From Pseudolactococcus piscium (GTDB lineage Bacteria; Bacillota; Bacilli; Lactobacillales; Streptococcaceae): a stretch of 64,000 nt of DNA. Of the stretch, positions 1 to 64,000 are shown piece by piece (the stretch's first letter is position 1; every line of letters starts with the position of its first letter). Under the pieces are notes generated by a model, which did not search any database, was not told the origin of the DNA, and worked only from the letters and a program-made list of their open reading frames with translations. The stretch lies in the NCBI RefSeq assembly GCF_002441695.1, contig NZ_JXJW01000008.1, forward strand, positions 1 through 64,000, in the 5' to 3' direction. The translations under genes were made by a program, and so were the position numbers.

Positions 1-3000
1 AAAATCAAAAAAATCGTCTTTACAGGCGCCACTAAAGCACCAGTAAATTCGACTGATTTATTTAAGTCACTAAAAAGCTTAACTGAAATAGAAGGATTGC
101 CTAATCTAGATACATCAGATGTGTCGAACATGACCAGGATGTTTGATGAGTGTACCGCACTAACAGCACTAGACTTGTCAAACTTTAACACCGAAGAGGT
201 AAGGAGCATGCTTGATATGTTTCTTTTCTGTACGAGTCTCACATCACTAGACCTCAAATCATTTAATACGAAAAATGTAAATGATATGAGGGGGATGTTT
301 AGAGGAAGTTCATCGCTTAACAGTTTAGATCTAGCAAGTCTTGATATGTCAAACGTATCACAGATGGGCGGCATGTTTAAAGATATATCACTGGTTAGTT
401 TAACATTAGGCGATGCATTTAAATTTGACAATCCAAACAGCAATTTAAGAAAACCACGAGCGATTGTTTCTGTATCAGACCTGAACCGTGAGGGGAAATA
501 TCTAACTGACAACTGGATTAAAAAAGAGGATTCCTCACTTGTCTATACGACAGCTGACTTCATGGCTAACTATGGGAAAGGTGACTTAAAAGCTGGCACC
601 TATGTCGCTGAAATTAAGCCCCTTATTTGGGGAGATGCACCCTATAGATTTGATTCAAATACAGGTGTGCTAACGATCAATTCGGGCACATTAGGTGAGG
701 CTGAAAGCGCACCTTGGAATAAAACGGATAATAGCAAAGTAGCTGGGGAGAAAATTAAAAAAATCGTCTTTACAGGTGAGACTAAAGCACCTGTAAATGC
801 GACTGCTTTATTTAAGTCGCTAAAAAACTTAACTGAAATAGAAGCCTTGCCTAATCTAGATACATCAGATGTGTCAAACATGAGCAGGATGTTTGAAGGG
901 TGTAGCGCACTAACGACACTCGACTTATCAAACTTTAACACCGAAAAAGTAACGAGTATGCTGGATATGTTTCTTTTCTGTGGTAGTCTTACAACATTAG
1001 ACCTAAAATCTTTTAATACTAAAAATGTGACTGATATGAGAGGAATGTTTAGAGCATGTTCATCACTGAAAAGTTTAAATCTATCAAATTTCGATACCTC
1101 AAATGGATCATTGATGGGCGGAATGTTTACCGAGACAGTCCTTTCAAGCTTAACGCTAGGAGATAAATTTAAGTTTAGAGGAGACGGTATTAACCTACCT
1201 GAGCCAGCTGCGCTAGCAACAGGAGACAAATTAACCGGAAAATGGATCAAAATGAATCGCGGTTCTTATCCCCACAGTCCGAACGGTTTCATGAGAGAAT
1301 ATGGTAAAAAAGACTTGACTGCTGGCACCTATGTCGCAGAAATTAAAGCGCCACTTCTCTGGGGAGATGCACCCTATACATTTGACAAAAATACAGGGGT
1401 TTTGACGGTTGAATCTGGTAGATTATCTAAGTCGGACGCATCACCTTGGAATAAAGAAGGGGATGAAAAAATAGCTGGGGAGAAAATTAAAAAAATCGTC
1501 TTTACAGCTGCGACTAAAGCACCTGAGGATTCAACAGACTTATTTAAGGATTTAAATAACTTAACTGAGATAGCAGGTTTGACCAATCTGGACACGTCCG
1601 AAGTGACGAGTATGTATAATCTGTTTCGTGACTGTTCTAGTCTCATGACATTTGACATATCAAACTTTAGTACTTCAAAACTAACAAACACTCGTGATAT
1701 GTTTCGTGGATGTACTAGTCTCCTGACATTAGACCTATCGACATTCAATACTAAAAATGTAAATGATATGAGAGGGATGTTTAGAACCTGTACATCGCTT
1801 AATACTTTAGACATATCAGCTCTTGATACCTCCAGTGTTTCAACCTTGATGCAGATGTTTGAAGATGTACCACTTACTAGTTTAACATTAGGGGATAACT
1901 TTAGATTTGTCAATACAGACAGCTACCTATCACTACTGCAGGAAAAATCAAAATTAGCCGCACTACGTGAAGGAAACTGTCTGTCTGGCAACTGGATTAA
2001 AAAAGACAATCCATCACCTGTTTATACGACAGATGACTTCACCACTAACTATGGAAAAACAGCTGGCTTACAAGCAGGGACCTATGTCGCAGAAACTAAA
2101 CCAGTTTTTTGGGGAGATGCACCCTATGCATTTGATAGCGATACAGGTGTCTTAACTGTTAGCCCGGGGACCTTAGATGTTTTTGCAAACACACCTTGGA
2201 TAAGGGATGATTTCTACAAAATTAATAGTGATCAGATCAAAAAAATCGTCTTTACAGGTGAAAATAAAGCACCTGAAAATTGTAATTCGTTATTTTCTAA
2301 CCTAATCTCTCTAAAGGAAATAGTCGGATTAGATAAACTTGATACTTCCGGGGTCTTCAGTATGGCAAACATGTTTTTATCGTGCACCATGCTAGAAAAA
2401 CTGGATTTATCAAGTTTTGATACCTCCAAAGTAAACATTTACTTCAAAATGTTCTACAACTGTAAAAACCTTAAAAGTCTGGACATATCAAGTTTCAATT
2501 CAACTTCCAATCCTTTCGCTAATCTGCCAACGAAGTCGTACGTCTTCGATATGTTCAAGGATTGTACCTCGCTAGCTAGCCTCACACTAGGAGATAAGTT
2601 TGCACTTCATAACATCATGGAACTCTCTGATCCTAAAGTGCTACATAGCTGGGAGAGACCAACTGGAAATTGGATTCGAAAAGATGGCAACTCTAAAGCC
2701 TACAGTACTAAAAATTTCGTAGCTAACTACGGCAAAGGGGACTTAACAGCAGGGACTTATATCGCTGAAGTTAAACCTATTAAGTGGGGAAGTGCGCTAT
2801 GGACATTTGATCCTGATAGTGGTATCTTAACCGTCAACTCTGGTACACTGGAGGCAGGAGCAACTACTTCTCCTTGGAAGCGGACTGATAGGCAAAATAT
2901 AGATCCGAACAGTGTTAAGCAGATTGTATTCACTGGGAAAACCCAAGCACCGAAAAATTCAGAAGCGCTTTTCTCAGATCTACCAAATCTGACAGATATT

Positions 3001-4575
3001 GTTAACCTGACTAACCTGGATACCTCAAAAGTGACAGACATGTCTCGCATGTTCATCGGGTGTAAATCGCTCAAAACGTTAGATCTATCTCAGTTTAACA
3101 CCTCAAATGTAACCAAGACTGAGTGGATGTTCCAAGACTGTGCATCACTTACAGAGCTAAACCTCAAATCCTTTGATACCTCGAAGTTGACCAAGATGTG
3201 GATGATGTTTAGTGGATGTGCTAGCCTGACAAGTATAGATCTGTCAAACTTTGATACAAAAAATGTCGTAACAATGGGTAAACTATTTTATGGCTGTTCA
3301 AGCTTAACAAGCGTTAACCTATCAAGTTTTGATACCTCACAAGTCACACACATGGGTGAGATGTTCCAAAATTGTACCTCTCTTACAAGTCTCGATTTGT
3401 CGAGCTTTGATACAGGTAAGGTCACAACCATGCAAAAACTATTTAAAAACACGCCTCTTGCTAGCTTAACACTAGGTGTTAAGTTTAAATCAGTAGGCAG
3501 AGATACTGACTTGCCTATACCTACCGCATTAAATGACGGGGATAAACTGACTGGAAACTGGATTAGAAAAGATGGTCAGTCTAAAGCCTATAGTCCAGAA
3601 AACTTCATGGCTAACTATGGGAAAGGTGACTTAAAAGCAGGGACCTATGTGGGTGAGCTGATCTATGGTGGTGCTGTCTTAGAAACAACTATCTCCTTCA
3701 GTACTGATTCGGGCAAAACAGCTGCGACGACTGCCGATATTGGTGACAAATTACAAGGTAAGATCACAGTCAAACACACTGCTGACTCACCGAAAGATGC
3801 GATTGCCAGCGTCATTAAGCTATCAACTATCAGCCTATTGACAGATGCCTGGGCAGTATCGCCTACTGTCACCGTCACAACCTTTGATCAAGATGGGAAG
3901 CAAACAGCGACCAAAGCACAAACCATTAAGGATAATGAACTTAGTTTGCCAGCATTACCTTTCGATTCCTATATCGAAATTACCATAACAGGGACTGCCT
4001 GGGAAAAAGCTTATGCAATCCCTAATGGTAATTATCACTACACGCTCTCTCATCAAAATCAATTTGGCGTTCAAAAGGTTGAGAAATCGGATAACTTTGT
4101 CATTAATAGTGGTGCATTCGGTTTTAAATCTGTCCCTAATATTTCCTTTACGGACAGCATCTTGCCGATAAAATCTAACCAGTTTATTGATCGAAAAGAT
4201 ACTGACTATGCGATTTCAGTTACAGACTATCGAGGAACACGTTTACCTGATGGGGAAACAGTAAAACCTGATCGTGTTAACTGGGAGATCACAGCAACAG
4301 CTAGTCCATTTAAGGATGCTACTGGTAAAACGATTAAGCTATCCACTATGGCTGTCAGTTTTACAAAGGCTATTGGGAAAACGACAGAGCTCGGTGCTGA
4401 TGCGACACTCATCACGTCTCACGATGTGACAGGTGAAACTGCCAAAGACAATCATCTGACTAAGTTATCTTGGGCTAAAGAGCTTGGCTTTAAAGCAATC
4501 GTCCATAACAGGAGCGGATTAGATACCACAAAATATACTGCAGATGTCGAGTTTGATTTAAGAACAGCACCTTAA
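1..4575 (+). CDS. BspA-type leucine-rich-repeat surface protein, 5' end missing
   Basis: The reading frame is open from base 1, so the true start lies to the left; the TTG at 97 is only an internal codon. About 1524 residues are visible. Five blocks begin with an IKKIVFTG-like strand at bases 4, 754, 1486, 2236 and 2914 (period 678-750 bp). Each block then has BspA-type LRR units of about 24 residues (LDLSxFDTSxVTxMxxMFxxC), a LTLGDxFKF strand, a GxWIKKD segment and a WGDAPYxFD..TGVLTV linker. From about residue 1220 come Ig-like segments. The last 140 residues (YAISVTDYRG, NWEITATA, final VEFDL) resemble a degenerate WxL wall-binding domain. There is no LPxTG or C-terminal hydrophobic anchor. 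Family knowledge suggests an exported adhesin; wall attachment through a WxL-like domain is inference. Confidence 0.85.
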   Translation, partial: KIKKIVFTGATKAPVNSTDLFKSLKSLTEIEGLPNLDTSDVSNMTRMFDECTALTALDLSNFNTEEVRSMLDMFLFCTSLTSLDLKSFNTKNVNDMRGMFRGSSSLNSLDLASLDMSNVSQMGGMFKDISLVSLTLGDAFKFDNPNSNLRKPRAIVSVSDLNREGKYLTDNWIKKEDSSLVYTTADFMANYGKGDLKAGTYVAEIKPLIWGDAPYRFDSNTGVLTINSGTLGEAESAPWNKTDNSKVAGEKIKKIVFTGETKAPVNATALFKSLKNLTEIEALPNLDTSDVSNMSRMFEGCSALTTLDLSNFNTEKVTSMLDMFLFCGSLTTLDLKSFNTKNVTDMRGMFRACSSLKSLNLSNFDTSNGSLMGGMFTETVLSSLTLGDKFKFRGDGINLPEPAALATGDKLTGKWIKMNRGSYPHSPNGFMREYGKKDLTAGTYVAEIKAPLLWGDAPYTFDKNTGVLTVESGRLSKSDASPWNKEGDEKIAGEKIKKIVFTAATKAPEDSTDLFKDLNNLTEIAGLTNLDTSEVTSMYNLFRDCSSLMTFDISNFSTSKLTNTRDMFRGCTSLLTLDLSTFNTKNVNDMRGMFRTCTSLNTLDISALDTSSVSTLMQMFEDVPLTSLTLGDNFRFVNTDSYLSLLQEKSKLAALREGNCLSGNWIKKDNPSPVYTTDDFTTNYGKTAGLQAGTYVAETKPVFWGDAPYAFDSDTGVLTVSPGTLDVFANTPWIRDDFYKINSDQIKKIVFTGENKAPENCNSLFSNLISLKEIVGLDKLDTSGVFSMANMFLSCTMLEKLDLSSFDTSKVNIYFKMFYNCKNLKSLDISSFNSTSNPFANLPTKSYVFDMFKDCTSLASLTLGDKFALHNIMELSDPKVLHSWERPTGNWIRKDGNSKAYSTKNFVANYGKGDLTAGTYIAEVKPIKWGSALWTFDPDSGILTVNSGTLEAGATTSPWKRTDRQNIDPNSVKQIVFTGKTQAPKNSEALFSDLPNLTDIVNLTNLDTSKVTDMSRMFIGCKSLKTLDLSQFNTSNVTKTEWMFQDCASLTELNLKSFDTSKLTKMWMMFSGCASLTSIDLSNFDTKNVVTMGKLFYGCSSLTSVNLSSFDTSQVTHMGEMFQNCTSLTSLDLSSFDTGKVTTMQKLFKNTPLASLTLGVKFKSVGRDTDLPIPTALNDGDKLTGNWIRKDGQSKAYSPENFMANYGKGDLKAGTYVGELIYGGAVLETTISFSTDSGKTAATTADIGDKLQGKITVKHTADSPKDAIASVIKLSTISLLTDAWAVSPTVTVTTFDQDGKQTATKAQTIKDNELSLPALPFDSYIEITITGTAWEKAYAIPNGNYHYTLSHQNQFGVQKVEKSDNFVINSGAFGFKSVPNISFTDSILPIKSNQFIDRKDTDYAISVTDYRGTRLPDGETVKPDRVNWEITATASPFKDATGKTIKLSTMAVSFTKAIGKTTELGADATLITSHDVTGETAKDNHLTKLSWAKELGFKAIVHNRSGLDTTKYTADVEFDLRTAP
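754..3660 (+). repeat. Long in-gene repeats of the BspA-like protein
   Basis: The DNA repeats with the protein: bases 754-795 are almost the same as bases 4-45, and the motif ggagatgcaccctat recurs near 631, 1363 and 2116. The spacing of 678-750 bp shows tandem duplication of whole LRR-plus-linker blocks, so recombination or assembly collapse is possible here. Confidence 0.85.
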
Positions 4576-4631
4576 GTCATCACACATCAAATGAGTAGCT
4601 AAACAAGAATAAGCTATACGGCCTACAAATC

Positions 4632-4673
4632 AAAAAAATCCGGACTAGGTTTAACCCCTAGTTCGGATTTTTT
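4632..4673. terminator. Bidirectional terminator between the surface protein gene and rbsK
   Basis: A 17-bp stem with a single G-U type mismatch, AAAAAATCCGGACTAGG paired with CCTAGTTCGGATTTTTT around a 7-base loop. A T-run lies on either side, so it can end both the rightward gene and the leftward rbsK operon. Confidence 0.9.
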
Positions 4674-4683
4674 GAGTGCAATC

Positions 4684-4712
4684 ACTCTGCAGTGGGAAAT
4701 CGCTAAAATGAG
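4684..4712 (+). repeat. Dispersed repeat, copy A
   Basis: ACTCTGCAGTGGGAAATCG followed by CTAAAATGAG. It matches copy B (11794-11832, minus) and copy C (48582-48620, minus), and more loosely D (40277-40312, minus). All four are intergenic. They look like relics of one mobile sequence; the ends of B and D (GGTTCTGTCAA, GGCCCTTTGTCAAA) loosely recall ISL3-family ends, which is a guess from memory. Confidence 0.6.
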
Positions 4713-4756
4713 TAATATTGAGGTATAAAAGTCATCTTCAGATTGCTTTTTTCGCG

Positions 4757-5665
4757 TCACTTGGGTGCTAACGCTTGCAAATCAAGCAAGGTTGGCATCC
4801 CAGTCTGTGCACCAAATTTAGTGGTGGCATAGGTCGCGCCAGCCGTTGCAAGCGAAATCGCATTTGCTAGAGATTCCCCACGACTTAACTGCTGTGCTAG
4901 GATACCGTTAAAGGTATCCCCTGCACCCGTTGTATCGCTTACGGTTACTTCTCGAGTCGGCACTGTTAATAGCTGACTATCTTGAACATAAGCTACCCCT
5001 TTGGCACCTCTAGTTACGATCACAGTTGTATCGTACTTTTCTGAGAATGACAACATGGCTTCTTCAAAAGGCAATGCTTTTAATCTATCAGGTAATAAAC
5101 TTGCAAACTCTAATTCATTAGGTGTGAGGTAGTCTACTTGTGGTAGGAGATTTAAAACAGCTGCTGAAAATGGCGCAGGATTCAGAATCGTTATAACACC
5201 GGCTGCTTTGGCAATTCGCAACCCTTGTTTAACAGCCTCAATCGGGATTTCTAGCTGCATGAGCAGGACATCAGCCTCTGCTATGATATCAGCATGTTCG
5301 ACGACATAGGTGTCATCAATCCTGCCGTTAGCACCCGGGACAACGGTAATACAGTTGTCAGTTGGTAGCTTAAAGACATTGGCGATACCTGTAAAAGACT
5401 GGTCGTCTTCTTCGATATTTACTAAATTCAAGCATTCTTGCTTGAGTTGATTCAATATTTTTTCACCAAAGGTATCACAGCCAATTTTACCTAACAACGC
5501 TACATCACCACCAACGCGTGATGCTGCAACAGCTTGATTGGCACCCTTACCACCTACAAAGTAGTCTAATTTTTCGGCAATAAGTGTCTCACCTATCTCA
5601 GGTAACCTCGCTAAGGTAGTTACCAAATCCATATTTAAACTGCCTAATACGACAACTTTATTCAT
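4757..5665 (-). CDS. rbsK: Ribokinase
   Basis: 302 residues, normal length for PfkB-family ribokinase, which phosphorylates D-ribose to ribose-5-phosphate in the cytoplasm. N-terminal substrate motif GGKGANQAVAASRVG (about residues 38-52) and the C-terminal DTTGAGDTFNG motif with the catalytic Asp. The ATG overlaps the stop of the upstream GNAT gene by 8 bases, and its Shine-Dalgarno GAGGTGGAG lies inside that gene, so the two are translationally coupled. Last gene of the nucleoside operon, where it would capture ribose freed by the nucleoside hydrolase. A fructose- or deoxyribo-kinase cannot be excluded from sequence alone. Confidence 0.9.
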   Translation of the reverse strand: MNKVVVLGSLNMDLVTTLARLPEIGETLIAEKLDYFVGGKGANQAVAASRVGGDVALLGKIGCDTFGEKILNQLKQECLNLVNIEEDDQSFTGIANVFKLPTDNCITVVPGANGRIDDTYVVEHADIIAEADVLLMQLEIPIEAVKQGLRIAKAAGVITILNPAPFSAAVLNLLPQVDYLTPNELEFASLLPDRLKALPFEEAMLSFSEKYDTTVIVTRGAKGVAYVQDSQLLTVPTREVTVSDTTGAGDTFNGILAQQLSRGESLANAISLATAGATYATTKFGAQTGMPTLLDLQALAPK

Positions 5666-6137
5666 CAGTCTCCACCTCTAATTTCTTATAAAATACATAA
5701 AATAGGCCATATTCGCTTCTTGCTTTGTCTATGTATCCCTCTCCTCTTATAAAGCTATGCTTTAAGAAAAACTCTTGCATTTTATGATTGCTGTGATGGG
5801 TTGCTGAATAGCTATATACGACCTTTTTTGCGATTGCTAGTTCTTCTAAATAGTGATATATCTGACTCGCATAGCCACACTTCCTACAATCTGAAACAGT
5901 TGCTAGTCGTTTAAGCCAATACCCATCCCCTTTTTCAATAAAGGTAGCAACACAGACAATCCGACCATTTACGACCAGTTTATAACAATGATTATCTGCT
6001 ATATCCTGCTTGATTAAGTCATAACTAGGATAGGACTGGTTCCATTGTCTGATATGCGCTTTTACCATCTCCACTTTTGCTGTTTGAAACAGATCAACAA
6101 TTTCCTTTATATCCGCCATCCTTGCTAAGGTGATCAT
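5658..6137 (-). CDS. GNAT-family N-acetyltransferase
   Basis: 159 residues with the GNAT core: motif A around LATVSDCRKCGYASQIYHYL (the RKCGYA part is the acetyl-CoA pyrophosphate loop) and a C-terminal beta strand FYVFYKKLEV. The start ATG at 6137 has GGAGG six bases upstream. It sits between the permease and rbsK in the nucleoside operon and overlaps rbsK. The acceptor is unknown; nothing in the sequence ties it to nucleosides except position. Confidence 0.8.
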   Translation of the reverse strand: MITLARMADIKEIVDLFQTAKVEMVKAHIRQWNQSYPSYDLIKQDIADNHCYKLVVNGRIVCVATFIEKGDGYWLKRLATVSDCRKCGYASQIYHYLEELAIAKKVVYSYSATHHSNHKMQEFFLKHSFIRGEGYIDKARSEYGLFYVFYKKLEVETDE

Positions 6138-6170
6138 GTGCTACCTCCATTATACGCTTTTTTAGTTTGA

Positions 6171-7544
6171 TTAATAAGGTAATAGCAAGATGGATAGCAC
6201 AATCACACAGATGATCCCGATGATGGTCGGTACGCTGGTCCGTTTTAATATCCTGACTGGACTAGTACCAACTGTTGATGCGACGATCATAACGACTGCT
6301 GCAACTGGCGAGATGGTTCTTGCAAGGTTGGCAATCATTTGCATTGGTAAGGCAATCAAGATACCATCGATACCGGCTTTATCCGCAATATTTGGAATCA
6401 GGTCTATGACCGCATAGAACATGGCAAGACCACCTCCACTTAATATACCGAATAGCGTTGTTGCACCACTGAATATCAGAGATGTTACGATGCCTGCTGA
6501 GTTTGACGACTGAACAGATGACATCAAGGAATCGATAATACCTAGAGATTGGATAGCCGTGGTAAACAATGACCCACCAACAACTAAAATCACAACTTGG
6601 CTAAAGCCCTGCCCCATGCCTTTGAACATTTCAGTCGCGGACTCTTGAACTTTTTTATAGGACCGGTGTCGGATCGTTTCTATGATGACTGCAATAAAAT
6701 ATGCGATAAAGGTCAGCACAAAAATATCCATCGTGATCCCTTTGACCACCATCCCTGTTATACCAACAACGAGTATCAGAATCAGCGGTAATAAGGGTAA
6801 AATCGCATAGTATGTCGGTGCATTAATCGCTTCTTGCGCCACAAGGTCTGCTTTATCAAGCGATATGAAAGCATCTTGACCTTCTTTTTTATCACAATAT
6901 TTTTGCCAAAAGTAGTGGGCAACTGCCATCACAAGCAAGGTTGGTATGGAAATTTTAGCGTGCCAGATGACATAATCCATCAGGTTATAGTTCAAGGTGC
7001 CTGCAGCAATCACATTATCAGCGCCTAAAGGAGTTGGCATGACAGTTGCGGTCATGGCGATCACCCCTGCTGCTGTTAAGGATGAAATGCCCATACCAAC
7101 TAGCATCGGATAGAGGATGGCCATCAAAATAATGGCCAAACTTGATGCACTTGGAATAACGAGGGACATCAAATTACCTACCAAAAAGATAATAGGAATA
7201 AATAAGATGTTCGTCTTGATCTTCTTAAGCGGCCCAACCAAGAGATTGACCGCAACTTGGTTTGCACCGATCGTATTCATATAGCCTGAATAACCAAACA
7301 AGATCATGATGACGATACCTGCTGAACTGACCTGAGCAATAATGGTATCCTTTAATTTCAAGAAGATATCAAAGAAAGCAAGGCCTGTTCCTTCACCTTT
7401 TGGATAGAGTGGATGTCCCAAAACAACCGAACAGGTTAGTAATATCAAGGCACCAACAATCAAACTTAAGGCTGGATGATAGTTATGAATGATCAGATAG
7501 GCAACGCCTACCAGGACGAGTAAGACTAAGCTAGCTTCAACCAT
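6171..7544 (-). CDS. DcuC-family (C4-dicarboxylate carrier type) membrane transporter, probable nucleoside/ribose uptake
   Basis: About 457 residues, strongly hydrophobic throughout with a dozen or so likely membrane segments. It carries family features of the anaerobic C4-dicarboxylate uptake C (DcuC) group, such as NLMSLVIPSASSLAIILMA and MTATVMPTPLGADNVIAAGT. A longer frame begins at a TTG (7562), but AGGAG lies just before the ATG at 7544, so that start is used. This ATG overlaps the nucleoside hydrolase stop by 8 bases. By fold it belongs with dicarboxylate carriers; its place between a nucleoside hydrolase and ribokinase suggests nucleosides or ribose as the substrate, which is inference. 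Confidence 0.8.
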   Translation of the reverse strand: MVEASLVLLVLVGVAYLIIHNYHPALSLIVGALILLTCSVVLGHPLYPKGEGTGLAFFDIFLKLKDTIIAQVSSAGIVIMILFGYSGYMNTIGANQVAVNLLVGPLKKIKTNILFIPIIFLVGNLMSLVIPSASSLAIILMAILYPMLVGMGISSLTAAGVIAMTATVMPTPLGADNVIAAGTLNYNLMDYVIWHAKISIPTLLVMAVAHYFWQKYCDKKEGQDAFISLDKADLVAQEAINAPTYYAILPLLPLILILVVGITGMVVKGITMDIFVLTFIAYFIAVIIETIRHRSYKKVQESATEMFKGMGQGFSQVVILVVGGSLFTTAIQSLGIIDSLMSSVQSSNSAGIVTSLIFSGATTLFGILSGGGLAMFYAVIDLIPNIADKAGIDGILIALPMQMIANLARTISPVAAVVMIVASTVGTSPVRILKRTSVPTIIGIICVIVLSILLLPY

Positions 7545-8469
7545 ATTGTTTTTCTCCTGCAAGGGCTAGATGTTCAACCAGCCAGTTTTGAAATAAAGGG
7601 ACATCGATTTCTAGACAGACAGCACAGTTTGTGACCGAGTGATAGGACATCTTCAAATCAGCTACAGTCACACCTGCAGCTGGTCCTTCTAGCGCTACAT
7701 CGACAAAGGTATCTTGTGTTCTAAATAGATCAGGAGAAACGAGATAGGCAACCGCACACACATCATGCATTTTAAGGCCTGTTTTTAAGCTACCACCACG
7801 ATAGTGTTGGAAAAGCCCATAACACATCTCCCCAACTTCGCCAAATGTCTTGATCTGCGTCATCTCTTTTGGCGTCAAGACTGCTGTACTTGTGACATCT
7901 AAACCCACCATGACCAGTGGTACACCTGATTGGAAGACCATCTGTGCAGCATGTGGATCGACATAAGTATTAAATTCTGCTGCACTCGTCGTATTACCAC
8001 GTGATAGTGTCCCACCCATCATGACAATCTTAGCTACTTTTGACTTAACTTCTGGATAGAGGCTAAAGAGTAAGGCGATATTCGTAAGTGCTGCGATAGC
8101 TAAGATCACCACAGGTTCATCACTTTGTTCAAGTACACGACGCATCGCTTCAACTGCGTGTGCATCAACCACTTTTGACTGCTGGCCGGGAAAGGCATAG
8201 CCAGCCATACCCGTCTCACCATGGATGTCTGATGCATCCTCTGGCTCAATCAGCAAAGGTCTGGCACAGCCTTTAGCCACAGCGATCTTTTTGCCCATAA
8301 ATTCGACCAGCTTTAAGGCATTGTTGGTCGTTTGTACCACATCTACATTACCTGAAACAGTCGTGATTAACTGAACTGCTAAGCGAGGATGACTAAGGGC
8401 AATCACCAAAGCAACTGCATCATCAATCCCCGGATCTGTGTCAATAATTACTGGTATTTGTGTCATCAT
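7537..8469 (-). CDS. Ribonucleoside hydrolase (inosine-uridine preferring family)
   Basis: 310 residues. The N-terminal calcium-binding motif DTDPGIDDA (about residues 9-17), the MGG..GN..AEFN segment and the later DVCAVAYL aspartate are the active site of the IUNH/Rih family, which hydrolyses nucleosides to base plus ribose. The open frame extends 32 codons upstream, but the Shine-Dalgarno AAGGAAAGGG directly precedes the ATG-ATG pair at 8469/8466, so MMTQIPVIIDTD is the start. First gene of the operon. Which Rih subtype it is cannot be settled here. Confidence 0.9.
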   Translation of the reverse strand: MMTQIPVIIDTDPGIDDAVALVIALSHPRLAVQLITTVSGNVDVVQTTNNALKLVEFMGKKIAVAKGCARPLLIEPEDASDIHGETGMAGYAFPGQQSKVVDAHAVEAMRRVLEQSDEPVVILAIAALTNIALLFSLYPEVKSKVAKIVMMGGTLSRGNTTSAAEFNTYVDPHAAQMVFQSGVPLVMVGLDVTSTAVLTPKEMTQIKTFGEVGEMCYGLFQHYRGGSLKTGLKMHDVCAVAYLVSPDLFRTQDTFVDVALEGPAAGVTVADLKMSYHSVTNCAVCLEIDVPLFQNWLVEHLALAGEKQYG

Positions 8470-8651
8470 TTGTTTCCCTTTCCTTAACTTACTTGCTAGT
8501 GAACCTCTAAAAGTCATAAATGCTGCAGACATTTTTTCTTCTGATGTGTTCAAGGTTAACTGCACATCTGCTGGTCACGATCAAGCACCTAGCTCAAAAG
8601 TATCGACTCCTTATCTTTTTCTATTATCCCCAGCATCAGATAATGATTTGG

Positions 8652-8663
8652 TAAAACGTTTTA
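8652..8663. promoter_or_regulatory. Palindromic operator for the LacI-type regulator
   Basis: TAAAACGTTTTA is a perfect 12-bp palindrome with the central CG usual for LacI/GalR operators. It lies just downstream of the -10 of the minus-strand operon promoter, at about +1 to +14, where a bound repressor would block initiation. Assignment to the adjacent regulator is inference. Confidence 0.7.
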
Positions 8664-8671
8664 TCAAGTTC

Positions 8672-8700
8672 AGTTTATCACGTTATGTAAGCGTTGTCAA
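8672..8700 (-). promoter_or_regulatory. Promoter of the nucleoside salvage operon
   Basis: On the minus strand: TTGACA (8700-8695), a 17-bp spacer, then TAAACT (8677-8672). The -35 is a consensus match and the -10 matches at four of six. Overlapped by the cre site and followed by the TAAAACGTTTTA palindrome. Confidence 0.75.
8686..8699. promoter_or_regulatory. cre site (CcpA binding)
   Basis: TGTAAGCGTTGTCA fits the cre consensus TGWAANCGNTNWCA at every fixed position. It covers the -35 and part of the spacer of the nucleoside operon promoter, a typical place for carbon catabolite repression by CcpA. Confidence 0.75.
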
Positions 8701-8768
8701 TATAAAATAGTGACTTTTTTTAATTCATGATCCTAGCCTAGGTTGATCCCATTTCGACCTCCTAATTA

Positions 8769-8777
8769 TGATATAAT
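8769..8777 (+). promoter_or_regulatory. Extended -10 promoter of the LacI-type regulator
   Basis: TGATATAAT is an extended -10 (TGnTATAAT) 45 bases before the regulator ATG. No good -35 is seen at 16-18 bp. It sits inside an AT-rich imperfect dyad (AATTATGATATAATT). Confidence 0.55.
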
Positions 8778-8822
8778 TAGCCTGATAAGTATTCAATCAA
8801 GCAGGTGAGCTAGAGGTAAGAT

Positions 8823-9836
8823 ATGAAATTAACACTAAAAGATATTGCCAAGCAAGCAGGTGTCTCGATTCCTGCTGTTTCACAAGTCTTAAATAATAAA
8901 CCGATTCGAATAACAGAAGCCAAAAGAGCCTTAATTAAAAAGATTGCCAAAGACAACCACTACATGCCTAATTTGGCTGCCAAGGCATTGGTCTCGAATA
9001 AAACCTATACGATTGGTATCATCATACCAGATATCAATAATCCTTTTTTTGCGAATCTAGCCAAACAAATCGAAAGCCAACTGAGAAATTTGGGCTATTG
9101 GCTAATTCTAGTGAATTCAAATGAAAAATTTGCCTCTGAAAAGGAATTATTGCCACTTTTATTAAATAGAGGGATAGATGGTCTCATTTTCATTATGTCT
9201 AATCAAGCTTATGCTCAGGAAACTGAGTTGAAAGCCATGTTAAGTGATATTGATACACCGTATGTATTAGTAGATAGAGGGCTTGACCAGTTTGACTGCA
9301 ACCAAATCGTCTTTAATAATCGGCTTGGTGGCTACTTAGCAACCAAGCACCTGATCGCATCTGGCCATCAAACGATTGGAATTATGATGAATTTCCCTGA
9401 TAATATCAATTGCCATTATCGCTATATTGGCTATCAAGATGCCCTAGCAGAAAGTGGGATTCTGCTCGACAAGCGTTGGGTGGTCTCCACAAAATTTGAG
9501 ATTGAGGATGCCTATGACAAGGCTGAGCAGCTCCTCAGTAAGCCCGAGATTACCAGTATCGTTGCCGGAAATGACATGATTGCCCTCGGCATCATCAGAA
9601 AAGCAAACGAGTTAGGCAAAAAAATACCCGAAGATATCTCAATCATCGGGTATGACAATGTTTTTTATACTGACCTCTTTAAACCGTCACTCACGTCTAT
9701 CGAACAAGATGTAAACGCCATGGCAACTCAAACGATTGCCGTCTTGTTTGATACGATAGCTGATCCAACTGCTACAAAGTTCATTCAGTTATCTCCTAGT
9801 CTAGTCGAAAAAGCCAGTGTCAAAAAAATAATCTGA
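8823..9836 (+). CDS. LacI/GalR-family transcriptional regulator
   Basis: 337 residues, the usual length. N-terminal helix-turn-helix TLKDIAKQAGVSIPAVSQVL (residues 3-22), hinge helix around NLAAKALVSNKTYTIG, then a periplasmic-binding-protein-like sugar domain with NPFFANLAKQIE and the C-terminal VAGNDMIALG and IIGYDN motifs. ATG with AGAGG eight bases upstream. Divergent from the nucleoside hydrolase operon with a palindrome at that operon's start site, so it probably represses it in response to ribose or a nucleoside; the ligand is inference. Confidence 0.9.
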   Translation: MKLTLKDIAKQAGVSIPAVSQVLNNKPIRITEAKRALIKKIAKDNHYMPNLAAKALVSNKTYTIGIIIPDINNPFFANLAKQIESQLRNLGYWLILVNSNEKFASEKELLPLLLNRGIDGLIFIMSNQAYAQETELKAMLSDIDTPYVLVDRGLDQFDCNQIVFNNRLGGYLATKHLIASGHQTIGIMMNFPDNINCHYRYIGYQDALAESGILLDKRWVVSTKFEIEDAYDKAEQLLSKPEITSIVAGNDMIALGIIRKANELGKKIPEDISIIGYDNVFYTDLFKPSLTSIEQDVNAMATQTIAVLFDTIADPTATKFIQLSPSLVEKASVKKII

Positions 9837-9891
9837 TAGAAATAGACGACAGTAACTAATAGGCTATCGCAATAAGTCGGAGGATAAAAAA

Positions 9892-10431
9892 ATGAAACGT
9901 TATATCGCCTTGTTAAGAGGAATCAATATAGGTGGTAAAAATAAACTAGCAATGGCTGACTTAAAAATAGCCAGTACTGAACTTGGTTTGCTATCTGTCA
10001 AAACCTATATTAACAGTGGTAATCTTATTTTTACAAGTCCGATTGAGGATCAACACCTACTTCAAACCATGATAGAAACAATGATAAAAGAAACATTTGA
10101 GTTAGCTATACCTGTCCATCTCATCTTGCAGACAGACTTAAAAATGATATTAAAGAACGCACCTGACTGGTGGGGTACTGATGATCAAGCAATCTATGAC
10201 AATCTCATATTCATCATGTCCCCTTTATCAAGTCAAACGGTTTATGATGCCTTAGGTCCGCCAAACACCAGCTACGAAAAAGAATCCCCCGATGACAAGG
10301 CGATATTTTGGTCATTCATCCGAAAAGCGTACCGACAAACAAACTGGTGGGCGAAAACGGCAAAGTCAACTGTGTCTAAAAACCTAACGATTCGCACGGC
10401 AAATACCGTAAAAAAAATAGTCGACATGTGA
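9892..10431 (+). CDS. DUF1697-family protein
   Basis: 179 residues. The start MKRYIALLRGINIGGKNK and the following INSGNLIFTS strand are characteristic of DUF1697, a small widespread family without a settled function. A strong GGAGG lies upstream. It follows the LacI-type regulator after 55 bases on the same strand and may be co-transcribed. It is closed off by a hairpin terminator at 10503-10534. Confidence 0.8.
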   Translation: MKRYIALLRGINIGGKNKLAMADLKIASTELGLLSVKTYINSGNLIFTSPIEDQHLLQTMIETMIKETFELAIPVHLILQTDLKMILKNAPDWWGTDDQAIYDNLIFIMSPLSSQTVYDALGPPNTSYEKESPDDKAIFWSFIRKAYRQTNWWAKTAKSTVSKNLTIRTANTVKKIVDM

Positions 10432-10502
10432 TTATGAACAGGTATGAACCACTTGCCTGTGACATCACTGGATCAAAGAGGTTTGAATACAAGGCCTACA
10501 AG

Positions 10503-10534
10503 CAAGTACCTGAACAATCAGTACTTGTTTTTTT
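10503..10534 (+). terminator. Rho-independent terminator
   Basis: CAAGTAC and GTACTTG form a 7-bp stem (10503-10509 with 10521-10527) followed by seven T residues. Confidence 0.85.
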
Positions 10535-10612
10535 ATCATCGCATACTTGTCGACTAATCAATCAAAAATGCTGATGGACACCTGATAGATTCATACAACC
10601 ATAGACCAGTTG

Positions 10613-11167
10613 CTAAACTTTTTTAGCAACTGCACCTAACCATTTTTTATTATTTGCAGCTGATTTTGTGACATTGCCTTTATGAAACCATTTGACCTGT
10701 TTCAAGCCCATATCCTTCAAAATTCTTTTCTTTAATGCACCGATAGGATGTCCAGCAAATAATCTGAGATAGATCGCAGGCGCAATCCCGGTCGTAATGA
10801 TAACTGTTTCTTTGATATGCGTTAATTGACCGACTAGACGACCATTTACTTCCGTATAGGCAAAGTTTTTCAACATCACTTTATCAAAGAACCCCTTGAT
10901 GATGGCAGGTAGCCCATACCACCAAATAGGGGCGATAATAATCAATTTATCCGTCTGACTTAAAATTTCCTGATACTTGCCTACCAAGGGATCAGCATAG
11001 GCACCTTTTGAAAAAAGTGCTAAATCATCTGCCAACATGGCTGGGTTAAAGCCGTCCGCAACTAGGTTAATGACTGTTGCTGACGGATGTCTTTCGAGCA
11101 GTTTAGCCAGAATAACATGGTTAAAGCTTTTGTCATAGGGATGTCCGATTAATAGTGTTGTCTGCAT
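10613..11167 (-). CDS. Flavodoxin-fold NAD(P)H oxidoreductase (quinone reductase type)
   Basis: 184 residues of the Flavodoxin_2 family. Visible: an N-terminal strand and FMN phosphate loop around LLIGHPYDKSFNH, and the central IIAPIWWYGLPAIIKGFFDKV motif typical of MdaB/KefF-like FMN quinone reductases. It lies 15 bases downstream of a MerR regulator gene, so the two form an operon that probably reduces quinones or electrophiles sensed by the regulator. Substrate not known. Confidence 0.85.
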   Translation of the reverse strand: MQTTLLIGHPYDKSFNHVILAKLLERHPSATVINLVADGFNPAMLADDLALFSKGAYADPLVGKYQEILSQTDKLIIIAPIWWYGLPAIIKGFFDKVMLKNFAYTEVNGRLVGQLTHIKETVIITTGIAPAIYLRLFAGHPIGALKKRILKDMGLKQVKWFHKGNVTKSAANNKKWLGAVAKKV

Positions 11168-11182
11168 GATAAGACCTGTTTT

Positions 11183-11593
11183 CTATAAGTTTTGAAAGAT
11201 GTCATTAATCTTTTGAGATAAGCGTGCTTCTGCCTCAGGCGTATCACTAGTTACGGCTAAGGGACCAACCGTATCTAATAACTGAACAATCGTTTTATAG
11301 TTGTCAATTTTTCGCAAAAGTGCTGCTTTCTTTTGCAGAATCAGCTTCTGTGTCTCACTCGCACATGACGCTTGTGAAAGACCTGTAAAGCTGAGCATGT
11401 CCTTTGTCTCAGCTAAGCTAAAGCCTGCATATTTCATAACTAGGATTAGGCTAAGTTGGTCTCTATCTGCTTCAGTAAACTGCCGATAGTTATTTGCTGC
11501 TCTTTTAGCTGTCAGCAAGCCCTTCTTTTCATAGTAACGAATGGTAGACACGGGTATCTGTAATGCTTGAGCTAATGTTTTGATGGTATACAT
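11183..11593 (-). CDS. MerR-family transcriptional regulator
   Basis: 136 residues. Winged helix at the N-terminus (TIKTLAQALQIPVSTIRYYEKKGLL, residues 3-27) followed by the MerR dimerisation helix. One cysteine (Cys-96 area, SCASE) could sense thiol stress but no metal-binding cluster is visible. ATG with GAGAGG eight bases upstream. Its own promoter has the operator between -35 and -10, so it is autoregulated together with the oxidoreductase. Confidence 0.9.
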   Translation of the reverse strand: MYTIKTLAQALQIPVSTIRYYEKKGLLTAKRAANNYRQFTEADRDQLSLILVMKYAGFSLAETKDMLSFTGLSQASCASETQKLILQKKAALLRKIDNYKTIVQLLDTVGPLAVTSDTPEAEARLSQKINDIFQNL

Positions 11594-11616
11594 AGGACTA
11601 TCCTCTCTTATCTTCT

Positions 11617-11647
11617 ATTATAACTGTGAACCATGGTTCAATGTCAA
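11617..11647 (-). promoter_or_regulatory. MerR-type promoter with 19-bp spacer and internal operator
   Basis: Minus strand: TTGACA (11647-11642), 19 bp, TATAAT (11622-11617). Both hexamers are consensus. Inside the over-long spacer lies the perfect 14-bp palindrome TGAACCATGGTTCA (11627-11640). A 19-bp spacer with a central dyad is the established layout of promoters that MerR proteins twist into activity. Confidence 0.85.
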
Positions 11648-11704
11648 GCGAGAATTTAGAATTACCTGATTATTATTATAAGATATAAAAAAGGGCTCTT
11701 TATC

Positions 11705-11736
11705 AAATCGTATGGAAATATATGCCCATACGATTT
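11705..11736. repeat. Perfect 11-bp stem-loop between ahpF and the MerR gene
   Basis: AAATCGTATGG (11705-11715) and CCATACGATTT (11726-11736) pair perfectly across a 10-base loop. There is no clear T-run, so its role (terminator or other) is open. Confidence 0.55.
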
Positions 11737-11751
11737 ATTATAGATCCACTA

Positions 11752-11778
11752 AAAAAAAGCTATCCGAAGATAACTTTT
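11752..11778 (-). terminator. Terminator of ahpCF
   Basis: On the minus strand, AAAAGTTATC, a UUCG tetraloop and GATAGCTTTT form a stem with one mismatch, followed by a T-run. It lies 90 bases after the ahpF stop. Confidence 0.75.
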
Positions 11779-11793
11779 CACACCTTAATTTAC

Positions 11794-11832
11794 CTCATTT
11801 TAGTGTGTTACCACCGCAGAGTTGACAGAACC
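11794..11832 (-). repeat. Dispersed repeat, copy B
   Basis: Minus-strand reading starts GGTTCTGTCAACTCTGCGG and continues to CTAAAATGAG. It shares most of its bases with copies A and C (see 4684-4712). Confidence 0.6.
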
Positions 11833-11867
11833 AAAACAAGTACCGAAGTACTCACTTATAGCTAAAA

Positions 11868-13397
11868 TCAGTGTCTAATAATGTAATCAAAGGCACCTAA
11901 AGCTGCGGTTGCACCACTTCCCATAGCAATAATAATTTGCTTATAAACTGAGTCTGTACAGTCACCTGCCGCATAAACACCCGGTAAGTTTGTCGCACCT
12001 TGTTTATCAACGATAATTTCTCCGCGCGCTGTACGATCTACACTTCCTTCAAGCCATTCTGTATTTGGCACAAGACCAATCAAGATAAAGACCCCTGCCA
12101 ACTCAAGTGTTAGCACTTCTTGTGTATCACGGTCCATATAAGCTAGACTGTCAACTTTATCTTGGCCGTAAATCGCTTTCGTTTCAACATTTGTCAGTAC
12201 AGTAACATTGTCAAGTGAATAAAGCTTATCTTGTAAGACTTTATCTGCCTTTAATTCTGGTAAAAATTCTAAAACAGTCACGTGTTCAACGACACCAGCT
12301 AAGTCGATTGCAGCTTCAATACCCGAGTTACCACCACCAACAACAGCTATTTTTTTACCTGCAAATAATGGCCCATCACAGTGTGGACAATAAGCAATTC
12401 CTTTGTTTTTGAAGGTTTCTTCACCTGGAATGCCTAATGAGCGCCAACGTGCCCCAGTAGACAAGACAACAGTCTTAGACTGTAACACTGCACCATTTTC
12501 TAGTGTTACTTCAACTAGTTCATTTTTAGCAATCTTGATTGCTTTTTGTGTTTTCATCACATCAACTGGATATGATTTAACATGCTCTTCTAGTTGTGCT
12601 GCTAACTTTGGTCCTTCCGTATAAGTTGTCCCAATAAAATTTTCAATGCCCAGTGTTTCTAAAGGCTGTCCGCCAAATTTCTCAGCTAAGATACCCGTGC
12701 GTATGCCCTTTCGTGCTGCATAAATTGCTGCACTGGCTCCTGCAGGTCCACCACCAACAACAAGGACATCATAGGGATCTTTCTCTTCAAAAGCTTCACT
12801 ACCTGCTTGGCCAATTAATTTATTTAGAATTTCCTCAAGACTCATCCGGCCACTTGAAAATTCCTCATCATTAACAAAAACTGTTGGTACAGCCATGACA
12901 CCACGAGAGTTTACTTCATCTTGGAACATCCCGCCTTCAATCATCGTATGTGAGACATTTTGATTGAGCACACTCATAATGTTCAATGCTTGTACAACAT
13001 CCGGACAATTATGACAGGTCAAACTAACATATGTTTCAAAATGATAAGGTTGACGAATGGATTGAATACGTTCCTTTAGTTCAGTCTCTATTTTGGGTGC
13101 CCGACCACTCACCTGTAATAGCGCCAAAACTAAGGAATTGAATTCATGACCTAATGGTAGCCCAGCAAATACAATACCAGAAATCGTATCCTTTTGATCA
13201 ACTGAGAAACCTGGAGATTTGATAGCTGTCGTTTTTTCAATACTAATTTTCGGAGACATATCTGCAATTTCAGTTACAAAATCATGTACTTTTTTACCAT
13301 TAGTTTCATTGATATCTGCATTTAAACGTAGTACAATATCATTTTCTAATAGGTCAAGATATTGCTTGAGTTGTGTCTTAAGATTTTCTTCTAACAT
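11868..13397 (-). CDS. ahpF: Alkyl hydroperoxide reductase subunit F
   Basis: 509 residues, the usual length. It passes electrons from NADH to AhpC. An N-terminal thioredoxin-fold pair has the redox CxxC in CHNCPDVV (about residue 128). Then comes a thioredoxin-reductase-like module with FAD loop [17 protein letters not shown], redox CPHCDGP, NADH loop [10 protein letters not shown] and the FAD-binding AAGDCTD. GAGAGG precedes the ATG. It follows ahpC by about 60 bases on the same strand. Confidence 0.95.
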
Positions 13398-13455
13398 CTG
13401 AGCCTCTCATTTTTCCATTTTCAAAAAGGCGAGTAATCTACATCGCCTGAATGAG

Positions 13456-14019
13456 TTAAATTTTACCAACTAAATCCAAACCTGGTGTCAAAGTTTCTGC
13501 ATCTTCTTTCCATTTTGCAGGACATACTTCACCTGGATTTTTGCGAACATACTGTGCAGCACGTACTTTATCAACGAGTTGACTAGCATCACGACCGATA
13601 CCATCCGCAGTAATTTCTACAGCTTGTACAACACCATCTGGATCAATAATAAATGAACCACGTTGTGACAAGCCAGATGCTTCATCTAATACATCAAAAA
13701 TACGTGAAATTTTTTGTGTTGGGTCTGCAAGCATTGGATAAGTTACTTTACCAATCGCCTCACTGTGTTCATGCCATGCAGCATGTACAAAATGCGTATC
13801 TGTAGAACATGAATAAACATCCACACCTAGTGATTGAAGAAAATCATATTGGTCTTGCAAATCTTCCAACTCCGTTGGACAAACAAATGAGAAGTCAGCA
13901 GGATAAAAAACAATCACTTGCCATTTTCCTTTAAAATCTTCCGAATTGACAGTTAAAAATTTACCTTCTTGATAGGCATCAGCAACAAAATTTTCTATTT
14001 TTTTTCCAATTAATGACAT
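13456..14019 (-). CDS. ahpC: Alkyl hydroperoxide reductase subunit C (2-Cys peroxiredoxin)
   Basis: 187 residues. Peroxidatic Cys in [10 protein letters not shown] (about residue 47) and resolving Cys in GEVCPAKW near the C-terminus. It reduces hydroperoxides and is recharged by AhpF encoded next to it. Two ATGs are adjacent; AGGAG is better spaced for the second (14019), giving the usual [11 protein letters not shown] start. Confidence 0.95.
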
Positions 14020-14058
14020 CATTTTCTCCTAAATTTAATAAATTTTATCTTCAAAATC

Positions 14059-14087
14059 ATTATCGCAAAATAGCTCTGTTTAATCAA
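14059..14087 (-). promoter_or_regulatory. Probable ahpC promoter
   Basis: Minus strand TTGATT (14087-14082), 17 bp, GATAAT (14064-14059), about 40 bases before the start codon. No certain PerR box was found. Confidence 0.6.
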
Positions 14088-14329
14088 AGAATCTGTTTAT
14101 TATTTGATATTAATAAGTCAATATTAATAGATACAAAATACGAACAGTGATATTAGAAATCAGATCAACACCTACTTAAGTACTGGATCATTATCTACAT
14201 TCTCTATGTATCATTTTGTATTGTGACAGTTGCGTTGCCTTTGTTTTTCAATCTACCTATTTTTCATCATCAACTGCTATTACCTGTATTCGCAACAAAA
14301 AAGAGCAGATACCCCTTAAAAATAAAGGA
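14088..14329. other. Non-coding AT-rich stretch between ahpC promoter and the element
   Basis: No open reading frame with a ribosome binding site is seen. The right end (14299-14343) forms a hairpin AAAAGAGC/GCTCTTTT that resembles the guaA terminator at 21018-21062 and is probably the original chromosomal guaA terminator. Confidence 0.5.
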
Positions 14330-14358
14330 TTCTAAGCTCTTTTCTTTTATTCCCACTC
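14330..14358. repeat. Left attachment repeat (att)
   Basis: Starts TTCTAAGCTCTTTTC and ends TCCCACTC. 27 of 29 bases are the same as 21049-21077. On the minus strand it encodes the same E-W-E-stop tail as guaA (GAGTGGGAATAA), so it is the displaced end of the original guaA. Confidence 0.9.
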
Positions 14359-14449
14359 CGTCATAGCTAAGTGTATTTTGGATGAATTTGAATAGTTTAA
14401 AGCTTTTTACTTAGAAATAATTAGTAAGAAAATGTTAGTCTTTTCTGCG

Positions 14450-14478
14450 GTTGTTTGCAAAATGTTTGCAAAAATAAA
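14450..14478 (+). repeat. Left subterminal direct repeat (likely integrase arm site)
   Basis: GTTGTTTGCAAAATG then TTTGCAAAAATAAA. It is similar (about 23 of 29) and in direct orientation to 20988-21016 at the other end. Internally the unit TTTGCAAAA occurs twice. Paired subterminal repeats are what arm-type sites of Tn916-like integrases look like; binding is inference. Confidence 0.55.
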
Positions 14479-14494
14479 ACTTATGTGCTAAAAT
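14466..14494 (+). promoter_or_regulatory. Promoter of the first IME gene
   Basis: TTGCAA (14466-14471), 17 bp, TAAAAT (14489-14494), 46 bases before the ATG at 14541. It overlaps the subterminal repeat, so integrase or excisionase bound there could affect transcription. Confidence 0.65.
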
Positions 14495-14540
14495 GTATTT
14501 GTAACCGAGACAACAAAACAATCAAAAGGAGACTAATATT

Positions 14541-15020
14541 ATGGCTAGAGATTATATGAGTATAAGGCTTTCATATGAAGCTAAGTTTTGGTTGGAAAAA
14601 TTACAAGGTCATGTGCAACAAGTTCTAGATAAATCTATTGATGAGAAAGAAATAGATGATATGGAAATAATTTTGAAAGAATATCTTGAAAAAATTTCAG
14701 ATTCACTTGGTGGTGTCTCAATAACAAATATACTTAAAGTATCAGCTTCAAGTATAATAGAGAAAGCATATTATTACACTGAAAACTATTCACTAGAAAA
14801 ATGGTTGGAAATTGATGAATTAGTACGAAATAGTAAAATCAATTCAAATTTAGAAGTAGGAACACTTACCCCGCGTTTGTATTTAGATAAAGAAGTGATT
14901 AACGGATTAGAACAGTACAGATATGATTTTAAAAAAGATAATATGGTACGTGTCGTGAAAATGAGCTATGTGATAAAAAATGTATTGTATGCATATCATT
15001 TAGAAATATTAGGAAAGTAA
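14541..15020 (+). CDS. Unknown IME protein, 159 aa
   Basis: I do not recognise a family. The protein is mostly helical and charged, with an early segment MSIRLSYEAKFWLEKLQGHV. No membrane segment or cysteines. Good ribosome binding site AAAGGAG ten bases before ATG. First gene of the element and transcribed in the same direction as all the others, after its own promoter. Its position suggests a regulatory or accessory mobilization role, but nothing in the sequence proves this. A hairpin terminator follows at 15022-15058. Confidence 0.7.
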   Translation: MARDYMSIRLSYEAKFWLEKLQGHVQQVLDKSIDEKEIDDMEIILKEYLEKISDSLGGVSITNILKVSASSIIEKAYYYTENYSLEKWLEIDELVRNSKINSNLEVGTLTPRLYLDKEVINGLEQYRYDFKKDNMVRVVKMSYVIKNVLYAYHLEILGK

Positions 15021-15021
15021 A

Positions 15022-15058
15022 ATTATTGAAGATTCTTTTAGAGTCTTCAAATAATTTT
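15022..15058 (+). terminator. Probable terminator after the first IME gene
   Basis: TTGAAGATTC (15026-15035) pairs with GAGTCTTCAA (15041-15050) with one mismatch, followed by AATAATTTTT. Confidence 0.65.
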
Positions 15059-15068
15059 TGAATCATTT

Positions 15069-15085
15069 GTCTCGATTAGCGAGAC
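15069..15085 (+). promoter_or_regulatory. Small hairpin before the 22-aa ORF
   Basis: GTCTCG-ATTAG-CGAGAC, a perfect 6-bp stem, lies nine bases upstream of a consensus AGGAGG. The 8-mer CGAGACAA also occurs at 14506-14513 in the leader of the first IME gene (inverse of TTGTCTCG here). It may be an operator or a translation-control element. Confidence 0.4.
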
Positions 15086-15108
15086 TAATAAACTAGAGGA
15101 GGAATAAC

Positions 15109-15177
15109 ATGAAAGAACGAGTAAGGGGCTCTCCTACTGCAAAAAAATGTAGCTATGTTGCAAAATTAAAGAATTGA
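15109..15177 (+). CDS. 22-residue ORF with strong ribosome binding site
   Basis: ATG at 15109 with AGAGGAGG spaced seven bases, ending TGA at 15177. The peptide starts MKERVRGSPTAKK and ends CSYVAKLKN: basic, one cysteine, no signal sequence. The Shine-Dalgarno is the best in the element and has no other start to serve (the next gene begins at 15194, 17 bases after this stop), so it is probably translated. It could be a leader peptide coupling translation of the next gene, or a functional small protein. No known family recognised. Confidence 0.5.
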   Translation: MKERVRGSPTAKKCSYVAKLKN

Positions 15178-15193
15178 GAGGATTGAATCAGTT

Positions 15194-15769
15194 ATGAAAA
15201 ATATCAACGAATTACTATTGTTAGAAGGCATTACCTTATCAAGGTTATCGGATAGAGTGCTCAGAAAGTTACAAACATTGAGATTAGGTAAATCAGAAAG
15301 TTTTAATTTCACGAAAGATAATGTTTTAGAAATGTCTGTGCAGTATACTTTGCCAACAGCTGAGAATGTTTTAGACAATATTCTTACAGCAAGCCGCCTA
15401 TTCACAAACCAAGGGGATAGACTTTTAGACTTTATCATTTTAAAAGATGGTGATTATAGGTTCTATCCTAACATTTTTTTCTACTACACCGATAGTGAAC
15501 TAAATAATAATATTGCTTTGAAGCCAATAAAAAATGCCTTAGACGAGTTCCAGAATAATACTTCAATTAATCATAAATACTTTGCACGTATTGCTGATGA
15601 ATCAAGCATAGAAGAGATTCAAAGATTAATGCCTAAAGACTCTTATTTATTTCACAAATTAAAGAGAACATTTGCTAAATCTACTGCTACTGAGTGTAAT
15701 GTTCGATATTCTTATCTTATAAAAGTCATTGCAGGATTAAATATAATGGATAATGAGGTAGAAAAATGA
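15194..15769 (+). CDS. Unknown IME protein, 191 aa
   Basis: I do not recognise it. Soluble, mixed alpha/beta composition, starting MKNINELLLLEGITLSRLSDR. No signal or membrane segment. No strong Shine-Dalgarno (GAGAGG at 14 bases), so expression may depend on coupling to the 22-aa ORF just upstream. Its stop codon overlaps the next ATG by four bases (ATGA), so the 70-aa membrane protein is coupled to it. Always next to the FtsK-like gene in this layout, so a mobilization role is possible but unproven. Confidence 0.65.
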   Translation: MKNINELLLLEGITLSRLSDRVLRKLQTLRLGKSESFNFTKDNVLEMSVQYTLPTAENVLDNILTASRLFTNQGDRLLDFIILKDGDYRFYPNIFFYYTDSELNNNIALKPIKNALDEFQNNTSINHKYFARIADESSIEEIQRLMPKDSYLFHKLKRTFAKSTATECNVRYSYLIKVIAGLNIMDNEVEK

Positions 15770-15978
15770 AAGATATGTATCGAAACTTTTCATTTACGCT
15801 AGTACTCATTATCTCTATATTTGTAGGGTTTTCAGGAGATTTAGGAAAAATACAAGTTAAAAGATTTCTTCCTTATCTAAGTGTAAAAGCATTTTTAATA
15901 CTATCAGTTGTACTTTTAATATGCTCTTTGCCCGATATAGTTGAAATGATAATAAAATCAAGAACTAATAACAAGTGA
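15766..15978 (+). CDS. Small two-helix membrane protein of the IME
   Basis: 70 residues. Two hydrophobic segments, about residues 9-26 (FTLVLIISIFVGFSG) and 41-60 (AFLILSVVLLICSLPDIV), and a basic C-terminus. It overlaps the preceding gene and lies 25 bases before the FtsK-like gene. No family recognised. By position it may sit in the membrane with the coupling protein. Confidence 0.65.
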   Translation: MKDMYRNFSFTLVLIISIFVGFSGDLGKIQVKRFLPYLSVKAFLILSVVLLICSLPDIVEMIIKSRTNNK

Positions 15979-16003
15979 ACCTTAAAAAACTTAAAGAAAG
16001 CAG

Positions 16004-17365
16004 GTGGGCAATATCATAAGCAATAAACTAAAAAAACAAATTATCTCTATCTTTGGGCTAAAAACAGAAAACGAAATAGGAGAACTTAATATTGTAAGTT
16101 TGAGTCCAATCTTCAAATCAAAATTACCATGGTTCGTATATTTTAAAAGATTAGCTCTCTTTAGTCTTGCTGTTTTAGTATTGAGTATTTTTTTCGGTCT
16201 CAAAGGAAATTATGGCGTTGCAAATTTCATTCTTATAGTGTACTGCTTGGGAATAATGTTGACAATCCTTATTCGATTTAAAAAGAAATTTTTTCCTAAT
16301 TACCGATCATACGAACCTACTCTTCAAAAATTTATTTATCAAAATAATCTTTATGAAGAGGATAATGGGCAATTAATAAGTGAAATTCGCATGGCTTATA
16401 TTGAGGAGGAAGAAATACTAAAAGTCATTATTGAGAAGAATGGAGATTCTTACCAAAAAGTTGCGAATCAACTTCGAGAACCGCTTGAGTCTAAGCTAAG
16501 TATGTCATTATATGAAGTCAATGATACAATAGATTATGTTGAATATATCTTCATGAAATTTGATATTACACGTGAACAGGTAGTTTCTTTACCAAAAGAA
16601 GATGACAGCTTGCTTATTAAAATATATGGTGATTTTAAAGTAAGTTTGATGAACAATTACAGCATGCTGATAAGTGGCGCTAGTGGTGCAGGTAAGTCCT
16701 ACTTCACCTATTTCTATCTAACTCGATTCATTAGTCAAAAAGTGAATGGCAAACATGCTAATATTATGGCTATTGACCCTAAGCAGAGTGACCTTTATAA
16801 GCTCTTTAAGACTGTAAATATGCCTACCGAGAACTATGGAACATCGAATGCAGATGCATTTAGAATCGTAAAACATTATTTGGCTGAAATGGAGCATAGA
16901 ATGGCTCTATATGATGAAAGCTCGGCGTTTGATTCAGTTGGTATAGATATTGGTTTGGAGCCTACCCTTTTAGTGATAGAAGAGTACAGTTCGTTAGTTG
17001 CAAGTATGGACTCTAAGCAGAAAAAAGAATTTGAAAACATGGTAGCTATTATTGCCCAAAAATCCAGAAGTCTATCAATGGGAATTTTGATTGTTATGCA
17101 ACAGCCCAGGGCGGATTCTCTAAGCTCTAATATCCGTGAACAGTTGCAAAATTCTGTATTTTTAGGAAATCCAAGTAAAGAATCTGCAGGAATGATGTTT
17201 GGTACAACAGATGTTCCACACGTTCGAGGAAAAGGTGTAGGTATGTATGCTATTGAACGTAGTGCACCAAAATCATTTGAATCACCACAATTTGAGAAAA
17301 ACGTATTTGAAACGATTTTACCTGTATGGCAACATGTAGCACATTCTTATAATGAAAATCTTTAA
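16004..17365 (+). CDS. FtsK/SpoIIIE-family DNA translocase, TcpA/ConQ-like coupling protein
   Basis: 453 residues from a GTG start; AAAGAAAG lies just upstream and no later ATG would keep the membrane part. Two membrane helices near the N-terminus (about residues 47-90), then an FtsK-type motor with Walker A GASGAGKS (about 226-233) and Walker B LLVIEEYSSL. Proteins of this kind (ConQ of ICEBs1, TcpA) deliver relaxase-bound DNA to the mating channel. It sits directly before the oriT-like region and relaxase gene, the same order as conQ-nicK in ICEBs1. Carrying its own coupling protein is typical of MobT-type IMEs. Confidence 0.85.
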   Translation: MGNIISNKLKKQIISIFGLKTENEIGELNIVSLSPIFKSKLPWFVYFKRLALFSLAVLVLSIFFGLKGNYGVANFILIVYCLGIMLTILIRFKKKFFPNYRSYEPTLQKFIYQNNLYEEDNGQLISEIRMAYIEEEEILKVIIEKNGDSYQKVANQLREPLESKLSMSLYEVNDTIDYVEYIFMKFDITREQVVSLPKEDDSLLIKIYGDFKVSLMNNYSMLISGASGAGKSYFTYFYLTRFISQKVNGKHANIMAIDPKQSDLYKLFKTVNMPTENYGTSNADAFRIVKHYLAEMEHRMALYDESSAFDSVGIDIGLEPTLLVIEEYSSLVASMDSKQKKEFENMVAIIAQKSRSLSMGILIVMQQPRADSLSSNIREQLQNSVFLGNPSKESAGMMFGTTDVPHVRGKGVGMYAIERSAPKSFESPQFEKNVFETILPVWQHVAHSYNENL

Positions 17366-17712
17366 ACTAAATGAGCGTTTTGTAAATGATTAAAGCGTTC
17401 TTTGCTTTAATTATTTATGAAATGCCCTCACGAAGTCTGCCGAGTGACAAGGGCAGTCAGCTTGAAAAGCTGAAAGTGATAATATTTGTTGAAAATGAAG
17501 ATACTTTGAATGCTGATTATTTGTTGAGACATTTCTAGTTCGGCAGAAAATCTCTGATTTTCTGAGCGGGGCGGTCGAATTAGAAATAGTTTCAACGAGA
17601 AACTTCTGGCCTGCTTGTAATACCAGGCCAACAGTGACATATTTTTACGATAAAGAGCTTATATATAAAGGGTTTTAAGCTGTTTTATAAAGGCAAGAAA
17701 ATGGCTTAAAAA
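17366..17712 (+). other. Structured non-coding region, probable oriT and single-strand origin
   Basis: 347 bases with no plausible gene but several inverted repeats. GCCCT/AGGGC (17424-17428 with 17450-17454). A long imperfect pair GTTGAGACATTTCTAGTTCG/CGAATTAGAAATAGTTTCAAC (17523-17542 with 17576-17596) encloses a perfect AGAAAATC-tct-GATTTTCT hairpin (17545-17563). TGGCCTG/CAGGCCA (17607-17613 with 17624-17630). Between coupling-protein and relaxase genes is where oriT lies in ICESt3/ICEBs1-type elements, and nested hairpins of this size are typical of rolling-circle single-strand origins. The nick site cannot be named from this. Confidence 0.6.
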
Positions 17713-18774
17713 ATGAAAGGTGGTGTATTTACAATTGCAAAAGCGAAATTTGTTACTGCAAAGCTGGATTGGATAAAAATTAGGCTATGGGAACAGCCAG
17801 AAATAATAATTAATGAACTACTTGGCATTGAAATTATGGATTGTGAGCTCTCAGATGGTCAACTTAGGTTCTATGATTATGATTCTTATTACTCATATGG
17901 CTTAATTCATGTATACACTTATCGCAATGCCCTTTCTACACCAGATTGTTGCATTCAGCTAAGTGGTCAAGCGTGTACTCAACTTGAAATAATCCTAGAG
18001 AGTAAGTCATTAACTTGGGCTAAATTCTTTCAAGTAGCTTTGGAAATTTGTGAGAAAGTTGAATTTCTAAGATTAGACTGTGCTCTTGATGATAAAAACA
18101 GGGTACCATATTTTACAGTAGAAAAGTTGATTAGTAAGGCAAAGAAAAATCTTTATTGGTCAAATGGTCGTGAGTATTCAATAAATGAATCAAAATACCG
18201 CCTTACAACGGGTAAAACCTTAAATATAGGCTGTCGTACAAGCGATCTAATGTGTCGTATTTACAATAAAGCTATCGAGCAAGCTAAAATGACTGGAAAT
18301 GATATATCAGATTTTGGTAGTTGGAATAGAATTGAAATTGAATTAAAAAGAGAACCTGCAAATGATATGGCTAGAAAAATTGCTTATGAAAATGAATCAC
18401 TTGAAAATCTTATTCGGGCGGTTCTTCGCCAAGAACTTCGATTTTATACAGATAGCTCAAAAAATACAATCTGTAGGTTTTGGGATAAGTTTTTATTGAA
18501 AATATCGCCTATTAAACTGAATAGAAAATATGAAGTTACAACACTACAAAGTAGCGCCAATTGGCTTGAGGAACATGGGGGATTAGCGACATATCAAGCC
18601 TTTGTATTTTTATCAGAGAACAATGCATTAGGAAATTTAAATGATTTGAGATTTCAAAAAAAAGACTTCTCTCGTGGATTGTCTGAAAGAATGATAGCAC
18701 ATTTAGTTTCTATTGGACGAACTGACTTAATACCAGCGGTACACGCAAGAACAAAAAAGGAAAAAGAAAATTAG
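17713..18774 (+). CDS. mobT: Rep_trans-family relaxase (MobT/NicK-like)
   Basis: 353 residues resembling the replication initiation factor (Rep_trans) family used as relaxase by Tn916, ICEBs1 (NicK) and MobT IMEs. Visible family features include LSGQACTQLE, the FLRLDCALDD segment with its acidic residues, RIYNKAIEQ and the RIEIELKRE strand, part of the catalytic core. It should nick oriT and start rolling-circle transfer or replication. The ATG at 17713 has a poor ribosome site; an AAAGGTGG lies just inside, so a slightly later non-ATG start is possible. Exact catalytic tyrosine not assigned. Confidence 0.8.
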   Translation: MKGGVFTIAKAKFVTAKLDWIKIRLWEQPEIIINELLGIEIMDCELSDGQLRFYDYDSYYSYGLIHVYTYRNALSTPDCCIQLSGQACTQLEIILESKSLTWAKFFQVALEICEKVEFLRLDCALDDKNRVPYFTVEKLISKAKKNLYWSNGREYSINESKYRLTTGKTLNIGCRTSDLMCRIYNKAIEQAKMTGNDISDFGSWNRIEIELKREPANDMARKIAYENESLENLIRAVLRQELRFYTDSSKNTICRFWDKFLLKISPIKLNRKYEVTTLQSSANWLEEHGGLATYQAFVFLSENNALGNLNDLRFQKKDFSRGLSERMIAHLVSIGRTDLIPAVHARTKKEKEN

Positions 18775-18791
18775 ATTAAGAGAGGATGTTC

Positions 18792-18995
18792 ATGGTTACA
18801 ATAACAAAATATGATTTGATAGAATTAGGTTATGGAACAAGTCAATCTGCCGATATTATCAGACGTGCCAAATGTTTAATGGTTGAAAAAGGTTTTGCTT
18901 ATTATTGTTCTAAGAGGTTGGCTAGAGTTCCAGTATCAGCAGTTGAGGAAATTTTAGGAATAAATCTTGAAATTGGAGAAAAGGTGAATGCCTAA
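18792..18995 (+). CDS. xis: Small excisionase-type protein (DUF3173-like)
   Basis: 67 residues. The frame also has an ATG at 18786, but AGAGG touches it; the ATG at 18792 is six bases from AGAGG and fits better. The sequence (YDLIELGYGTSQSADIIRRAK, then VPVSAVEEILG) looks like the winged-helix DUF3173 proteins that sit before tyrosine integrases in streptococcal mobile elements and act as excisionase or directionality factor. It overlaps the integrase start by eight bases. Confidence 0.75.
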   Translation: MVTITKYDLIELGYGTSQSADIIRRAKCLMVEKGFAYYCSKRLARVPVSAVEEILGINLEIGEKVNA

Positions 18996-20175
18996 GATTG
19001 CAAATGTTTATCAAGATAAGAAAAATGGGAAATGGTACTTTGTAGCAAGCTTAGGGTTTGACGAAAAAGGAAAACGAGTCCAGCATTGGGAACGTGGTTT
19101 TTCAACACAAAAGGAAGCCAAATCTGCTTACGATGATTATATGAATGATTATTCTAAAACGGCTATCAAGAAAAATAGTTCAATGAGTTATCAAGAATTT
19201 TATTCAACTTACTTTGAACCAGACTATAAACGTTCTGTTAAAAAGCGAACCTATGATAACCGAGTTTCGTCCATGAGAATTCATTTAGCCTATTTTTACA
19301 AAAGAAAGTTAAAAGAGATCAGCCCACCAATGATAAAAAAATTTCAAAATATTTTATCTGAAAAATATTCTAGTGCTTATATTAGGAATATCTACGGTTT
19401 ATTCCAGATGAGTTTGGACTTAGCTGTAAAATTAGGCTTGTTACAGACAAACGTGGCTAAGCAAGTTGGAAATGTTAAAAAGACTAAAAAAAAGGTTGAG
19501 TTTTGGACTCAATCCGAATTTGAAAAAGTAATAGCAACATTTGATATTTCTGAGTACTATCAGCATTATTCATTTATACTTATCTGGTTGCTGTTCATGA
19601 CAGGTTTACGTTTTGGTGAAGCACAAGCGTTAGAATGGGATAAAGACATTGATTTTGAAAAAAAGACCTTACGTGTTAATAAATCCATGTACTATAAAAA
19701 TGCAGAAGAATATTATATTACCGAGCCTAAAACAAGTGCCAGTAACAGAACAATTGCGTTAGACGGTGATACGATAAAGTATTTAAAGAATTGGAAAATA
19801 GCACAAGAAAATTGTGGTGGTTCAAAATGGATTCTTTCTTACAATGGATTGCCCACAAATAAAAGTGCACCCTATCACATTATTCAAAGACATTCGGAGC
19901 TTGCAGGTATTCATAAGATAAAAACACATGCTCTACGTCATAGCCACGCTTCACTATTAATATCATTGGGAGAAAATGCTATTGTAGTACGTGATAGGCT
20001 AGGTCATGAAGACATCAAGACAACTTTAGGAACGTACGGACACCTATATCCAAATACCAATATAGAGGTCGCTAACAGGCTTGTAGGGCTTATAAATGTA
20101 GAGGTGAATGAAAAGGCAATAAAAGAAACAAAAAAATTTAGCGGAAACCAGTATATCAAGAAAGAAGGAATATAA
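18988..20175 (+). CDS. int: Tyrosine recombinase (integrase)
   Basis: 395 residues, the usual length for Tn916-type integrases. N-terminal arm-binding domain (KKNGKWYFVASLGFDEKGKR, about residues 9-28), SAM-like core-binding domain to about 165, then the catalytic domain with Arg in TGLRFGEAQAL, the HALRHSHASLL motif, LGHEDIKTTLGTYGHL and its nucleophilic Tyr. It should catalyse insertion at and excision from the guaA 3' end. GGAG precedes the ATG. Confidence 0.95.
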   Translation: MPKIANVYQDKKNGKWYFVASLGFDEKGKRVQHWERGFSTQKEAKSAYDDYMNDYSKTAIKKNSSMSYQEFYSTYFEPDYKRSVKKRTYDNRVSSMRIHLAYFYKRKLKEISPPMIKKFQNILSEKYSSAYIRNIYGLFQMSLDLAVKLGLLQTNVAKQVGNVKKTKKKVEFWTQSEFEKVIATFDISEYYQHYSFILIWLLFMTGLRFGEAQALEWDKDIDFEKKTLRVNKSMYYKNAEEYYITEPKTSASNRTIALDGDTIKYLKNWKIAQENCGGSKWILSYNGLPTNKSAPYHIIQRHSELAGIHKIKTHALRHSHASLLISLGENAIVVRDRLGHEDIKTTLGTYGHLYPNTNIEVANRLVGLINVEVNEKAIKETKKFSGNQYIKKEGI

Positions 20176-20177
20176 AA

Positions 20178-20549
20178 ATGGCAAAATTATTAAGCGTTAG
20201 AGATTGGGATTTTAACAATATAGGGAATGTTTTCGAATTAGATGAAGTCACACCAGTTTTTGAACAAGAACATAGAGCAGATGAAAATGGCGAAATTATC
20301 AAAGACAGAGAAGGAAAACCAAGAAATTTTGCGACAGATAGAATCATAGGACAAAACTATTCTGTTACAATTTTAGATGGGAAATTTAAGAAGAAAAGCA
20401 CACAAATTAAAATACTAGACCCTAAGGCTTTAATCACAAATGATGATATTATGAAAAAGGATTCTGTTAAGGTCACATTTGTTAACTTAGAATGTAGTAT
20501 GCAAGGCAATCCTATGTATTATCGAGCTGAAAAAATTGAGTTTGTATAA
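20178..20549 (+). CDS. Unknown IME protein, 123 aa
   Basis: Not recognised with certainty. Soluble, beta-rich and charged, ending in VKVTFVNLECSMQG and a terminal strand AEKIEFV. The layout of strands loosely recalls DUF961 proteins (YdcP/HelP, helicase processivity factors of ICEs), but I would not assign it on that. It starts two bases after the integrase stop, so it is in the same transcript, and its stop shares a base with the next ATG. Genes between int and the attachment site are an unusual cargo position. Confidence 0.65.
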   Translation: MAKLLSVRDWDFNNIGNVFELDEVTPVFEQEHRADENGEIIKDREGKPRNFATDRIIGQNYSVTILDGKFKKKSTQIKILDPKALITNDDIMKKDSVKVTFVNLECSMQGNPMYYRAEKIEFV

Positions 20550-20938
20550 TGAATATTGATACTATTGCTTTTTTGCATGAACCATCAATTGGAATTTTGT
20601 ATTTAAATAATTCTAAACCAATGTTGGTACGAGAACAATTTACTAAGGAAAGCTTGGTATATTCAAGAATCGAGGAAATGAAAGAAACTGGGTTCGATTA
20701 TGCTTATATGAATGATTTTTTGGTTATAGAAGATACCGCAAAGAAACGACCTATCTATGAATGCATGGTAGGAGATTTACTATTAAGTACACAAGGAGAT
20801 TTCATTGCATTCTTTCATGCAGAAATAAAAAATCATATATGGCTAGCAAGCGGTTTGACATTACCTAATATGGTATACTTAGAACGACATTTAATTACAA
20901 TACCTAGACCCCCAAAAAAATTAAGAGTCTTGGACTAG
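20549..20938 (+). CDS. Unknown IME protein, 129 aa
   Basis: No family recognised. Starts MNIDTIAFLHEPSIGILYLNN; predominantly beta strands with one central MNDFLVIEDTAKK segment; no membrane helix. Overlaps the previous stop by one base (TAATG), so the two are translationally coupled and probably act together. Last gene of the element, 110 bases from the right attachment repeat. Confidence 0.65.
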   Translation: MNIDTIAFLHEPSIGILYLNNSKPMLVREQFTKESLVYSRIEEMKETGFDYAYMNDFLVIEDTAKKRPIYECMVGDLLLSTQGDFIAFFHAEIKNHIWLASGLTLPNMVYLERHLITIPRPPKKLRVLD

Positions 20939-20987
20939 ATATAATAAGGATAATTTTGGGTTCAAATTTAAAAAAAGAATAAAAGCT

Positions 20988-21016
20988 GTTGTTTGCAAAT
21001 TGTTAGCAGAATGTAA
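20988..21016 (+). repeat. Right subterminal direct repeat (likely integrase arm site)
   Basis: GTTGTTTGCAAATTG then TTAGCAGAATGTAA. Partner of 14450-14478, 33 bases inside the right att repeat. Confidence 0.5.
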
Positions 21017-21017
21017 A

Positions 21018-21062
21018 AAAAGAGCCTATAACCTTTATAAATAAAGGCTTCTAAGCTCTTTT
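21018..21062 (-). terminator. guaA terminator carried at the element's right end
   Basis: AAAAGAGC/GCTCTTTT outer stem and CCTTTAT/ATAAAGG inner stem, with a T-run on the minus strand. A diverged copy of the same hairpin stands at the left end (14299-14343), so each end of the element has a guaA-type terminator. Confidence 0.75.
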
Positions 21063-21077
21063 CTGTTACTCCCACTC
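21049..21077. repeat. Right attachment repeat (att) inside guaA 3' end
   Basis: Covers the last three guaA codons and the stop. Differs from the left repeat at two bases, both at or next to the stop codon region (CTGTTAC against CTTTTAT). Confidence 0.9.
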
Positions 21078-22619
21078 AACCGTAGCTGGTGGTTTAGCCG
21101 TAATATCGTAGACGACGCGGTTAACGCCTTTGACTTCATTTGTGATGCGACGTGATACTTCTGAAAGGACTTGCCAATCGATCTCAGCAAAGTCAGCAGT
21201 CATCCCATCAATCGATGTGATGGCACGAATGGCAATGACCGTATCATAGCTACGGAAATCGCCTGTTACACCGACTGAGCTAACGCCTGTATCGACTGTG
21301 AAGTATTGCCAGATTTTTTCGTTTAGACCGGCTTTAGCGATTTCTTCACGAAGAATCAAGTCAGAATCGCGTACTTTTTCAAGACGTGGTTCTGTAATCT
21401 CACCCATGATCCGGATAGCAAGACCTGGACCAGGGAAAGGCTGACGCCAAACAAGGTCATGTGGCATGCCAAGGACTTCACCTAATTCTCTGACTTCATC
21501 TTTAAACAATTTGTTAAGTGGTTCAATCAGTTCAAACTGCATATCTTCTGGTAGGCCACCAACGTTATGATGGCTCTTGATTGTTTGTGCTGTATCAGTT
21601 CCTGACTCGATCACATCTGTATACAGTGTGCCTTGTGCAAGGAAGTCAACACCATCAAGTTTCGAAGCTTCATCATCAAAGACTTCGATAAACTCGTTAC
21701 CGATGATTTTACGTTTTTTCTCAGGATCAGCAACGCCAGCAAGTTTACTCATAAAGCGGTCTTTACAGTCGACTTTGACGATATTTAGGCCAAATTTACC
21801 ACCTAAATCTTTCATCACTTGTTCTGCTTCACCTTTACGAAGTAGGCCATGATCGACAAAGATAGAGGTTAATTGGTCGCCAATCGCACGTTGTAACAAG
21901 ACACCAACAACTGATGAGTCAACCCCACCTGATAGGCCGAGCAAGACTTTTTTGTCTCCAACTTTTTCACGAATTTCTTTGATTTGTTGGTCTACAAATC
22001 CAGCCATCGACCAAGTACCAGATGCCTTAGCGATTTTCTTAACAAAGTTCTCAATAATCACATGACCATACTCACTGAGGGTTGTTTCAGCGTGAAATTG
22101 CACACCGTAAAGACCTTTTTCATCATTTGCAATCGCAGCAATCGGTGTTTTATCCGTATGAGCGGCAATTTTAAAGCCTTCAGGAAGAACTGTGACATTA
22201 TCAGAGTGACTCATCAAGACAGTTTGCTCTGCAGGTGTGCCGTCAAGCAGATTTGATGGTGTATCTAGGCTAATTTTTGTTGGGCCAAATTCGCCATTAC
22301 CTGGATTAGCTTCAACCTTACCACCGAGTTTTTGGGTCATCAGTTGCATACCATAGCAAATACCAAGGACTGGAATACCTAGCTCAAAAACGCCTGGATC
22401 GATGTCGAAAGCATCTGCTTCATAGACAGAGTTTGGGCCGCCTGAGATGATGATGGCTTTAGGGGCATAGGCCTTAATTTCATCGAGAGTCATTTTATGG
22501 CTTTTCAGCTCAGAAAAAACACCAAATTCACGAATGCGTCGTGTGATGAGTTGGTTGTATTGGCTACCGTAATCCAGTACGATGATTTTCTGGATGTCTT
22601 GCGTATCAGTGGTTGTCAA
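21066..22619 (-). CDS. guaA: GMP synthase (glutamine-hydrolysing)
   Basis: 517 residues, full length. It converts XMP, glutamine and ATP to GMP. Class I glutaminase with nucleophile in GICYGMQLM and the [11 protein letters not shown] region; ATP-pyrophosphatase loop [13 protein letters not shown]-terminal PPATVEWE. Starts with TTG at 22619; AAGGAG lies seven bases upstream, and no nearer ATG is available. The last codons were supplied by the inserted element but keep the E-W-E tail, so the enzyme should be active. Confidence 0.97.
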
Positions 22620-22663
22620 AGTAAAGCTCCTTCTATAACTGCGAAAATATGTTTCTTCTATTT

Positions 22664-22678
22664 TACCAAAAAAAGTGG
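22664..22678 (-). promoter_or_regulatory. Probable guaA -10 region
   Basis: Minus strand TTTTTTTGGTAAAAT, an extended -10 (TGGTAAAAT) behind a T-run; no good -35. The same 15-base pattern stands before lspA and the thioesterase gene. No purine riboswitch is visible in the 5' leader. Confidence 0.45.
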
Positions 22679-22811
22679 TGTTTTTGAGATTTATTTTCAG
22701 GATACTTGATTAATTTGGCAAGTTTGTGATGAGGTCGTAGACTTTTTGACTTCATCTCCTTTCTTTACCACTCTATTTGCTAAGCAATAAGGGAACGCCC
22801 TTTCATCCCTG

Positions 22812-22851
22812 AGACAAGGAAACAGCTATCTGACTAGATAGCTGCTTGTCT
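22812..22851. repeat. Long hairpin downstream of the HAD phosphatase gene
   Basis: AGACAAG..CAGCTATC pairs with GATAGCTG CTTGTCT, two stem segments with a 4-base bulge. It has no T-run, so it may be an RNA 3'-end structure for the gene ending at 22868 rather than a classical terminator. Confidence 0.5.
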
Positions 22852-22867
22852 ATAAGATGTCTGTCAA

Positions 22868-23560
22868 TCAAGTCAAAATTTGTAAAATCTCTGATAAGGA
22901 TTGCACACGATAAGTTGCCTGATGCGCTTGAACTAGACCTAGCTGTTTGTCATTATCTATCCAGATACTATCGATCCCAGCTTGATTTGCACCTTGAATA
23001 TCTGATCCTAAGGTATCGCCAATCATCAAGAAGTCTGATTTAGTATTGTCTGGATATAGCTTAAAGATATGGTCAAAGAATCCCGTACTTGGTTTGGCAT
23101 GTCCGATTTCCTGTGAAATCACGACCTGCTTAAAATAGCGATCAAATCCTGTTAATGCTAATCTGCTATACTGGGTCGCTGTCTTACCATTTGTCCCAAC
23201 AACTAAGTGGTAACCTGCCTGATTCAGCTGACTAAGTAACGTATCTGCTCCTGCTACCACAGCATCATTGGCATCTAATACTTGACGATAAACGCTTTCA
23301 GCTTTTGCCCCATCGATGACTTGACCGAACTCAGCAAACGTTTTAGAAAAGCGTTCATTTAATAACGGTTGTGTCGCTGCACCAGCCTCGATTTCTCGCC
23401 AGATGCGATGATTAATCTTGCTATAAGCTGTTACCCAAGCCTCATAGTCAACTGCTGCCGTCTGAAACGCTTTAAATACTGTTGCTAATCCTTTAACTTC
23501 ACCAGCTTTAAAGTCTAAAACGGTGTCATCTAAGTCAACTATAATTACTTTGTAGGTCAC
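22868..23560 (-). CDS. HAD-superfamily hydrolase, YjjG/YfnB-type nucleotidase
   Basis: 230 residues. HAD motif I DLDDTVLDF (residues 8-16), motif II GTNGK, motif III Lys in GHAKPSTGFFDH, motif IV GDTLGSDIQGA. Length and VDLDDTVLDF match the YjjG family, pyrimidine 5'-nucleotidases acting on non-canonical nucleotides. GTG start with GAGGA seven bases upstream. Stands alone upstream of guaA in transcription direction but separated by about 100 bases from the next gene. Confidence 0.8.
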   Translation of the reverse strand: MTYKVIIVDLDDTVLDFKAGEVKGLATVFKAFQTAAVDYEAWVTAYSKINHRIWREIEAGAATQPLLNERFSKTFAEFGQVIDGAKAESVYRQVLDANDAVVAGADTLLSQLNQAGYHLVVGTNGKTATQYSRLALTGFDRYFKQVVISQEIGHAKPSTGFFDHIFKLYPDNTKSDFLMIGDTLGSDIQGANQAGIDSIWIDNDKQLGLVQAHQATYRVQSLSEILQILT

Positions 23561-23650
23561 TTGCTAGTCCTCATCCTATATTTTATTCTTCTATTATAGC
23601 ATATATGATCAGTCAGCTGTTCTGAGTAAATTAAAGACCATGGCCATATT

Positions 23651-24283
23651 TTAATTACTTTTGTCTGTATTGAGTTGCGCATGTATAGCTAGATTAACTG
23701 CTAAGACATTAACGGTAGGCGTCCCTAAAAAATTTAAGGCTGGTTTTGTCGTCTGTGCATCAATCAGTTGATATAATTTTTTTTCGCTTATCTTGCTCGC
23801 CTTAGCTATTTCTGGCACTTGAATCTTTGCACTTTCAGGACTGATATGAGGGTCTAGTCCAGATCCAGAAGCGGTCATTAAATCTGTTGGGATAGCCTCC
23901 TTTTTAATCGTTGGATTCTGGTCTAGGAAACGTGCCATATCCTGTGCTACTCGTTTTTTGAGGTCAGGATTACTTGGCGCTAGATTTTCTGATCCTGATG
24001 CCACACCAAGGTAGTGACCATTTTCTTTTTCAGCTGCTGTATAGGTGTTATAGTTGACACCTGATGGTCTACCTTTTAAGTAGGTCGTCTCAGTAAAGGC
24101 TTGTCCGATTAATGCGGACCCCACAACTTTTCCATTCTCTTTGATTTGACTGCCATTTGCCTGATAGGAAAATAAAGTCTGACCTAGTCCTGTGACGAGT
24201 AACGGATACCCTATCCCACAGATAATCATAAATGTGACAGTAAGTAAAAACGGCGTTTTTAATGTATAGATGATCTTTTTCAT
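23651..24283 (-). CDS. kdpC: Potassium-transporting ATPase subunit C
   Basis: 210 residues. One N-terminal membrane helix (residues 10-32), then an extracytoplasmic domain with the conserved GSALIGQAF, GRPSGVNYN and SGSGLDPHISPESA motifs. It stabilises the KdpFABC complex and aids K+ capture. Last gene of the kdp operon, 12 bases after kdpB. Confidence 0.95.
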   Translation of the reverse strand: MKKIIYTLKTPFLLTVTFMIICGIGYPLLVTGLGQTLFSYQANGSQIKENGKVVGSALIGQAFTETTYLKGRPSGVNYNTYTAAEKENGHYLGVASGSENLAPSNPDLKKRVAQDMARFLDQNPTIKKEAIPTDLMTASGSGLDPHISPESAKIQVPEIAKASKISEKKLYQLIDAQTTKPALNFLGTPTVNVLAVNLAIHAQLNTDKSN

Positions 24284-24295
24284 CGTTTTCCTTTC

Positions 24296-26362
24296 TTAAA
24301 TCCCTAATAAATGTAAGAGTGGCGCTATCACTAAATCAATTAACTTAATCCCGATAAAGGGAGCTATCACACCACCCAACCCATAAACTAACATATTATG
24401 CGTCAGTAATTTTTCAGAACGCTGAGGTTTATATCGAACCCCTTTCATCGCGAGTGGAATCAAAATCGGGATGATCACCGCATTAAAGATGAGTGCTGAT
24501 AGTATTGCACTTGATGGTGTCGCAAGTCCCATCACATTCATGATACTAATTTCTGGAATTGCAACCATAAACATGGCTGGGATAATCGCAAAATACTTGG
24601 CGATATCATTGGCGATTGAAAAGGTTGTCAATGCCCCTCTGGTAATCAACAGTTGCTTACCTATCTCAACAATATCAAGAATTTTTGTCGGATCTGAATC
24701 TAGGTCGACCATATTTGCTGCTTCTTTTGCTGCACTGGTCCCAGAATTCATGGCAATGCCGACATCTGCTTGTGCGAGCGCGGGTGCATCATTAGTACCA
24801 TCACCGGTCATTGCGACTACTTTGCCTTGTGCCTGCTCTGCTTTTATGGCGCGAATCTTATCCTCAGGCGTACATTCAGCTATAAAACTGTCGACGCCTG
24901 CTTCTTGTGCAATTGTCGCTGCTGTCAAAGGGTTGTCTCCTGTACACATAATCGTTTTAATGCCCATTTCATGTAACCTTGCAAAGCGTGCTACCAATCC
25001 TGGTTTGATGGTATCTTTGAGATAAATCACGCCTAGGATTGCTTGATTGTTTGCCACAACCAGCGGTGTGCCACCTGCTGAAGAGACACTATCTGTGATT
25101 GCTTTTAGGGATTTAGGAATGTCCCCACCCAATCTCTCGACATAGTTGACGATGGCATCAGTTGCGCCTTTTCGAACACGAGCACCTCCAGAAATATCGA
25201 CACCGCTCATCCTTGTTTGGGCGGAGAAGGCAATAAAGGTCATCTCGGAATGATTGACAAAAGGCAGCCCTGTTTGAGATTGTGCTAACTTAACGATGGA
25301 TTTACCTTCTGGCGTGTCATCCTGTAAAGAAGTTAAAACAGCACTTTCGATTAATGTTTCTGGTGCGATACCTGCCACCGGTAAAAATTTAAAGGCCATC
25401 CGATTCCCGTAGGTGATGGTTCCTGTCTTGTCTAAGATCATGGTATCGACATCACCGCTTGCCTCTACTGCCTTGCCAGACATGGCAATGACGTTAAATC
25501 GGGTGACACGATCCATGCCAGCAATCCCAATAGCTGATAGTAGCCCGCCTATTGTTGTCGGAATTAAACAAACGGTTAAGGCAATCAGAGTCGAGACCGT
25601 TAGTGGGACATGCACAAACAAAGCAATTGGATATAGCGTGACGATAACAATCATAAAAATAATCGTTAAGCTGACAAGTAAGGTATTCAAGGCGATTTCA
25701 TTTGGTGTTTTTTTGCGTGATGCGCCTTCAACCAGCGAAATCATTTTATCGAGAAAAGACTCGCCTGAATTCGCAGTAATCCTAATTTTCAGCCAATCAC
25801 TTGACACTCTAGTACCACCCGTAACAGAGGAAAAGTCGCCACCAGATTCTTTAACCACCGGTGCTGACTCACCTGTTATAGCCGATTCATCTACTGAGGC
25901 AATCCCATCGATTACCTCTCCATCACGGGGAATAATCTCACCCGATTTAACGAGGACGATGTCTCCCTTGGCTAGGTCACTAGCGTCGATCATTTTTTCT
26001 ATGTCCTGAGTCGTGTTATCTGCAGTGGCGATTAAGCGTGCCTTCATGTCTTCTTGTGTTTTTTTCAGACTTTCAGCTTGCGCTTTACCGCGCCCTTCTG
26101 CTACAGATTCTGCAAAATTGGCAAATAGGATGGTCAAGAGTAATATCAGTGTCACGATGATATTATAGAGACGTCCCTCACCAACTACATGACCAAATAA
26201 ATTAGGCATGACTGAGAGGAGTAAGGTAATCATAAACCCGACTTCAACAACAAACATGACCGGATTCTTCATCATATAAGCTGGATTTAGTTTAACAAAA
26301 GCGCCAAAAACCGCCTGTTGTAAGAGTTTCTTATCCATCAATTTTTTATTTTTTTCTGACAT
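24296..26362 (-). CDS. kdpB: Potassium-transporting P-type ATPase subunit B
   Basis: 688 residues. TGES actuator loop ([12 protein letters not shown]), phosphorylated Asp in [11 protein letters not shown], hinge [20 protein letters not shown]. It supplies ATP energy to KdpA for high-affinity K+ import. The KdpA stop lies two bases before this ATG. Confidence 0.97.
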
Positions 26363-26364
26363 GT

Positions 26365-28134
26365 CTAACCTCGCATCTTAAGAAATTCAGCTATTGGTCC
26401 CAGTACCAAAACCGGTAAAAACGTTAAGGCTGAGATAACAATCACGATAACAAATAGCACTGTTGTAAAGGTCATCGTATCTGTTTTAAGGGACCCAATC
26501 GAGTCATTTACTTTTTGTTTTGCCATTAAAGAGGCGACGATTGCCAGCTGTAAGATGAGGGTAACATACCGACCTACAAACATGGCAATACCTGCTGTGA
26601 CATTCCAAAACAGGCTATTATCTTTCAGTCCCTCAAACCCTGAGCCATTATTTGATGACGAAGAGGTATACTGATAAACGATCTGAGAGAGGCCATGATT
26701 ACCAGGATTTGAGATACCAGCCACACCAGCAGCCACCGATACTGCTATTGCAGAAAAGACGAGCACAATCAAGGGATGGACGATAATCGCCATTGCCGTT
26801 AGCTTCATTTCCTTTCCTTCTATCTTTTTACCAAGGTAAACAGGTGTATGCCCAATCATTAGCCCACAGATAAATACAGTCAAGATGACGAAGATGACCA
26901 TATTCATCAGGCCTACACCTTTGCCACCAAAGACAACATTTAGCATCATATTCATCATCGCAACACCACCACTTAGTGGGGTGAGGCTATCGTGCATATT
27001 ATTAACTGAACCAGTAGTAAAGGCTGTGGTGATTTCTGTAAACAGGCCACTCATCACGACACCAAATCTCGTCTCCTTGCCTTCCATGCTCCCCATCGCC
27101 TGACTGAGTCCGAGGTGTTTTAAAATCGGATTACCTTGGGACTCTGACCACAGTATCGCACCTAACCCTAGTAAAAATAGGACGCTCATGACGATAAATA
27201 GCGGTTTAGCTTGGCTACCTAACCAAACTTTATGCCTCTTTTTAGGATGTAAGGAAGACAGGGTTGATGTGTTAGCCACTATCGTGCGATGTTTCTCTTT
27301 TTGACTATCTGAAACCATCAAGCCAAATGCAACGACCACACCTCCTGGTAACAGGGTCATCGATAGCATCTCGATGACATTAGTCAGGATCGTTGGATTT
27401 TCAAATGGCATGGCCGAATTAGCACCAAAGAAGCCACCACCATTTGTACCGAGATGTTTGATAATTTCGAGTGCTGCAACTGGCCCAAGCGCAATATCTT
27501 GCAACTTGCCTTCTATTGTGTGCACAGTTAAATTATGCATGAGTGTTTGTGGCACCCCTTGTGAGATTAAGAGCATTGCACCTAGGATTGATAAGGGTAA
27601 TAACACGCGCGTGATAATCCTGATGAAGTCAGCGTAGAAATTACCCATATCTGTCACTTTACCAGATAAGCCGCGAATAAAGGCCATAGCCGCCGCAAAT
27701 CCTGAGGCTGCTGAGGTAAACATCATAAATATGATGACAATCATTTGGCTCAAATAAGATAGGGATGACTCACCTGAATAGTCTTGTAAGTTAGTGTTTG
27801 TGATAAACGAGATGACCGTATTAAGTGCTAAGCCTTGTTCCATACCATGTATCTTATTTGGATTAAGGAATGGCAGTGCTTGTATCCTAAGCATAAAATA
27901 CCCGATGACAACCATTACCGCATTTGTCAGTAATAATGTCATGATGTATTTCTGCCAATTCATGCCAGTTAAGCCTTTGTTTTTTACGCCGATAACTTTA
28001 TAGATGAAGTTGTCGACGCGATCAAAAACTGGATCTCCAAAAGTATGTGCTCTTGTGGCAATATGATATAAGTACTTGCCCATTGGCAACATTAGCAAGA
28101 TGCTAATGATTAAAACAAACGTAATCTGTAACAT
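26365..28134 (-). CDS. kdpA: Potassium-transporting ATPase subunit A (K+ channel-like)
   Basis: 589 residues, polytopic. K+-selectivity loops of the SKT superfamily are visible as [30 protein letters not shown] and others. ATG with AGGAG inside the kdpF stop region (TAGGAGAAAATCATG), so tightly coupled to kdpF. Confidence 0.96.
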
Positions 28135-28143
28135 GATTTTCTC

Positions 28144-28224
28144 CTAAAATTTTTCTGGATTAATTAAGGCATATAGTAAGTAACCCATGAGTAAACTAAT
28201 CACAATCCATAAAAGTATAAACAT
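28144..28224 (-). CDS. kdpF: KdpF, small Kdp stabilising peptide
   Basis: 26 residues, too short for ordinary gene calling: one membrane helix followed by YLLYALINPEKF. The closing xLxYALxxPExF pattern is the KdpF signature. It ends seven bases before the kdpA ribosome site. Known role: a lipid-like helix that stabilises KdpFABC. Confidence 0.85.
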   Translation of the reverse strand: MFILLWIVISLLMGYLLYALINPEKF

Positions 28225-28232
28225 TATGCGTC

Positions 28233-28328
28233 CTACCCTTCTCTATTGATCTGCTTGTCACACCAGTTAATCAGCCAAAATAGCAGGCCAAACCCAACTA
28301 TCAAGCCTATCATGATTATTAAATCCAT
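28233..28328 (-). CDS. 31-aa single-helix membrane peptide ahead of kdpF
   Basis: ATG at 28328 preceded by AGGAGG at eight bases, the best ribosome site in the operon; TAG at 28233, eight bases before kdpF. One hydrophobic helix (MDLIIMIGLIVGFGLLFWL), then a charged tail NWCDKQINREG. It is the first ORF after the kdp promoter. It does not carry the KdpF signature, so it is a separate small protein. Function unknown; an additional Kdp subunit or regulator is inference. Confidence 0.65.
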   Translation of the reverse strand: MDLIIMIGLIVGFGLLFWLINWCDKQINREG

Positions 28329-28355
28329 TATCTTCCTCCTATGTGATGATAAATT

Positions 28356-28421
28356 ATTTTAACACTTGAAAAATTAAGATGGTATAAATATTTTACTTAT
28401 GGTATTAAGATTCTGTTAAGA
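28356..28421 (-). promoter_or_regulatory. kdpFABC promoter with KdpE-type direct repeats
   Basis: -10 TAAAAT at 28361-28356 without a good -35. Upstream, TCTTAA is repeated at 28421-28416 and 28410-28405 (11-bp step) and once more at 28379-28374 close to the -35 position. Direct repeats at about 11 bp on one face of the helix are usual for OmpR/PhoB-type activators such as KdpE, encoded just upstream. Confidence 0.6.
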
Positions 28422-28449
28422 TAAGTCACACATCATATCTATAGTCAAA

Positions 28450-28476
28450 AAAAAGCACACCCTGAGGGTGAGCCTG
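28450..28476 (-). terminator. Terminator after kdpE
   Basis: GCTCACCC-tca-GGGTGTGC stem with one mismatch, followed by a T-run on the minus strand. It separates kdpDE from kdpFABC. Confidence 0.8.
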
Positions 28477-28482
28477 TTTGAT

Positions 28483-29187
28483 TTATGCATCTAGTTTAAC
28501 CATCCGATAGCCGATACCGATATGTGTTTGGATCAGTTTAGGGTTACTAGGATCTAACTCTATTTTTTTTCTTAGTGTTGTCGCAAAGACACGTAAAGCA
28601 GCATAATCTGTTTCATTATAAGACCAAATTTCACGTGTGATAAACTGATAGGTTAACACACGATTAAGATTATTAGCAAGTAAGACGAGCAACTTATATT
28701 CTATCGGTGTCAGATGTACCTTCTCGCCCTGAATCAACACCTCTTGCGCTAGATAGTCGATACTGAGCCAACCATTTGAAAAGACTGTAGACTCTTGACC
28801 CGTTTCTTTCGAAGCAGCTTTGGATCTTCTATAGGTGGCACGTAACCTTGCCAAAAGTTCTTCAGTTGAAAAAGGTTTTGTCAAATAATCATCTGCGCCA
28901 GCATCAAGTGCCATTACCTTATCCGTCTCTTCTCCTCTTGCACTAATGACGATGATAGAGAAATCAGAAAATGCACGCACTTTCTTGATAATCTCAACCC
29001 CTTCCATATCTGGCAGACCTAGATCAAGTAAAAGTATATCCGGCTCTTCGCGTACGATTTCACGAATACATTGTTTCCCCGTCGTAACCGAGCGATAACG
29101 ATAGCCTGCTACTTCCATTGTGATCGACAGTAATTTATTGATGGCTGTATCATCTTCACAAATTAAGATTGTTGTCTGTTCATTCAT
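28483..29187 (-). CDS. kdpE: Response regulator KdpE
   Basis: 234 residues. Receiver domain: acidic pocket CEDDTAIN, phospho-acceptor Asp in ILLLDLGLPD (about 53), Lys in LTKPFS. C-terminal OmpR winged helix with LTPIEYKLLVLLANN. It overlaps the kdpD stop by eight bases. It activates kdpFABC when K+ is limiting; the operon with its TCTTAA repeats lies directly downstream. Confidence 0.95.
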   Translation of the reverse strand: MNEQTTILICEDDTAINKLLSITMEVAGYRYRSVTTGKQCIREIVREEPDILLLDLGLPDMEGVEIIKKVRAFSDFSIIVISARGEETDKVMALDAGADDYLTKPFSTEELLARLRATYRRSKAASKETGQESTVFSNGWLSIDYLAQEVLIQGEKVHLTPIEYKLLVLLANNLNRVLTYQFITREIWSYNETDYAALRVFATTLRKKIELDPSNPKLIQTHIGIGYRMVKLDA

Positions 29188-31810
29188 TAAGCTTTATCTC
29201 CATCCTGGGTAAAGTAAACCCGATAATCGTGCCACTAGGTATCTGATGCTTGGCATAGATTTCACCTTTGTGGATGGTGATAATCGTTTTGCAAAGTGCT
29301 AGCCCAATGCCTAATCCACGTGCCGCGTCTGGGGAATCCGTAGACGTATAAAAGAGATCAAATAATTTTGCAAGTGCCTGATCAGATATGCCTGGGCCAT
29401 TATCAGCAGCTTCAAGGCAAACCTGTTTGTCACTAGCTGTCACGCGCAAGTCGATTGTTGATCCCTGATGTGTGTATTTTACAGCATTGTTTAATAGGTT
29501 AATGATGACTTGCATGATTAATGCAGGATCCATGTTAACAAACAAATCTGCTTCTGATATCGTCAGGTTGAAGATATGCTCATCCAGATGGGGATCAACA
29601 TGCTTAATTGCTGCCCTAATTACGTCATCCAGGTTATTTGCCTGTAAGTTAAGTGCAACATCCCCTTCTAGTCGGGTAATCATCAGTAAATTCTCGATTA
29701 AGTTGGTCAACCATAATGCATCATCATAGATAAAGGATAGCAACTCTTGTTTACTTGCTTCTGCTATGCGCGTACTGTTATCTAGCATGAGCTTAGCATT
29801 ACCTGAGATGCTGGTTAATGGGGTTCTCAAGTCATGCGATATAGAGCGTAATAGGTTACTTCTTAACTGCTCTTGTTCCATTTCTAATGCAACTTTTTGT
29901 TGCTGTCTTCGCAAGGTATCTTTTTCCAATACTAAGGCTGCTTCTCCTAACATGGCCAAGGATACTTCCTTCTCAAATGGGTCTAGTGGATCAGTATCCG
30001 CCATCAAAATCCCAATAATTGCAAAAACAGCTTGTTTGCGTCTGACGGATAAATATAGGAATTTGGCAGCAGATAAAGTATCCGTTGTCGCACCAGCACG
30101 TTTATTATTATAGAGTACCCACTCTGCCACGCCTGACTCTTTTAAATTCTGGTAAGTGTCTAAAGTATAGGTCGTATTACCTGCTGGATAATAGACCTCT
30201 TTTTGCCTGATCCCATCTTCTACAGGATAAATCACAATATCTCTTGCTAATAGACTGATCAAGGCATTTGCTGTAACAGCTAATGTCTCACTTCTACTTT
30301 CTGGAATCTGTAATGCTTGATTAGTTTGAAACAAGAGTTCTGTTCGATGGGCCCTCTCAGAATTCAGGCGAACTTGCGCCTTAATCTTTTTGATCAGATT
30401 ACTCGTGATAAGCCCCGCTGTCAGCATGACAAAAAAAGTCGCCGGATAACTTGAGTCTATTGCCCGAAGTGAAAAATACGGCTCTGTAAAGAAGAAGTTA
30501 AAACACAATACTGCAAGTAGCGACGCAATAAAACTAAAAATTCTACCTTTTGTGACCAAGGCATTGACTTGAACCCCTAAAATATATAGGATGATCACAT
30601 TTGAAAAACTAAAGCCGACTTTCTCTGCAAATAGACCCAAAATCGTACAGCACACTAGCATAAGTAATGTCTTGACTAAATCACTCATGTCAAAATGTAG
30701 GTCAATTTTCCCTCGTCTTTTGAGAAAAAATCGGTTTGGCTGCTGCTCATTTACCATGGGAATAATGTAAATACCTAAATTAGGTACTGCTTGTGCCACG
30801 TCGTTGATAAAGGTACGCCCTTTAAAAAATCGCTTGTCTGGTGATTTCCCAACAACAAGCTTAGAGATATGACTCACTTTGGCGTATTCAGAGATCTGTT
30901 CAGAAAAATTTTCACCATAGATAACAGCGATTTTTGCGCCGAGTTGATCAGCTAAGCGCAGATTTGCTTGTAGTTGTTTGCGTTCTGCTTTAGTTAAGTA
31001 GTCATCTCTCTCAGTGACGACATGTAGGGCTGTAAAGTCACCTTTGAATGCCATGACCAGCTTTGCTGCAGACCGAATCACACCTGGTGTTGTCAAGGAA
31101 GCTGATACACAGACTAGGATATGCTCCTTAGCATAAGCACCATCGTAATTACTGTCATTTTTTAGTGCAGCGTGATTGACTTGATCCGCAGTTTTACGTA
31201 AGGCTATTTCTCTTAGGGCGCGCAGTTTCTTTAAGGTGAAAAAATGGTCCAGTGATTGTTGAACCTGTGACTGATGATAGATTTTTCCCTTATGCAAGCG
31301 ATCAATGAGCTCAGCAGGGTCAATATCAATCAGTTCAATTTGACTCGCATTATCAAATAGATAATCCGGAATTCTTTCATTAACACGGACGCCTGTTATG
31401 GCTTCTATCTGTTCAAATGCACTCTCAATATGTTGCACATTTAAAGTCGTATAGACATCAATACCAGCCCTTAAAATTTCTTCGACATCCTGAAAACGCT
31501 TATGATTGCGTGACCCAATGATGTTACTATGTGCTAACTCATCTATGATAACAACTTGCGGATTTCTTTTGATAACTTGGTCGACATCGACCTCATAAAA
31601 CGGTCTATCTCTATAGGTAATTACCTTAGGGGACAGCTGCTCAAGTCCTGAAATTAATGCCGTCGTATCCGGTCTATTATGTGGCTCAACATAGCCAACG
31701 ACTAAATCTACCCCATTATGTTTATCTTCATGGGCAGCTGCTAACATCGCATAGGTTTTGCCAACACCAGCAACATAGCCAAAATATATTCTTAACTTAC
31801 CTTCTTGCAT
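29180..31810 (-). CDS. kdpD: Sensor histidine kinase KdpD
   Basis: 876 residues from the ATG at 31810, preceded by GAGG at seven bases; the frame extends 22 more codons upstream but lacks the family start. N-terminal KdpD domain with Walker A GYVAGVGKT, a Usp-like domain (about 230-350; Usp domains bind c-di-AMP in some Firmicutes), four membrane helices (about 380-480), a GAF-like part, HisKA with SHDLRTPLTSISG, and HATPase with NLLNNAVKYT and DNGPGISD. Senses K+ supply and phosphorylates KdpE. Confidence 0.95.
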   Translation of the reverse strand: MQEGKLRIYFGYVAGVGKTYAMLAAAHEDKHNGVDLVVGYVEPHNRPDTTALISGLEQLSPKVITYRDRPFYEVDVDQVIKRNPQVVIIDELAHSNIIGSRNHKRFQDVEEILRAGIDVYTTLNVQHIESAFEQIEAITGVRVNERIPDYLFDNASQIELIDIDPAELIDRLHKGKIYHQSQVQQSLDHFFTLKKLRALREIALRKTADQVNHAALKNDSNYDGAYAKEHILVCVSASLTTPGVIRSAAKLVMAFKGDFTALHVVTERDDYLTKAERKQLQANLRLADQLGAKIAVIYGENFSEQISEYAKVSHISKLVVGKSPDKRFFKGRTFINDVAQAVPNLGIYIIPMVNEQQPNRFFLKRRGKIDLHFDMSDLVKTLLMLVCCTILGLFAEKVGFSFSNVIILYILGVQVNALVTKGRIFSFIASLLAVLCFNFFFTEPYFSLRAIDSSYPATFFVMLTAGLITSNLIKKIKAQVRLNSERAHRTELLFQTNQALQIPESRSETLAVTANALISLLARDIVIYPVEDGIRQKEVYYPAGNTTYTLDTYQNLKESGVAEWVLYNNKRAGATTDTLSAAKFLYLSVRRKQAVFAIIGILMADTDPLDPFEKEVSLAMLGEAALVLEKDTLRRQQQKVALEMEQEQLRSNLLRSISHDLRTPLTSISGNAKLMLDNSTRIAEASKQELLSFIYDDALWLTNLIENLLMITRLEGDVALNLQANNLDDVIRAAIKHVDPHLDEHIFNLTISEADLFVNMDPALIMQVIINLLNNAVKYTHQGSTIDLRVTASDKQVCLEAADNGPGISDQALAKLFDLFYTSTDSPDAARGLGIGLALCKTIITIHKGEIYAKHQIPSGTIIGFTLPRMEIKLNE

Positions 31811-31822
31811 TGCTCTGCCTCG

Positions 31823-31856
31823 ACTAGTATCTAGTAGTTTAATACTGTAAATTATA
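31823..31856 (-). promoter_or_regulatory. kdpD promoter -10 and leader palindrome
   Basis: Extended -10 TGGTATAAT (TATAAT at 31856-31851) 41 bases before the ATG. Between it and the start codon lies the perfect palindrome ACTAGTATCTAGT (31823-31835), a possible operator or small hairpin. Confidence 0.5.
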
Positions 31857-31926
31857 CCACAATATGTCCTAAGCAAACTGGTGATGAGATTACTGTCTTT
31901 TCAAGTGATATCAGACAAAATAAAAA

Positions 31927-31957
31927 AAGCTGTCATACGACAACTTCTCAACAGCTT
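31927..31957 (-). terminator. rluD terminator overlapping its stop codon
   Basis: AAGCTGT/ACAGCTT stem (31927-31933 with 31951-31957) and a following T-run on the minus strand; the stem includes the stop codon of rluD. Confidence 0.75.
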
Positions 31958-32858
31958 AGTCTGTCACTCTCAGTTTTTCAAGTGTTGCCTTAAATAATTT
32001 AGGCGGCTCAATCTCAAACTCCAACCATTCTTGAGAGGTAGGATGCTTAAAGCCTAATATCTCCGCATGTAGGAATTGACCATGGTTTGGCTTCAAGACA
32101 TTTTTAGGGCCGTATAATGGGTCTCCTGCTACTGGATGACCAATATAGGCCATGTGGACACGAATTTGATGCGTGCGTCCAGTTTCAAGTGTCAAATTAA
32201 CCAGCGTAAACTCGCCAAACCGCTCTAATACTTCAAAATGAGTCAAGGCATGTTTCCCACCAGCAATCACTGCCTGTTTCTTACGGTCTTTAGGATTACG
32301 ACCAATCGGTGCTTCAATCACACCACGGTCATTTAAGAGATTACCATGAATAATGGCCAAATAACGACGCTTAGAGCTATGATCTTTCAACTGCGCTGCT
32401 AACAGCTCATGGGCTTGGTCATTTTTAGCAACCATCAGTAGGCCACTCGTATCTTTATCTATACGGTGAACAATACCAGGTCTGATCACCCCATTAATAC
32501 TAGATAATTTTGTCATGTGATACATCAAGGCATTGACTAATGTACCTGAATGATGGCCTGCTGATGGATGCACAACCATACCTTGCGGTTTGTTAATCAC
32601 AGCCACATCATCATCTTCATAGACGATATCTAGTGGGATATTTTCAGCCTCATAAGACAAAACTTCTGGTTCAGGTATCACAAATGAGATCAGATCATTT
32701 TCTAATACCTTATATTTCGCTTTTTTGACTTCACCATTGACAAATACGGCATCTGCTTTGATTAAGTCATTCGCTTGTGTTCTAGACACATTAGAGGTAT
32801 CTGAAATGGCTTTATCAAGTCGTGAGCCAACCTGTGTTGCTTTGATTTTAATTTTCAT
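31956..32858 (-). CDS. rluD: RluD-type 23S rRNA pseudouridine synthase
   Basis: 300 residues. N-terminal S4 RNA-binding domain (LDKAISDTSNVSRTQANDLI), then the pseudouridine synthase domain with the catalytic Asp in HRIDKDTSGLL and the conserved RTHQIRVHMAYIGHP. Starts three bases after lspA, its usual partner in Firmicutes. Confidence 0.93.
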   Translation of the reverse strand: MKIKIKATQVGSRLDKAISDTSNVSRTQANDLIKADAVFVNGEVKKAKYKVLENDLISFVIPEPEVLSYEAENIPLDIVYEDDDVAVINKPQGMVVHPSAGHHSGTLVNALMYHMTKLSSINGVIRPGIVHRIDKDTSGLLMVAKNDQAHELLAAQLKDHSSKRRYLAIIHGNLLNDRGVIEAPIGRNPKDRKKQAVIAGGKHALTHFEVLERFGEFTLVNLTLETGRTHQIRVHMAYIGHPVAGDPLYGPKNVLKPNHGQFLHAEILGFKHPTSQEWLEFEIEPPKLFKATLEKLRVTD

Positions 32859-32861
32859 GTT

Positions 32862-33320
32862 TTAATCTTCATCCTTTTCTGTTAAAATCCCGATAAATAG
32901 GATGACAAACCCAATACTCAAGAACATATCTGCGACATTAAAAATCGGAAAATTGATAAAGTCGAGTTGGAACATATCGACAACATAGCCCTGACGGACA
33001 CGATCGATAAAATTTCCCAAAGCACCTGAGATGATCAAGGTTAAGCCAAAGGCATACCAATTTTTATGCAAGTTTTTGATTAAAAACCAAGTTGCTGCGA
33101 CTAAGACTACTATCGTAGTAATCGTAAAAAACCACTGCTGTCCTTCTAGTAAGGACCAAGCAGCACCATTATTATGTAACTTTGTAAGGGACAAGACCCC
33201 TTTTAACACAACTTTTTGCTGTGATAAGGCAAAATGATTAACAACTGCTATCTTGACGATTTGGTCAATGACAATTCCCAAAATGATGAGAATCGGTAAC
33301 CCTATTTTTTTTAACTTCAT
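32862..33320 (-). CDS. lspA: Lipoprotein signal peptidase (signal peptidase II)
   Basis: 152 residues, four membrane helices. Catalytic Asp pair in GNFIDRVRQGYVVDM and FNVADMFLSIG. It cleaves prolipoprotein signal peptides. The -10 (TGGTATAAT) ends only six bases before the ATG and no Shine-Dalgarno is seen, so the mRNA may be nearly leaderless. Confidence 0.93.
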   Translation of the reverse strand: MKLKKIGLPILIILGIVIDQIVKIAVVNHFALSQQKVVLKGVLSLTKLHNNGAAWSLLEGQQWFFTITTIVVLVAATWFLIKNLHKNWYAFGLTLIISGALGNFIDRVRQGYVVDMFQLDFINFPIFNVADMFLSIGFVILFIGILTEKDED

Positions 33321-33325
33321 TCATC

Positions 33326-33359
33326 AATTATACCAAAAAAAGCAAGCCTGCGCTTGCTT
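33326..33359 (-). promoter_or_regulatory. Adhesin terminator fused to lspA extended -10
   Basis: On the minus strand AAGCAAGC-gcag-GCTTGCTT (33359-33340) plus seven T's ends the adhesin transcript; the same T-run continues directly into GGTATAAT, the extended -10 for lspA (TATAAT at 33332-33327). Confidence 0.7.
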
Positions 33360-33426
33360 ATAAATGATTATCATTTTGTTTGCTATTTAGTCATATGCAC
33401 TGAGCTAAATAGGGTAGTTTATCTGA

Positions 33427-36400
33427 TTACAACTTACCTTTTTTTGCCAAAACTAAGCCAAAACCAGCAAGTGTGAGCATGACGAACCCAATGAGATAAT
33501 ATAGATGATTAATTATCTCAGATGTTTTCGGTAATTGATTGTCGTTAGGTTTGTTAGGTGTAGTTGGTGGCTTAACATAAGTGTTTGTCAAGTTATAGCC
33601 ATTAACTGCCATCACATATCCCTTAACTGCATCTTCTGAAATCGTGTAAACAATTGTCGAACCTGCGTCAAATTTTGGTAAATTAGCGAAAGTATAGGTC
33701 CAATTATCTTGAGCCGTTACAACTTTTGAAGTAATAGGTGTTCCGTTAGCAAATAAATTAACAGTGATTTTATCTGGACGGATACCATACTGATTATTAT
33801 TATCAGCCCAAGTCTTCGTACCACTGACTACTGTTAATTCAGGCGTATGGGTATTCGTCAGGTCGTTACCGTTAATCGTTGTGTCATAACCTGCTATTTT
33901 TTCTTCAGAAATTGTATAGACGATTACTTTACCCGCCGCAAATTTTGACAGATTAGCAAAGTTGTATTTCCAATCATCTTTAGCAGCTACGTCTTGCGTC
34001 ATAACTGTTTTACCATCTGCTAGTAAGTTAACGGTGATTTTATCTGGACGAATGCCATCTTGGTTATTATTATCTGACCAAGTCTTCGTACCACTGACTG
34101 CTGTTAATTCCGGCGTATGGGTATTCGTCAGATCATTGCCATTAACGGTCATGTCATAGCCTACAACAGCTTGCTCTGATATCGTATAGCTAATTGCTTG
34201 ACCAGCTTCAAATTTAGGTAAGTTAGCAAATGAGTATGTCCAGTTACTTTCAGCTGTCACGTCTTCAGAAGCAACTTGTTTCCCATTTGCAAGCAGGTTA
34301 ACGGTAATACTGTTTGGTCGAATACCATCTTGGTTGTTACTATCTTCCCAAGTCTTTGTCCCCGTAACACTTGTCAATTCAGGAGCATGTGTATTTGTCA
34401 GGTCTTTGCCTGTAACAGTCATATCATAGCCTGTAACAGATTCTTCTGAAACGGTATATATAATTTCCTTACCAGCTTCAAACTTAGGTAAGTTGATAAA
34501 TGTATACTGCCAGTTATCCGTACTTTTTACTTCTTTAAAACTTACTTTTACACCATTTGCAAGTAAATTAACAGTAATACTGTTTGGTCGGATACCATCT
34601 TGGTTGTTATTATCGTTCCAAGTCTTGATCCCACTGAATTCTGAGGTTTCTGGCGTATGTGTATTTGTGATATTGTAACCTTGAATACTTTGGTCATATC
34701 CTGCAACTGTTTCTTCAGAAATTGTATAATTAATGGCTTTACCAGACACATATTGTGGAAAATTTGTAAATGAATATGCCCAGTTAGTTGCAGCTGTCAC
34801 AACTTGTTCGGCTACCTTTTCACCATCTGCTAGTAAATTAACGGTAATGCTATCGGGTCTGACACCATCTTGGTTGTCATTATCATCCCAAGTCTTTGTA
34901 CCGATAAACTGTTTTAGTAGCGGTCTATGTGTATTTGTAATGATGACATTGTTTTTATCAGTGTCATTAACATCTGCTTTATAACCTGCTACATTACCAA
35001 CTTCTTTAACCTGATAGTTAATTGCTTGTCCATTAGCATTTAAATCTAGATTAGTGAACGTTGTTTGCCAATTATTTTCTGCATTCAAGGTTACAGGATC
35101 ACCACTAGGGTTATCATTAGCATATAATTGAACTTGAATATTTGTTGGACGCATGCCATCTTGGTCATTATTATCTTCCCAAGACTTGGTTACTGCAATA
35201 CTCGTTTTGGCAGGTGTATAACTATTAGTGATATTATAGCCATCAATCTTTGCACTATATTTATCAACGCTATTCTCGGTCACCTTATATTCGATAGCCT
35301 TACCATCTTTAAACTTGTTAAGATTATCAAATGAATAGGCCCAATTATCTGTAGCAGATACTGTTTTAGTCTGAACTTGTACATTATTGGCTAACAAATT
35401 CACAGTAATATTATCTGGGCGAATGCCATCCTGATTAACTTTATCATCCCAAGTTTTACTTCCCTTAACTGAGATAACCTCTAAGATACGTGAGTTAACA
35501 ATTTTCACATTGCTCAAATCAGTTTGATCAATATTAGATTTATAAGAGCGTACAGTATCTTCTGAAACAGTATATTTGATTGGTGTACCATCATCATGGT
35601 ATTTAACTAATCCATCAAAGCTAAAAGCCCAATTTAAAGCTTGTGTTACAGTTTTTGATTGACTGAATGTACCGTCTGCTAAAAGGTTAACTGTAATTGA
35701 TGCTGGTCTTAACCCTTCTATATTGTTATTATCATCCCATGATTTTAGACCTTTAACACTCGTCTTGGTTTTCTCATTTGTTTGTGTTAATTGTATGTTA
35801 CTATTGGCATCAGCTTGACTAGCTTTGAGTGTTATTTTTTTTCCTACAGCCAAATCTGCTGGTATATCATAGCCAGCAATTGTTGTTGTTTCAACAAGGA
35901 AGTAGTCTCCACCTTTAAGATTTCCCCAGGAAAGTTGCCCTTTATCATCTGTAGTTCCTGATCTTAATAAACCGCCCTTATTGCCATTACTAGAGGCATA
36001 TAACTCAAATTTAACACCTGGAAGGACTTTTGACGTATTATCTTGATCTACTTTAGTGATAACTAAGTTGATATTTTTAGAAGACGATGAACCACTGTTA
36101 TTAACAACTTTTACACCTTGAGTGGTCCCATTATCAACTGTTTTTTGCCCAGTTCCCTTTACATTAACTGAATTGGTCAGTGTGTCATTTACTAATGATG
36201 AGTTGATAAACGCACGATACTGAATTAAATATGCTGTATCAATTGTGTGTAAGAACTTGATGACTAAGACTTGTTCACCAGTGGTTGAATTTGTTTGAAG
36301 ATCAACAGAATAGTCAGCATCTTTTACAAGTATTTTCTTTTGATCTTGTGAAACTGTACCGTTTTGTGCAACTGTACTGCCATACACAACGATAGAGTCT

Positions 36401-39267
36401 GCGATTACTGTTTGGTTTGATGATGGCTTGTCAGTAATTACAACATCTTTCAAGGTAGATTGTGCCTTGTTCACCCATACATTCCAAACAGCAAGTGAGG
36501 CATCCGATGGGTCTTGTTGTCCAGTTTTCTCTATTGAATTGCCGCCATTATTAACTGATACAGTACCGTTAGCTAGATTTGACTTGTTATTGTTGACATA
36601 AGTTGCGGTGTTTTGATAGTCTTTTTTATCAATAACCTTATTAACTAATGACGTATCAAATTTTAATACGTATGCAGATTTTGATCCTTCAGGCAAGTTC
36701 ACACTAACCGTCTTTGTCGTAGCATCATAAGTAGGTGTTACGCCATCTACCTTAACAAGATTAACAACATCCCCAGCCTTATTGATTGTGCCAGAGTATA
36801 AAATGGCACTCCCAGCAACGTAATCCTGATCATCTTGTATAGGATCCGTGATGGATGCACCTATCAATGAACGCTGATTTAAGTTTGTATAAATAGACCA
36901 TGAGATGTTTTTATTTACTGCATTATAACTACCTGATTTACTACTATCTGATATATAATCAGCTCGAGGTTTAAAATCACCTGAAGCATTATTGGTATGG
37001 TTTGTGTTGAACTTGTCCGTCCATGTCATGGTAGCATTATTGGTCCATTTACTTGCATTCCCTATTTTCTGGGTCTCAAATGAAGTATTAAAAGTTAACA
37101 CATACCAATTACTAGCCTTTACTTTTAAATCCCCTAAAAATGCTACCTTAAATCCCTTATCAGTATCAGTAATAGTATAGTCTGTACCAAGTTTAAGCGG
37201 TGCGTTACTATCTCTAAATTTGAAAGCTATAGACGTTTTATCTACTGTTAAACCGTCAGGTATGACTTCATCTAGAGACCAATTGGTCATATCTTGACGT
37301 GCTGGGTTGACATCTAATCGCCAAGTTGCCGTTCTATTTGCATAATCAGTATCAATAACATATTTGTATAAACCTTGTGGGGCAACTGAACCAGACCCAA
37401 CTGTGACTGTTTTATTATTACTAGTTGCCGTATTATTTAGATTTGTTGAGCCATTATCGTTAAGTGGTGTCGTTACTTGCGATTTGTAGCTAACCTTAAC
37501 TTTCTGGTTTAGTCCATTAGGGAAAGTTACAGTCATTTGTTTGTTGTCAGATGAATACGCAATAGTATAAAGAGACTTATCAAGTACCTTACCCGATGTA
37601 TCCGTTAATACTGGACTACCAGAGAAAATTTGGTCCCCATCTAACGTATCGACTATTGTTGTTCCTGCTGGTAAAGTTTTCTCACCGGCATTATAGTCAA
37701 TATGCCAAAAATAGACTTGAGAACCATTCGTATCATTACCATCAAAAGTTTTAGCAAGTAATTTACCATATATTGCTGTTACTTGTGCACTGGCGGTTGC
37801 TACCTTATCTCCATTAACCAAAGTAGCCGTATTTTTGAAATTAATATTACCGCCATCATCAGGTTTTTTGTCTTGACTGATAGTCGTAGTATAAGCAACT
37901 TTAAATGCCTTATACGTATCTGCGTAATTACCAATAAAACTGATCGTGCCATTAGCATCTACTGTATAATCTGTTCCAGCAACTAGCGGTTGTCCAGTAG
38001 CTGTAACAGTTCCTTTGGTATCAATGGTTAACGGATAAACGATAGCACTTTTATAAATATTACCATCTGGCAATGCATCTGAAACTTTTGCATTGACCAA
38101 ATGACTGCCACTTGTATTAACAGTTACATCCCAGAAAACTTGATTTGGATTATTCGCTTTATCAAGTCTCCCTGCTTTTGAAATGTCATTCCCACCGTTT
38201 GGTTTGATGACAATGTTAGCTTTTACTTCACCATCTTTAGTTGGAATGTCAATAGTCGTAGGTCCAGGACTATTCGTTTTATCCAAGGATTGACTAAATG
38301 AAAGTGAGCCATTAATATCAGATTGATTCTCAACATTTTTAAATGTTAATTTAACAGTGCCATCTGAATTAACGAGGAAGTCGCCATATTCACCTGCAGA
38401 ATAATTACCAGGTACATATGCTAATTTCGGTGGTAAACTGAATACAAAATAATCACCATTTTTTAGCACGTAGTTATCTTTTAACTGATCAGGAATCGAC
38501 CAGTTATACTTTAAATTAATTTTACCATCTGCAGGGAAGTTATCAGCACTTACCTCTTTACCAGTACTATCCTGAAACTTCAGGTCAACACTATCAAAGA
38601 TAGTCCCATTTGCTGCATCTGGTAGATAAGTTGTGATGTCATTAGGTGTTGGTGCAACATCATTAAGTCTAGCTGTTGTCGTCTTTTTTTCTTTAACAGT
38701 TGCGTTATTAGCATCTTCCTTACTACTGTTGCTTGCTGTTGAACTAGCAGGAATTGATGACTCAGTACTTTTAGCCGAAGACTCTGGCACAGTTGAACTT
38801 TTCTCTGGTAACTGGGTGATACTACTTAAGTCCAGAGTCGTCTTGCTATCTCCACTGCTAAGTTCAACAGAGTCAATCCCTTTCAAACTTGCTTTATCAA
38901 GTTTGATACTAAGATTATTTTCTTCTTTGCTAGTATTTGGTGCTATTGTAGCTTCAAATACTTGGCTATTCAACTTATATTGATTTTTAGAAGCTGTTGT
39001 TTGATTTAAGATTTCCTTAATCATAACAGACTTGTTACTAAACTCAATGTTAGTTTGCTTAGCTTGCTCTGTAGCGTTGTTAGCAGTTACTTTAAGATCA
39101 ACTGTTACAGTTTGATCATCTTCTTTGCTAACGTTCGCTGTATTCAGCGTAATCAAATCATTTTTTTCATCTAATGTATTAGCAACTGCTAAAATCGGTG
39201 ATACATATTGTAACAATATAATCACCGTCATCAAAATAAAAATACCATTTTTCGATAATTTTTTCAT
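33427..39267 (-). CDS. Giant sortase-anchored adhesin with CnaB repeats
   Basis: About 1946 residues. Signal peptide MKKLSKNGIFILMTVIILL with cleavage after ILAVA. A Ser/Thr-rich stretch (about 160-200) precedes Sdr/Cna-type adhesive domains (IFDSVDLKFQDSTG, then several isopeptide-like Ig domains, about 200-1060). One SpaA-type domain follows (VDQDNTSKVLPGVKFELY), then eight CnaB repeats (KTWDDNNNQDGIRPxxITVNLLA, about 1170-1890). It ends LPKTS, a hydrophobic helix and KKGKL. The frame has an earlier ATG at 39285; neither start has a good ribosome site, and MKKLSKN fits a signal peptide better. Surface adhesin; ligand unknown. LPKTS differs from the usual LPxTG. Confidence 0.88.
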   Translation of the reverse strand: MKKLSKNGIFILMTVIILLQYVSPILAVANTLDEKNDLITLNTANVSKEDDQTVTVDLKVTANNATEQAKQTNIEFSNKSVMIKEILNQTTASKNQYKLNSQVFEATIAPNTSKEENNLSIKLDKASLKGIDSVELSSGDSKTTLDLSSITQLPEKSSTVPESSAKSTESSIPASSTASNSSKEDANNATVKEKKTTTARLNDVAPTPNDITTYLPDAANGTIFDSVDLKFQDSTGKEVSADNFPADGKINLKYNWSIPDQLKDNYVLKNGDYFVFSLPPKLAYVPGNYSAGEYGDFLVNSDGTVKLTFKNVENQSDINGSLSFSQSLDKTNSPGPTTIDIPTKDGEVKANIVIKPNGGNDISKAGRLDKANNPNQVFWDVTVNTSGSHLVNAKVSDALPDGNIYKSAIVYPLTIDTKGTVTATGQPLVAGTDYTVDANGTISFIGNYADTYKAFKVAYTTTISQDKKPDDGGNINFKNTATLVNGDKVATASAQVTAIYGKLLAKTFDGNDTNGSQVYFWHIDYNAGEKTLPAGTTIVDTLDGDQIFSGSPVLTDTSGKVLDKSLYTIAYSSDNKQMTVTFPNGLNQKVKVSYKSQVTTPLNDNGSTNLNNTATSNNKTVTVGSGSVAPQGLYKYVIDTDYANRTATWRLDVNPARQDMTNWSLDEVIPDGLTVDKTSIAFKFRDSNAPLKLGTDYTITDTDKGFKVAFLGDLKVKASNWYVLTFNTSFETQKIGNASKWTNNATMTWTDKFNTNHTNNASGDFKPRADYISDSSKSGSYNAVNKNISWSIYTNLNQRSLIGASITDPIQDDQDYVAGSAILYSGTINKAGDVVNLVKVDGVTPTYDATTKTVSVNLPEGSKSAYVLKFDTSLVNKVIDKKDYQNTATYVNNNKSNLANGTVSVNNGGNSIEKTGQQDPSDASLAVWNVWVNKAQSTLKDVVITDKPSSNQTVIADSIVVYGSTVAQNGTVSQDQKKILVKDADYSVDLQTNSTTGEQVLVIKFLHTIDTAYLIQYRAFINSSLVNDTLTNSVNVKGTGQKTVDNGTTQGVKVVNNSGSSSSKNINLVITKVDQDNTSKVLPGVKFELYASSNGNKGGLLRSGTTDDKGQLSWGNLKGGDYFLVETTTIAGYDIPADLAVGKKITLKASQADANSNIQLTQTNEKTKTSVKGLKSWDDNNNIEGLRPASITVNLLADGTFSQSKTVTQALNWAFSFDGLVKYHDDGTPIKYTVSEDTVRSYKSNIDQTDLSNVKIVNSRILEVISVKGSKTWDDKVNQDGIRPDNITVNLLANNVQVQTKTVSATDNWAYSFDNLNKFKDGKAIEYKVTENSVDKYSAKIDGYNITNSYTPAKTSIAVTKSWEDNNDQDGMRPTNIQVQLYANDNPSGDPVTLNAENNWQTTFTNLDLNANGQAINYQVKEVGNVAGYKADVNDTDKNNVIITNTHRPLLKQFIGTKTWDDNDNQDGVRPDSITVNLLADGEKVAEQVVTAATNWAYSFTNFPQYVSGKAINYTISEETVAGYDQSIQGYNITNTHTPETSEFSGIKTWNDNNNQDGIRPNSITVNLLANGVKVSFKEVKSTDNWQYTFINLPKFEAGKEIIYTVSEESVTGYDMTVTGKDLTNTHAPELTSVTGTKTWEDSNNQDGIRPNSITVNLLANGKQVASEDVTAESNWTYSFANLPKFEAGQAISYTISEQAVVGYDMTVNGNDLTNTHTPELTAVSGTKTWSDNNNQDGIRPDKITVNLLADGKTVMTQDVAAKDDWKYNFANLSKFAAGKVIVYTISEEKIAGYDTTINGNDLTNTHTPELTVVSGTKTWADNNNQYGIRPDKITVNLFANGTPITSKVVTAQDNWTYTFANLPKFDAGSTIVYTISEDAVKGYVMAVNGYNLTNTYVKPPTTPNKPNDNQLPKTSEIINHLYYLIGFVMLTLAGFGLVLAKKGKL
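33600..35780 (-). repeat. Eight CnaB-repeat units
   Basis: The KTW-DDN motif returns with its coding start near 33820, 34090, 34360, 34630, 34900, 35190, 35460 and 35750. Six of the steps are about 270 bp (90 residues), the others near 290. Sequence between units is highly alike, so copy number may vary between strains. Confidence 0.85.
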
Positions 39268-39322
39268 AAAATATATCCATTCCATTAAATTTTCATAAGC
39301 TCGTAAGCTAGTAGTGAAGTTG

Positions 39323-39376
39323 CTAAATGTAACCAGTACCAGATAAAAAGTGATACTTTATATTTAATTTTTCCAT
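39323..39376 (-). CDS. 17-aa upstream ORF in the adhesin leader
   Basis: ATG at 39376 with AAAGGAG nine bases upstream; peptide MEKLNIKYHFLSGTGYI and TAG. It has the only consensus ribosome site in the adhesin leader and ends 55 bases before the adhesin start. It could be a regulatory leader peptide; no homology is known to me. Confidence 0.4.
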   Translation of the reverse strand: MEKLNIKYHFLSGTGYI

Positions 39377-39408
39377 ATAACTTTACTCCTTTATTATTTA
39401 TATATTCC

Positions 39409-39462
39409 TGAATAGTTATAAGGTTATATACATACGCATATATATATGCTTATAACTATTCA
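39409..39462. promoter_or_regulatory. 54-bp dyad upstream of the adhesin
   Basis: TGAATAGTTATAAG (39409-39422) and CTTATAACTATTCA (39449-39462) are perfect 14-bp inverted arms; between them is the palindrome GCATATATATATGC (39436-39449). It stands where the adhesin promoter should be, so operator or promoter structure is likely; not a normal terminator. Confidence 0.55.
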
Positions 39463-39858
39463 TAAAACGCTTTTTTTAATCATACTATCTAGATACCTAT
39501 GCGATATTGATACACATATAAAACTTAGGCATCAATAAAACCCAATCTAATTTGAAAACGTATTAATTTATAAAATCATAGCGATTAAATTCATTTAATT
39601 ATAGAAAATAGGTTATAAAATAAAGCATACACATCTAAAACAACGAAAAAGATATAGGATAAAAAATTGCTAGACCTACTACTTTCTATGTTGCAAACGT
39701 AACTTAACATAACTTTAATTTTAAAAAGACATCTTTAAGGAAAATCTTAATTTTTTCGAAAGATAAATAGGTTAAAAGTCATATAGTTACTGGGTTTAAA
39801 TGGTATATGCTTGGTTATATATAATGCAATACAATTCTAACTAAATGCTCATAATGTC

Positions 39859-39960
39859 TTGAAAAACAAATAGAAATAAGCTATAATTGTGGTGTTAATA
39901 CTATTAAACAATCATGAGACTACGAAAAATTAAGATTTTTCGTAGTCTCATGATTTAATT
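39859..39960 (+). ncRNA. Candidate small RNA: promoter plus perfect 21-bp hairpin
   Basis: TTGAAA (39859-39864), exactly 17 bp, TATAAT (39882-39887), a near-consensus promoter. The start site would fall near 39894. Sixteen bases later comes a perfect 21-bp inverted repeat (39910-39930 with 39935-39955) with a TAAG loop; arms begin AATCATGAGACTACG. No start codon or ribosome site is associated. The downstream T-run is poor; a weaker hairpin with TTTATTTTA follows near 40014-40040 and could end the RNA. A small structured RNA is inference; a mobile-element relic is the alternative. Confidence 0.45.
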
Positions 39961-40276
39961 CTTTAGACGCTTAATAACAAATTAATTAAGTTAAAAATAT
40001 ATAAAACAAAAAAAGAAGCCGAGTAGACCTCTTTATTTTATAATCTCTTTGATAAATCCTTAACTACCAAGTTTTATTAATAAAACAACCATCTATTGAA
40101 TTAACACTGCTTCTCCCTTATTTCAAAGACTATTTTAAAGGTATAAACAACAAAATCAAGGTAATCAAGTGCTGTGCATTTAAATTTAGGACATTTAGAA
40201 ACATCAAAAAAGGATCCTTTTAATGAACATTGTTTTGATCGATAAAAAAATAAGCACCTGAGTACTTGCCATATAG

Positions 40277-40312
40277 TCTTTAGGTATTTCCCACATCATT
40301 TGACAAAGGGCC
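40277..40312 (-). repeat. Dispersed repeat, copy D (diverged)
   Basis: Minus strand starts GGCCCTTTGTCAAATGATG then TGGGAAATACCTAAA. It is a looser match to copies A-C. Confidence 0.4.
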
Positions 40313-40317
40313 AAAAT

Positions 40318-40346
40318 AAAAAAGAAGTCTGGCCGACTTCTTTTTT
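40318..40346. terminator. parC terminator, bidirectional
   Basis: AAAAAAGAAGTC-tggcc-GACTTCTTTTTT, a perfect 12-bp stem with T-runs on both strands. Confidence 0.92.
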
Positions 40347-40371
40347 ATTTTATATCGTTTTTCACTAAATA

Positions 40372-42819
40372 CTATTTGATCTTAGATGACTTAACGCCAA
40401 GTTCTTTTGCCTCATCAAAGATAAATGAGCCATTTGATGTACGTTCTAGAATATTCAAATCTGGCAAGTTAATTTCAAATAAGGTCTCCGTGTTAGAGAT
40501 AACTTGTAAGACTTGCATTTCCTGATCGGCTTCTGCAAATAAGTCACCACCGTACCTATTTTTGATTGTGCCTGAGCTTACGACCTTGTGAGGCGCTTTT
40601 TTAAGTTCACGCAAAATTTGCAAGCCACGACCTGCACGACTTTTAGCAGGTAGGTCACTAAATTTAACGCGTTTTAGGGCACCGCGTTGTGTGAGGACAT
40701 AGAATGAATCAGTACTGACAAAATAACTTGCGACGATAAAATCGGCATCCTTCAAATTCATTGCTTTAACACCTGCTGCCTTAGGGCCGACAAGCGGTAC
40801 ATCTGTTGATGGGAACCTAAGGGCATAGCCATTATAGGTCACAAGCATGATATCTAAGTTCTGAGCAAACTCTAAGCCAATGACAACATCATCTGCCTGT
40901 TTAAACTTGGCAAATTGCAGTGATTTCGATCGATACGTTCGCCATGGTTTAAAGTCAGACAGTTGCACTTGCTTAATCAAGCCAAACTTGGTCGTGATTA
41001 GTAACTGACTCGTGACTGTCTCAAAATCATCTAAAATATAAGCAAATAAAATCGCTTCATCTTGAGAAAAATTATTGACTAAAGAGGAACAATGCGTCCC
41101 AATATCTTTCCATTTGACATCATCTAGTTCATGAATAGGGCGATAAATCACGTTACCTAGTGTTGTGAACATGAGTAAATGCTGGGTTGTCAAAGCAGGC
41201 TGATGAAACAGCAAGACGTCATCTTCACGTTTCCCAATCTCAGTTAGTTTAGAGGCACCAAAACTTCTTGGTGTCGTCCGTTTCACATAACCAGAACGTG
41301 TCACACTGACGATGGTTTCTTCTTTGACGATGAGTGATGCTGCTTCGACTTCTATCGTCACAACCTCATCTACTAAGACACTTTTGCGCGGTTGATCAAA
41401 TTTCTTTTTAACTTCACGCAATTCACGTTTCATGACATTAAACATCGTTTTTTCATCATTAATGATGGCAGACAAGGTCAAAATCCGTTCTTTTAATTCG
41501 GCTTCTTCATTTTGTAAAGTGACAACATCTGTATTGGTCAGACGATAAAGTTGTAAGGTAACGATGGCTTCTGCCTGTGCTTCACTGAAGTCGTAAGATG
41601 CCATCAGATTTTCTCTGGCATCAGCCTTATTATCACTGGCACGGATTAGGGCGATGACTTCATCCAAAATACTCAGTACGCGAATCAAGCCCTCAACGAT
41701 ATGCAAGCGTTTCTCAGCCTTTTCACGATCAAATATCGACCGTGATCTGATGATTTCTCTTTTATGTTGGATATAGCTAGATAAAATTGGGATAATGCCG
41801 ACCTGTTGCGGTGTCGCATGGTCGATTGCCACCATATTAAAATTATAGTTGACTTGTAAATCTGTATATTTTAAAAGATAGTTCAAGATCAGCTCAGCAT
41901 CAGCATCTTTTTTAAGTTCAATTGCGATGCGCAGACCATCACGGTCAGATTCATCACGCACTTCTGCGATACCAGCTACTTTTGCATTCACACGAACATC
42001 ATCGATTTTTTTAACTAATGTTGCTTTGTTTAACTCATAGGGAATCTCAGTGACAACAATCTCTTTTTTGCCACCTTTAAGCTCCTCGATTGCTGTCTTC
42101 GAACGGACAACAACCTTACCCTTACCCGTTTCATAAGCTCTTTTGATCTCAGATTTCCCTTGGATGATTGCACCAGTTGGAAAATCGGGACCAGGTAAGA
42201 AGTCCATTAATTTATCAACTTTTGCTGTCGGATGATCGATCATATAAACTGTCGCATCGATCACTTCCCCTAAATTATGTGTGGGGATGTCAGTCGCATA
42301 GCCTGCTGAAATACCAGTAGAGCCATTGACCAATAAATTTGGAAAACTTGCCGGTAAAACAGTCGGTTCTTTTTCTGTATCATCAAAATTCCAGGCGAAT
42401 GGGACTGTATTTTTATCGATATCTTGTAATAAATAGGTCGAAATTTCAGATAGGCGTGCCTCGGTATACCGCATTGCAGCTGGTGGATCACCATCCATAG
42501 ACCCGTTATTCCCGTGCATTTCAACGAGAACTTGCCCCATCTTCCAGTCCTGTGATAGGCGGACCATGGCATCATAAATCGAACTATCACCGTGTGGATG
42601 GTAGTTACCCATAATATTACCGACTGACTTGGCCGACTTACGATACCCTTTTTCAAAGGTATTACCATCCTTGTTCATCGAATAGAGAATGCGACGTTGC
42701 ACAGGTTTTAAGCCATCACGAATATCAGGTAATGCCCGCTCCTGAATGATATACTTTGAATAGCGACCAAAACGGTCACCCATAATTTCTTCTAAAGAGA
42801 GTTTTTGTACATTGCTCAT
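40372..42819 (-). CDS. parC: DNA topoisomerase IV subunit A
   Basis: 815 residues, right for streptococcal ParC. Winged-helix start, active-site Tyr in AAMRYTEARLS (about 118), QRRILYSMNKDG and HPHGDSSIYDAMVR motifs, and the C-terminal beta-pinwheel. It decatenates daughter chromosomes with ParE. The quinolone-region serine and aspartate are in GDSSIYD. It is separated from parE by ktrBA, not adjacent as usual. Confidence 0.97.
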   Translation of the reverse strand: MSNVQKLSLEEIMGDRFGRYSKYIIQERALPDIRDGLKPVQRRILYSMNKDGNTFEKGYRKSAKSVGNIMGNYHPHGDSSIYDAMVRLSQDWKMGQVLVEMHGNNGSMDGDPPAAMRYTEARLSEISTYLLQDIDKNTVPFAWNFDDTEKEPTVLPASFPNLLVNGSTGISAGYATDIPTHNLGEVIDATVYMIDHPTAKVDKLMDFLPGPDFPTGAIIQGKSEIKRAYETGKGKVVVRSKTAIEELKGGKKEIVVTEIPYELNKATLVKKIDDVRVNAKVAGIAEVRDESDRDGLRIAIELKKDADAELILNYLLKYTDLQVNYNFNMVAIDHATPQQVGIIPILSSYIQHKREIIRSRSIFDREKAEKRLHIVEGLIRVLSILDEVIALIRASDNKADARENLMASYDFSEAQAEAIVTLQLYRLTNTDVVTLQNEEAELKERILTLSAIINDEKTMFNVMKRELREVKKKFDQPRKSVLVDEVVTIEVEAASLIVKEETIVSVTRSGYVKRTTPRSFGASKLTEIGKREDDVLLFHQPALTTQHLLMFTTLGNVIYRPIHELDDVKWKDIGTHCSSLVNNFSQDEAILFAYILDDFETVTSQLLITTKFGLIKQVQLSDFKPWRTYRSKSLQFAKFKQADDVVIGLEFAQNLDIMLVTYNGYALRFPSTDVPLVGPKAAGVKAMNLKDADFIVASYFVSTDSFYVLTQRGALKRVKFSDLPAKSRAGRGLQILRELKKAPHKVVSSGTIKNRYGGDLFAEADQEMQVLQVISNTETLFEINLPDLNILERTSNGSFIFDEAKELGVKSSKIK

Positions 42820-42843
42820 AGGTTATCTAATTTCTTTTTATTT

Positions 42844-43497
42844 TTATATGATTTCTGAAAATTTTTCTATATCTTGCTTGTTGCCGACCACATAGAGTAC
42901 ATCGTCTAAATCAATGACCGTATCATGTTTACCGATACTGGCAGTACCGTCTGTTTTCTTGATAAAGGCGACATTTACTTGATAATCCTGTGTCAGATTT
43001 GCTTGGTAGAGGGTTAAGCCTTTAAATTTTTTATTTTTAACAGCGATTTTAGCAAAAGAATAGTCATCTGATAAATCAAGATATTCCGCAATATCTGGGT
43101 GTGTTAGCGTATCAGCTACTCGGTTACCTGCATCTTTTTCTGGTTCAATGATCTTACCAGCACCGATTTTAGTCAAGACTTTAATCTGAACATCTGTCGT
43201 TGCCTTGGCAACAACATTTTTAGCCCCACTTTCGATGACAATCATCGTCGTTAAAATACTGGCTTGCACATTTCGACCAATGGCTACAACGACGCCATCA
43301 AACTTATCAATCTCGATGTTTTTCAATACACGTTCATCTGTTGCATCCGCAATCATGACATGGGTTGCAATATCTTTATGATCATCAATCTTTTTGGCAT
43401 CTGTATCAATCGCCACGACTTCATGGCCACTGCTTATCAGACTTTTGACAACACTAGAGCCAAATTTGCCCAATCCTATCACACAAAAACTTTTCAT
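42844..43497 (-). CDS. ktrA: KtrA-type potassium uptake regulatory subunit
   Basis: 217 residues. N-terminal RCK_N Rossmann fold GLGKFGSSVVKSLISSGHEVVAID (residues 7-30), and a C-terminal RCK_C domain that binds c-di-AMP in Firmicutes family members. It gates KtrB and sits 47 bases downstream of it. GAGGAG before the ATG. Confidence 0.9.
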   Translation of the reverse strand: MKSFCVIGLGKFGSSVVKSLISSGHEVVAIDTDAKKIDDHKDIATHVMIADATDERVLKNIEIDKFDGVVVAIGRNVQASILTTMIVIESGAKNVVAKATTDVQIKVLTKIGAGKIIEPEKDAGNRVADTLTHPDIAEYLDLSDDYSFAKIAVKNKKFKGLTLYQANLTQDYQVNVAFIKKTDGTASIGKHDTVIDLDDVLYVVGNKQDIEKFSEII

Positions 43498-43544
43498 AGG
43501 TCATCTTTCTCCTCTTATATAAGCGACTTAAACAGCGACATACC

Positions 43545-44885
43545 TTACCCAACAACAATTTCCTCATCTGGATATTGGATCAACTCTTCATCGATTTTCG
43601 CATGACTACCGACCGCATAAATCACCGTCATAATCCCGATTCGACCGATAAACATCAAAATCATGATCGTTACCTTGCCGATAGCAGTCAACTCTGGAGT
43701 CAGTCCTAAGGATAAGCCGACTGTAGCCAGCGCTGAAATCACTTCAAAGAAAACGTACTCGATGCCATTATTTTTAGGTAAATGTTCTGTTATTAATAAA
43801 ATAAAGGCAGAGGTAAAGATGATACCGATATAGATGAACACAATTTCATAGACACGACTAATGATTCGCCTGGGGATACGTCGTTCATGGTATATGGTAC
43901 TATTACGATTGGCAAAAATTGCCTTTATATTCAGGATTAATATCCCAAAAGTCGTCGTTTTTACCCCACCAGCAGTCGAACCTGACGTCCCACCGATAAA
44001 CATCAAAATCATGGTTAAGACAAGACTAGCATAACTTGTTGCGTTATAGTTACTAAAGGTAAAGCCGCCCGAACGTGGTGTGATACTTAGGAAAAAGTTT
44101 TGTGCCATATAGCTCAGGATATGCCCATCAAACGATTTGAGGTTCAATAGACTGTACAAGACCGTTCCACTACCTACTAAAGCAGTCGTCATAGTTAAAG
44201 CCAAACGAGAATGCAGGGTAATTTTTTTGATTGAGCGAAAATTGATTAAGTCAAACCAAACGATAAAACCAAATGAGCCTGATAGAATCAGTAAACTCAT
44301 GACAAATAAGACATAGGGATTATCCTTAAACTGAAATAATGAGGTCTCAAACAAGTCAAATCCTGCATTTGAATGTGCGGATATGGCATGAAAGACACTA
44401 AACCAGACCCCTTTTGCCCACCCAAATCTTGGGATGAAATCTACACTTAATAATAAAGCACCGATCATCTGTGTCATCAAGGACAGTTTGATGACTGATT
44501 TGACCAGATTAACCCCACCATTAATACTGGTAAAGCTATAGGCGTCACGAATCATCATCTTGGACTTAAATGAGGGATGTTGGCCTGTCATATTTAACAG
44601 CAAGACCAAAAAGCTCATAAAGCCTAGCCCGCCTACTTCGACCATGATTAAAATGACGACCTGACCAAAGGTATTCCAGTGGTCAGCAGTGTTAACGACG
44701 GCTAAACCCGTCACACAGGTTGCAGATACAGCCATAAATAAACTGTCTAAATAAGAAGTAGCCTGACCATTTTGATCTGATATCGGCAATGCCAAAAAGA
44801 TAGAGCCAATCAAAATGACCGTTAGAAAGACAAAGATAATCAGTTGCGGTGGTTTCATATTTTTGACAAATCGAGGCACAAACAT
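43545..44885 (-). CDS. ktrB: KtrB-type potassium transporter (TrkH family)
   Basis: 446 residues, polytopic. K+-selectivity loops of the SKT superfamily include TCVTGLAVV, HSNAGFDLF, TPRSGGFTF and ATVGLSLGL. Forms the K+ channel with a KtrA ring. The parE stop lies one base before this ATG, so it is transcribed and coupled with parE. Confidence 0.93.
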   Translation of the reverse strand: MFVPRFVKNMKPPQLIIFVFLTVILIGSIFLALPISDQNGQATSYLDSLFMAVSATCVTGLAVVNTADHWNTFGQVVILIMVEVGGLGFMSFLVLLLNMTGQHPSFKSKMMIRDAYSFTSINGGVNLVKSVIKLSLMTQMIGALLLSVDFIPRFGWAKGVWFSVFHAISAHSNAGFDLFETSLFQFKDNPYVLFVMSLLILSGSFGFIVWFDLINFRSIKKITLHSRLALTMTTALVGSGTVLYSLLNLKSFDGHILSYMAQNFFLSITPRSGGFTFSNYNATSYASLVLTMILMFIGGTSGSTAGGVKTTTFGILILNIKAIFANRNSTIYHERRIPRRIISRVYEIVFIYIGIIFTSAFILLITEHLPKNNGIEYVFFEVISALATVGLSLGLTPELTAIGKVTIMILMFIGRIGIMTVIYAVGSHAKIDEELIQYPDEEIVVG

Positions 44886-44886
44886 C

Positions 44887-46842
44887 TTATTGCATCACTT
44901 CACTTTTCTCTTCAAGCGTAAATTCTACGTTATTTTCGATCCATTTACGACGTGGTTCTACTTTGTCTCCCATGAGAACCGAGACACGTTTTTCGGCTTG
45001 CGCCACATCATCTAGTGTGACCTGGATTAAGGTTCTAGTCTCAGGATTCATGGTTGTCTCCCAAAGCTGGTCGGCATTCATCTCGCCTAGCCCTTTATAG
45101 CGCTGTAACATGGCACCTTTAGAAAACCGCTTGCGAACATCTGTTAACTCGCCATCTGTCCATGCATATTCGATTTTTTCTGATTTTCCTTTACCCTGAC
45201 TCATTTTATAAAGTGGTGGTAAAGCGATATAGACATGCCCACCTTCAACTAAAGGCTTCATATAGCGATAAAAGAAGGTTAATAACAAGGTTTGAATATG
45301 CGCCCCATCTGTATCGGCATCGGTCATAATAATGACTTTGTCATAGTTAATATCAGACACATCAAAATCAGCGCCAACACCCGCACCTATGGTATAAATC
45401 ATGGTGTTAATTTCTTCATTTTTGAGAATATCTGCCATCTTGGCTTTCTCAGTATTGATGACCTTACCTCTAAGTGGTAGAATCGCTTGAAACTTGCGAT
45501 CTCTCCCTTGTTTGGCAGAGCCACCGGCAGAATCTCCTTCGACCAGGTATATTTCATTCTTAGCAGGGTTTTTACCTTGTGCTGGTGTTAATTTGCCTGA
45601 TAACAGGCCCTTATCTTTCTTGCCTTTTTTACCAGTTCTTGCATCATCACGCGCTTTTCGAGCTGCCTCACGGGCATCACGGGCTTTAATCGCCTTACGA
45701 ATCAAGTTTTGTGATAGTTCAGCATTTTCCATCAAGAAATAAGCCAGCTTATCACTGACGATACTATCTACGATTGGACGTGCCTTAGGACTACCCAATT
45801 TATCTTTTGTTTGTCCTTCAAACTGTAGATGTTCTTCAGGTACCAGGACAGACAAGATCGCTGTCAAGCCTTCCCGGTAATCAGAGCCTTCTAGATTTTT
45901 ATCTTTTTCTTTGAGTAAGCCTGATTTACGGGCATATTCATTCATCGACTTGGTAATAGCTTGTTTGAGTCCTGCTTCATGCGTCCCACCATCTTTGGTC
46001 TTGACGTTATTAACAAAACTTAAAATATTATCAGAGTAGCCATCGTTATATTGAATGGCAACTTCAACTTGGAAACTCTCTGCTTCACCCGCAAAATACA
46101 TGACAGGTGTTAGCGTGTCCTTGTCTTCATTTAGATAACCGACAAAATCCTGTACACCATTTTCATAGTGGAAACTTGCTGTTTCAGGTTGTCCATCCAC
46201 TTCATGACGTTCATCTGTTAAGACCATAGTCACATTAGGTAGGAGGAATGCTGATTCGTTTAGGCGATCAAAGATAGTCGCATATTTAAAATCAGTTGTT
46301 GAAAAAATCGTTGGGTCTGGCATAAAATGTACTTTTGTGCCAGTTTTTGATTTAGGTGCTTTACCAACCTTTTCCAGGGTTGTCGCAGGTTTCCCACCAT
46401 TTTCAAAGCGTTGTCTATAAACAAGACCATCACGTATGATTTCAACTTCCAGATAACTAGACAGGGCATTAACAACTGAAGAACCAACGCCATGAAGGCC
46501 ACCTGATGTTTTATAGCCACCCTGACCAAACTTACCACCTGCATGCAGGACAGTAAAAATCACTTCTACTGTGGGAATACCCGTCGCATGTGTCCCAACT
46601 GGCATACCACGACCACTATCTGATACCGTAAGTGAGCCATCTTGATGAATGGTGACATCAATTTGATCACCAAATCCTGATAATGCTTCATCTACTGCAT
46701 TGTCGACAATCTCCCAGACAAGATGGTGAAGACCGATACCATCTGTAGACCCAATATACATGCCTGGTCTTTTTCTTACAGCATCTAGACCTTCTAATAC
46801 CTGGATGGCATCATCGTTATAATTATTAATATCTATTGTCAA
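44887..46842 (-). CDS. parE: DNA topoisomerase IV subunit B
   Basis: 651 residues. GHKL ATPase with EIVDNAVDEALSG and GRGMPVG, transducer domain, and Toprim domain with EGDSAGGSAKQGRDRKFQAI and the DADTDGAHI acidic triad. Starts with TTG at 46842 behind AAAGGA. It is followed immediately by ktrB. Confidence 0.97.
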   Translation of the reverse strand: MTIDINNYNDDAIQVLEGLDAVRKRPGMYIGSTDGIGLHHLVWEIVDNAVDEALSGFGDQIDVTIHQDGSLTVSDSGRGMPVGTHATGIPTVEVIFTVLHAGGKFGQGGYKTSGGLHGVGSSVVNALSSYLEVEIIRDGLVYRQRFENGGKPATTLEKVGKAPKSKTGTKVHFMPDPTIFSTTDFKYATIFDRLNESAFLLPNVTMVLTDERHEVDGQPETASFHYENGVQDFVGYLNEDKDTLTPVMYFAGEAESFQVEVAIQYNDGYSDNILSFVNNVKTKDGGTHEAGLKQAITKSMNEYARKSGLLKEKDKNLEGSDYREGLTAILSVLVPEEHLQFEGQTKDKLGSPKARPIVDSIVSDKLAYFLMENAELSQNLIRKAIKARDAREAARKARDDARTGKKGKKDKGLLSGKLTPAQGKNPAKNEIYLVEGDSAGGSAKQGRDRKFQAILPLRGKVINTEKAKMADILKNEEINTMIYTIGAGVGADFDVSDINYDKVIIMTDADTDGAHIQTLLLTFFYRYMKPLVEGGHVYIALPPLYKMSQGKGKSEKIEYAWTDGELTDVRKRFSKGAMLQRYKGLGEMNADQLWETTMNPETRTLIQVTLDDVAQAEKRVSVLMGDKVEPRRKWIENNVEFTLEEKSEVMQ

Positions 46843-46960
46843 TTTACTTTTTCCTTTGGAAATATCGTGTTTGCGCCATACCTACACATGAACTGAATCA
46901 ATGCTGCAGGATGACAACTCTCTTTAAGGCCTTGTGGTGCTAATTTCCTTATCAAAAGTG

Positions 46961-46975
46961 TTCTATACTATAGAA
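46961..46975. promoter_or_regulatory. Palindrome upstream of parE
   Basis: TTCTATACTATAGAA, a 15-bp dyad about 120 bases before the parE start. Its role (operator or promoter overlap) is not known. Confidence 0.35.
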
Positions 46976-47007
46976 TACCTTATTTTTTTACTTTTGGCAA
47001 AAATCCA

Positions 47008-47041
47008 CCTAAAAACGCTATCATTAGACAGCGTTTTTAGG
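47008..47041. terminator. Original topA terminator, now after the cassette
   Basis: CCTAAAAACGCT and AGCGTTTTTAGG form a perfect 12-bp stem around a 10-base loop. It lies directly beyond the duplicated topA tail (47062-47118), suggesting that it once ended topA. Confidence 0.7.
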
Positions 47042-47061
47042 GTTAGCCATGTATATTATTG

Positions 47062-47118
47062 CTTTTACTTAACCTTTTCTTCTTCATAGTCACCATTGCT
47101 ACAAACGACTTGTTTGCC
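47062..47118 (-). pseudogene. Duplicate of the topA 3' end
   Basis: 57 bases, 56 of them the same as 48747-48803. It encodes the last TopA residues ([16 protein letters not shown] and stop) without the rest of the gene. It marks the far side of an insertion into topA's 3' end. Confidence 0.92.
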
Positions 47119-47124
47119 ACAAGC

Positions 47125-48351
47125 TTATTCACTAGATAATAACCATTTTGCTGCGGAAACAATAGCAATCCCCTTTATATCGGAAATACCTTCATCTACT
47201 CCTAAAATTAACGTTTTACTATGATTATCTGCTATTTTCAATAAATTTTCTATTTCTCGATCACTATTTTCTGGTAAACGATAGGCAACTTGAAAATACG
47301 CTATTTTACCATTTTTAATGGCTACAAAATCAATTTCAGACTTGTCAACATTACCATATTTTAATGCATATCCGCGTCTTAACAATTCAACTGCCACTAT
47401 CGCTTCTAATCGATTACCCAAATTGCTATTATTATTTTCAACTTGGGATTGCCACAAGCCATTATCAACTGAATAATACTTGGCACCTGCTCTTAATCGT
47501 TGCTTGCCGCGAAGCTGTGTCTGATCAACTCGATAAAAAAGAAATGCTGACTCAATTAGGCTAAGATATTCTCTCAACAAGGTTGTTGAGATATTAAATC
47601 CTGAACCCTGCAATCTTTTTTGTAAGGTTGTCACACTAATCTCACTACTCGTTGCATCATAAAGATAGAGGACAATTAATCTGAGTAAAAAAACTTGCTT
47701 TGCACTCGAGCGAATCGATACATCACGTAGCATGATTGAGTCAAAAATATCAGATAAAAACTTAAGTTGTTGGCTAGTATCCGTTGTGGTTGTAATGACA
47801 CTTGGCATTGCGCCATACATCATATAATCATGCAAAGCAGTTTCCATATTAGTTGTGGATACAGATTGTGCCAATTGTCTAACTTGTAAGTATTCCTTAA
47901 ATGAGAATGGAAATACTTGAATCTGGACATAACGACCCGATAAGCGTGTAGCGAGTTCTCCTGATAGAATCGACGCATTTGATCCAGTTAGATAAATATC
48001 ACAATCAAAATCAACTCGCAAACTATTCACCACTTTTTGCCAGTCATTTGCCAATTGGATTTCATCAAAGAAAAAGTAATGTTTATTTTTCGAGTTAACT
48101 TTCTCAACAAGATATTGATAGAAAACTTTGAAATCATTTGCTAAATCAGAAAACATTAATGATTCGAAATTAATATAGATGATTTGTTCATCTGTCACAT
48201 CCGCACGATGTTTGATAACATCTCTGATTTGTTTCATCAAGACCGATTTACCTGATCGTCTAACCCCTGTAATCACTTTTATAAACTCATTATCAATATT
48301 TGCTTTCAATTCATCTAAATATTTTGTACGCGCTATCATCTCGACCCTCAT
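47125..48351 (-). CDS. AAA+ ATPase with DUF4143 domain
   Basis: 408 residues. Walker A GVRRSGKSVLMKQI (about residues 29-42), Walker B YFFFDEIQLANDWQKVVN, sensor TGSNASILSGELATRLSGR, then a C-terminal DUF4143 part ending in a nuclease-like DFVAIKNGKIAYFQVAYRL segment. Such ATPases are common accessory genes in bacteria with no settled function. AAAGGA five bases before the ATG. Its coding ends six bases from the duplicated topA tail. Codon use is AT-rich, as expected of a recent arrival. Confidence 0.85.
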   Translation of the reverse strand: MRVEMIARTKYLDELKANIDNEFIKVITGVRRSGKSVLMKQIRDVIKHRADVTDEQIIYINFESLMFSDLANDFKVFYQYLVEKVNSKNKHYFFFDEIQLANDWQKVVNSLRVDFDCDIYLTGSNASILSGELATRLSGRYVQIQVFPFSFKEYLQVRQLAQSVSTTNMETALHDYMMYGAMPSVITTTTDTSQQLKFLSDIFDSIMLRDVSIRSSAKQVFLLRLIVLYLYDATSSEISVTTLQKRLQGSGFNISTTLLREYLSLIESAFLFYRVDQTQLRGKQRLRAGAKYYSVDNGLWQSQVENNNSNLGNRLEAIVAVELLRRGYALKYGNVDKSEIDFVAIKNGKIAYFQVAYRLPENSDREIENLLKIADNHSKTLILGVDEGISDIKGIAIVSAAKWLLSSE

Positions 48352-48746
48352 CAGTCCTTTTCATTCATTATAGCACAAAAAAGAAACTTGTAAATTTATT
48401 TTTTAAACTTATAACACAAAAAAAATTTAAAAGTTTATTTATATCACTAATTAAGGCATGTAGATAACAGGAAAGTATGCTCCGAAAGATGTATCTTATC
48501 TGAACTGTCTATAATAATCATTGCTAATAACATCTATGCACCAAACACAAGTAAAAAATACCTTGTTTTACCTCTAGTTTACTCCTTTTAGTGACTTCCC
48601 ACCGTAGAGTTGACAAATCCAAAATTACGCCACACCCTAGATTATACAGAACCCAAAAAACAAGCAACATCAAAGTCACTTGCTTTCTATTTACTGATGA
48701 ATCAGTGCTATTTAAAATCAAGAACTGAACAATTACTTAGCAGGCC
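48352..48746. other. Non-coding part of the topA cassette
   Basis: About 395 bases between the ATPase gene and topA. It holds the likely ATPase promoter in AT-rich DNA (48370-48440), dispersed repeat C (48582-48620), and an AAGCAA/TTGCTT stem (48662-48685) with a minus-strand T-run that probably now ends topA. Confidence 0.55.
48582..48620 (-). repeat. Dispersed repeat, copy C
   Basis: Minus strand GGATTTGTCAACTCTACGG then TGGGAAGTCACTAAAAGGAG. Closest relatives are copies A and B. Confidence 0.6.
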
Positions 48747-48748
48747 TT

Positions 48749-51034
48749 TTACTTAACCTTTTCTTCTTCATAGTCACCATTGCTACAAACGACTTGTTTA
48801 CCGCCACCACGGACTTTCTTCTCGACCAAGAACTGATTACATTTTGGACAGTCTCGACCGATTGGTTTATCCCATGAAGTAAACTCACAGTCAGGATAGC
48901 GTGCACAGCCATAGAATATCCGATTACGTTTTGATTTACGTTCAATGACTTGTCCTTCATGACAGGTCGGACAAATCACACCGATTTCCTTAACGATGGC
49001 CTTAGTATTGCGGCAATCTGGGAAATTACTACATGCATAAAACTTGCCATATTTGCCAAGTTTGATCACCATAGCATGGCCACAAATATCACAGTCAAAT
49101 CCGGCTGGTTCATCTTTGATCTGAATCTTCTCAATTTCAGTTTCAGCTTTTTCAAGTTCCAGTGCAAAAGGACGATAGAATTCATCTACGACCTTAACCC
49201 ATTGACGGCTACCATGCTCAACGTCATCTAATGAACGTTCCATCTCAACGGTAAAAGCTGTATTGACAATATTAGGGAAAAATTCAACAACCATGTTATT
49301 GACGATTTCACCAAGTTCTGTCGGTTCAAAGCGTTTAGCCGACAGTTTAACATAATATCGCCGTTGGATTGTTTCCAGAGTCGGTGCATAGGTAGACGGT
49401 CGCCCCACACCAATTTCTTCAAGTATCTTAATCAGCGTTGCTTCACTATAACGTGCTGGTGGTTGCGTGAAATGCTGCTCAGGTTTAATCGCTGCTTTCT
49501 TAACCAGATCTCCAGCAGCCATCTCAGGTAGCATTTTATTTTTATCCGCATCATTATAGACAGCCATATACCCATCAAATTTGACTTGAGAGCCGTTTGA
49601 CGTAAACATGACACCGTTTTGAGACAGATTTACTTTGACTGTATCAAATACAGCAGGTGTCATTTGACTGGCAACAAACCGATTCCAAATCAAACGATAG
49701 AGTTTTAACTGGTCTTTGTCCAGATACTTGGCGATGTTCTCTGGCGTATTGAGCACATTTGACGGACGAATTGCTTCATGGGCATCTTGCGCACCAGCTA
49801 CATTCTTGACCTTACTGCCATGTTTACTATAAGCTTCACCAAATGTAGACACGATATAGCTTGCAGCTGCAGCTTGGGCAACAGGTGAGATCCTTGTCGA
49901 GTCAGTTCTCATATAGGTAATCAAACCTTGATGACCGTTAGGACCAAGTGTGATACCTTCATAAAGTTGTTGGGCAACTGACATCGTTTTTCTAGCTCTA
50001 AAGTTAATTTTATTGGCAGAATCTTGCTGTAAAGAAGACGTTGTATAAGGCAGTGGTGCATTTCTGCGACGTTCTTTTTTATCAACCTTATCGACTGTAA
50101 AGTCGTCTGAAGTCAGGCGTGCCATAACTTCTAAGACATCTGAATTTTTTTCTAATTTTTTCTTCTTACCATCAAGGCCATAGAAACTACCTGGAAACTT
50201 CTTAGTCCCTTTTTTGAAATCCCCTTCGATAGACCAGTATTCTTCAGGAATAAAAGCATTAATTTCATTTTCCCGATCAATAATTAGCTTCAAGGCAATC
50301 GACTGAACACGTCCTGCTGATAAGCCTTTCTTAATTTTTTTCCAAAGAATTGGTGAAATTGAATACCCGACTAATCGGTCTAAAATACGTCTTGCTTGTT
50401 GGGCATCAACTAAATCTAAGTCAATAGAACGCGGTTCTTTGAAGGCATCCTTTACTGCATCTTTAGTGATTTCATTAAAGACAACACGATTTTTATCATG
50501 GACATCTAGTCCTAAAATATGCGCCAAGTGCCAAGAGATTGCTTCTCCTTCTCTATCCGGGTCACTTGCTAGATAGACGGCTTTGGCATTTTTAGCCTCT
50601 TTTTTAAGAGAGTTAATCAATGGCCCTTTACCACGAATATTAATATATTGTGGTTCATAATCATTTTCTATATCGACAGACATAGTTGATTTTTTCAAAT
50701 CACGAATATGTCCTACAGAAGCGACCACTCTATAATTACGACCTAGATATTTTTCGATGGTCTTAGCTTTGGCTGGTGATTCGACGATAACAAGATTCTT
50801 TTTGATCTTTGAAGCAGCTTTCTTTTTAGCTGGCTTCTTTACTGCCGTCTTTTTTTTAGCTGTCGTCGCCTTAGTAGCCACTTTTTTTACTGCTGCCGTT
50901 TTTTTAGGAGCAGCTTTAGCAGCCGTTTTAGTTGCTGTTTTAGTTGCTGTTTTAGTTGCTGTTGTCTTTTTAGGAGTTGCTTTCTTTACTGGTGTTTTGC
51001 TTACTGCTTTTTCTTCTGATGTCCTTGCGACCAT
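48749..51034 (-). CDS. topA: DNA topoisomerase I
   Basis: 761 residues from the ATG at 51034; a TTG 12 bases earlier is the alternative. About 80 N-terminal residues are an unusual Ala/Lys/Thr-rich tail (repeats of ATKTATKTA) before the Toprim domain ([19 protein letters not shown]). Then the active-site Tyr in [14 protein letters not shown] and three C-terminal zinc ribbons (CDICG.., CPTCHEG.., CPKCNQF..), the last with only three cysteines, as usual in streptococci. It relaxes negative supercoils. Its 3' end is duplicated at 47062-47118. Confidence 0.95.
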
Positions 51035-51162
51035 GCATGGTGCCAACTTTCTATTAAAGTATTGTCAACCCATCATAACGGCTTTTTTTACGATTGTCAA
51101 GAAAAAAAGAAAGTTAATGTTTTTCTTATAGGAGAAACACATTCATATTTTTATAATAAAAA

Positions 51163-51186
51163 GCAGTGTTAAACGCTTAACACTGC
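51163..51186 (-). terminator. lrgAB terminator
   Basis: GCAGTGTTAA-acgc-TTAACACTGC, perfect 10-bp stem, with TTTTTATT following on the minus strand. Confidence 0.85.
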
Positions 51187-51225
51187 GGGTTAATGCCCTA
51201 ATAATGAGCCACTATTTCGATACAC

Positions 51226-51921
51226 TTATTTTAAGATAATTGCTGCAATAATCGGACTAACGATGACATAAACAATACCTGTCACACCAATCGACAAACC
51301 AGCCATTGCCCCTTCTATTTGGCCCAGTTGCATGGCTGCTCCTGTCCCAATCGCATGACCCGTTCCACCTAAAGCAACACCTTTGGCGACACGATCTTTG
51401 ATCCCAAATAGATCCAGTAAGACTGGACCAACAACCGAACTAATGATCCCGGTGAGCACCACAACAACTAAGGTAATGGTTGCCATACCCCCCATTTTAC
51501 TGGTGATACCTACGGCCATTGCTGTGGTGACTGATTTTGGAAATAGACTGATGGCTAGAAAATAATTCATGCCAAATAGTTTGGCTAGCACGGCTGTTAG
51601 TGCCGTGTTAACGATTGCACCTATAATCACGCCTGACAAAATACTGCGTACATGAAACTTCATCAACTTGAATGCTTGAAATAGGGGAATACCCAATGCA
51701 ACAGTAGACGGAATAATCAGGGTATTGAGATACGACCCACCAACATAATAAGCTTTATAGGAAATGCCTGTTAATTTGAGAAAGACAATCACCATGATAA
51801 CGGCTACTAATAAAGGGTTAGTTGCTGGATTTGTCCACTTACGATGGATTTGAGCTGCAATAAAGTAGGCAAAAATTGATACAGTCAGGCCAAAGAGCGG
51901 ATTAGAAAAGACATCTTTCAT
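51226..51921 (-). CDS. lrgB: LrgB-family membrane protein
   Basis: 231 residues, polytopic, with the family motifs FPKSVTTAMAVGITSKMGG and GTGHAIGTGAAMQLGQIEGAMAGL. Partner of LrgA, whose stop it overlaps by four bases. Originally described as part of an antiholin-like pair; in several Firmicutes LrgAB/CidAB-like pairs import pyruvate. Confidence 0.92.
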   Translation of the reverse strand: MKDVFSNPLFGLTVSIFAYFIAAQIHRKWTNPATNPLLVAVIMVIVFLKLTGISYKAYYVGGSYLNTLIIPSTVALGIPLFQAFKLMKFHVRSILSGVIIGAIVNTALTAVLAKLFGMNYFLAISLFPKSVTTAMAVGITSKMGGMATITLVVVVLTGIISSVVGPVLLDLFGIKDRVAKGVALGGTGHAIGTGAAMQLGQIEGAMAGLSIGVTGIVYVIVSPIIAAIILK

Positions 51922-52280
51922 TTTTTATAATCTCCCTCAAAATGTTGCTTGATAAACTGTGTCACAAACCCAATTACAGCAAAATTGACAACAATAGCAA
52001 GTAAGGTGATCACGATAATTTGCCACCAATAGGTTGAAATCGCATCCCAATGGCTCATGATCCCAACACCAGCTGGTAAGAATAAGATCGTCATATTCTC
52101 GATCATAAATTGGCCTGCATCATAAATTTGTCGCAATCTAATCAGTTTAAACTTCAATGCTAAAAATAATAAAACCATCCCAATAATTGAGCCTGGCACT
52201 GGCAAGTTCAAGCCAGTCGATAAAAATTCTCCTACTATAGAAAATAAGAGAATATACATAAATTGAAAATAAATTTTCAT
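51918..52280 (-). CDS. lrgA: LrgA-family holin-like protein
   Basis: 120 residues, four membrane helices (FLSTGLNLPVPGSIIGMVLLFLAL is typical). First gene of the lrgAB pair. Extended -10 GGTTATAAT (ATTATA at 52314-52319) lies about 35 bases before the ATG; AAAGG is rather far upstream. Confidence 0.9.
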   Translation of the reverse strand: MKIYFQFMYILLFSIVGEFLSTGLNLPVPGSIIGMVLLFLALKFKLIRLRQIYDAGQFMIENMTILFLPAGVGIMSHWDAISTYWWQIIVITLLAIVVNFAVIGFVTQFIKQHFEGDYKK

Positions 52281-52341
52281 TTAATTTCTGCAACCTTTCT
52301 AATCTTTAAGTTTATTATAACCCTTTTTTCTGAAAATTACA

Positions 52342-52382
52342 GGAAAAAAGATACCTTTTGACGTCAAAAAATATCTTTTTTC
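52342..52382. terminator. Terminator after the CapA-like gene
   Basis: Long AT-rich stem GAAAAAAGATA/TATCTTTTTTC with an inner TTTTGACGTCAAAA; T-runs on both strands. Confidence 0.75.
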
Positions 52383-52387
52383 TAGGG

Positions 52388-53656
52388 TTAAAATTTAATA
52401 TCAAGTAAGCTTATCATCTCATGATAGGCCGTCTCAATCCGTTCTTGTTTTGCTTTGGGCACCTTGTCAGCATATTTACCGCCTGGTAGATAATCCTCAG
52501 CTAGATAAACCTGATAATCATAGGCTGGATAGCCCAGAAAGGTCCGATCAATCGGTTCTCTAGATACCCAGGTTGGATGTGCTTTAACAGCCGTTAATTG
52601 CGTTTTATTGGCTTCTTTTGTGACCTGAACTTCCATAATCACACCGCGTTCAGTCCAATAATTTTCAAGTGTTTCATATCTTTGATTAGATAGGAGGTTG
52701 CCCATCGAGTAGATGATAAATTTCTTCTCACCATCTTTTTCGATTGTTTCAGTTGGTTCAGCCACATGCGGGTGGCCTCCGAAAATAATATCTGCACCAA
52801 AGTCAATCATTTTATGATAAGTCGAGACTTGTTCAGGTGTGGCTTCCAGACTATATTCGACACCAGATTGTGGCATAATAACTGTCACATCAGCCAATTG
52901 CTTAGCTGCTTTGATTTTCTTTTCCACTTTAGTCATGTTGAGGTCATTGAGATATTTATCGTAATCTGATTGGCTAATACTGGCTTCAATCCCATTAAAG
53001 CCATAGCTAAATCCCAAAATTGCGATTTTTATACCATTGACTTCTTTTACTAAAATTTTATCGTCAGGCACATTGACACCAAAGGTATCGAGGCCAGCTT
53101 TTTGAAAGGCATTGGCTGTATACTTTAGTCCACTGATACCCGTATCAAGTATATGGTTATGTGCTAAGTCTAAGGCATCATAGCCTGCATTCTTGATAGA
53201 CGATATGACAGCTTCTGGTGCATTAAAAATAGGATAGCCAGCCAGGGGCATATCAGGATTGATCGTCCCTTCAAAATCACCTAAAGCTAAATCTGCTGAT
53301 TTAATGAGTGGCGTGATTTGCTCATAGTCATTTGAAAAATCATATGTCTGCCCATCAAAGGCACTACCATAGACGATATCATGATAAAGCATATCACCAC
53401 TCGCCATTATCGTAGCAGTCGACTTTGCTTTGCCACCTTTAGTCGCCTTAGCTGTTTTCGTCTTAGTGGACTTGCTACTGCTTACTTGCTTATCTGATGA
53501 TGTTGCACTACCATGTCCAAATGGATTTCTCAGTTGGCCAGTCACAAATAATATGACTAATAAGCTAGATAGCACGCCGATGATAATAGCTATTTTTTTT
53601 CTAAAATCTTGCTGTTGCTGTCGTCTGATTTTTTTTCTATTGAATTGCCTTGACAT
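52388..53656 (-). CDS. CapA-family (poly-gamma-glutamate capsule type) metallophosphatase
   Basis: About 422 residues. AAAGGAG is four bases before the ATG at 53656; the frame extends 27 codons upstream without support. One N-terminal membrane helix (IAIIIGVLSSLLVILFVTG), then a Ser/Thr/Lys-rich linker and a CapA-like calcineurin fold: ASGDMLYHD, GDFEGTI, LAHNHILDTG, GGHPHVAEPTE. CapA relatives are tied to poly-gamma-glutamate but most are of unknown role; no cap operon is here. Confidence 0.85.
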   Translation of the reverse strand: MSRQFNRKKIRRQQQQDFRKKIAIIIGVLSSLLVILFVTGQLRNPFGHGSATSSDKQVSSSKSTKTKTAKATKGGKAKSTATIMASGDMLYHDIVYGSAFDGQTYDFSNDYEQITPLIKSADLALGDFEGTINPDMPLAGYPIFNAPEAVISSIKNAGYDALDLAHNHILDTGISGLKYTANAFQKAGLDTFGVNVPDDKILVKEVNGIKIAILGFSYGFNGIEASISQSDYDKYLNDLNMTKVEKKIKAAKQLADVTVIMPQSGVEYSLEATPEQVSTYHKMIDFGADIIFGGHPHVAEPTETIEKDGEKKFIIYSMGNLLSNQRYETLENYWTERGVIMEVQVTKEANKTQLTAVKAHPTWVSREPIDRTFLGYPAYDYQVYLAEDYLPGGKYADKVPKAKQERIETAYHEMISLLDIKF

Positions 53657-53759
53657 GATACTCCTTTGTAGATGCTGTCTCAGCCAAACACCTATCAGTA
53701 GTCTAGCTATCACAGTATAATTGGCAGGTAGAGACACGCTGTCTCTACCTCATCCTGAT

Positions 53760-54992
53760 TTAAAAATTAGCGATAATCGCAGCTGTAAAGTCAGCTGTTG
53801 TTAGCGTACCACCTAAATCGCGTGTCGTTTGACCTTGCGCAATCGTCTTAGCTAAGGCTGCTCTTACAAGGTTTGCTGCCTCTAGCCAGCCAATGAACTC
53901 AAGCATCATCACACTTGATAGAATCAAACTAGACGGATTAGCCAGACCTAAGCCTGCAATATCTGGCGCAGTACCATGTGTGGCTTCAAAGATGGCATGC
54001 CCTGTTAAAAAGTTGATATTAGCTCCCGGTGAGATACCGATCCCCCCAACTTGTGCTGCAAGGGCATCAGAAATATAGTCGCCATTTAAATTAAGGGTTG
54101 CAACAACTTGATAGGCTGAAGGATTAATCAAAATTTGCTGCAAAAAATTATCAGCAATGGCATCATCCACATAAATTTTACCAGCAGCTAAAGCTGTAGC
54201 TTTGGCTGCTAACGCAGCATCTAGACCTGATTCAGATTTTAGCTTGTTAAAGGCATTCACCGTAAAAGTAGGATACTCATCTGCAACTTCATAGCCCCAT
54301 TTTTTAAAGCCACCTTCGGTAAACTTCATGATATTCCCTTTATGAACGAGGGTCACACGGTTAATCCCATGCGCAATCGCATGCTCAAATGCCGCACGTA
54401 CCAAGCGTTTAGACCCATCTGGTGAAACTGGTTTAATACCGATAGCCGATGTTTGCTCAAAGCGAATGTTATCAATACCAAAATCTGTCTTAAGTAACTT
54501 AATTAAGCGCTTGGCATCAGGACTCTCGCTTTCAAACTCAATACCGGCATAGATATCTTCTGTGTTCTCGCGAAAAATCGTCATCTCAACGTTTTCAGGG
54601 TGTTTGACAGGAGATGTAACACCTGTAAAATAGGTAATCGGTCGCACATTTGCAAAGAGATCAAACTGTTGTCGTAGGGTAACATTTAAGCTTCGAAATC
54701 CTTCACCAATCGGTGTCATCAAGGGGCCTTTAATGGCGACAAGATTTTCGGTCAAAGCAGTTACGGTTTCTTGAGGTAGATAATCCCCTTGCGCTGCATA
54801 AGCTTTTTCGCCAGCAGCAAGTTCCTGCCAAGAGATGGCTTTCTCACTACCATAGGCTTTAGCGACTGCAGTATCGACGACTTTTATCATGGCAGGTGAT
54901 ATATCAATCCCGACGCCATCTCCCGTAATATAAGGGATATCAGGATCATTTGGGACCTGTAACCTGCCGTTTATCATCTCTATTTTAGCCAT
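53760..54992 (-). CDS. icd: Isocitrate dehydrogenase, predicted NAD-dependent
   Basis: 410 residues. Substrate loop [12 protein letters not shown] with the Ser of the E. coli phosphorylation site, and YAGIEFE. At the cofactor site it reads [16 protein letters not shown]: Asp and Ile at the places of E. coli Lys344 and Tyr345, and Ala for Val351, which are NAD-type residues. It ends the gltA-citB-icd set, forming 2-oxoglutarate for glutamate synthesis. Starts eight bases inside citB. Confidence 0.93.
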
Positions 54993-57582
54993 TTGTCACC
55001 TTTTTTCTAATTACCATTTGTAGAATCCCACCATTTTCATAATAGCCTAGATCAGCTTGTGAATCGAAACGTAGAGTAACTTGGAATTGCTTATCATCTG
55101 CATGAACTGTAATCAATTGACCAATTTCAGGTTGTTCTGGAAAATCAAAGCTGTAGGTCTCAAATCCAGTTAAGCCGAGGATATCTGCACTTTCCCCTGC
55201 TAAAAATTGTAGGGGAATCAAGCCCATCATGGCAAGATTACTGCGATGAATCCGTTCAAAACTTTCTGCAATAACGACTTTAACGCCTAAGAGATTTGTC
55301 CCTTTAGCTGCCCAGTCACGAGATGATCCCATGCCGTAGTCTTTACCCGCTAAGACAACCAAAGAGGTCCCATCTGCTTTGTAGCGCATGGCTGCATCAT
55401 AAATCGGTAAGGTCTCTTCCTTATACTTGGTTACGCCACCTTCAATACCTGGCGTTAACAAATTCTTGATCCGAATATTAGCAAATGTCCCTCTGGTCAT
55501 CACTTTATCATTACCTCGGCGACTACCGTATGAGTTGAAATCTCGTGGTGCAACACCAGCTTGATCTAGGAACTCACCCGCGGGAGATTTCATGGCAATA
55601 TTACCAGCAGGGCTGATATGGTCTGTCGTGACCGAATCACCAAATTTTGCAAGAACACGCATGTTTGTCAAAGGCCGATGTGAGACGTCTTCTGATAAGC
55701 TCAAGCCCTCAAAATAAGGGGGATTTGCGACATAAGTTGAGTTTTCATCCCACGGATAGGTTTGAGATTTCGATGACTTAATGTCATTCCAAGCATCATT
55801 TGCATCAAAAATATGGGCATAGTAGGTTTCATAAAGCTCACGTGTGACATACTGATCTACTTCTGCCTTAACCGTATCATAATCAGGCATGATATCTGTT
55901 AGATAAACAGGCTGACCTGCTTGATCAAGACCAAGTGGCTCAAGCGTCAAATCTTTTTTGATATTACCCGCAATCGCATAGGCAACAACTAATGGTGGAC
56001 TTGCTAGATAGTTAGCTTTCACAAGGGGATGAATTCGCCCTTCAAAGTTACGGTTCCCTGACAGGACAGATGTCACCAGCAAATCTTGATCCGTGATAGA
56101 TTCTGATACTTGATCATCTAGTGGTCCTGAGTTACCGATACAGGTCGTACAGCCATAGCCAACGACATCAAACCCAAGTTTTGCTAAGGGGTCAATCAAG
56201 CCAGCTTTCTCTAAATATGCTGTCACAACTTTTGAGCCTGGCGCTAGAGATGTTTTAACCGTTTTTGGCACTGTAAGGCCTTTTGCTACAGCATTTTTAG
56301 CAAGTAGACCTGCCATCATCATGACATAAGGATTACTAGTATTAGTACATGAGGTAATGGCAGCTATGGCGATATCCCCTTCTTGTACTAAAGCATCTGG
56401 GCTTGGTTTAACTGCTGCTAAACTTTTAGAAAAGTGCTCAAATTCTGATGCCATTTTTCCTAGCGGAATTAAATCTTGAGGTCGTTTTGGACCCGACAAA
56501 TAGGTCTCAATCTTGGCCAAATCGACTTCAATGACTTGATTATAAGTCGCTTCTTTTGTTGCATCATAAAAGAGGTGATTTGCCTTGGCATAAGTCTCCA
56601 CTAAGGAGATAAGCTCAGCATCACGGTTAGTGTTGGTCAGGTAGTTCAGTGTTTCGTCATCAATTGGGAAATAACCACAGGTTGCGCCATACTCTGGTGC
56701 CATATTGGCCACAGTAGCACGGTCTGCAAGCGTTAAACTTGCAAGGCCTGGGCCAAAATATTCGACAAATTTACCAACGACATCTTGATCACGCAAGATT
56801 TTTGTCATCGTTAAGGCCAGATCAGTTGCCGTGGCCAATGGGTTTAACTTACCGACAAAACGCACTCCGATGACTTCAGGCATGGGGAAGTAAGAGGCTT
56901 CACCAAGTATAGCAGCTTCTGCTTCAATCCCACCAACACCCCAACCAAGGACACCTAGACCATTGATCATCGTCGTATGGCTATCTGTCCCGAACACTGT
57001 ATCCGGTAGTAACACCTGATCTTTCGTATTCACAACATCTGATAGGTACTCAATATTGACTTGGTGAATGATGCCAGTAGCTGGTGGCACAACTCGGAAA
57101 TTTTCAAAGGATTCCGTTGCCCATTTGAGAAACTCATAGCGTTCACCATTCCGTTCAAACTCACGTTTGGCATTTAATAGAAGAGCTTGTTCAGACCCCG
57201 AAAAGTCAACTTGTAAAGAGTGGTCAATGACCAAGTCAACCGATACTTCTGGATTAATCAACTCAGGATTGCCACCTAATTGCTTAACTGAATCCCGCAT
57301 TGCTGCTAAATCAACAACTGCAGGTACACCCGTAAAGTCCTGTAAGATAACACGACTAGGCTTAAACGGAATTTCACCTGTATCCGTTTTACTGCCATCA
57401 AAGCTATTTAGCATCTCAAGATGCTCTGTCGTAAAATTGACACCATCTAGATTGCGTATGACCCCTTCTGCCAAAATACGCAGCGCATAAGGCAGCCTGT
57501 CGATATGATGTACAGCAGATGCGATATCAAAATAAGTGTAAGCAAGGCCGTTAACGGTTAATGGTTTCTCATATTTTCTCAA
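54985..57582 (-). CDS. citB: Aconitate hydratase
   Basis: 865 residues. 4Fe-4S ligand cysteines in [10 protein letters not shown] and [12 protein letters not shown]; swivel domain with [16 protein letters not shown] start with GGGAG eight bases upstream, two bases after the gltA stop. It isomerises citrate to isocitrate between gltA and icd products. Confidence 0.95.
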
Positions 57583-57584
57583 TT

Positions 57585-58910
57585 TTATAGCTCCCTATCT
57601 TCTATTTTGGTATAGGCTTTTGTGGTTAAGACGCTTTCATATGCTGGTCGAATAATCTTATTCATATTTAGCATTTCTTCCATGCGATGTGCACTCCAGC
57701 CAACGATTCTTGCAATTGCAAAAAGTGGTGTATAAAGTTCCTCAGGTAAGCCTAACATCTGATAGACAAAGCCACTATAGAAATCGACATTAGCAGATAC
57801 CCCCTTATAGATATTACGCTCTTGCGCAATCGCTTGAGGTGCTAAGCGCTCGATTTTCTTGTAAAACTGATAGGCATCATGTAAGCCCTTTTCTTCAGCA
57901 AGTTCTTTGACATAAGATTTGAGCACTTCAGCACGGGGATCAGAAAGCGAATAGATGGCATGACCCATACCATAGATCAACCCTTTTTTGTCAAAGGCAT
58001 CTTTATTCAAAATTTTACATAGGTAGTCAAAAATCGCATCTTCGTCCGTATGATCTGGTACATTTTTCCAGATATCATCTAACATCTTAGCCACTTTAAT
58101 ATTTGCACCACCATGTTTTGAGCCTTTAAGACTTGACAATGATGCAACAACTGAAGCATAGGTATCAGTGCCAGAACTCGTCACAACGTGGGTCGTGAAG
58201 GTGGAATTATTCCCCCCACCATGCTCCATATGCAAAATCAGGGCTAGGTCCAACACTTTTGCTTCCGTGTCAGTAAACTGCTTATCTGGTCGTAAGAGTC
58301 TTAAAATATTTTCTGCAGTGGTTAGATTTTTATCTGGATAATGAATGTAAAGGCTTTCATCTTTTTCTATATGATTATAGGCCTGGTAAGCATATATAGC
58401 TAACAAAGGGAAATTAGCAATCAAACTAAGTGATTGATCTAAGACATTTTCCAAGGTCATCTCATTAACCTTTTCATCAAAAGTCGCTAATGATAAAATA
58501 CTGCGACTCATCGAATTCATGACATCATTTGAGGTTGCTTTCAAAATAATGTCGCGAACAAATTCAGGCGGTAAGTGTCGTTTGTCGACTAATTTTAGAT
58601 TAAACTCAGCTAATTCTGAGGCAGTAGGTAATTCGCCAAACAATAGCAAATAGGTGATTTCCTCAAAACCAAAGCGGTTTTCTGCCTTAAGATGTTCCGA
58701 AATCGCTTTGATATTGATCGCGCGATATTCCAAAATACCTGGCATCGGATCACCCGCTTCATCAAAGGAATGAATAGCAGAAATATTAGTTAATCCTGCT
58801 AAAACACCCTTACCATTCACATCACGTAGCCCTTTTTTGACATCATACTGCTCATAAAATGCCAAGGGAATAATCGAGTTCTTTTGTATCTTAGTGATAT
58901 AGTTATCCAT
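57585..58910 (-). CDS. gltA: Citrate synthase
   Basis: 441 residues, type II-like. Catalytic His in [12 protein letters not shown] and [20 protein letters not shown]. Condenses oxaloacetate and acetyl-CoA. CGGAGGG before ATG. First gene of the oxidative TCA branch, with TTGTAA-17-TATAAT promoter upstream. Confidence 0.95.
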
Positions 58911-58960
58911 AGCCGTAGCAACCCTCCGAAAGAATCTTCTGAAAATTTAGTTAATAACTC

Positions 58961-59024
58961 ATTATAAGGTATTTTAGTCATATTTACAAGTTTTTGTATT
59001 GACGATGTGAAAAGATGTTACATC
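58961..59024 (-). promoter_or_regulatory. gltA promoter and upstream dyad
   Basis: Minus strand TTGTAA (58989-58984), 17 bp, TATAAT (58966-58961). Fifteen bases upstream of the -35 is an imperfect dyad GATGTGA..TTACATC (59004-59024), with GATGT also directly repeated. A regulator of the TCA branch could bind there; not assigned. Confidence 0.6.
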
Positions 59025-59070
59025 AGAATTAAGCTCATGCTAGCTTATATTTGCCTTTTTTATACAAAAA

Positions 59071-59103
59071 AACAACTTCTTTAGTCTAATTGACGAAGTT
59101 GTT
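59071..59103 (-). terminator. whiA terminator overlapping its stop
   Basis: AACAACTTC/GAAGTTGTT stem (59071-59079 with 59095-59103) and a T-run on the minus strand; it includes the end of the whiA reading frame. Confidence 0.8.
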
Positions 59104-59986
59104 CAGCTAATTCTTTTATTTTGCGTAGGCGATGGTTAACACCCGATTTACCGAGAGGTGGGACTAATAGTTGACCTAGTTCAACGATCGTGGCATCTGG
59201 ATTAGCCATTCTGGCAACAGCGATTTCTCTTAAATTATCCGGTAATTTATCCATGCTTTTAAGGAATTTGATGGCTTCAATAACAGTCTGCGCAGCATTA
59301 ACCGTTTTTCCAATATTTGCTGCTTCAAAATTAGTTTGTCGGTTGGCAGTATTGCGCATTTCTCTCACTATTTTTGCATCTTCTATCTTAAATCTGGCCG
59401 CATTTGCACCAATCAGACTCAGGAAGTCGATAATCATCTCAGAATTAGCTAAATAAGTGACTGATCTGGATTTTCTGTTGATCACCTTGCTAGTAATGCC
59501 AAAGTTTTCCAGTAAAAATTGTAGATCAGCCGCATGCTCTTCATAATACGAGGCAATTTCCAAATGATACTTGCCTTTTTCAGGATTTGTGACGCTACCA
59601 CTACTAAGAAAAGCGCCACGCAAATAGCCAACTGCCATTTTTTCATCAAATTTGACTGAATCTGGTATACCATGATCCAATAGCAAACTATCAGCTAATT
59701 CAAATCTATCTAAAATATCGGCTACATTGTCTTTGATGACAATCGTATACACACGGTTTTTAGATAGCGTTGTTTTTTGATGCGTTTTTATTTCTGATTT
59801 AATCTCATATTTAGCCAATAATGTAGCGTAAATAAAGCGTGCAGTTGTTGCATTTTCAGTCGTAATGGCCAAAGTCAAGCCACCTGATATCCCCAAAACA
59901 CCGTTCATTCTCAGTAGGGCGATTAAGACACCATCCGAAACGGTTAATTGGGTCAACTCTTTTTTAACGTCAGAAGAAAAACTCAT
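59081..59986 (-). CDS. whiA: WhiA sporulation/division regulator
   Basis: 301 residues. Homing-endonuclease-like N-terminal domain (GYLRGAFLSSGSVTNPEKGKYHLEI) and C-terminal helix-turn-helix (SGVNHRLRKIKELAEQL). Conserved in Firmicutes; linked to cell division and chromosome segregation. Last of the rapZ-yvcK-whiA set, overlapping yvcK by four bases. Confidence 0.92.
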   Translation of the reverse strand: MSFSSDVKKELTQLTVSDGVLIALLRMNGVLGISGGLTLAITTENATTARFIYATLLAKYEIKSEIKTHQKTTLSKNRVYTIVIKDNVADILDRFELADSLLLDHGIPDSVKFDEKMAVGYLRGAFLSSGSVTNPEKGKYHLEIASYYEEHAADLQFLLENFGITSKVINRKSRSVTYLANSEMIIDFLSLIGANAARFKIEDAKIVREMRNTANRQTNFEAANIGKTVNAAQTVIEAIKFLKSMDKLPDNLREIAVARMANPDATIVELGQLLVPPLGKSGVNHRLRKIKELAEQLRQLD

Positions 59987-60960
59987 AGCAGGCGTCTCTC
60001 ACTAATGCGCATGATTTCCTGGGCTACTGCATCCCCATTATGGAAGGCACCACCATCAACTAATTTCAGAAAATCATTGGAGATGATGCGAATATTTTCT
60101 GCTTGTAGTCCTGTAAAGTCATGTCTGACTTGCACTAGATACTCATCAAACTTATTTGTGTTCATATAAGTATCTGGTACTTGTGCCACATTTACCAAAA
60201 CAGTATCAATAAATTGCGTGCCAACATGATTATGTAAGACATTAACATGATCCGCATCCGTAAAGTTTTCCGTTTCACCACGTTGGGTCATGATGTTACA
60301 AACATAAACCACCTGAGCAGTTGTCTGATTCAAGGCTTCTCGTATTTCTGGAATGACAACATTTGGTAAGATAGAGGTAAAAAGACTGCCAGGTCCCATG
60401 ACAATCGTATCCGCAGCCATGATTTCAGCGACAACATGACGTGAGGCAGTTGGCGTTTCCTGATTATTTGTATTGGTCACATAAACATGATCAATCTTAC
60501 CAGGATAGTCTGCAATATGACTTTCTCCAATCACCTCTTTTTTGTCCTGAAAGACAGCATGGAGGGTTAAGGCTGCTTCACTAGAGGGTAAAATCCTGCC
60601 TTGAACATGAAAGAACTTAGCCAAAATTTGAATGGCATTATAGGTAGAACCTTGCATCTCTGACACACCTGCAATCACTAAGTTACCAATCGGATGACCA
60701 CTGAGCGGGCCATCATCAGCCTTAAAGCGATACTGAAAGATTTGCTCATAAAGGCGTGGCATGTCACTCATGGCAACTAGGACATTGCGTAAATCACCTG
60801 GCGGGGCAATATCAAGAGCCCCTCTTAACTCACCAGAACTGCCACCGTCGTCAGCAACTGTCACGATTGCTGTCAGATCGACATCTTCCTTTCTCAATGC
60901 GTTCAAAATGACAGGAATACCCGTTCCGCCACCTATCACGACTATTTTTTTCTTTCTCAT
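59983..60960 (-). CDS. yvcK: YvcK/GpuA-type gluconeogenesis and cell-wall factor
   Basis: 325 residues, CofD/UPF0052 fold: [13 protein letters not shown] at the N-terminus and [16 protein letters not shown]. Binds UDP-sugars in B. subtilis and is needed for cell shape on gluconeogenic substrates. It overlaps rapZ by four bases (ATGA). Confidence 0.92.
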
Positions 60961-61850
60961 GACCGATTGACCGTTTCTTTCCGTCTATCTTTATCACGGT
61001 GATTGGTATTGACTAACCACTTACCAGATGTTAACTCTTCCGAGATGCGTTTTGCAAATGCTACACTTCTATGCTGACCACCCGTACAGCCGATGGCAAT
61101 AACCAATACTGACTTACCTTCTTTTTCATAGCCTGGAATGATTGGGTTTAGCATCCGCATTAAATTCGTGTAGAAGGCTTCAGACTCAGGTGCATCCATG
61201 ACATAATTATAGACTGCCTCTTCAAGTCCTGTCTGATTGCGTAGCTCAGGAATATAATGTGGGTTTGGTAAAAAACGGACATCAAACACAAGGTCAGCAT
61301 CCAAAGGCAGGCCATACTTGAAACCAAAACTCATGACTTCTATTCTGAAAGGCGCTTTCGTATTCTCCGTCGCAAACTGTTGTGAAATTTGTGAGCGTAG
61401 ATTTCTAGGTGTTAATTCAGTCGTGTCAATCACATTTTGAGAAAATGACTTTAAAGGAGACAAAAGTTCGCGTTCCCGCAATATCCCATCCAAAACCCGA
61501 CCATCTTCTGCAAGCGGATGACTACGACGCGTCTCTTTATAGCGTGCAACCAACTCTTCATCAGAGCTATCTAGATATAACAATCTAAAGTCTACATCAG
61601 GATTATCAGATAAATCATTGACGATATCGCTTAGTGCATCAAAAAAACTACGACTTCGCATATCAACAACCATGGCGACTTTATCAATGTCCCCTTTTTC
61701 AGACGTCGTTAACAGGCTGACAAATTTTTCGATCAGATTGGCAGGCATATTATCAACTGTGAAATAGCCCATATCTTCAAAAGATTGGATGGCGACCGTT
61801 TTCCCAGCGCCACTCATCCCAGTGATAATGACTAAATTAATTTTTTGCAT
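60957..61850 (-). CDS. rapZ: RapZ/YvcJ-type nucleotide-binding protein
   Basis: 297 residues. Walker [13 protein letters not shown] (residues 10-21), DMGYFTVDN, and C-terminal [14 protein letters not shown]-loop regulator; RNase adaptor in E. coli, role in competence in B. subtilis. GGAGG before ATG; overlaps the membrane-protein gene upstream by 14 bases. Confidence 0.93.
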
Positions 61851-62457
61851 GATAGATCCTCCGTTTAGCTTTAACTAATAGCATAGACCAGAATAGCAGA
61901 TAGATGAGCCCAAATAGGATAAAGCAGGCCATGAAATAGGATTCTGGTAAGATGTTGATGACTGGATCCGTAGCTGGATCAAAGAGCCAATTTGCGTTTC
62001 TAAATAACAGTTTATGAAAGGTAATGAAGATGGTATCAAATCCACCAAATAAGCTGATGACCGCCACAAATAGGGGTAGCATGAGACACAGTTTAAGTTC
62101 TTGATAAACCTGGATATACTGTCTATTTTTGATGAATAGGACTGTCGGTATGGCAAGGATAATCGTAGCAAGCATGGCAAAAATGAACAAATTTTTGACA
62201 TCCGCAAAATGACTCAAACCTTCAGAAGAGCTTTTAAAATCAGGCATGTTTAATGCGTGATTAAATGGGTTGAGCAAATAAGCCATCAAGGTATTAAAAT
62301 TATAGATAATCGTTTTTTGACTCAGATAGCTCAATTCAGTTAGCTTAAGTGGGTTGAGCAAGCTATAAAATAAGGGGATTGCAGCAAAAATCGTCACCGT
62401 CGCACTTGCAGCAATCGACCATAAAAAAACCAATAAAAAGTGGAGTTTAACTTTCAT
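61837..62457 (-). CDS. TIGR01906-type integral membrane protein
   Basis: 206 residues with about five hydrophobic segments and the conserved loop [21 protein letters not shown]. This matches the TIGR01906 family of streptococci/lactococci, function unknown. It starts 12 bases after the NagD-type gene and overlaps rapZ by 14. Confidence 0.85.
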
Positions 62458-62469
62458 CTCTTACCAACC

Positions 62470-63234
62470 TCACAGTTGCCAGTCATCTAAAGACGCAATA
62501 ACATGGGTTGGCGCAATCGGCAATCCTGCCACTTCTTCAGGCTTAGTAAAGCCAGTTGTAACCAGTAAACTAGCGATATCGTTATCAATACCTGCACGTA
62601 TATCTGTTAGGTAATTGTCGCCAACCATGACTAGATCACGTCGTGATATGCCAATCCGCTCAACCGCTTTGTTCATAATAATTGCATTTGGTTTACCGAT
62701 AAAAATGGGTTTAATCCGTGTTGCAGTCTCTAATAATTTATTAATACTCCCTGCACCTGGCAAAAGACCACGTTCGGTAGGGATATTTAAATCAGGATTG
62801 GTCCCGATAAACATGGCCCCATTTGCGATAGCAAGTGTTGCGATGGTCAATTTTTCATAAGTTAGATCATTATCTAAGCCGACAACAACATAAGCAGGAT
62901 TTTCAGTCTCTCTTTTATAGCTCCCATAGATGGCAGATTTAAGACCTGATTCACCAATCACATAGGCAGTATCTCCTTTGGCCATATCATTCATATAATC
63001 CAGCGTGGCTAAAGTTGCTGTATAAATTGTTTCCTCAGTTGTGGTAATCGCAAACTTTTCTTTTAAGCGTGCCTGTACCTGGGCAGGTGTTTTCGTTGTA
63101 TTATTTGTGACAAAGAGGTGGGGGATTTTTTTATCTTGCAGGCGTTTCACAAATCTGGTGCCCGCTGGTATTTTTTTTTCCCCCATATAAATCGTCCCGT
63201 CAAGATCAATCAGATAGCCTTTATAGTGTGTCAT
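62470..63234 (-). CDS. HAD-IIA (NagD/TIGR01457) phosphatase
   Basis: 254 residues. Motif [24 protein letters not shown]2-type cap, and [19 protein letters not shown]01457-type sugar or nucleotide phosphatase; substrate unknown. Its ATG is directly after the thioesterase stop. Confidence 0.88.
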
Positions 63235-63963
63235 TTATTTTTCTCTCCACGTAATTTCAGCTTGTGCATGGTTGCTTGCTGTTTTAATCTCATGATGTGA
63301 TGTTTTATCACGCATATCTACGCGAGATAAAACATCAACCCCATACATGACTTCTTTGATGTATTTCAAATAGATTTTTTCAGGGACATGACCACTTAAG
63401 AAATCAAAGCCTAATGGATCAATCATCCAGTCAAAATACTTACTGTTATTGACATGCCCGTTTTGATCAATATCGTTAAATCTGACATGAAAGTCGCGTT
63501 CAATCATTGTATCTGCGTTTAACTCGCCAAACTTATGACCCCGAACCATTTTTGATACTTTTTCAGTTTGATATGGTGCAACAATTGCTTCCTCCACATG
63601 GACAACCTTACGATGACTAATATCAAGTAAGACAAATGTCGATGAAATCGTTAATAATTTCTCCCCATTCTCTGCATAAAAGACAAAATCACGATAACAG
63701 AAAAATTTATTATAACTTGTAGCAAATGTCTCGATTGTTATCGTCTCATTAAATCTGGGGAGTCGCGCAATATCAATCGCATACTCGACAACAACCCATG
63801 TATAGTCATAGGTTTCTTTTAACCAGATATCACTAACACCTAAGCTGAGAGATTGTTCGCCTGAGAGTTGCAAGGCGACGTTGAAAATGCTTGGTAGTTT
63901 CATGTTACCATTTGCATCACTTTCATAGTAAGGGACATTATATTTTTTCTTGTAAGTTAACAT
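63235..63963 (-). CDS. Acyl-ACP thioesterase (hot-dog fold)
   Basis: 242 residues of the FatA-type family: N-terminal half with YYESDANGNMKLPSIFNVALQLSGEQS and a second half with RFNDIDQNGHVNNSKYFDWM (Asp-His-Asn active site). Releases fatty acids from acyl-ACP. Its extended -10 (TGGTAAAAT) ends six bases before the ATG; GAAGG is the ribosome site. Confidence 0.85.
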   Translation of the reverse strand: MLTYKKKYNVPYYESDANGNMKLPSIFNVALQLSGEQSLSLGVSDIWLKETYDYTWVVVEYAIDIARLPRFNETITIETFATSYNKFFCYRDFVFYAENGEKLLTISSTFVLLDISHRKVVHVEEAIVAPYQTEKVSKMVRGHKFGELNADTMIERDFHVRFNDIDQNGHVNNSKYFDWMIDPLGFDFLSGHVPEKIYLKYIKEVMYGVDVLSRVDMRDKTSHHEIKTASNHAQAEITWREK

Positions 63964-63983
63964 ACCTTCATTTTACCAAAAAA

Positions 63984-64000
63984 ACGCCCTGAATTGGCGT
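63984..64000. terminator. Terminator at right edge, cut by window end
   Basis: ACGCC-ctgaatt-GGCGT with a T-run on the minus strand, part of the terminator of a gene beyond the window. The T-run flows into the thioesterase -10. Confidence 0.6.

Follow-up and report, generated by a model that had tools for sequence, protein, structure and literature searches.

A putative invertible promoter between inverted dif-like sites upstream of a surface adhesin gene in Pseudolactococcus piscium

Analysis of a 64,000-nucleotide stretch of the Pseudolactococcus piscium genome (hereafter the window) led to a strong promoter and a long perfect hairpin established between parC and the gene of a large surface adhesin, both of which lie on the minus strand. 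On balance, we lean toward the reading that the hairpin is one of two inverted Xer/dif-type sites bracketing a strong promoter in front of the adhesin gene, and that the whole forms an on/off switch now in the OFF state rather than a stand-alone small RNA (sRNA) gene. The two sites are called R (at the hairpin) and L (its inverted partner), and G010 designates a relative of the same genus. The features of the region are:

33427..39285, minus strand: surface adhesin of 1952 aa with Cna_B, Collagen_bind and SpaA domains; proposed switched gene
39323..39376, minus strand: conserved 17-codon ORF (MEKLNIKYHFLSGTGYI) in the adhesin leader, with GGAG upstream
39583..39625, minus strand: conserved island with a TATAAT-like -10 in the adhesin direction but, by eye, lacking a good -35; may be a weak or activated promoter of the adhesin
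39733..39762, minus strand: site L, inverted partner of R, sharing its spacer TTAAGA (39750-39745); highest-ranking dif-like site in the window, conserved in G010
39763..39917, no strand: 155-bp segment between the sites, predicted to be invertible
39859..39887, plus strand: promoter TTGAAA-17-TATAAT within the L-R segment, pointing away from the adhesin (OFF); conserved in G010
39894..39966, plus strand: predicted short OFF transcript, start and end deduced from promoter and hairpin
39910..39955, plus strand: perfect 21-bp hairpin with a 4-nt loop, made up of R and its arm extensions; predicted to terminate the OFF transcript
39918..39947, plus strand: site R, a 12-nt arm, the spacer TTAAGA (39930-39935) and a 12-nt arm; dif-like site and core of the hairpin, 21 nt identical in Lactococcus plasmids
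40372-42819, minus strand: parC

Promoter, hairpin and the inverted partner

The promoter matches the sigma-A consensus at 11 of 12 positions. Four such sites occur in the 64 kb and none reaches 12/12, in agreement with the first-pass annotation, which had ranked it close to the best of the window. It is also first among the 32 promoter-like sites of the 36-44 kb interval, a total which is itself at chance level (shuffles 30.6, sd 4.8). That no gene follows it also holds, as no plus-strand ORF of at least 40 aa starts between the promoter and 40371. What follows, as described earlier, is a loop of 4 nt between two 21-nt arms that pair perfectly, and the stem is indeed of unusual length: it is the longest perfect hairpin of the window (loops of 3-9 nt; runners-up of 17 and 11 bp), and the longest one in 20 Markov-1 sequences of the same size did not exceed 12 bp (same loops). 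The RNA fold of 39890-39990 has a z of -8.34, with none of 200 shuffles equally good. In a consensus scan the hairpin appears as an intrinsic terminator, a stem followed by a T tract that is moderate in the window and longer in G010. Co-regulation with the EPS operon through a similar promoter was considered and set aside, the match in the own genome (E-value = 9e-4) being no better than promoters of other genomes (by eye those of atp and rfbA genes; E-values = 2.8e-4 and 8e-4). The match of the EPS promoter in G010 is better (E-value = 7e-8) and keeps such co-regulation possible.

Promoter and hairpin are present together in two of 295 genomes of the family, the own genome (G000) and G010, which are also the only two carriers among the 12 genomes of the genus (own included). 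G010 carries the element at the equivalent position, with parC on one side and, on the other, an adhesin copy that appears as broken ORFs. Both carriers are in the OFF orientation (2/2), and no flipped copy was found among them. Aligned in windows of 30 columns, G000 and G010 reach an identity of 0.87-1.0 across the promoter and hairpin (39827-39957) and of 0.87-0.97 across site L (39717-39777), with 0.60-0.80 between these two islands and 0.33-0.70 over 39613-39737; two more conserved islands are 39583-39625 and the 17-codon ORF at 39323-39376. The latter ORF has a ribosome-binding site, is near-identical in G010 and possibly encodes a leader peptide. One base pair of the hairpin differs between the two genomes, by a compensatory change. 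The promoter and the hairpin are real, conserved in a relative of the same genus and far beyond chance.

A third example was detected in another genus (G069), where an inverted partner of 21 bp lies 178 bp from AGACTCCGAAAAATTAAGATTTTTCGGAGTCT and the genes of an HTH protein and a MucBP surface protein follow. Its hairpin (AAGACTCCGAAAAATTAAGATTTTTCGGAGTCTT, then TTTTG...) comes after a gene that by eye is kdpC-like, and aligns to that of the window with compensatory changes. The covariation proposed as a check is present: among the three sequences, both partners are changed in 4 of 21 pairs, 98.4% of the cells are paired versus 41-51% when slid, and the score was reached by 3 of 500 shuffles. 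The hairpin therefore looks selected from the compensatory changes between relatives, as had been supposed. A strict pattern of the hairpin core with CTACG arms gave no match in the collected genome contigs, from which close relatives are possibly absent; the arm of G069 reads CTCCG.

The repeat at 39741-39755, inverted relative to 39925-39939, had been overlooked at first. L and R share an exact identity of 15 nt in inverted orientation with 169 bp between the repeats (14 nt and 171 bp in G010), and their arms differ outside these 15 nt. Of 5000 Markov simulations, 2 produced a match of at least 15 nt to R within the 624 bp upstream. Among 40 distinct perfect hairpins (stem of at least 11), three, namely those of the window, G010 and G069, have a copy of at least 14 nt at 40-450 bp, in a set of loci that is not a random sample, many having been fetched for their likeness to this region. 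The core 18-mer is no commoner in G000 than its reversed control (2+2 versus 2+3 matches at up to 2 mismatches), so that nearness and conservation, not rarity alone, favor L. Inverted repeats thus flank a promoter upstream of a gene.

A search for the arm sequence at other loci, also proposed before, returned, with up to 3 mismatches allowed, a single place in the own genome, the two arms of the hairpin itself. A copy of an IS or MITE, the end of which had been named as a possible identity of the hairpin, was dropped as an explanation, since the hairpin is single copy in the own genome and the ISL3 match at 40062-40322 is separate from it. This ISL3 match is the only one of the whole intergenic region against plasmids (E-value threshold of 1e-5) and lies outside the hairpin; against phages the region gave no match at the same threshold, and two viral scans found nothing. 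Concerning the wider locus, 40062-40322 matches ISL3-family transposase genes of Lactococcus plasmids and is located beside the parC terminator, which seems duplicated (40012-40050 decayed, 40313-40351 intact). The interval after parC is variable within the genus: it holds the adhesin in G000, G010 and G001 and a pilus-type gene in G008, and an lspA-like gene directly follows parC in G007, G009, G011 and G006. Farther away, 14541-20938 holds genes for a tyrosine integrase (18988-20175), a rolling-circle initiator of the Rep_trans type and an FtsK-like ATPase next to a guaA-like gene, and is likely a mobile element that has integrated.

Likeness to plasmid sites and difSL

A 32-nt query of R against plasmids (E-value up to 1) matched 43 records, 41 of them from Lactococcus and 39 at an identity of at least 99%; those listed (10 of 43) are 21-22 nt long with E-values from 0.06 and are singly weak. 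The same query against phages gave 19 weak records (E-value about 1), mostly of Enterococcus and Bacillus phages, which we took as chance. The plasmid site opens a block matched in 166 records, all of Lactococcus, at 178 places, and in 37 of the 40 rows listed the matching stretch has its start at the site or slightly within it. Judging from the sequence, this conserved block likely starts at a plasmid Xer resolution site. Fourteen plasmid loci were fetched; in these the site lies between listed genes, with no recombinase gene listed beside it in a plasmid gene table that is incomplete. Nine sites were aligned and have conserved 12-nt arms (such as TTTCCGAAAAA and TTTTTC) around a variable 6-bp spacer (TTAAGA and TTTTTG twice each; TTTAGA, TTGCTG, TTTGAA, TTGTTG and TTAGTC). 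Conserved arms and a variable spacer are also ascribed to pdif Xer sites in PMC13141974.

An arms-only matrix was built from seven of these sites with the spacer masked, the two with a TTAAGA spacer being left out deliberately. Scanning of the 64 kb on both strands placed L first (18.6) and R second (14.4), followed by a site at 14.0; the chromosomal difSL scores 16.4, between L and R. The maxima of 12 random Markov sequences of 64 kb, one strand each, range from 9.0 to 14.3, so R at 14.4 is not significant alone while L is, and the case rests on the pair. Similarly, 588 kb of overlapping loci contain 15 distinct sites scoring at least 13, and three unrelated ones (15.5, 14.9 and 14.6) exceed R. 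The pair, however, unites the two highest-scoring sites of the window: 155 bp separate them, they have the same register and spacer but opposite orientations, and they enclose the promoter. Single dif-like sites scoring 20-21 by the plasmid matrix were observed in loci of G009, G003 and the own genome, one of them near an exopolysaccharide-type chain-length gene and one near a contig end.

The difSL next to xerS (ATCTTTCCGAAAAACTATAATTTTCTTGACAA) has arms similar to those of the plasmid sites. Both G000 and G010 carry xerS with an adjacent difSL, the neighboring protein matching XerS (NF003462) in each, and in G010 about 127 kb separates xerS from the sites. L agrees with difSL at 23 of 32 positions, the best match in the window, although 23 is also reached by one of 30 random windows and by other loci that had been chosen for the R core. 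With the XerS/difSL system of streptococci and lactococci the sites share arm-like CTTTC.GAAAA and TTTTC motifs and a dyad about a short spacer. The difference is that difSL adjoins xerS, whereas L and R form an inverted pair with the spacer TTAAGA, flanking a promoter elsewhere. By sequence, both have the two dyad arms, the short spacer and the likeness to known sites that characterize Xer/dif sites, R marginally.

Two dyads with a common core near the upstream region of the adhesin, one of them a terminator-like stem in the consensus scan, might instead be a plain terminator or protein-binding palindrome, with L and R acting as two operators of one regulator and no recombination. We regard this as improbable, since an asymmetric spacer that is identical in inverted orientation is not required of operators, and the plasmid sites keep their arms and vary their spacer like recombination sites.

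The predicted switch and the small RNA alternative

The first-pass annotation had proposed a candidate small RNA. A short transcript from the promoter to the hairpin is still predicted, and a stand-alone gene for an RNA of roughly 60-70 nt, terminated by the hairpin and with a trans-acting role (its target being, for instance, a protein or the adhesin mRNA), would agree with the strong promoter, the conserved 5' leader (TGTGGTGTTAATACTATTAAA), the T-rich tail (better in G010), the drop of conservation after the hairpin and the compensatory pairs. Such a gene, however, leaves unexplained the inverted partner L with its identical 6-bp spacer, the likeness to difSL and to the plasmid core and the pair in G069, and the finding of L is what set this reading back as first choice. 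Moreover, Rfam gave no match at the gathering threshold in the whole window. By inspection, L in the adhesin strand has the same sense as R in its own, so simple antisense pairing with the adhesin leader looks weak, and that variant was rejected. Overall, we consider a stand-alone sRNA gene unlikely.

In the switch that we favor, recombination between L and R would invert the 155-bp segment with its promoter, most likely through XerS, a housekeeping tyrosine recombinase that would act in trans. In the OFF state the promoter is directed away from the adhesin, and its transcript would end after about 70 nt at R, the arms of which may have grown into a perfect terminator stem, making R a recombination site and a terminator together. 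In the ON state the promoter would read through a hybrid site without the stem into the adhesin leader. The sites, their likeness to known ones, their orientation and conservation and the direction of the promoter belong to the observed part of this scheme, as does the predicted loss of the hairpin: after inversion in silico the promoter faces the adhesin, and the fold energy of the 97 nt at the start of the transcript weakens to -4.9 kcal/mol in the window (-29.9 before) and to -10.9 kcal/mol in G010 (-28.2 before). As the hairpin is dissolved in the inverted form, R would terminate in the OFF state only. A recombination site that doubles as a terminator is a better account of the hairpin than an sRNA gene. 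The long arms of R co-vary across the point that inversion would split, which suggests that OFF is a long-lived state or that the switch is locked. That inversion occurs, that XerS performs it and that adhesin expression follows it are the steps that we infer.

Concerning the enzyme, there is no ORF of at least 40 aa between the adhesin and parC, hence no dedicated recombinase gene adjoining the sites. For the recombinase of the pilus switches of relatives (see below), neither G000 nor G010 gave a match at an E-value of 1e-10, and the one of G003 and G008 was accordingly ruled out as the enzyme of L and R. G000 has a further stand-alone tyrosine recombinase of 296 aa, and G010 lists none of similar size except XerS. 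Against the switch counts that recombination by XerS needs FtsK at the septum, as stated in PMC5357621, and so does the distance of the sites from xerS in G010. In 39286-39960 no promoter facing the adhesin reaches 10/12 and two reach 9/12; the conserved -10-like island at 39583-39625 could nevertheless be the adhesin's own promoter, which would also count against the switch, as do the broken ORFs of the adhesin in G010. Among the matches listed from the open-licence PMC literature there was neither a promoter inversion driven by XerS nor such a switch in Lactococcus. A wider proposal, that lactococci use XerS through inverted pairs of plasmid-type dif sites as a general inversion switch for surface proteins, with one site turned into the terminator of the OFF promoter, is possible but doubtful.

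Comparison with known switches and implications

The pdif/dif modules of Acinetobacter likewise have Xer sites in inverse orientation whose 6-bp spacers are identical, and PMC13141974 reports that inverted pdif pairs with such spacers invert. Those, however, are XerC/XerD sites of plasmids that bound genes, whereas here the arms are XerS-like, the location is chromosomal and only a promoter is enclosed. A comparable module, a segment with inverted dif-like sites that moves between replicons and has no regulatory role, could account for the site core common to Lactococcus plasmids and for G067, where the orthologous place of the G069 locus has a single site and neither the segment nor a surface protein. 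Yet the segment contains a conserved promoter and no ORF of at least 40 aa, and its place and spacing are kept in G000 and G010 (169 and 171 bp between the repeats); a mobile module of this kind thus seems improbable.

Closer to the proposed inversion is the SZO08560 locus of Streptococcus zooepidemicus, described in PMC2654543 as a short promoter segment between inverted repeats upstream of an LPXTG surface protein. Its repeats are GTAGACTTTA, a recombinase gene is adjacent and flipped reads were seen, whereas L and R are known from assemblies and have no adjacent recombinase. Clostridioides difficile cwpV has 21-bp imperfect inverted repeats 195 bp apart, and in its OFF orientation an intrinsic terminator was proposed at the repeat junction (PMC2784873). 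There the promoter is outside the segment, while here it is inside, as in fimS and the S. zooepidemicus switch. In Mycoplasma agalactiae, Vpma switching requires a putative recombinase, Xer1 (PMC2268961).

Within the family, 4 of 295 genomes (G003, G008, G016 and G041; E-value up to 1e-60) have, beside a surface gene, inverted repeats of 20-32 bp that lie 1402-2194 bp apart and enclose a tyrosine recombinase; the element is apparently an invertible pilus switch. The surface gene encodes a tip pilin carrying VWA and SpaA domains in G003 and a DUF285/LRR protein in G016; that of G041 is a fragment without Pfam match, and the genes of G041 and G008 were assigned as the like gene by their N-terminus. 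By eye, the candidate promoter faces away from the surface gene in G003, G008 and G016 and toward it in G041, and recombinase and pilin are co-directed in G003 and G008 and divergent in G041. The switch of G008 lies at the parC locus, like the element of the window, and its recombinase gene has an in-frame stop. With L and R these switches share a candidate promoter facing an inverted-repeat site and an adjoining surface gene, but they bear their own recombinase between the repeats and another site sequence. Because site sequence and recombinase differ and the latter has no match in G000 and G010, they stand as an analogy and not as proof.

If the switch exists as proposed, the housekeeping recombinase of streptococci and lactococci would also be an enzyme of phase variation, and further switches could be found through inverted dif-like pairs with identical spacers, without a neighboring recombinase gene. 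The analysis also indicates a likely Xer site in a block common to many Lactococcus plasmids, and it makes a simple PCR test of adhesin phase variation available in these bacteria.
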